A stretch of DNA of 20,983 nucleotides from a virus. Position 1 is the first letter of the stretch. Each line of letters begins with the position of its first letter. The translations under genes were made by a program, and so were the position numbers. The stretch lies in the IMG/VR virus record IMGVR_UViG_3300021142_001377, positions 1 to 20,983 of that record; one strand, 5' to 3'. The notes under the pieces are model-generated. The model worked only from the letters and a program-made list of their open reading frames with translations, made no database searches and was not told where the DNA came from. This document shows, piece after piece, positions 1 to 20,983 of this stretch.

Positions 1-1
1 A

Positions 2-1480
<1,479 letters not shown>

Positions 1481-1496
1481 ATCTACGGAGAGTGAG

Positions 1497-2114
1497 ATGA
1501 ATATAATTCAGAAAATTACAAGTGCGGTAGCAGTCTTAACTGGTAAGATTAATTGGGAATTAAAGGATCCACTTACCGTAGAAGAAAAAGCACAGCTCAA
1601 TACTCTGTTAGTTCCGAATTATTATATTATTCTGACACGTAATAATAATCATCTATCTTCCTATATGATTGGGATAGCCGATTTCTTCTTAAGAGGAAAA
1701 TTTGGATACTGGGGTCACGCACTAATGAATCTAGAAGATACTGTAATAAACAATAAAGATTTTAGGTTTGTAGAAGCTGTAGGTGCCGGTGTGCAATATG
1801 CTGAATTTGATGAAGTAATGGCAGTGAATAGTATTGTTCTATTAAAGCCTAAGCATATGCATATCGACGACTGGACTCGTGTATTAGATACAGCCAAATC
1901 AGATGTAGGTAAACCGTATGATACATTATTTGATTTACAACAAGATAAAGCACTTAGTTGTGTCGAACTTGTTAGAGATGCCCTACAGGCAGATCCAGAC
2001 TATTTGGAATGTTTTGCTAACTTCGAAGCAATGTGTCAGAAATATAAACGTCTAACACCTCAGATGATTTATGATTGTTCGGACTTCGAGATTGCCTACG
2101 AAGTTAGACGGTAA
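1497..2114 (+). CDS. Permuted papain-like (NlpC/P60, YiiX-type) cysteine hydrolase
   Basis: 205 residues. The start ATG is preceded by ACGGAG, and only 16 bases separate it from the fibre stop, so it is probably co-transcribed with the fibre. A His sits in GYWGHALM (about residue 74) and a Cys in LSCVELVRDAL (about residue 155). This His-before-Cys order is the circularly permuted arrangement of the YiiX/YaeF branch of the NlpC/P60 superfamily, whose members cleave peptide or amide bonds in cell wall or lipids. LVPNYYIILTR before the His is a likely beta-strand of the fold. No signal peptide or membrane segment is evident. Placement beside a tail fibre suggests a virion-associated or lysis-related peptidoglycan hydrolase, but substrate and location are inferred. 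Its 3' end overlaps the convergent Nudix gene by 11 bases. Confidence 0.65.
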   Translation: MNIIQKITSAVAVLTGKINWELKDPLTVEEKAQLNTLLVPNYYIILTRNNNHLSSYMIGIADFFLRGKFGYWGHALMNLEDTVINNKDFRFVEAVGAGVQYAEFDEVMAVNSIVLLKPKHMHIDDWTRVLDTAKSDVGKPYDTLFDLQQDKALSCVELVRDALQADPDYLECFANFEAMCQKYKRLTPQMIYDCSDFEIAYEVRR

Positions 2115-2556
2115 CGTGTTGGCTTAGTATAAGCCGAATCTTTTCAATAGCCTTGTTATTACAGAAACTTATCTTAGCGCCCTGGTGCATTGGTTTTGGC
2201 CACTCACCTAAATCTATCCAACAATAGCCGCAACTTTCATTATTTAGTTCTGGCACAAATTCGTCCACCACTATACACACAAAGCTAACGTAGCGAAAGT
2301 GTTTATCCTTGCTATGATAGATATCGAACGGATAAATCTTTTCGATATCCGGAATAAAACCCATCTCCTCCGTCAATTCGCGCATTAATGCTTCTTTAGG
2401 TTGTTCACCTTCTTCTACCATACCGCCAAATAAAGACCACTGCATTGGATGTGTCTTATGTGGAGCACGTAGGTTTAACAATATTCGTGAGGTTTTAGTA
2501 GAAACTATTAGTGTTCCTACACCCATTTTATTCGTAATTGTTAATTGTGGTTCCAT
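2104..2556 (-). CDS. Nudix hydrolase
   Basis: 150 residues with a complete Nudix box GX5EX7REUXEEXGU: G45, E51, R59-E60, E63-E64 and G66 all fit, in GGMVEEGEQP followed by RELTEEMGF. The family uses Mg2+ to hydrolyse nucleoside diphosphate-X compounds (house-cleaning dNTPs, ADP-ribose, NADH, capped RNA); the substrate cannot be told from the motif. Phages commonly carry one. The start used overlaps the 3' end of the gp15-like gene by 29 bases. An internal ATG at 2526, just after the gp15 stop, would give MGVGTLIVST, which begins right at the first beta-strand of the fold and is equally plausible; neither start has a clear Shine-Dalgarno. It is last in the minus-strand run containing gp15, so likely co-expressed late. 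Confidence 0.85.
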   Translation of the reverse strand: MEPQLTITNKMGVGTLIVSTKTSRILLNLRAPHKTHPMQWSLFGGMVEEGEQPKEALMRELTEEMGFIPDIEKIYPFDIYHSKDKHFRYVSFVCIVVDEFVPELNNESCGYCWIDLGEWPKPMHQGAKISFCNNKAIEKIRLILSQHVTV

Positions 2557-3976
2557 CTGGCGCCGATATAATATTGTCTATGCGCCAATAGCCCGGTTGA
2601 TAGACACCATAGTAAGTATATGTCCACTCCTTGGTCGCAGCATCGAAAGTATACTGCGTCGAGTTCGTGTTATTTACCACGTAGTTTTTACCAGTGGAGT
2701 TTTTAGAATCAAATATTACAACCCAACTAATACCATTATATTCAATAATATCATTTGGATATGCTACAACATCTTGACCCCACGGACTAAATGGGACACC
2801 CGGTGGAATAGCAGGTTCTTCACCTTCGCTATTATGTGATGTTAGTAAATATCTTTGTCCAGCTAAGGGAGTCGGTAATCCATTTCCGGGCGTAACCTCT
2901 GTCGGATCTATAATTTCTAAGATAGGCAAAATAGTATTAGCAGGAAGTGTGTCAATGTCGGGAGTGAATAACAGCACGTTTTGACGTGTTGGATCTTGTG
3001 TGATCCCGCCAATAATGTCAGCATCGCTAACATCTAGGTTAGGGTCTAATTTTAGCCTTATTTTAGTGATATTAGGGCTAATTTGCCCATAGATTTCTAT
3101 AAGTTTTTGCCAGTTTAGTGTAGGATCTATTTGTCCATTTACATTCAACAAAGTAATTTCATCACCACCTGTTCCTTTAGCAACAGAGATCTTATAGTTA
3201 CCCTCAGTTGTAACAATCTGTATATCAATTGGGCCCAACGAAGTAAATGGATCATATGTGCCATCTAACTGGCCTGCTATGTTTTGTACATCGTTGCTAC
3301 TAAAAACTCTTGTAACAATCTCAGCAATAATACCACTTCTCTTAAGTTTAGCAGGTGGATTTATCCACCCTTCTATCTTAAACTTGAAGCTCATTACATC
3401 GCGTTCTTCTGCTCCACCTTGCGGAATACTACGATTTGTCCAAGTAAAATCTTCCATCCATACTTCAAATATACTTGTCCAGTCTAATATATTACTATTC
3501 TGTTGTAATTGTATAGATGGATTAAATATCATTTGAATCTGTTCTAAAATTTGTAATTTAGTAATCGTATTGGTTGTCCATACATCTAACTTAAATGTGA
3601 AATCATATGGCACAGGCATATACCTTTCTACATCCTGTCGAACACCAGGTCCAGTCCCGTATGTTTGTGTAAGAGCATCGTATTGTCTTTCCATAACAGA
3701 TACCTTACCGACGAATTGTGGATCTTGACGACGCTTCTCGTTCATCTTTATACCATCGATATATGCACTAAACATAGGTACAGGTAGTAATGTATTTTCA
3801 CTTGCACCCTTAATTAATTGTGCAACCATAGACGATGGGTCACCATAAACTATTGGAACTCGTTGTATTGTGTATAGCCCATTTGCATCTGGACCGTTCC
3901 TTACTTTTATGTCAGAGAATATTCTCATGAATTGTAATAAATATCTTTTCGTCTGGCCATCATAAAAAAAATCCAT
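2528..3976 (-). CDS. 15: T4 gp15-like tail sheath stabiliser / tail completion protein, extended
   Basis: 482 residues. The N-terminus (MDFFYDGQTKRYLLQFMRIF, then SDIKVRN and RVPIVYGDPS) matches the layout of T4 gp15 (FYNSSFRRY, LFSNIQIKR, RVPITYAS). The middle also fits: a YDFTFKLDVWTTN strand, ILEQIQMIFNPSIQ, and FKFKIEGWINPP against T4 LTFEVNGWMYPP. In T4, gp15 forms a hexamer at the top of the tail, locks the contracted or extended sheath and joins tail to neck. T4 gp15 is about 272 residues, so this protein carries roughly 220 extra C-terminal residues with a W/Y-rich end (NDIIEYNGISWVV; YQPGYWRIDN), probably an added surface domain. A minus-strand late-promoter box lies 34 bases upstream of the ATG. 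It is separated from the gp14-side genes by an inverted homing endonuclease. Confidence 0.85.
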   Translation of the reverse strand: MDFFYDGQTKRYLLQFMRIFSDIKVRNGPDANGLYTIQRVPIVYGDPSSMVAQLIKGASENTLLPVPMFSAYIDGIKMNEKRRQDPQFVGKVSVMERQYDALTQTYGTGPGVRQDVERYMPVPYDFTFKLDVWTTNTITKLQILEQIQMIFNPSIQLQQNSNILDWTSIFEVWMEDFTWTNRSIPQGGAEERDVMSFKFKIEGWINPPAKLKRSGIIAEIVTRVFSSNDVQNIAGQLDGTYDPFTSLGPIDIQIVTTEGNYKISVAKGTGGDEITLLNVNGQIDPTLNWQKLIEIYGQISPNITKIRLKLDPNLDVSDADIIGGITQDPTRQNVLLFTPDIDTLPANTILPILEIIDPTEVTPGNGLPTPLAGQRYLLTSHNSEGEEPAIPPGVPFSPWGQDVVAYPNDIIEYNGISWVVIFDSKNSTGKNYVVNNTNSTQYTFDAATKEWTYTYYGVYQPGYWRIDNIISAPDGTTINNYE

Positions 3977-4009
3977 AAATTGGAATCCTTAAAATCTAAA
4001 TTATACACT

Positions 4010-4017
4010 TATTTATC
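4010..4017 (-). promoter_or_regulatory. T4-type late promoter box for gp15
   Basis: TATTTATC on the plus strand reads GATAAATA on the minus strand, 33 bases before the gp15 ATG. T4 gp55-directed late promoters are TATAAATA and cyanophage versions NATAAATA. The box probably restores late transcription of gp15 downstream of the inserted endonuclease gene. Confidence 0.65.
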
Positions 4018-4025
4018 ATACTATA

Positions 4026-4033
4026 GATAAATA
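4026..4033 (+). promoter_or_regulatory. T4-type late promoter box for the PD-(D/E)XK endonuclease
   Basis: GATAAATA 31 bases before the ATG at 4065, only 8 bases from the divergent box at 4010-4017. Two late boxes therefore sit back to back in one short gap. Confidence 0.65.
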
Positions 4034-4064
4034 CTTTTATGACATACAAATACGGAGACCTATA

Positions 4065-4991
4065 ATGTATAAAGGCCCTGATCCACAAGATATAGACATA
4101 AATTATCCGATACACACATACGAATTAATTACGTGCTTAGTGAACGGCGAACAAAAGCGCATAATACAAGATAGATATCTATTGAAGTATGGAATTTCTA
4201 AAGTAGAATATCTAATTAAATTTCCTGAAGCACCGCTGAAATCGTTAGCCGCATCCGAGTCGTATAGTCGCGCAGCATCTACAGAAGAAGGCAGAAAACG
4301 CCGATCAGAAACAATTACAAATTTAAATCTCAATAGTGTAGATTTTCAGGAAAAAAGAAAGAAGGCCAGTAAAGATTTCTTAGAATCTGATAGAAGTAAC
4401 GAATATCGAAGAATTAAGTCTGAAATGGCAAAAAAACAACACAAGGAAACCGACTTAGAAGATCATATACGAAAGTATTATAAAGAACGCCACCCGGGAT
4501 CTGATGCACAGAAACAGGCATCAATACGATCAACCTTATATAATCCAGGATCATTACCGGAAGCTCGAGAAAAAGGTCGGCAAACCTATATAAGAAATAG
4601 TGAAATGGGTTTACATAATAAAGAAACAAAATTCAAGAAGAAATTATATAAAGAAACATCATTAATGTATCAATCATCCTATGAATTAGATTTCTTAGAA
4701 TTGTGTGATAATAAAGAAGTCTTGGCTAGGGTTAAGAATGCTCCGTGTTTTTCCGCTATAGACTATCCATACAATTTTTATGCACCAGATTATATATTAG
4801 ACGATATTTATGTGATAGAAATTAAATCGTGGTATATAGAAAATCTACAAGAGAAGCGGTGTCCGGGAATAATTAAGAAGAAAGAAGCATTGGTTATTAG
4901 TAAAGGATATAAGTTTCTTTATATTAAGGATAAAGATTATAATGAATTATTAAAAGTGTTTAGTTTTAATGTCCCAGCCATTAAACTTTAA
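4065..4991 (+). CDS. Free-standing homing endonuclease, PD-(D/E)XK-like
   Basis: 308 residues; ATG preceded by ACGGAG. Residues about 60-200 are highly charged, Lys/Arg/Glu-rich and probably helical, with NUMOD-like DNA-contact character (EEGRKRRSETITN; AREKGRQTYIRN). The catalytic core is C-terminal: YELDFLEL (E207), FYAPDYIL (D242) and VIEIKSWY (E252, K254), in the order E, PD, ExK seen in PD-(D/E)XK nucleases, including phage homing enzymes and Vsr-like folds. Such enzymes cut a recognition site in phages lacking the gene and spread by recombination. The gene faces the opposite way from the genes on both sides and overlaps the 3' end of the 162-aa gene by 42 bases, as expected of an invader. 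Assignment to a particular homing family is uncertain. Confidence 0.75.
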   Translation: MYKGPDPQDIDINYPIHTYELITCLVNGEQKRIIQDRYLLKYGISKVEYLIKFPEAPLKSLAASESYSRAASTEEGRKRRSETITNLNLNSVDFQEKRKKASKDFLESDRSNEYRRIKSEMAKKQHKETDLEDHIRKYYKERHPGSDAQKQASIRSTLYNPGSLPEAREKGRQTYIRNSEMGLHNKETKFKKKLYKETSLMYQSSYELDFLELCDNKEVLARVKNAPCFSAIDYPYNFYAPDYILDDIYVIEIKSWYIENLQEKRCPGIIKKKEALVISKGYKFLYIKDKDYNELLKVFSFNVPAIKL

Positions 4992-5438
4992 TTTTAGTGC
5001 TATTAGGTGCTGTTCGGCTTCGGATTTGTCACTAAAAACAAGCGTATCATATACGCCTAACGCACCCGGTTTAGATTTCACCATATCTATAGATTTTTTG
5101 CCACGCAAAAAATATAAATTAATATTATCGGATTTTACAAATTTACAATCTGTAGAAGGAACATCTATTATGATTGTCTGCTGAAATGGCGCTCCACGAT
5201 AACGAATTGGAAAATACAGAACGCCAGGTTTCATATCATCGTATTGTACCGTATTTGCCTTTTCTATATCCATAAATTCTTTATACATTTTAACATCTAC
5301 TTGATCTTCATAGACGAATTTTTTTGATTCTATTAGCATTTCTTCTAATCCGATAGTTAGATGAGAATCTGTGCTAAAAGATTTATCGAACATAAAAGAA
5401 TTCCATTCTTTTTTAGATATTACTTCCCCTACAATCAT
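4950..5438 (-). CDS. Unidentified protein between gp14-like and gp15-like genes
   Basis: 162 residues, not recognised. The start overlaps the stop of the upstream gp14-like gene by one base (TAATG), and AAAGG precedes it, so the two are translationally coupled. No signal peptide or membrane segment. It has a charged N-terminal half (ISKKEWNSFMFDKSF; LEEMLIESKKFVYEDQ) and a beta-rich middle (GVLYFPIRYRGAPFQQTIII). Position between two neck/tail-completion genes suggests a structural or assembly role in the head-tail joint, but this is inference from location only. Its last 42 bases overlap the convergent endonuclease gene, so the endonuclease may have altered its C-terminus. Confidence 0.75.
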   Translation of the reverse strand: MIVGEVISKKEWNSFMFDKSFSTDSHLTIGLEEMLIESKKFVYEDQVDVKMYKEFMDIEKANTVQYDDMKPGVLYFPIRYRGAPFQQTIIIDVPSTDCKFVKSDNINLYFLRGKKSIDMVKSKPGALGVYDTLVFSDKSEAEQHLIALKLKFNGWDIKTKHF

Positions 5439-6655
5439 TAATTACCTTTCTTTGCAGCTCTATCGTCTGCTATTTTTGATCTTGCCGCTTCTGCTGCTGT
5501 CACTGCTTTCTTACGATCTGCATATAAATCAACCTTCTGGCGAACAATTTCGGATACAGCTTGTTTCTGTGGAACAATAGTGCCGTTTGATAGTATTGTG
5601 TCAACATTATTATCAATAAAAGTGTCAAGTACTCTATTATAACTCGACCAGTTCTTTAATACATTTTGTTCTATTAATTTATATACAGGGCCTTGTTTTT
5701 GAAATAATCTTTCAGGGAAATAATCTATGCGTAGATAGTATTGTCCATCTGTCATACCAGTAGGGAAGCTTATACCAGCACCGACGAGTGGTCCACCATT
5801 TGGAGGTTCACCATCACCACTAAAATAATAACTACCTATCACAGGATAGTTTGTATTTGGGTCAATGTATATGTATAGGTTGGCACTCTCAAAGAATTTA
5901 GGATCAAAGAAAGCATTTTGTTCGGCTTCTGCAACAATAGCATCTGTTATACCGATAATCTTGCAGAATAAGTTTAATGAGGAAGTAATATTAGGGTTAG
6001 GTCCTGTTCCTGGATTACCATCGATAGAAGTATTGGTAAATCCATCTGGCATAATACCTATGCCTTGCCCGACTCCGCCGTCATTCTGCCCAGATGCAGC
6101 CTGATCAGTAATTTGCGTAAACTCTGTAGAAGCAGTCATTAGTTTAGCTCTAACTAACCAAATATGAGGGAACCATTTCTGCCCATATCCAGCAGCAGCA
6201 TAAAGCGCATCTTGCACTACATAATATCTATTTATACCTACTGCGTTATCAAATATAGGGACATCTCTATAACTAGGGAACTCTAAAACATCGCCAGCTA
6301 TAAGTTTTCTACCAAGTGAATCTATCATATCTGTATAATGAAATTGAATTCGTATTACATCTGAAGATAAAAAAATGCCAAATTGGGATAAATCGTAATT
6401 TACGTCCTGAGGAGTATGATGTCCACGTAACTCAATAACATTAGGGTCATATTTTCTATTATTATTAGTTAAAAATAGTACATCTTGGATAGTCGTTAAG
6501 GATGTATCTGTGCTACCATTTGCATCCGTTGTTGGACCCTCGTACATATGCACAAGAATACCATCACCTGCAATACGGAAATTTTCACCCACTGTTCTAT
6601 CAGTGAAGTTAAAATCTGCTCCACGGACCGGATTCCAGAGACTTATGCGTGGCAT
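5438..6655 (-). CDS. Probable T4 gp14-like neck (head completion) protein
   Basis: 405 residues; ATG preceded by AGGAGC. The N-terminus ([20 protein letters not shown]) and the segment [18 protein letters not shown] followed by [20 protein letters not shown] and [13 protein letters not shown] resemble the part of T4 gp14 where GDLIYFP, a neck-contact loop and an AKFIYSGEE strand occur. In T4, gp13 and gp14 form the neck that receives the finished tail. T4 gp14 is about 256 residues, so this is longer; a Gly/Asn/Pro-rich insertion lies near residues 190-225. The C-terminus is Lys/Ala-rich and helical ([20 protein letters not shown]). Gene order (this gene, 162-aa gene, gp15) follows T4 gene order 14-15, which supports the call more than sequence alone. 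Alternative: another neck or connector protein. Confidence 0.6.
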
Positions 6656-7323
6656 TTTATTGCTCCTATTATTTTATATTCTGGAAAATTGATAGAATGG
6701 CATCTATATCGGGTTGTTTCTTCATGTACGCCAATAGCCTTTGCTGCGTCTCTGACAGATGAATATATGATTCCGAAAACTTCGACGCTTAGTTTACTTA
6801 TTTCTGTCATTCTATTAAGATTGGCAGATTCTTTTTCAGTACGCGGCCTATTACTTTGCCAGGGTTTTTTCATACCCTTTCGGGAATTACTCATTTTTTG
6901 CCTTGTTTCGGTTGATAATTTTTTACCCATATTAAATATAGATAATTTTTGTTTCTGTTCTTCAGACATAGCCGCACATATTCTATTCCTAGATGCTTCG
7001 GCGATTTTCTCCTTCGTTGCGGCAGTATGTCTGTATCCACTGGTACCTTCACCACCATCTGTTAGATTTACTAAAATTCCTGTCTTATTATTTTTTCGTC
7101 CGTACCACATTATCATCCTTCTTTCTATAGCAAATGCACCTAACTCTGTTAGATTATTCTCCAATATTACAATATAATTTACATCTTTAGGTATTCTGGC
7201 TGAAGTATGTTTTTCGTTCATTCTATTCTTGCTACCTTTACCGATATAATAGGGCGTACCTGCCTTAGCAGTCGCTGAATCTTTCGATCTTAAATAAGCG
7301 TAAACATAGAAATTTTCCAACAC
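6643..7323 (-). CDS. GIY-YIG homing endonuclease with NUMOD3 and NUMOD1-like modules
   Basis: 226 residues. The N-terminal nuclease has FYVYAYLR (the GIY-side strand), [12 protein letters not shown] (YIG motif plus following Arg) and [11 protein letters not shown] (catalytic Glu about residue 67). Two NUMOD3-type DNA-binding stretches follow ([15 protein letters not shown] and [15 protein letters not shown]). A C-terminal NUMOD1-like helix-turn-helix comes last ([20 protein letters not shown]). The start is GTG at 7323 (or TTG at 7320), with CGGAGA upstream. Its last 13 bases overlap the start of the gp14-like gene, so it sits directly upstream of that gene, where a gp13-type gene would be expected. 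No gp13 gene is visible in the window. Confidence 0.88.
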
Positions 7324-7341
7324 ACCACTCTCCGTTTCTAG

Positions 7342-7349
7342 TATTTATC
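7342..7349 (-). promoter_or_regulatory. T4-type late promoter box for GIY-YIG gene and gp14-like operon
   Basis: TATTTATC on plus, GATAAATA on minus, 18 bases before the GTG start of the GIY-YIG gene. Divergent with the box at 7367-7374. Confidence 0.6.
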
Positions 7350-7366
7350 GATCGAAGCCCTCCAAA

Positions 7367-7374
7367 GATAAATA
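7367..7374 (+). promoter_or_regulatory. T4-type late promoter box for fibre gene at 7434
   Basis: GATAAATA 59 bases upstream of the ATG, in the short gap between divergent genes. Confidence 0.6.
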
Positions 7375-7433
7375 GTCTAAAGCAACGGACTGGTATTATT
7401 ACCAGACAGGTAATACCTGAACAGGAGAGCTTA

Positions 7434-8435
7434 ATGTCAGTAACACTCAACGCTAAAGGTACGAGTGTACCATCCTTTACGATCGGTAAAGGCGGCGTCA
7501 CCATATATCAGGGATTAACTGATCCCAGTCTTTCATATTCGATGAAGGACGGCGATTATTGGCTTGATAAATCCGTAAATGCATTAAGGGTATGGACTAC
7601 AGTTGGTCTAACCTGGATGGCCCCGCAACTCGGTGATTTACACTTTTCATCTGGCTCCATTATTGCCCCTGGAGGTCAAGATTTAACATTATCTGTTGAT
7701 GCAAGTCATTTCGTTAATGTTGATTCAGGTAATTCTGGGCCAGCACTTATAACAACAAATAATAGTCAAGATCTTCATATTAATCCGGCAACCGGTGGGG
7801 GCCAATATCTTGTATTATGTGGAGATAGATGGCCAGCAGCAGATGGTACAAATGGCCAGTCACTCAAGACAAATGGTACAGGAATATTGAGTTGGTATAC
7901 ACCGACTGTGGGCACCGTAACATCTGTTTCTGGTGATGGTGGTAGCACAGGATTAACATTTACCGGTAGCCCGATAACATCGGCAGGAACTCTTACATTA
8001 GCCGGTACATTATCTGCATTTAATGGTGGTACGGGTGCAACAAGTTCTACAGGTGCATTCAACAACCTTGCTCCATCTCAAGTAACAAACGGTGGAAAAT
8101 TTTTAATAACCGATGGCACAAATACATCCTGGAATAATGTTGCAAACTCGGGAACAGCTACCATAGATTTTGGTTCTGCTCCCGGTGGCCTCTCGACAAG
8201 TGTGGCAATTACCGGATTAACAAATATTCATTCTACGAGTGTTGTAATATTGCAAATAATGGCCGATGCTACCAGCGTTGATCATTCAGCAGCAGAGCAC
8301 AGAGCATTTACAACCTATGCAAATTTAACCTATGATACTCCGGTGACAGGTAGCGGATTTACAATTTATTCAGATGCATCACAGCTGGTGCAGGGTAGAT
8401 GGACGGTAAAGTATAGTTGGTTAAATTCAAATTAA
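7434..8435 (+). CDS. Tail-fibre-like structural protein
   Basis: 333 residues; ATG preceded by AGGAG. The N-terminus contains a short module (IYQGLTDPSLSYSMKDGDYW, then LRVWTTVGLTWMAPQLGDLHF) of the type that describes a displayed surface in phage fibre proteins. The middle (residues about 155-215) has Gly/Ser/Thr-rich beta-repeat sequence, VTSVSGDGGSTGLTF and AGTLTLAGTLSAFNGGTGAT, shared in style with the large fibre downstream. The C-terminal 90 residues (TATIDFGSAPGGLSTSVAIT onward, ending VKYSWLNSN) form a separate probable beta-sandwich. There is no S74 domain. Likely a short fibre or baseplate-associated fibre; the exact role is not determinable from sequence. Confidence 0.75.
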   Translation: MSVTLNAKGTSVPSFTIGKGGVTIYQGLTDPSLSYSMKDGDYWLDKSVNALRVWTTVGLTWMAPQLGDLHFSSGSIIAPGGQDLTLSVDASHFVNVDSGNSGPALITTNNSQDLHINPATGGGQYLVLCGDRWPAADGTNGQSLKTNGTGILSWYTPTVGTVTSVSGDGGSTGLTFTGSPITSAGTLTLAGTLSAFNGGTGATSSTGAFNNLAPSQVTNGGKFLITDGTNTSWNNVANSGTATIDFGSAPGGLSTSVAITGLTNIHSTSVVILQIMADATSVDHSAAEHRAFTTYANLTYDTPVTGSGFTIYSDASQLVQGRWTVKYSWLNSN

Positions 8436-8483
8436 ATAAGGGTTGTAGAAAGATACTCTATTGATGTAATATAGATATTTTTC

Positions 8484-8491
8484 GATAAATA
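8484..8491 (+). promoter_or_regulatory. T4-type late promoter box, upstream copy
   Basis: GATAAATA 65 bases before the large fibre gene; the first of two boxes in the same 121-base gap (8436-8556). Confidence 0.5.
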
Positions 8492-8526
8492 TGAAAAAGC
8501 GGTTATATTCACTAACCGAAATGGCT

Positions 8527-8534
8527 GATAAATA
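8527..8534 (+). promoter_or_regulatory. T4-type late promoter box, proximal copy
   Basis: GATAAATA 22 bases before the ATG of the large fibre gene. The paired boxes may give strong late expression. Confidence 0.55.
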
Positions 8535-8556
8535 ATAGATAACGGAGAAATCGTAT

Positions 8557-11500
8557 ATGGCAATCCAACTTTCAGGTGTTCAACTTGGCCCAATCGGAGG
8601 AGGTCCATCTTCTCTAAATCTTGAAGACTTACATGATGTATTAATTGTAACACCTCAAACCGGTCAGTATCTTAGATATAATAATGGTATCTTAGAATGG
8701 CAAAATTCATTTATAGATGAAGATGCCTATAAATTTCTTACAGGTACTAGTTTATCTGGTATAACTGGAACTGGATTGATCGGATCAAACGGTGTTCAAC
8801 TTACAGCACTTTCCGGGCCACAATCAATCACTGTTGCATTAGCTTTATCGACATCAGGTGATGCATCAGGTACGGTATCTGGCGGTGTTCTACCTATAAC
8901 ACTCGCAACAGTAAATGGTACAGTTGGTACATATGGTTCCTCTACTGCAATTCCTATTGTGACAGTAGATGCTAAAGGTCGAGTAACAAATGTTAGTACC
9001 GTATCGTTTGCTGGAACCGCGCCTTTAGCAACAAGTTTAGCTGCTGGCGCAACAGGTTCACTTCCGTATCAATCAGCAGCGTCAACAACAGCATTTTTAG
9101 CAGCAGGAACAACAAGTCAAGTGCTTGTATCCGGCGCAGCCGGACCAAGTTGGACAAATACACCAACATTAACCGGTACTAATTTTACCGGTGTACCAAA
9201 TGCAGCATTAGTTGGCTCAGGTTCATTGACAGTCGGTTCTACAAACATAGCGTTAGGTGCAACGGCACTGACATTAGCCGGATTGACTTCTGTCACAGCA
9301 ACAAATTTCTACGGTAATGCCGATACGACAACCACAGCAACAAATTCTATTATTACAGATGATACAGCTTCTGGTTCAAATATGTACCCTGTATGGGCTA
9401 CAGCAGCCGGAGCAAGTCGCCCATTAAAGATCACTAGTACAGGTTTATATTTTAAACCATCTACAGGTGTATTAACTGCAACTGTTTTTGCAGGATCTGG
9501 TGCAAGTTTAACAAATATCCCGAACAGTGCGTTGACAAATAGTTCTGTAACAATCGGTTCTACAGCAGTAGCACTTGGTGCAACTGTAACAACATTCGCT
9601 GGATTAACATCAGTTACATCAACTGGATTTACTGGTGCATTAACTGGTAACGCTTCTACAGCAACATTGGCAACCACAGCAACTAATGTTGGTGGCGGTA
9701 CTTCTGGTGCAATGCCTTATCAGACAGGTGTCGGTACAACTGCGTTATTGACAGCAGGTACTTCGAGTCAGGTTCTTACATCTGGTACAACACCGGGGTG
9801 GACAAATACACCGACACTTACTGGTACAAATTTCAGTGCTATCCCTAATGGAGCATTGTCAAACAGTTCGGTGACAGTTGGTTCTACAAGTATCAACCTC
9901 GGTGCGTCCGCAACAACCTTGGCTGGTTTAACATCAGTTACATCGACTGGATTTATTGGCGCATTAACTGGTAATGCAACTTCGGCAACGAATATTGCAG
10001 GCGGCGCAACAAACGGATTTCCATACCAATCAGGTGCAGGTGCTACCACATTCCTTGCACAAGGCACAGGTGTCTTGCAAGAAACAGCAGGCGCGCCGAG
10101 TTGGACAACAACACCGACATTAACTGGTACAAACTTTAGTGCTATTCCTAATGGAGCATTATCTAATAACACTGTAACAGTTGGTTCTACATCAATCGCA
10201 CTAGGTGCAACAGCTACTACTATCGCCGGATTAACATCAGTTACGTCAACTGGATTCACCGGCGCATTAACCGGCGCAGCAAGTGCAAACGTATTAAAGG
10301 CTGGTGATACAATGACTGGCCTATTGATATTAAGTGGTGATCCTACTACAGCATTAGGTGCTGCTACAAGACAATATGTCGATAATGCAGTTACTGGTCT
10401 AACATGGAAAGATGCGGCCAATTTGTTATCTAATGCTAATGTCCCATTAACTGGTACAGACTTAACAATCGATGGTCATCCTTCACTTACTCCGGCACAA
10501 GGTAATGGTTATCGTATATTATTAATCAATCAAACGACAGTTACAGAAGATGGCATATATACTGCTACCGTCACTGGATCAGTCGCTCCTTATGCATATT
10601 CACTTGCACGTTCATCTGATGCAGATACAAATGCAGAACTAATTGGTGCTTCTATATTTGTATTAGAAGGCACAGATTATGCTAATACCGGTTGGGTACA
10701 GTCTAATCACTATATAACTGGATTTGCAGGACAAAGTTGGGTACAATTTTCCGGATCTGGATCCTATTCAGGCGGTACTGGTATTAACGTATCAGGAACT
10801 ATTATTACCAATACTGGTGTTACAAGTGCATTAGCAGGAACAAATATTTCTGTATCCGGCGCAACAGGTGCAGTTACAATTGCTGTAACAGGTACAGTCC
10901 CAACAGCAACTACAGCAACTAATCTTGCAAGTGGTGCAGCAAATAGCTTACCTTATCAAACTGGCGCAGGTGCTACAACATTCCTTGCACAAGGCACAGG
11001 TGTTCTTGCCGAAACAGCAGGTGCCCCAAGTTGGACAACAACACCGACATTAACTGGCACTAATTTCACAGGCATACCAAATGGTGGCCTAACTAATAGC
11101 TCTGTAACGGTTGGTACAACAGCAATTGCATTAGGTGCAGCGGCAACAACTATCGCTGGCTTAACAAGTGTCACATCAACTGGATTTACTGGTGCATTAA
11201 CAGGCAACGCAACTACTGCTACTACAGCAACTAACCTTGCTAGTGGTGCGGCAGGGTCACATCCATACCAGACTGGTTCGGGCGCAACATCAATGTTGGC
11301 AGCAGGAACATCAAGTCAAGTTCTTATATCGGGAACAACACCTAGTTGGACAAATACTCCTACATTGACTGGTACCAATTTTACTGGTGTACCTAATAGT
11401 GCATTAACAAATAATTCTGTAACATTCGGTACTACTAATGTTGCATTAGGCGGCACATCGGCTTCTATTGTTGGACTAACTGGTGTAACAGCAACAACAT

Positions 11501-14500
11501 TCACTGGTGCATTAACTGGTAACGCTTCTACAGCAACAACAGCAACTAACTCTACCAATTCGGCAATCACCGATGATACATCATCTAATGCAGTAAAATA
11601 TATTACTTGGGTAGATTCAGTTAGTGGCAATAATCCGCAGAAGGTATCTAGTACACAGTTTACTATGAATCCGAGTACAGGTGTTGTAACAGCAACTGGC
11701 TTTGCAGGTTCAGGATCAGGACTTACAGGTATTCCAAATTCATCACTAACAAATAGTTCAGTAACAGTTGGTACAACATCTCTACCTTTAGGTGCAACAT
11801 CTACTACATTAGTTGGTTTAACTTCTGTTACATCAACAACATTTGTTGGTGCATTAAATGGTAATGCTAATACCGCAACAGCATTTGCAACAGGACGTAC
11901 AATTTCTGTATCAACTGATGCTACAGGAACTTCTGCTTCGTTTGATGGATCTGGCAACGCAACTATTCCTCTTACATTAGCAACAGTCAATTCAAACGTT
12001 GGATCATTCAGCGCATTCACTGTTAACGGTAAAGGTCTTATTACAGCAGCTTCGCATCTTGGAGCAACAGGCGATGTAACCGGAACAGAATCTGCAGGAA
12101 GTATTGCACTAACACTAGCAACAGTAAATTCTTCACCAGTTGCAGCTTCCTTCCAGAAGATTACTGTTAACGGTAAGGGCTTAACAACAGCAACATCGGC
12201 AGTATCAGCAAGCGATATTACTACAGCATTAACATTTACCCCAGTTAATAAGGCTGGCGATACAATGACAGGTTTATTGATATTAAGTGGTGATCCTACA
12301 AATGCACTTGGTGCGGTAACAAAACAATATGCTGATGCTATTGCATCTGGTGTAACGGTACATAATTCTTGTGAAACATCAACAACAGTAGCAGGTAATT
12401 TATCAGCTGCCACATACCTCAATGGTACAGGTGGTGTTGGTGCAACACTTACAGCTACAGCAAATGGATCAATTAATGCTCTCAATACAGGTACTGGTGT
12501 CGGCGGATATAATACATTAATAGTTGGTTCACGTGTCCTTGTTAAAGATCAAGCAACTACATATCAGAATGGTGTTTACGTAGTTTCTCAATTAGGTGTC
12601 ACTGGCATAAGTCCGTGGATATTAATAAGAGCAACTGACTTTGATGGTTCTCCATCAACAGAAATTGCAGCTGGTGTTCTTGTTTATGTACAAGAAGGTA
12701 CAAATAGTGGAACACAGTGGGTTGAAACAGCTATCGGCACCGGTCAGCCTGGTGATTATATTATTGTTGGTACTAATCCGGTAGTGTTTAGTCAATTTGC
12801 AGGTGCAGGCATATATACTTCAGGCTCGGGTATCAACATTGCAAGTAATGTTATTTCTAATACAGGCGTATTGAGTAACGTAGCAGGTACAGGTATTTCT
12901 GTGTCAGGTGCAACAGGTAACGTAACTATTGGTAATACCGGTGTGTTGAGCGCAGTAGCAGGAACAAATATTTCTGTATCTGGTGCAACAGGTAACGTAA
13001 CTATTGCAGTAACTGGTACTGTACCGAGCGCAACAAACTTAGCAAGTGGTGCAGCAAATAGCTTACCATACCAAACAGGCGCAGGTACTACAGCATTCCT
13101 TGCACAAGGCACAGGTGTTCTAGCTGAAACAGCCGGAGCCCCTTCTTGGACAACAACTCCAACACTTACTGGTACAAACTTTACAGGTATTCCAAACGGT
13201 GGCTTAACTAATAGTTCTGTAACAGTTGGTACAACCGCAATTTCATTAGGTGCAGCCCAAACAACTATCGCTGGTCTAGTATCGGTCACCTCGACGGGCT
13301 TTACCGGCGCATTAATTGGTAATGCTTCTAGTTCGACTTATGCAACCAACACAACAATCACCGATGATACAACTAATGCATCTATCGTTTATCCAACTTG
13401 GGTAACAGCCAACACAGGTAACATCGGACAGAAAGTATCAAGTACGAAGATGTCCTTTGTACCAAATACAGGTATCTTGAGTGCAACTGGTTTTGCAGGT
13501 AGCGGTGCAGGTTTAACGGCCATCCCAAATAGTTCATTAACAAATAGTTCAATCACATTTGGTGTAACTTCGCAGGCATTAGGATCAACAGTATCTACAT
13601 TAAGTGGATTGACATCTGTAGCAGCAACAACATTTACTGGTGCGTTAACTGGTAACGCTTCTACAGCAACAAACGTAGCAGGAACTGGTATCACTGGTAC
13701 TACACTTGCCTCGAACGTAGTTAATTCTTCATTAACATCTGTTGGTACAATTAGTTCTGGTACATGGTCTAGTGCATTCGGTGCAGTATCTGGTGCTAAT
13801 TTAACAAGTTTAACCGGTGCTAACGTAAGTGGTGCAGTTGGTTCTGCAACAAATATTGCTGCCGGTACAGCCAATCAAATCCCATACCAAACAGGTGCCG
13901 GTGCTACTTCGTTCTACAGTGCAGCTAATTACGGTGTTCATACCTATGGTGCTACTGGTACACCAGCCTCAGTTGCTGGCGCAGCAGGTGTATTGCAAGG
14001 ATCGGCAAGTGCAATCCCTGCATTTACAACAACTCCAACACTTACTGGTACAAACTTTACTGGTATACCAAATAGTGCATTGGTTGGATCAGGTGCATTA
14101 ACAGTTAATGGAACAAGTATTTCGTTAGGTGGAACAGCTACAGTAACAGCAGCAGCTGGTACGCTAACTGGTACCACACTTAATGCAACAGTCGTATCAT
14201 CTAGTTTAACATCTGTCGGAACAATTGCAACTGGTGTATGGAATGGAACAGCTATTGCAAATGCTAATCTAGCCAACAGCCAGGTTACAATCGGTTCTAC
14301 CGCTGTATCATTAGGTGCAACAGCTACAACTATCGCTGGTTTAACATCAGTTACATCAACCGGCTTTACTGGTGCATTAACTGGTGCAGCAAGTTCGAAC
14401 GTATTGAAAGCCGGTGATACAATGACTGGTTTATTAGTATTAAGTGCAGATCCGAGTGCAGCACTTGGCGCAGCAACAAAACAATATGTTGATAAGGTGG

Positions 14501-14949
14501 CACCTGGCCCAGCAACTGCTATCAACGCAACATCACAAACAACTGGCACATTTTATGTAGTCGGTGTCGCAGCAACTGGCTCAAATCAAACACCTAGCTG
14601 TGCAACCGGTGCATCAATTACTAACACAATTAGCTTTAATGCTGCTGATGGAACAGTTAACGCAGTGATATTCAACACAACGTCGGACAAAACACAGAAA
14701 ATGAATGTGGCGGATATTGTTAATGCGTCAGATACGATAAATAAATTACAAGGTGTAGAATTTGACTGGGTTAATAATGGCAATAAATCTTCCGGAGTTA
14801 TCGCTCAACAATTAGAATTAGTATTACCACACTTAGTAAATACTGATGCTAATGGATTAAAGAGTGTTAATTATGCAGGTATTACAGGATATTTAATTGA
14901 GGCAATTAAGGAACTTCGATCAGAGTTAGAACTATTCAAGGGTAAATAA
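8557..14949 (+). CDS. Giant modular tail fibre with S74 chaperone domain
   Basis: 2130 residues; ATG preceded by ACGGAG. The body is made of Ser/Thr/Gly/Ala-rich beta-repeat modules. The unit TPTLTGTNFTGIPNGALTNS, followed by SVTVGSTAIALGATATT and GLTSVTSTGFTGALTGNA, recurs with variations: seven units keep the TLTGTNF start and about eleven keep the later part. Three copies of a KAGDTMTGLLILSGDPT plus ALGAATKQYVD motif occur (about residues 575-610, 1230-1265 and 1950-1985). The first two are followed by larger inserted domains (for example TEDGIYTATVTGS and KDQATTYQNGVYVVSQ). The last 90 residues form a Peptidase_S74 domain (TTSDKTQKMN, GVIAQQLELVLPHLV, LIEAIKELRSELELF), which folds and trimerises fibres and self-cleaves. 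By size it is probably the long tail fibre. Repeats invite recombination and length change. Confidence 0.9.
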   Translation: MAIQLSGVQLGPIGGGPSSLNLEDLHDVLIVTPQTGQYLRYNNGILEWQNSFIDEDAYKFLTGTSLSGITGTGLIGSNGVQLTALSGPQSITVALALSTSGDASGTVSGGVLPITLATVNGTVGTYGSSTAIPIVTVDAKGRVTNVSTVSFAGTAPLATSLAAGATGSLPYQSAASTTAFLAAGTTSQVLVSGAAGPSWTNTPTLTGTNFTGVPNAALVGSGSLTVGSTNIALGATALTLAGLTSVTATNFYGNADTTTTATNSIITDDTASGSNMYPVWATAAGASRPLKITSTGLYFKPSTGVLTATVFAGSGASLTNIPNSALTNSSVTIGSTAVALGATVTTFAGLTSVTSTGFTGALTGNASTATLATTATNVGGGTSGAMPYQTGVGTTALLTAGTSSQVLTSGTTPGWTNTPTLTGTNFSAIPNGALSNSSVTVGSTSINLGASATTLAGLTSVTSTGFIGALTGNATSATNIAGGATNGFPYQSGAGATTFLAQGTGVLQETAGAPSWTTTPTLTGTNFSAIPNGALSNNTVTVGSTSIALGATATTIAGLTSVTSTGFTGALTGAASANVLKAGDTMTGLLILSGDPTTALGAATRQYVDNAVTGLTWKDAANLLSNANVPLTGTDLTIDGHPSLTPAQGNGYRILLINQTTVTEDGIYTATVTGSVAPYAYSLARSSDADTNAELIGASIFVLEGTDYANTGWVQSNHYITGFAGQSWVQFSGSGSYSGGTGINVSGTIITNTGVTSALAGTNISVSGATGAVTIAVTGTVPTATTATNLASGAANSLPYQTGAGATTFLAQGTGVLAETAGAPSWTTTPTLTGTNFTGIPNGGLTNSSVTVGTTAIALGAAATTIAGLTSVTSTGFTGALTGNATTATTATNLASGAAGSHPYQTGSGATSMLAAGTSSQVLISGTTPSWTNTPTLTGTNFTGVPNSALTNNSVTFGTTNVALGGTSASIVGLTGVTATTFTGALTGNASTATTATNSTNSAITDDTSSNAVKYITWVDSVSGNNPQKVSSTQFTMNPSTGVVTATGFAGSGSGLTGIPNSSLTNSSVTVGTTSLPLGATSTTLVGLTSVTSTTFVGALNGNANTATAFATGRTISVSTDATGTSASFDGSGNATIPLTLATVNSNVGSFSAFTVNGKGLITAASHLGATGDVTGTESAGSIALTLATVNSSPVAASFQKITVNGKGLTTATSAVSASDITTALTFTPVNKAGDTMTGLLILSGDPTNALGAVTKQYADAIASGVTVHNSCETSTTVAGNLSAATYLNGTGGVGATLTATANGSINALNTGTGVGGYNTLIVGSRVLVKDQATTYQNGVYVVSQLGVTGISPWILIRATDFDGSPSTEIAAGVLVYVQEGTNSGTQWVETAIGTGQPGDYIIVGTNPVVFSQFAGAGIYTSGSGINIASNVISNTGVLSNVAGTGISVSGATGNVTIGNTGVLSAVAGTNISVSGATGNVTIAVTGTVPSATNLASGAANSLPYQTGAGTTAFLAQGTGVLAETAGAPSWTTTPTLTGTNFTGIPNGGLTNSSVTVGTTAISLGAAQTTIAGLVSVTSTGFTGALIGNASSSTYATNTTITDDTTNASIVYPTWVTANTGNIGQKVSSTKMSFVPNTGILSATGFAGSGAGLTAIPNSSLTNSSITFGVTSQALGSTVSTLSGLTSVAATTFTGALTGNASTATNVAGTGITGTTLASNVVNSSLTSVGTISSGTWSSAFGAVSGANLTSLTGANVSGAVGSATNIAAGTANQIPYQTGAGATSFYSAANYGVHTYGATGTPASVAGAAGVLQGSASAIPAFTTTPTLTGTNFTGIPNSALVGSGALTVNGTSISLGGTATVTAAAGTLTGTTLNATVVSSSLTSVGTIATGVWNGTAIANANLANSQVTIGSTAVSLGATATTIAGLTSVTSTGFTGALTGAASSNVLKAGDTMTGLLVLSADPSAALGAATKQYVDKVAPGPATAINATSQTTGTFYVVGVAATGSNQTPSCATGASITNTISFNAADGTVNAVIFNTTSDKTQKMNVADIVNASDTINKLQGVEFDWVNNGNKSSGVIAQQLELVLPHLVNTDANGLKSVNYAGITGYLIEAIKELRSELELFKGK

Positions 14950-14991
14950 AATTATGTCAATTCTGACAGTGCCTGTTTGCGCGTCGATTAA

Positions 14992-14999
14992 GATAAATA
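14992..14999 (+). promoter_or_regulatory. T4-type late promoter box for the DGR target gene
   Basis: GATAAATA 28 bases before the ATG at 15028, in the 78-base gap after the giant fibre. AAGGAG precedes the ATG. No other promoter is evident before the RT gene, so the whole DGR may be transcribed from here. Confidence 0.65.
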
Positions 15000-15027
15000 C
15001 ACTGACGAGTTCAGATAAGGAGCGAAG

Positions 15028-15885
15028 ATGTCAATAAAAATAAGTGGAACGGTCGTAATAGACGATTCAAGAGCAATCAGCGGAACATCAGTGACCGCAT
15101 CGAGTTTCATAGGAACAGCAGCCACCGGTGCACTAAATATGCCAACCGGAACTACTGCTCAACGTCCGGTACCGGCTGCTGGAATGATTCGGATGAATTC
15201 AACTACAGGTTTACCCGAATGGTATTCATCTGCTTATGGTTTTTGGATACCATTTAATAGTTCCAGACCAGTACCTAATATAGGTGATTCATTCCAAGGC
15301 GGGTATTTTGCCGGATACATCTCGTATGCAGGTACCGGCGTAGCAAGTCATTATTTAATTGTATCACCCAAAGCATCTGGTGAAACAACAGCGGCCTGGG
15401 ACAGTACAGGCGGCGGATCAACTACCGGTGCCACTTCATTATACGACGGAGCCGCAAATACTGCTGCTATTCCGGCGGATGCCAGATATGCTGCTGCACA
15501 ATTTGTTAAGGGGTTATCAATCGGCGGATACACTGACTGGTATATTCCGGCCAAAAACGAATTAGAAGTAGCATACTACTTTTTGAAAAATGTAACGCAA
15601 AATAATTATTCACCAGGAACCTATGGATCAAATGCCAATGCTGTATCACCGGAACCAATCTCAACTACATATACAGCAACAGTTCCGGGCCAAACTACTG
15701 TTACCGCATTTCAAGTCGGCAATTCCGAGGCGTTTGCCGACTACTACTTCTGGTCAAGTACAGAGTACTCTGCTACGTACTCGTGGAACCAGTACTTCTA
15801 CTCTGGCTACCCGGGTTACCAGGACTACTACTACACTAAGACGAATGCGCTCTATGTTCGTGCGTTTAGGCGTTTAGCCATTTAG
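15028..15885 (+). CDS. DGR target: tail protein with C-type-lectin-like variable domain
   Basis: 285 residues with a strong AAGGAG ribosome site. The N-terminal 85 residues are fibre/attachment-like (TAQRPVPAAGMIRMNSTTGL, EWYSSAYGFWIPF). From about residue 90 to the end is a DUF1566/FGE-type C-lectin-like fold: GDSFQGGYFAGYISY, GGYTDWYIPAKNELEVAY, FWSSTEYSAT and the closing strand LYVRAFRRL, as in other DGR variable proteins where a conserved VRxxR strand anchors the fold. The variable repeat covers nt 15729-15870, that is residues about 235-281, leaving only five residues after it. Eleven Tyr in this region correspond to Asn codons in the template. Likely a receptor-binding protein whose ligand site is rewritten by the retroelement. 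Confidence 0.92.
   Translation: MSIKISGTVVIDDSRAISGTSVTASSFIGTAATGALNMPTGTTAQRPVPAAGMIRMNSTTGLPEWYSSAYGFWIPFNSSRPVPNIGDSFQGGYFAGYISYAGTGVASHYLIVSPKASGETTAAWDSTGGGSTTGATSLYDGAANTAAIPADARYAAAQFVKGLSIGGYTDWYIPAKNELEVAYYFLKNVTQNNYSPGTYGSNANAVSPEPISTTYTATVPGQTTVTAFQVGNSEAFADYYFWSSTEYSATYSWNQYFYSGYPGYQDYYYTKTNALYVRAFRRLAI
15729..15870 (+). repeat. DGR variable repeat (VR)
   Basis: 142 bases aligned to TR 16385-16523 (139 bases) with one 3-base gap. There are 14 substitutions, all at TR adenines (11 A to T, 2 A to C, 1 A to G) and none at C, G or T. The invariant 3' end, TATGTTCGTGCGTTTAGG, is the likely initiation-of-mutagenic-homology segment; VR and TR diverge right after it (cgttta versus tggtag). 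Confidence 0.95.
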
Positions 15886-15904
15886 TCATTTAAATATTTG
15901 AAAT

Positions 15905-16258
15905 ATGGCACAATATCAACATCTTCCAATTTACAAAACAACCTATCAGTTGTTGGAAACAGTAACCCGAAGAACCAAAGATTTCCCCAGAGATTTTAAA
16001 TATTCTCTCGGTGATAAAATACGAAACGAGTGTATTGAATTAGTGGTATCAATATACAAAGCAAATTCCACTAAACAACGACAGGAGTTTATACAGAATA
16101 TATTGGACAGAGTACAAGTAATTGAATTAATGCTAAGATTATCCAAAGACTTACATCTGTTATCAGTAGACAGTTTTTCCGAAATAGTCACCCTGACTGA
16201 CTCGCTTGCGCGTCAGGCACAGGGATGGATCAATCATTCAAATTTGAGGGCAGAATGA
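15905..16258 (+). CDS. avd: Accessory variability determinant (Avd), four-helix bundle
   Basis: 117 residues. LPIYKTTYQLLETV, then TKDFPRDFKYSLGDKIRNEC, IELVVSIYKAN, VQVIELMLRLSKDLHLLS and QAQGWINH follow the typical sequence of the Avd/S23-type four-helix-bundle family. In the Bordetella phage BPP-1 DGR, Avd forms a positively charged pentamer that binds the reverse transcriptase and template RNA and is needed for mutagenic retrohoming. It lies 19 bases after the target gene and 126 bases before TR, the classic target-avd-TR-RT order. No clear Shine-Dalgarno precedes the ATG (aaatatttgaaat), so translation may depend on read-through from the target gene or be low. Confidence 0.92.
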   Translation: MAQYQHLPIYKTTYQLLETVTRRTKDFPRDFKYSLGDKIRNECIELVVSIYKANSTKQRQEFIQNILDRVQVIELMLRLSKDLHLLSVDSFSEIVTLTDSLARQAQGWINHSNLRAE

Positions 16259-16537
16259 TAATGGCTACGGCGATTATCAGCGACCTATCTATCGCGGGCC
16301 ATGACCGTTGGGAAACCAACGAAAAGGCGCAAGCCAGTCGTCATATGGAGTATTCTGTGTGGCGTCGTGTGAGTGCATGGCCTTGGCGTTTGCCGACAAC
16401 AACTTCTGGTCAAGTACAGAGAACTCTGCTACGAACTCGTGGAACCAGAACTTCAACTCTGGCAACCCGGGTAACCAGAACAACAACAATAAGACGAATG
16501 CGAACTATGTTCGTGCGTTTAGGTGGTAGAATCAAAT
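16256..16537 (+). ncRNA. DGR template RNA region (approximate limits)
   Basis: The stretch from the avd stop to the RT start has no supported protein. It carries TR plus foldable sequence: hairpin 16256-16279 (TGATAAT/ATTATCA, starting at the avd stop codon), a long-range stem 16297-16303/16376-16382 (GGCCATG/CATGGCC), and inside it a hairpin 16306-16321 with stem CGTTGG/CCAACG and a GAAA tetraloop. In studied DGRs the functional RNA includes TR and flanking segments, and extends into avd and RT. True ends are unknown; I give only the intergenic part. Confidence 0.6.
16385..16523 (+). repeat. DGR template repeat (TR)
   Basis: 139 bases homologous to VR. It is rich in AAC triplets (13 in the frame matching VR), the hallmark of adenine-directed diversification. 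It starts GGCGTTTGCC and ends GCGTTTAGG. Translated in the VR frame it would read FADNNFWSSTENSATNSWNQ and so on to a TAG stop, but it is a template, not a gene. It ends 14 bases before the RT ATG. Confidence 0.95.
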
Positions 16538-17647
16538 ATGAAATCTGATCTGACAGTTTCGGAACTTTTTCAAGCGTACTATGATTGTCGAAAAACAAAA
16601 CGCAATACATGGAATGCTCTTGAATTTGAAGAAAAATTAGAGCGAAACCTGATGGATTTGTATTATGAACTAATTGAGAATTCGTATCAACCGGGTCGAT
16701 CAATTATGTTTGTGGTTACCCGGCCGAAAGCTCGGGAAGTATGGGCTGCTAACTTTCGGGATCGTATTGTGCATGATGTGTTATATAATCGTCACTCGCC
16801 GGCATTTTATCGATCATTTATACACGATAGTTATGCCTGTATACCGGAAAAAGGCACGCTCAATGCCTCTAATCGTGTACAGTACTTCATGCGTTCGGCA
16901 ACAAAAAATCATACTATATCTGCATGGTATATGAAGGCAGATGTTGCCAACTTTTTTGTATCCATTAATAAATCAATACTCGATGAATTGTTGGCAAGAA
17001 AAATCACCGATCCATGGTGGCTACAATTAACCCGAACTATTTTACACAAAGATCCAACCGAAAATGTATTCATAAAAAGTAAATCCGATATGTTATCGAA
17101 GGTGCCACCGCATAAGAGTTTACTTAATGCACCTAAAGGATTCGGCTTGCCGATTGGTAATTTGTCTAGTCAGTTTTTCGCTAATGTATATCTTGACCCA
17201 CTCGATCAGTACGCAAAGCATACACTTAAATTAGAATACTATGCCCGGTATGTGGATGATATCATGGCTGTTGACAAAAACGGCACAGAGCTGCATGAAA
17301 AATATGACCGCATGGCAATTTTCGCTAAAGATAATTTAGGATTAAGTTTCCACCCGAACAAAAAAGAAATAAATAAAGTTGAACACGGGGTTAACTTTGT
17401 CGGGTATATCATTAAACCTAGATGTAAGTATGTGCGTAGATCAACGATAAAGAATATGTATTATAAGACTGGTCATTGTGAAGATTTTGAATCCTTACGG
17501 GCAACAACCAATAGTTATTTCGGAATGTTACGCCACGCCGATGCATACACAGAACGGAAAAGATTTGCTAAACAACTCGGTGCAAAGGGTGCATGGTTTG
17601 ACAGAAAATTAACTAAATTAAAAGGAATCGAATTATGTATATCATAG
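16538..17647 (+). CDS. DGR reverse transcriptase
   Basis: 369 residues from ATG 16538. A GTG at 16523 in the same frame lies on the last base of TR and is a less likely start; AGGTGG at 16521-16526 can serve as Shine-Dalgarno for the ATG. RT motifs in order: VVTRPKAREVWAANFRDRIV (fingers), YMKADVANFF (motif A, D135), GLPIGNLSSQ (residues 203-212, DGR/group-II-like motif 4), FANVYLDPLDQY, YYARYVDDIMAV (catalytic YVDD, 238-241), and HPNKKEINKVEHGVNFVGYI (motifs D and E). Length fits DGR RTs (about 300-400 residues) and there is no maturase or endonuclease domain. The enzyme copies TR RNA with errors at adenines and the cDNA replaces VR. The 3' end overlaps the next gene by 13 bases. Confidence 0.95.
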   Translation: MKSDLTVSELFQAYYDCRKTKRNTWNALEFEEKLERNLMDLYYELIENSYQPGRSIMFVVTRPKAREVWAANFRDRIVHDVLYNRHSPAFYRSFIHDSYACIPEKGTLNASNRVQYFMRSATKNHTISAWYMKADVANFFVSINKSILDELLARKITDPWWLQLTRTILHKDPTENVFIKSKSDMLSKVPPHKSLLNAPKGFGLPIGNLSSQFFANVYLDPLDQYAKHTLKLEYYARYVDDIMAVDKNGTELHEKYDRMAIFAKDNLGLSFHPNKKEINKVEHGVNFVGYIIKPRCKYVRRSTIKNMYYKTGHCEDFESLRATTNSYFGMLRHADAYTERKRFAKQLGAKGAWFDRKLTKLKGIELCIS

Positions 17648-18051
17648 TTACCAATGTAGATAGTAGTACGCAATTGGCCTGCACAACCGAACCCATGAAA
17701 TCTGGTCCGGGATTTCCGGCCGTAAATAACTTAGTTATTGATTGGCAAGACGAATCCAATTGGCCTATCGCCACCGTTAACGGTGTATACCAAAATACCC
17801 CGCTGTATTATGGAACATGTGACGATAGTGTTGATAGTGTCTCGGGTTTACCCGGTGTGATTGAAATTATCGATGAAGCAACATTCATCAGTAGAAAGCG
17901 GGACGAGTACTATGCCCGTAGACCCTTTTTATCTTGGGTATTTGACGAAACCCACTTCACCTGGTCGGCCCCGGTGCCAATGCCCATGGATGGCAAGATG
18001 TACACGTGGGACGAAGCAGCTAACAGTTGGGTAGAGCAAGTAATGTTATGA
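17635..18051 (+). CDS. Small phage protein of unknown function, coupled to RT
   Basis: 138 residues; AAGGAAT upstream, start inside the last 13 bases of the RT gene. The C-terminal half has a W/P-rich pattern: RRPFLSWVFDETHFTWSAPV, then PMPMDGKMYTWDEAANSWVE. This style of small protein is common near structural and fibre genes of T4-like phages, but I know no established function. The N-terminal half (MYIIVTNVDSSTQLACTTEP) may be a beta-rich domain. Translational coupling to the RT could make it an accessory of the DGR, or it may simply be the next gene of the late operon. No signal peptide or membrane segment. Confidence 0.8.
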   Translation: MYIIVTNVDSSTQLACTTEPMKSGPGFPAVNNLVIDWQDESNWPIATVNGVYQNTPLYYGTCDDSVDSVSGLPGVIEIIDEATFISRKRDEYYARRPFLSWVFDETHFTWSAPVPMPMDGKMYTWDEAANSWVEQVML

Positions 18052-18113
18052 AATATATTCATCTCATTAAATGGATTGCGGTAGCAACAGTCAGCTCCTA
18101 TATTATTTACTAG
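18048..18113 (+). CDS. Possible 21-aa hydrophobic peptide
   Basis: ATG overlaps the stop of the 138-aa gene (ATGA at 18048-18051). It encodes MKYIHLIKWIAVATVSSYII plus a final Y, mostly hydrophobic with two N-terminal Lys, as in a tiny single-pass membrane peptide. The stop-start overlap favours translation by re-initiation, but such a short frame could be chance. From 18114 to 18185 nothing further is recognised. Confidence 0.25.
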   Translation: MKYIHLIKWIAVATVSSYIIY

Positions 18114-18185
18114 TGGGTAAAGAGCTAACTTAAATTCGGACACCGCAAATATATATGCAAGTCGATCATCCCTACTAAATAAAAG

Positions 18186-18749
18186 ATGAAAAACAAAGTG
18201 AGATATTCGATTGTCCTTCCAACATATAATCACTGTGAAGATTTATTAAAACCGTGTTTGGAATCAATTACCAAATATACTGACAAAGAAACTGAAGTTA
18301 TCGTTGTGGCTAATGGCTGCACTGATAATACTCTGGAATATTTACATTCACTAACTGACATTAATCTTCGTGTAATTTGGGTGGACGAACCACTTGGATA
18401 CACCAAGGCAACTAATCTCGGCATCAAACAGGCGCAGGGCGAGTATATCGTTCTGCTCAACAACGACACTGTGTTGCTACCACAACCGGTAAACTATTGG
18501 TTAGAACTACTTAACGCACCGTTCGTCGACCCTAAAACAGGTATCACCGGGCCAGTCAAGTTTGATTGGGATTGTGGCGGCCGCCAGTATCAATGTATGG
18601 CTTTCTGGTTAGTGATGATCAGACGAGAAGTATTTGAGAAGATAAGTGAGTCTAGTTCAGGGAAAACATTTTCAGAAGAATCCTGTCAGAAAATGAGTGA
18701 AGCAAAGCGTGGCCTTAAAAGAGGCCCGTATAAGAAAGCAGGAAAGTAA
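18186..18749 (+). CDS. Truncated GT2 glycosyltransferase fused to NUMOD3-like endonuclease tail
   Basis: 187 residues. Residues 1-155 are a family-2 glycosyltransferase (GT-A fold): YSIVLPTYNHCEDLLKPCLE, TEVIVVANGCTDNT, GYTKATNLGIKQAQGEYIVL and LNNDTVLL (DXD-equivalent), then AFWLVMIRREVFEKI. In full-length enzymes the last strand is followed by a conserved C-terminal part (acceptor region, E/DD motif) that is missing here. Instead residues about 157-187 read SGKTFSEESCQKMSEAKRGL then KRGPYKK, a NUMOD3-type DNA-binding motif found at the end of phage homing endonucleases. The simplest reading is insertion of a homing endonuclease into the sugar-transferase gene, followed by deletion that fused the two in frame. 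Whether the product retains transferase activity is doubtful. Weak ribosome site. Confidence 0.75.
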   Translation: MKNKVRYSIVLPTYNHCEDLLKPCLESITKYTDKETEVIVVANGCTDNTLEYLHSLTDINLRVIWVDEPLGYTKATNLGIKQAQGEYIVLLNNDTVLLPQPVNYWLELLNAPFVDPKTGITGPVKFDWDCGGRQYQCMAFWLVMIRREVFEKISESSSGKTFSEESCQKMSEAKRGLKRGPYKKAGK

Positions 18750-18761
18750 GTTTAGGATAGA

Positions 18762-18790
18762 TTGACATCTGTTTAGCATATAGTTATAAT
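18762..18790 (+). promoter_or_regulatory. Consensus sigma-70 promoter
   Basis: TTGACA at 18762-18767 and TATAAT at 18785-18790 with exactly 17 bases between: a perfect host sigma-70 -35/-10 pair. It is the best such pair I found in the window and probably serves early transcription toward the 55-aa ORF and tRNA cluster. Confidence 0.7.
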
Positions 18791-18797
18791 TAACGAT

Positions 18798-18805
18798 GAT
18801 AAATA
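18798..18805 (+). promoter_or_regulatory. T4-type late promoter box
   Basis: GATAAATA eight bases after the sigma-70 -10 element. No ORF of note follows within 250 bases, so it may drive the same downstream transcript late in infection. Confidence 0.45.
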
Positions 18806-18856
18806 AAAATAGCAGTAAGTAAATATGTTTTGTCTTAAGAAGATTACTTGAATAAC

Positions 18857-18885
18857 TTGACAGACCAGCTATAATATCATATACT
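18857..18885 (+). promoter_or_regulatory. Second sigma-70-like promoter
   Basis: TTGACA at 18857-18862, 17 bases, then TATACT at 18880-18885 (one mismatch to TATAAT). The 308-base gap 18750-19057 contains this, the promoter at 18762 and two late boxes but no convincing gene. Confidence 0.55.
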
Positions 18886-18995
18886 TGCGGCATAGATAGT
18901 AAAGAATGTTTTATAGTGGTTTTAGCACAACAAAACCTGCTAAATTGAAGAATAGCATACGGCTAACACTTATCTAACACATTTTTTACACAGAT

Positions 18996-19003
18996 GATAA
19001 ATA
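18996..19003 (+). promoter_or_regulatory. T4-type late promoter box for 55-aa ORF
   Basis: GATAAATA 54 bases before the ATG at 19058. Confidence 0.5.
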
Positions 19004-19057
19004 ACTTTGTAGACGAAAGTCTACGTATATAACTTTAACGGAATTTTTGGATTTAAA

Positions 19058-19225
19058 ATGATTGCAACTAACTTGAAACACGTGAATGAGAAGCATATGG
19101 CGAATTTAGCCACAGCACGTCTCTGCGCGGGCACAAGCTATTGGGCAACGATCGGATTTACATCACCTAGTAATGAACAAGATCCGATTAAAACGGCTTC
19201 CTTCTATAAGGAGTCTGGAAACTAA
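19058..19225 (+). CDS. Small ORF, 55 aa, unknown
   Basis: ATG at 19058, TAA at 19223-19225. The product starts MIATNLKHVNEKHMANLATA and ends KTASFYKESGN; not recognised, no membrane segment. A late box lies upstream, two sigma-70-like promoters lie further up, and a rho-independent terminator begins 30 bases after the stop, so it forms a self-contained transcription unit. The ribosome site is weak (ACGGAA 14 or more bases away). An alternative is that the transcript is an RNA gene and the frame is incidental. Confidence 0.45.
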   Translation: MIATNLKHVNEKHMANLATARLCAGTSYWATIGFTSPSNEQDPIKTASFYKESGN

Positions 19226-19254
19226 GAAAAAGTAACCAGAACATTTATAAAAGG

Positions 19255-19283
19255 AAGCCGCTAGGAAACTAAGCGGCTTTTTT
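19255..19283 (+). terminator. Rho-independent terminator
   Basis: Stem AAGCCGCT (19255-19262) / AGCGGCTT (19272-19279), inner AG/CT pairs and a GAAA loop, one bulged A, then a run of six T overlapping the stem end (19278-19283). Confidence 0.85.
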
Positions 19284-19418
19284 GTTGATCGCTGTGAAGC
19301 GTGATGATAGTTAGTGTGAAGAACTCCGGTAACGAGAACCGGTCCCCGCACTTAAAACATGGGGAGAATGGGCGGTGAACGGGGATGGCTTATCTTTTTG
19401 TAGATAAAAAAATCCGTC

Positions 19419-19507
19419 ATATTAAAATATCTTAGCGTAGGAAATGGAGAACTGTCTGGCCAGACACCGTCCGCCTTCGACAAGCAAGTTCTAGGATATT
19501 TTAATAT
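19419..19507 (+). ncRNA. Candidate structured RNA with 17-bp closing stem
   Basis: ATATTAAAATATCTTAG (19419-19435) pairs with CTAGGATATTTTAATAT (19491-19507) with a single G-U pair. Inside are AGAACT and AGTTCT, which can pair as a second helix (sharing bases with the first), and the 12-base palindrome GTCTGGCCAGAC. There is no ORF. The 279 bases from 19284 to 19562 otherwise hold short hairpins (CCGGT/ACCGG near 19325-19343; TCCCC/GGGGA near 19343-19366) and no gene. It does not match a known phage RNA that I recognise; strand is assumed from the neighbouring tRNAs. Confidence 0.45.
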
Positions 19508-19562
19508 ACACATTCGGAACCAAATGGGAGTGAAAAGTCCGTGGCAGAGTGTGTAAAATATT

Positions 19563-19650
19563 TGGTGTATCGGCGAAGTTGGAGAGTCGCAGCAGTCTGT
19601 AAAACTGTTCCCTTACGGGTGAGTTGGTTCGAATCCAACCTGCATCACCA
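19563..19650 (+). tRNA. tRNA-Tyr (GUA)
   Basis: 88 bases including encoded CCA. Acceptor TGGTGTA/TGCATCA, anticodon loop CTGTAAA with GTA, long variable arm (CCCTTACGGG hairpin) as in bacterial tRNA-Tyr, canonical T arm GTTGG-TTCGAAT-CCAAC. First recognisable tRNA of the cluster. Confidence 0.9.
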
Positions 19651-19655
19651 AAATT

Positions 19656-19727
19656 GGGCTTACCGTATGGGACGGGAATGGCACTTGCAATGCTACGCTT
19701 GGAGATCGTTACTCCATAGGTCCACCA
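19656..19727 (+). tRNA. tRNA-Ala (UGC)
   Basis: 72 bases with encoded CCA, 5 bases after tRNA-Tyr. Acceptor GGGCTTA/TAGGTCC (two G-U pairs), anticodon stem TGGCA/TGCTA, loop CTTGCAA (TGC). T arm TGGAG-ATCGTTA-CTCCA has A54 and T58 where T54 and A58 are standard. The D arm is short and weak. Confidence 0.75.
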
Positions 19728-19734
19728 GATTTAA

Positions 19735-19788
19735 GGGTTGCGTTCAGCAAATATAAAATTACACTTTTAATGTAAAAATAAGCAACCC
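19735..19788 (+). other. tRNA-Lys-like double hairpin (possible tRNA remnant)
   Basis: GGGTTGC (19735-19741) pairs with GCAACCC (19782-19788). Inside, TTACA-CTTTTAA-TGTAA (19759-19775) forms a perfect 5-bp stem with a 7-base loop that would place TTT (Lys) as anticodon. D and T arms are absent. It abuts the stop of the minus-strand endonuclease (19791). It could be a decayed tRNA-Lys or a plain transcript-end hairpin. Confidence 0.3.
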
Positions 19789-19790
19789 GA

Positions 19791-20315
19791 TTAATTTTTA
19801 GGTAAACAATGTTTACCGTTGATATGTGCATCTAACTTGTTTATGCAGACATTTTTCGTGCATAATATACAACAGCATCGCAATTGAGCTCTGCCCTTCA
19901 TAATCGCTGAATGATTTGTTTTAAAATCTTCTGATTTAGGTATGCCTCTAAGATGATTGAAGTTAGGCCTATCATTGATAGAATTTCTAATTTTATTTTT
20001 TGTTTCTATTGACTGAATTCGACCCGGCGCACCACCATCTATACCATTTTCTGGTATAAGATTTGCCCACTGATCAGATTCTACTATATTAAATATTTCG
20101 GAGAATGCTATAGCAAACTCTTTCAATTCATCCTGTGAAGTAAATAGTCTTGTCCATATTGTTTGTATATATTCTTTTCCGTGTAATTTTATGTGTCTTG
20201 TCCATACTTTACCAGATCCGGGGTATTTAAACGGGCTAGATATAGTTTTTCCAAAATACAATAGATTTGTTTTTGAATGCTTTTTGATGTATAGCCAGGT
20301 TGGTTTGAATGTCAT
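19791..20315 (-). CDS. GIY-YIG-type homing endonuclease with C-terminal zinc-finger-like motif
   Basis: 174 residues. WLYIKKHSKTNLLYFGKT carries the GIY-YIG-equivalent strands in a variant widespread among phage homing enzymes. GSGKVWTRHIKLHGKEYIQT follows, and LIPENGIDGGAPGRIQSIET is another family hallmark that leads into a short NUMOD3-like region. Near the C-terminus CILCTKNVCINK then LDAHINGKH gives a C-x2-C-x11-H-x4-H pattern, a probable C2H2 zinc finger for DNA binding. The gene is inserted in the tRNA cluster in the opposite orientation, between tRNA-Ala and tRNA-Gln, a favoured site for free-standing homing endonucleases. No Shine-Dalgarno precedes the ATG; a late box lies 18 bases upstream. 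Confidence 0.8.
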   Translation of the reverse strand: MTFKPTWLYIKKHSKTNLLYFGKTISSPFKYPGSGKVWTRHIKLHGKEYIQTIWTRLFTSQDELKEFAIAFSEIFNIVESDQWANLIPENGIDGGAPGRIQSIETKNKIRNSINDRPNFNHLRGIPKSEDFKTNHSAIMKGRAQLRCCCILCTKNVCINKLDAHINGKHCLPKN

Positions 20316-20333
20316 ATATTATTATTTTACATA

Positions 20334-20341
20334 TATTTATC
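20334..20341 (-). promoter_or_regulatory. T4-type late promoter box for endonuclease gene
   Basis: TATTTATC on plus, GATAAATA on minus, 18 bases before the ATG at 20315; the same spacing as the box before the GIY-YIG gene at 7323. Confidence 0.6.
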
Positions 20342-20386
20342 GTTCTTGCAACTGTTAATTGAAAAATAAGCATTCTGTTTTATTAC

Positions 20387-20460
20387 TCGGGTGTTGTGTA
20401 ATGGTAGCACAACAGACTTTGACTCTGTTAGCGAAGGTTCGATTCCTTCCACGGTGACCA
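20387..20460 (+). tRNA. tRNA-Gln (UUG), disrupted acceptor stem
   Basis: 74 bases ending in encoded CCA. D stem GTGT/GCAC, anticodon stem ACAGA/TCTGT, loop CTTTGAC (TTG), T arm GAAGG-TTCGATT-CCTTC are all sound. The acceptor (TCGGGTG against CACGGTG) has three consecutive mismatches at pairs 2-4, so function is uncertain. It is the first tRNA after the endonuclease insertion. Confidence 0.7.
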
Positions 20461-20471
20461 AAATTTAATAT

Positions 20472-20546
20472 GCCCAGTAGACCGAAAGGTGAGGTACAGT
20501 CTTGATAAGGCTGCTGTAGTTGGATCGTTACCAACACTGGGTACCA
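20472..20546 (+). tRNA. tRNA-Ile (GAU)
   Basis: 75 bases with encoded CCA. Acceptor GCCCAGT/ACTGGGT, anticodon stem CAGTC/GGCTG, loop TTGATAA (GAT). T arm GTTGG-ATCGTTA-CCAAC shares the unusual A54/T58 loop with tRNA-Ala. Confidence 0.88.
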
Positions 20547-20554
20547 CAATCAAT

Positions 20555-20629
20555 ACTCCCGTCGTCTAATGGCTAGGATAACTGACCTTCAATCAGTGGA
20601 AGACGGATCGAAACCGTTCGGGAGTACCA
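20555..20629 (+). tRNA. tRNA-Glu (UUC)
   Basis: 75 bases with encoded CCA. Acceptor ACTCCCG/CGGGAGT is perfect. GTCGTCTAATGGCTAGGATA is a typical Glu-type D arm. Anticodon stem ACTGA/TCAGT, loop CCTTCAA with TTC; position 33 is C rather than the near-universal T. T loop ATCGAAA also has A54. Confidence 0.85.
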
Positions 20630-20635
20630 ATTTAT

Positions 20636-20707
20636 AGGTCAGCTATGGCATATGTGTATGTATTCCAACCACATGCATCGAAGGTTCAATTCCTGCAAGG
20701 CCTGCCA
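20636..20707 (+). tRNA. Degenerate tRNA, Trp (CCA) or Gly (UCC)
   Basis: 72 bases, A1/T72 and G73 followed by CCA (CCTGCCA end), as in bacterial tRNA-Trp. The arm ATGTA-TTCCAAC-CACAT places CCA as anticodon with one A-C mismatch; reading one base earlier gives TCC. Acceptor pairs 6-7 and one T-stem pair are mismatched, so it may be a decaying gene. Confidence 0.4.
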
Positions 20708-20720
20708 CTTTTGCTTTTTC

Positions 20721-20806
20721 GGGCTCCTAAGGTATTATATTTACGCATACTGTTCTATTAACTATGAAGCGTATTTGGGGTCGTTCGATTCGACCTGAGT
20801 CCACCA
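20721..20806 (+). tRNA. Aberrant tRNA-like gene, isotype unresolved
   Basis: 86 bases. Acceptor GGGCTC/GAGTCC, then A73-CCA, and T arm GGTCG-TTCGATT-CGACC are canonical. The rest folds as one long arm: TACGC/GCGTA (20742-20746/20769-20773), then ATACT/ACTAT with a C-C mismatch and a 9-base loop GTTCTATTA. TCT (Arg) followed by A is the most natural anticodon reading but not assured. No clear D arm. Confidence 0.4.
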
Positions 20807-20812
20807 TTTTCC

Positions 20813-20888
20813 GGGTTTGTAACTCAAGTGGCTAGAGTCCTGCCTCTTAAGCAGAGAGATTCCGTTTCGATTACGGACAAACCCACCA
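20813..20888 (+). tRNA. tRNA-Lys (CUU)
   Basis: 76 bases with encoded CCA. Acceptor GGGTTTG/CAAACCC is perfect, loop CTCTTAA (CTT) on a CTGC/GCAG stem, T arm TCCGT-TTCGATT-ACGGA is canonical. Confidence 0.88.
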
Positions 20889-20959
20889 ATTTTATGTCCG
20901 GCACCTATGATTCCTGTATTTCTTAATACATATTGTAAGATAACGCTGGTCCCCTATAT

Positions 20960-20983
20960 GTCGCTGTAGTTTAATGGTAAAAC
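20960..20983 (+). tRNA. tRNA 5' part, cut by window end
   Basis: GTCGCTG acceptor half, TA, then D arm GTTT-AATGGTA-AAAC, complete to base 25 of a tRNA. The anticodon lies outside the window, so the isotype is unknown. Confidence 0.6.

Follow-up and report, generated by a model that had tools for sequence, protein, structure and literature searches.

A diversity-generating retroelement with a predicted folded RNA ahead of its template in the tail-fibre region of a probable jumbo myovirus

To our knowledge, the mechanism of diversity-generating retroelements (DGRs) is known almost entirely from phage BPP-1. In that system, the RNA behind the template recruits the reverse transcriptase (RT) and Avd and supplies the priming site. 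The DNA analysed here, an entire virus contig of 20,983 bases to which we refer as the window, carries at 15028-17647 a complete DGR composed of a target gene with a C-terminal VR, Avd, TR and RT. Taken alone, the locus is a real DGR and, as such, one more example of an element type that is very common. It is set apart from ordinary DGRs by the layout of its RNA, by its probable jumbo host and by the deletion scars found at related sites. We assign a probability of roughly 0.8 to a reading in which the DGR is complete, most likely works and varies the tip of a protein encoded among the tail fibres of a jumbo myovirus, its TR stands behind a folded leader and the element is a removable module.

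The locus is mostly as the original prediction had described it, namely a complete DGR with a YVDD RT in canonical gene order: the coordinates, the Avd and RT families and the TR/VR pair all agree. The two large fibres that had been placed next to it turned out to be mainly one fibre of 2130 residues, accompanied by a 333-residue gene and the C-terminal portion of a fibre that resembles collagen. The features of the window are the following.

2-1480: collagen-like fibre, C-terminal part, running off the contig end
2528-3976: tail sheath stabiliser of the T4 gp15 type
5438-6655: structural protein
7434-8435: gene of 333 aa
8557-14949: fibre of 2130 aa
14992-14999, + strand: late-promoter-like motif GATAAATA, 29 nt upstream of the target gene (positional, not functional, evidence)
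15028-15885, + strand: target (variable protein) gene, 285 aa, with an N-terminal fibre-type linker segment and a C-terminal Lcl_C / C-type-lectin-like domain
15729-15870, + strand: VR, 142 nt, from the TR/VR comparison; its final 19 nt equal TR (IMH candidate)
15905-16258, + strand: avd (accessory variability determinant), 117 aa, from Pfam bAvd and PHROG Avd matches
16258-16388, + strand: predicted folded leader of the DGR RNA, from fold z, covariation and the model R1 described below; it comprises a 5' hairpin, a long closing stem P1 (16297-16303 with 16376-16382) and three inner hairpins
16385-16523, + strand: TR, 139 nt, from the TR/VR comparison
16538-17647, + strand: DGR RT, 369 aa from the ATG, starting 15 nt past TR
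17635-18051, + strand: ORF138, a conserved partner gene of unassigned function with a 13-nt overlap with the RT stop; its homologues adjoin RT or target-like genes

A GTG at 16523 is an alternative start of the RT and would make it 5 aa longer.

Avd is matched by Pfam bAvd (PF22296, 6.1e-13) and by phrog_3206, 'Avd protein of DGR' (1.9e-27), and the RT by RVT_1 (8.7e-14) and phrog_1423 (7e-96). The closest relative of the RT among solved structures is 8ub7 (title 'Reverse transcriptase'; 3.8e-40, 141 bits), which we take to be the BPP-1 DGR complex, whereas group II and 'retron-type' chains match at 2e-5 or worse with no more than 27 bits. Both the YVDD and the DGR-type 'IGNLSSQ' motifs are intact. 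In the RT tree, which contains no retron or group II outgroup, every neighbour of the window RT has a TR/VR pair. Such profile searches and an RT tree had been proposed as a check on the original prediction, and they return a DGR-type enzyme.

All 14 substitutions between TR and VR fall on TR adenines, as had been claimed, and adenines account for 44 of the 139 aligned bases (hypergeometric P = 2e-8). Read from TR to VR, twelve of them are A>T, two are A>C and none is A>G. The VR also contains 3 extra bases (15823-15825), equivalent to one codon, within an AAC run, which the original prediction had missed. Slippage in threes within AAC runs has been proposed (PMC12875486), and the extra codon is consistent with it. 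Codon gains in or beside AAC runs are also seen in the VRs of other loci of our collection, for example L009, L116 and L135. Contraction of TR is a less likely origin of the extra codon, as the TRs of L008 and L009 are equal in length and only the L009 VR is 3 bases longer.

A second feature of the window VR is its richness in Tyr. Eleven of its 15 Asn codons have been changed to Tyr, which is the highest fraction among the 126 collected TR/VR pairs (median 0.19). Strong selection on a few variants or a long-fixed VR fits this composition as well as ongoing diversification does. The element might accordingly be intact but silent in the window phage, its Tyr-rich VR having been fixed by selection; the first rank among 126 pairs, the lack of A>G and the demonstrably common loss of DGRs in this family would all suit such a history. 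We nevertheless consider it unlikely, because no gene is truncated, TR and VR match everywhere except at adenines (the 3 nt in the AAC run aside) and near relatives are active. Furthermore, when BPP-1 is reconstituted, AAC codons are turned into Tyr more often than into anything else, at 14% (PMC12875486), and hence the Tyr excess can be explained by a combination of bias and selection. Exact 30-mer scans with the target gene and the RT gave no match in the other contigs of the collection, which may lack close records, and no second allele of the window VR.

The activity of near relatives can be observed directly. The VRs of L008 and L009, whose RTs are identical and whose TRs are one base apart, differ at 21 of 46 TR-adenine positions and at none of the 80 others (21 of 126 VR bases), and the flanks differ by 0.3%. 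Between L022 and L032, differences are found at 18 of 46 TR-adenine positions and at 1 of 92 others (19 of 138 VR bases), with 2 differences in 4378 bases of flanks. A third pair, L012 and L013, differs at 23 of 44 TR-adenine positions and at 4 of 87 others. As the near-identical relatives in the first two pairs vary almost only at the TR-adenine positions of VR, the RT clade to which the window belongs is active in nature. The adenine-limited VR variation that the original prediction had called for as a check is present in these relatives of the window phage. The window DGR itself is complete and most likely functional, and we infer that it is active in its own phage.

The target protein matches Pfam Lcl_C at 4.9e-08, which is 1.2 bits below the cut-off. 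AlphaFold modelled its N-terminal part poorly and its C-terminal 205 residues well. The model of the C-terminal domain resembles the C-terminal domain of Legionella Lcl (8q4e; Z 13.1, rmsd 2.9, 126 residues), and VR occupies the 3' end of a target that is, according to this model, C-type-lectin-like. By analogy with BPP-1, and given the position of the gene, it is reasonable to regard the target as a putative receptor-binding protein of the tail.

The phage had been described as T4-like. A stabiliser of the T4 gp15 type is indeed present, but the nearest relatives are jumbo myoviruses. The stabiliser and the structural protein are closest to those of PA5oct/Paride (44% and 39% identity; 287 kb), followed by those of Atu_ph07, Phosso and SCTP-2; the best structural relatives are jumbo phages of 285-490 kb, and T4-type phages rank lower among the 274 gp15 matches. 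A genuine T4-type gp15 occurs in the relatives L012 and L013. The order structural gene, gp15-type tail gene, NUDIX is shared with PA5oct/Paride (Arenbergviridae, Wroclawvirus) and Atu_ph07, and between the window and Paride the three products are 39, 44 and 63% identical. Metagenome relatives at 70-98% are located on contigs of up to 385 kb, with 75-76% on the 385-kb contig and 75-86% on the 385- and 210-kb contigs. This synteny of the tail genes suggests that the window phage is a jumbo myovirus, its genome size being judged from these relatives, as the contig is 21 kb long; BPP-1, in comparison, is a 42-kb phage. Domains of the FGS type (C-type-lectin fold), on which DGRs act, were reported to be absent from 224 surveyed jumbo phages (PMC7824862). 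A gut virus catalogue reports both jumbo phages and many DGRs, and its main text does not report their overlap (PMC8241571).

The late-promoter logic proposed for this phage is supported in part. The motif GATAAATA occurs 11 times in the window against 1.46 expected, a count that none of 100 shuffles attained, and its copies form divergent pairs between opposed genes; one copy precedes the target gene and the motif is also found before the tail genes. The canonical T4 late promoter TATAAATA, however, is not enriched, with one copy against 1.7 expected per strand.

The window carries a DGR, whereas no RT was found in any of the seven jumbo-lineage records examined (25-385 kb), a search in which the positive control was detected, and Paride has no DGR beside its structural, gp15 and NUDIX genes. 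The RT relatives of the DGR cassette, for their part, lie on contigs of 75 kb or less. Both observations would also be expected if the cassette of a smaller phage had been joined to a jumbo-phage fragment by mis-assembly. Such an artefact is very improbable. Both the target gene and the tail genes are preceded by GATAAATA, the N-terminal linker segment of the target ('GTTAQRP..GM.R.NT') recurs in the fibre genes of the jumbo relatives, the 6.4-kb fibre gene directly upstream has homologues in these relatives, and the order VP-avd-TR-RT-ORF138 is unbroken.

With respect to BPP-1 (mtd-avd-TR-brt), whose architecture the original prediction had assigned to the locus, the likeness extends to gene order, adenine-specific TR/VR differences, Avd, RT, a C-type-lectin-like target and an IMH-like identical 3' end. 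It does not extend to the RNA, which is reversed, and the RT is 33% identical to that of BPP-1. In BPP-1, TR is followed by a 3' spacer RNA (Rfam Phage_DGR, L333:2822-2954), whereas the window has a folded leader of 127 nt between avd and TR. A spacer of the BPP-1 type was not found behind the window TR, where TR and RT are 15 nt apart, no Rfam family matches and no fold is conserved. In loci with the layout of the window, the end of TR and the start of the RT are mostly separated by 0-30 nt and the gap between avd and TR is at least 120 nt. In most loci with RTs no more than 35% identical (BPP-1-like), TR and RT stand 125-290 nt apart and avd, where matched, mostly lies less than about 100 nt from TR. 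Furthermore, no cruciform or hairpin of the BPP-1 kind was found behind VR, where there is no stable DNA fold (z -0.3).

The structure of the leader is evident from its covariation. Its RNA fold has a z of -4.9. In an alignment of 11 loci, 24 of the 33 pairs show double-sided changes and 96.6% of the cells pair, and neither value was reached in 500 shuffles; when, as a control, the partners were slid by 1-3 columns, pairing fell to 30-46%. A covariance model built from the aligned leader loci, R1, scores 148.5 bits over 16258-16403 of the window. It found 25 matches in 78 sources, all of them between avd and TR and 14 of them in loci outside the building set, and gave no match in 80 genomic DGR loci (L083-L162) or in 82 DGR-less or jumbo loci. 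In the same scan, the leader was absent from BPP-1-like loci. Ten new loci that were aligned and folded independently displayed the same architecture. The leader was found only between avd and TR and only in one RT clade.

A reading frame, 16225-16548, is open across the leader in both the window and L004, and the conservation could in principle be that of a protein. The double changes in 24 of the 33 pairs swap stems, however, the indels in the loops are not multiples of three, and the frame passes through TR out of phase. On the covariation and the non-triplet loop indels we reject a coding leader, to which we attach hardly any probability.

A folded RNA in the same position is found in six cultured phages with related RTs, which carry Rfam RT-15 (RF03018) between avd and TR, before the RT: Pseudomonas phages Cruim01, SC_8_H2H8_2017, LPPA56 and phPA-G, Burkholderia phage Magia and Shewanella phage QDWS. 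Their RTs are 44-49% identical to that of the window and form its sister group in the tree, in which the loci bearing R1 and those bearing RT-15 make up one clade with a support of 98; L011, a contig that begins at the RT, lies inside this clade. The inner hairpins of the window leader differ from those of RT-15. No Rfam family matched the window, RT-15 gave no match up to E 10 on 16230-16560, and none of the 16 R1 loci scanned (of 25) is known to Rfam. R1, in turn, reaches three of the six RT-15 phages weakly (E 1e-5 to 0.004). As RT-15 misses the window whereas R1 weakly reaches half of its carriers, we term the window leader a diverged relative, and not a member, of RT-15, on the basis of its position, the sister RT clade and the weak cross-matches. 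We found no published function of RT-15 in the accessible literature. The RT clade described here suggests a testable role for this Rfam RNA.

We infer that the leader takes over from the 3' spacer of BPP-1 in binding RT and Avd. If the leader before TR is the scaffold, then priming must differ from that of BPP-1. The leader could instead act in cis, regulating the translation of the RT or separating the avd, TR and RT transcripts, in which case the part that binds RT and Avd would be hidden in the RT coding sequence as an overlapping spacer. The leader does precede the RT gene, as a riboregulator would, and the name RT-15 implies nothing more than association with an RT. We find cis-regulation possible but rather doubtful, since TR stands between the leader and the RT, and since the restriction of the leader to one RT clade is expected of a co-evolved binding partner. 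Nor do the bases 3' of TR have a conserved fold: the first 150 nt of the RT yield -1.3 kcal/mol, with a double change in 1 of 7 pairs.

With the leader as the scaffold, the element would most likely work as follows. The fibre region would be transcribed late, and TR would be transcribed with the folded leader ahead of it. RT and Avd would assemble on this leader-TR RNA, and TR would be copied into cDNA with misincorporation opposite adenines. The cDNA would then replace VR, which occupies the final codons of the target gene, via the identical 3' end (IMH). This would diversify the exposed face of the C-type-lectin-like tip domain, where contact with the host surface is most likely made. Adenine specificity, variation among relatives and conservation of the RNA are observed here; the cDNA priming, the homing and the switching of receptors in this scheme are steps that we carry over from BPP-1. 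It is about an even bet that the whole RT clade uses an inverted RNA scaffold, in which RT and Avd sit on the leader, which also fixes where cDNA synthesis begins, that its priming is unlike that of BPP-1, and that with the window the clade has reached jumbo phages in the form of a module gained and lost between a tip gene and its partner. A clade with structured RNA on the other side of TR offers a natural test of which parts of a DGR RNA are important.

The gene behind the RT allows the site of the element to be followed in other phages. Throughout loci L003 to L015, the RT is directly followed by a homologue of ORF138. A scan for ORF138 yielded 240 phage loci, of which 80 were kept; a target-like gene is present in 76 of these, whereas avd and a full RT occur only in the four contigs of the L004 group; L180 has an RT fragment at the contig edge. 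In about 70 DGR-less loci, the target-like gene adjoins ORF138 at a distance of -4 to 69 nt, and in the L004 group the two are separated by a DGR of 1.75 kb. These pairs of an Lcl_C tip gene and ORF138 (e.g. L168, L192 and L220) are the same two genes that flank the window DGR, except that they are adjacent and have no avd, TR or RT between them. No RT was found anywhere in fifteen long DGR-less contigs. As most copies of ORF138 have no DGR nearby, it is ruled out as an accessory gene of the DGR. Its predicted fold (pLDDT 87.5) had no convincing match among solved structures in a Foldseek search.

The DGR core (avd, leader, TR and RT) is probably a removable module that sits between a widespread tip gene and ORF138, the partner of that gene. 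The module occurs in phages that are unrelated, and avd stubs mark at least two losses of it. A target-domain tree built without VR places the DGR-less L168 as sister of the window with a support of 91, in a clade of 23 DGR-less and 2 DGR-bearing rows; at least three changes of state are needed. The empty sites and their scars record gain and loss of DGRs at one defined place, which allows the costs and benefits of targeted mutation to be weighed among phages that are otherwise alike. The scars themselves are found in two loci. Between its target-like gene and ORF138, L192 has kept ATGGCTCAATACAAGCATCTCCCA, the first eight codons of avd (MAQYKHLP), with an alignment score of 33.5, and L173 has a decayed copy of the same eight-codon start with a score of 26, while shuffles in this test scored 15.5 at most. 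Because these stubs of avd remain, at least some of the empty sites were made by deletion of the DGR core.

Tip genes with the C-type-lectin-like C-terminal domain Lcl_C have a widespread partner gene, ORF138, which in the window lies behind the RT gene.

17635-18051 (+), ORF138; homologues in L003-L015 and L167-L246

The first of these two sets of loci includes DGR-bearing relatives with the homologue directly behind the RT, and the second consists of phage loci that mostly lack a DGR. Across both, the first ~95 residues of ORF138 are conserved and the C-terminus is swapped. Structure prediction gave a good model (pLDDT of 87.5), and its comparison with solved structures returned no convincing match. 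ORF138 is perhaps an assembly partner of the tip or fibre.

In the DGR-less tip genes of L167-L246, the last ~55 residues are highly variable at the positions that the VR occupies in DGR-bearing relatives, so the same patch is varied by ordinary evolution. Among the 12 DGRs having one VR on either side of the RT, the share of A>T (tyrosine) changes was higher in the downstream than in the upstream VR in nine (L099, L102, L110, L115, L118, L119, L127, L135 and L155).

An AT-rich repeat may be a target-side element.

15886-15904, TTTAATCNTTTAATNNTTT-like AT-rich repeat, between the stop of the VR-bearing gene and avd

It is conserved 5' of avd in the DGR-bearing loci L003, L004, L009, L010, L012 and L014, and is also found in L173, a DGR-less locus with a decayed avd stub.

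Three further kinds of feature lie outside the DGR.

4065-4991 and 6643-7323, homing-endonuclease-like genes among the tail genes; counterparts in L249 and L266
4010-4033 and 7342-7374, copies of GATAAATA in divergent pairs, in gaps between genes of opposite orientation
18186-18749, family-2 glycosyltransferase gene, broken off after its N-terminal third

Both homing-endonuclease-like proteins are 100% identical to those of L249 and L266, and the flanking tail genes are less similar (83-92% identical in L249, 95-98% in L266), which suggests that the endonuclease-like genes were transferred recently. The GATAAATA pairs resemble bidirectional late promoters. By eye, the end of the glycosyltransferase gene resembles an endonuclease DNA-binding repeat.

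Follow-up and report, generated by a model that had tools for sequence, protein, structure and literature searches.

The window, that is, the whole stretch of DNA analysed here, spans 20983 bases of a virus record in IMG/VR and carries a DGR made up of a target gene, avd, a template repeat (TR) and a reverse transcriptase (RT), all on the plus strand. The target gene (15028..15885, an ORF) has the VR at its 3' end (15729-15870, the start placed by a repeat script and the end read on the sequence), and its product gives a match to Pfam Lcl_C (E 5e-8, 33.7 bits) that lies below the cut-off of 34.9. It is followed by avd (15905..16258), which matches Pfam bAvd (PF22296, E 6e-13) above the cut-off, by TR (16385..16523, from the TR/VR repeat script, with the 3' end read on the sequence), and by RT (16538..17647; Pfam RVT_1, E 9e-14), whose start at 16538 is separated by 14 nt from the last base of TR at 16523. 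The closest solved relative of this RT is that of BPP-1 (8ub7, E 4e-40), and it carries an IGxxxSQ motif, which we take to be typical of DGRs. Over 105 ungapped nt, TR and VR differ by 12 mismatches at template A and by none at other bases. Read from the sequence, the element is therefore a DGR by its RT, Avd and TR/VR. Elsewhere in the window are two tRNA genes (20391-20452 and 20555-20626), a repetitive ORF of 2130 aa (8557-14949) and a 447-aa ORF with GAT repeats (137-1480), the two ORFs being by their look probably fibre proteins.

The VR exceeds TR by one codon in a stretch of AAC repeats (VR 15820-15841; TR 16475-16493), perhaps through slippage during reverse transcription. Just 3' of the VR (15871-15897), the window reads GTTTAGC CATTTAGT CATTTAAA, and in most close relatives this flank consists of tandem T-rich octamers, e.g. 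CCTTTAAT CCTTTAAT. In BPP-1, a stem-loop has been reported at the VR flank. No constant stem-loop of this kind was predicted after the VR in the flanks of the window's relatives, though a strong hairpin does occur in some loci about 30 nt further on. The T-rich octamers are possibly the target-site signal of the window's clade.

Directly 5' of TR lies a structured domain, of which a first-pass annotation had picked out several elements. It begins with a conserved leader, GGCAGAA (16249..16255, from alignments), that is common to the 3' spacer of BPP-1-like DGRs, followed by the hairpin P1 (16256..16279; arms TGATAAT/ATTATCA, UACG loop), which starts, as annotated, at the avd stop, the TGA at 16256-16258 lying inside its 5' arm. 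After a strand that we call a' (16288..16295) comes P2, whose 5' strand GGCCATG (16297..16303) pairs with CATGGCC (16376..16382). This helix encloses P3 (16306..16321; CGTTGG-GAAA-CCAACG), exactly as had been noted, as well as P4 (16326..16335; GGC-GCAA-GCC), P5 (16339..16364) and a conserved single strand, TCGTGTGAGTG, that runs from P5 to P2 (16365..16375). P2 ends two bases before TR, as TT occupies 16383-16384 and the identity between TR and VR starts at 16385. P4, P5 and a long-range helix formed by a' with the 3' end of TR (16288-16295/16523-16530) add to the elements on the earlier list.

Folding of 16190-16640, the check that had been proposed for this region, gave -149.6 kcal/mol (z -5.38), and none of 100 shuffles was as low. 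Mean pair probabilities, calculated for 16249-16534, were 1.00 for P1, 0.98 for P2, 0.99 for P3, 0.84 for P4 and 0.98 for P5.

Relatives were gathered from viral contigs, genome contigs and phage records, with the RT protein as the query. A first alignment of 21 loci displayed compensatory change in 26 of the 33 predicted pairs. With 29 loci and 44 pairs, including those of the long-range helix, 91.7% of cells are paired, against 69.9% in shuffles and at most 46.3% with slid partners; both sides have changed in 37 of the 44 pairs, against 24.7 in shuffles, and the covariation score is 0.661, against 0.236 in shuffles and at most 0.152 with slid partners. Across these 29 loci, both-side changes affect all nine counted pairs of P1 (96.6% of cells paired), six of seven in P2 (96.1%), four of six in P3 (95.9%) and nine of the ten outer pairs of P5 (88.3%), where one pair fails in 23 loci; in P4, 98.9% of cells are paired. 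The main helices are not found broken without compensation in the relatives, and the fold directly 5' of TR proposed in the first-pass annotation is borne out as one that covaries and has been maintained in evolution.

The same region overlaps an ORF (16225-16548), and one may ask whether the domain is a coding or DNA-level feature, its inverted repeats included, and not a functional RNA. Frame 0 of the domain is in fact open in 22 of the 29 loci. However, differences are spread evenly over the three codon positions (308, 360 and 311, in 36 pairs among nine close loci), several loci have stops, the lengths of the domain leave all three remainders on division by 3, and G-U pairs are frequent in the helices of the 29 loci. 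We rejected the coding explanation on account of the even codon-position differences and the stops, and the broader idea of a coding or DNA-level feature appears to us scarcely credible. By comparison of these loci, the domain is a conserved RNA.

Two of the finer points of the annotation fared less well. The hairpin GGC-GTTT-GCC on the first bases of TR is present at 16385-16394, but all three of its pairs are kept in 3 of 29 loci only (37 of 87 cells paired, gaps being counted as unpaired), and its occurrence on TR codons looks like chance. The GAAA loop of P3 had been taken to suggest a tertiary contact, a proposal that we abandoned, as the loop is variable: GAAA is found in four and any GNRA in six of the 29 P3 loops. 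The more constant loops are those of P1, which reads YA[C/A]G in 27 of 29 loci, and of P4, which is GNRA in 15 of 29, and not that of P3.

The strands of the long-range helix, a' (16288-16295) and a (16523..16530, at the 3' boundary of TR), are about 230 nt apart, and all eight a/a' pairs are contained in the minimum-energy fold of the window RNA (16249-16534). In a swap test at a fixed register, which drew on 33 loci of the window's clade with 29 distinct strand pairs among them, own partners scored 9.07 against 4.30 for swapped ones (sd 0.87, z 5.5), a value that was not reached in 5000 permutations; the swap tests ignore relatedness, for which the other registers serve as a control, and here the twelve other registers gave z of at most 3.0. 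In the alignment, 82.5% of a/a' cells are paired, against at most 56.1% with slid partners, and six of the eight pairs have changed on both sides, while its pair types are no more numerous than in shuffles. In a sister subfamily (122 hand-listed loci, with anchors found in 104 and missed in 18; 96 distinct loci), the test gave 14.75 against 11.30 (sd 0.27, z 13.0; 0 of 2000). One position of the helix is there T-A in 43 loci, G-C in 28, C-G in 13 and A-T in 4, and the adjacent one is paired in 50 of 96, its 5' strand being mostly A. Covariation shows a/a' pairing in both the window's clade and the sister subfamily. In class C, a third group discussed below, shuffles were as high in 222 of 5000 cases (4 loci), and the helix is no more than suggestive. 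A mismatch recurs and is tolerated in both subfamilies at one place of the helix (16290/16528 in the window), 5' of a near-invariant adenine. This adenine, 16291 of a', does not vary in the alignment of 29 loci and occurs in 95 of the 96 loci of the sister subfamily.

The helix coincides with the boundary of the repeats. Among 33 loci tried, the VR was found by script in 28, and in all 28 the identity between TR and VR extends to the AGG/CGG/CGC triplet where the helix begins, with one mismatch in L163 just before the triplet. The VR was not found by this script in the window, L017, L024, L131 and L141; the extra codon of the VR accounts for the miss in the window, where the boundary was read on the sequence. 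The helix is therefore located where cDNA synthesis should begin.

The a strand also overlaps a sequence resembling a ribosome-binding site, AGGTGG (16521-16526), 11 nt before the ATG of RT, and translation of RT and use of the template could therefore exclude each other. In close relatives, AGGAGAT occupies this position. The helix might then be a translation switch that hides the ribosome-binding site of RT and makes the RNA either messenger or template, with priming relying on something else. We consider this improbable, since the sister subfamily, which has the strongest helix, reads CGCAGAT, without ribosome-binding consensus, the corresponding helix of BPP-1-like loci lies about 150-200 nt from the RT start, and the helix begins at the TR/VR boundary. 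A switch and a role in priming could nonetheless coexist.

To follow the distribution of the 5' domain, we used R1, a covariance model of it built from 21 loci. It matches 28 of the 29 close loci, among which the 21 do so by construction, the exception being L009, with 46 nt upstream of RT. With E limited to 1, R1 also detected the domain in 54 of 68 additional viral loci and in 53 of 80 loci from genomes, the latter labelled mostly as Burkholderiales, Pseudomonas and related bacteria. There is one stray R1 match, in L019. Rfam, group II introns included, yielded no match at gathering score in the region, and at E up to 5 a single chance-level one (E 4.6, minus strand).

A TR placed immediately before RT is the rule in this clade. 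Among 157 window-clade loci tried, TR and VR were found in 142, and in 135 of these 0-60 nt separate TR from the RT match; the gap is -1 in two and exceeds 120 in five (L087, L189, L201, L217 and L218). The related RTs of L201, L210 and L234 (labelled Gastranaerophilales, roe deer reticulum bacterium and cyanobacterium) have no TR visible directly upstream. In an RT tree of 75 rows, which is unrooted and has BPP-1 as a long branch, 26 RTs of loci with a spacer and 49 RTs with the upstream domain split at one branch with a support of 100/100. A third group, class C (L027-L039), is also spacer-less; the motifs of its upstream domain are different, and R1 matched none of its 13 loci. This class C domain upstream of TR is conserved and distinct, with TCACTGGGCGC and GGTATRAGAAMACAGG, and by eye resembles the GCCAGAA and GAACA(C)AGG of spacers.

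According to PMC12875486, the spacer of BPP-1 is located 3' of TR, is folded and recruits bRT-Avd, and an internal adenine primes cDNA at the 3' junction of TR. The DGR of the window does not have such a structured spacer between TR and RT. Out of 39 BPP-1-like loci, R1 matches six, always inside the TR-RT spacer and via its P1 part, which in these spacers comprises GCCAGAA, a hairpin with a YA[C/A]GG loop, and CAGYG; the likeness of P1 is thus to the first hairpin of the spacer. Conversely, R2, a model of the spacer hairpin from which the misaligned L042 was left out, was searched against 74 sources (33 close loci, 31 of the sister subfamily, nine of class C, and BPP-1) and gave 24 matches, 22 of them on the P1 of 5' domains (in L219 displaced by four bases with respect to the R1 start). 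The cross-matches between R1 and R2 are individually weak, with E from 0.005 to 5. A model of the whole spacer, R3, recovers held-out spacers and in 5' domains matches nothing but P1, in two loci (E 0.037 and 0.42), and the R3 search detected no homology of P2-P5 to the spacer; these helices may therefore be new structure. BPP-1 itself, searched with R2 and R3, gave no match.

The strand that follows P1 in spacers also pairs with the 3' end of TR. In BPP-1-like loci, the swap test gave 14.96 against 12.79 (sd 0.49, 0 of 5000) for 26 of the 39 loci, near-duplicates together with L053 and L054 being left out and L041, L063 and L079, which have no anchor motifs, being kept at default offsets. In the BPP-1 family (40 loci, with L243, L304 and L306 skipped), it gave 11.82 against 9.81 (sd 0.44, 0 of 5000) at a register set by what we take to be the priming residue, A56, beside the adjoining template residue, G117. 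Given the P1 matches in spacers and this pairing of the TR end, P1 and a' therefore occur on either side of TR.

Such likeness might also have arisen by convergence, or because a hairpin that binds Avd or RT was captured separately, with no relocation. The homology is detected over about 40 nt only, and no spacer counterpart of P2-P5 was found, as one would expect if so. On the other hand, the leader, the loop, the trailing CAGYG and the following a' strand are the same in both layouts, and R2 falls almost always on P1. We thus hold convergence or capture to be unlikely, if less so than the translation switch. Relocation as an evolutionary event is what we infer from the shared module.

With good confidence, we propose that the element probably makes a permuted, retron-like DGR RNA, in which the 5' domain would bind RT-Avd and hold the 3' end of TR for priming. 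Its order is P1, the guide strand a', a P2-closed junction with P3, P4 and P5, and then TR, whose 3' end (a) folds back onto a'; this pairing would close TR into a loop and keep its 3' end beside the structured domain. The P1-a' module, 3' of TR in the BPP-1-type spacer, would here have come to lie 5' of TR, with the spacer gone. By analogy with BPP-1, RT-Avd would bind the 5' domain, the a/a' duplex would occupy the active site of RT, cDNA synthesis into TR would be primed by a residue on the 3' side of a', and P2, two bases upstream of TR, would probably stop RT. Candidates for the priming residue are adenine 16291, by its conservation, and 16293-16296, by the BPP-1 register; in the BPP-1 family, the presumed primer residue forms the last pair of the TR-end helix, to which 16293-16296 would correspond here. 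We count against the permuted RNA that only P1 and a' are common to the 5' domain and the spacer, and also the weakness of the single R1-R2 cross-matches, the lack of R2 and R3 matches in BPP-1, the often mismatched position and the pair-type count of a/a', the overlap of a with AGGTGG, the weak class C signal and the conservation at the start of RT described next.

One further observation concerns the start of RT. Over its codons 1-25 (16538-16612), four-fold sites are identical in 89 of 154 comparisons among eight close loci, against 719 of 2293 overall, and this synonymous conservation makes a further element 3' of TR possible. The 5' domain might accordingly bind RT-Avd or halt cDNA synthesis, while the primer strand would lie 3' of TR, within the RT coding sequence. 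We judge this to have little chance of being right, since no conserved pairs were predicted in the 5' coding region of RT in either subfamily, and the 3' end of TR is already paired with a covarying strand of the 5' domain. For the permuted RNA, the broader proposal that we think fairly likely is that a clade of DGRs from phages and mostly proteobacteria carries its RT-recruiting and primer-holding module before the template, that this goes back to one change of layout, and that the template-end helix is a common principle of DGR priming in both layouts.

Knowledge of DGR priming derives from BPP-1, with its essential structured RNA 3' of the template. The spacer-less clade must start cDNA synthesis via a rearranged RNA or otherwise, and the domain and helix described here propose which route is taken, with every pair testable by compensatory mutation. 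The presence of a conserved RNA before the template together with a long-range helix suggests a rearranged start of mutagenic copying. Covariation also allows the template-end helix of DGRs to be located from sequences, with no need for biochemistry.

Comparison with known systems defines what is shared. As in the BPP-1 DGR RNA, there are a DGR RT, Avd and a TR/VR pair with change at A only, a P1-like hairpin (with a CTACGG loop in BPP-1), and a strand after P1 that pairs with the 3' end of TR. However, hairpin and strand are 3' of TR in BPP-1 and both 5' of TR in the window, and BPP-1 has a 144-nt spacer, with avd ending at the base before TR, whereas in the window RT follows TR after 14 nt. 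In the excerpted text of PMC3521204, DiGReF gene-order group 3 has TR overlapping the RT frame; the window's clade likewise has a TR that abuts or overlaps RT, but that text describes the group as a gene order only, without an upstream RNA domain or long-range helix. At title and abstract level, we found no report of DGRs with a structured RNA domain upstream or with a permuted template RNA, Handa 2025, Naorem 2017, Wu 2018 and Handa 2018 being outside this scope, and the portions at hand of PMC8144416, PMC8867640, PMC10907252 and PMC6642488 do not mention an upstream domain.

The closest parallel in layout is offered by retrons. Their msr-msd RNA consists of a 5' strand, a structured RNA, the template and a 3' strand. 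The window has the same arrangement of a structured RNA 5' of the template, and through the a/a' helix the 3' end of its template is paired with a strand that precedes the structured RNA, next to the presumed priming site. It differs in that its RT is a DGR RT by the closest solved relative (8ub7) and in having Avd, TR/VR and the signature of mutagenic homing. The element is best called a new variant of DGR RNA that resembles retron topology, and covariation in this way links the RNA architecture of DGRs with that of retrons.
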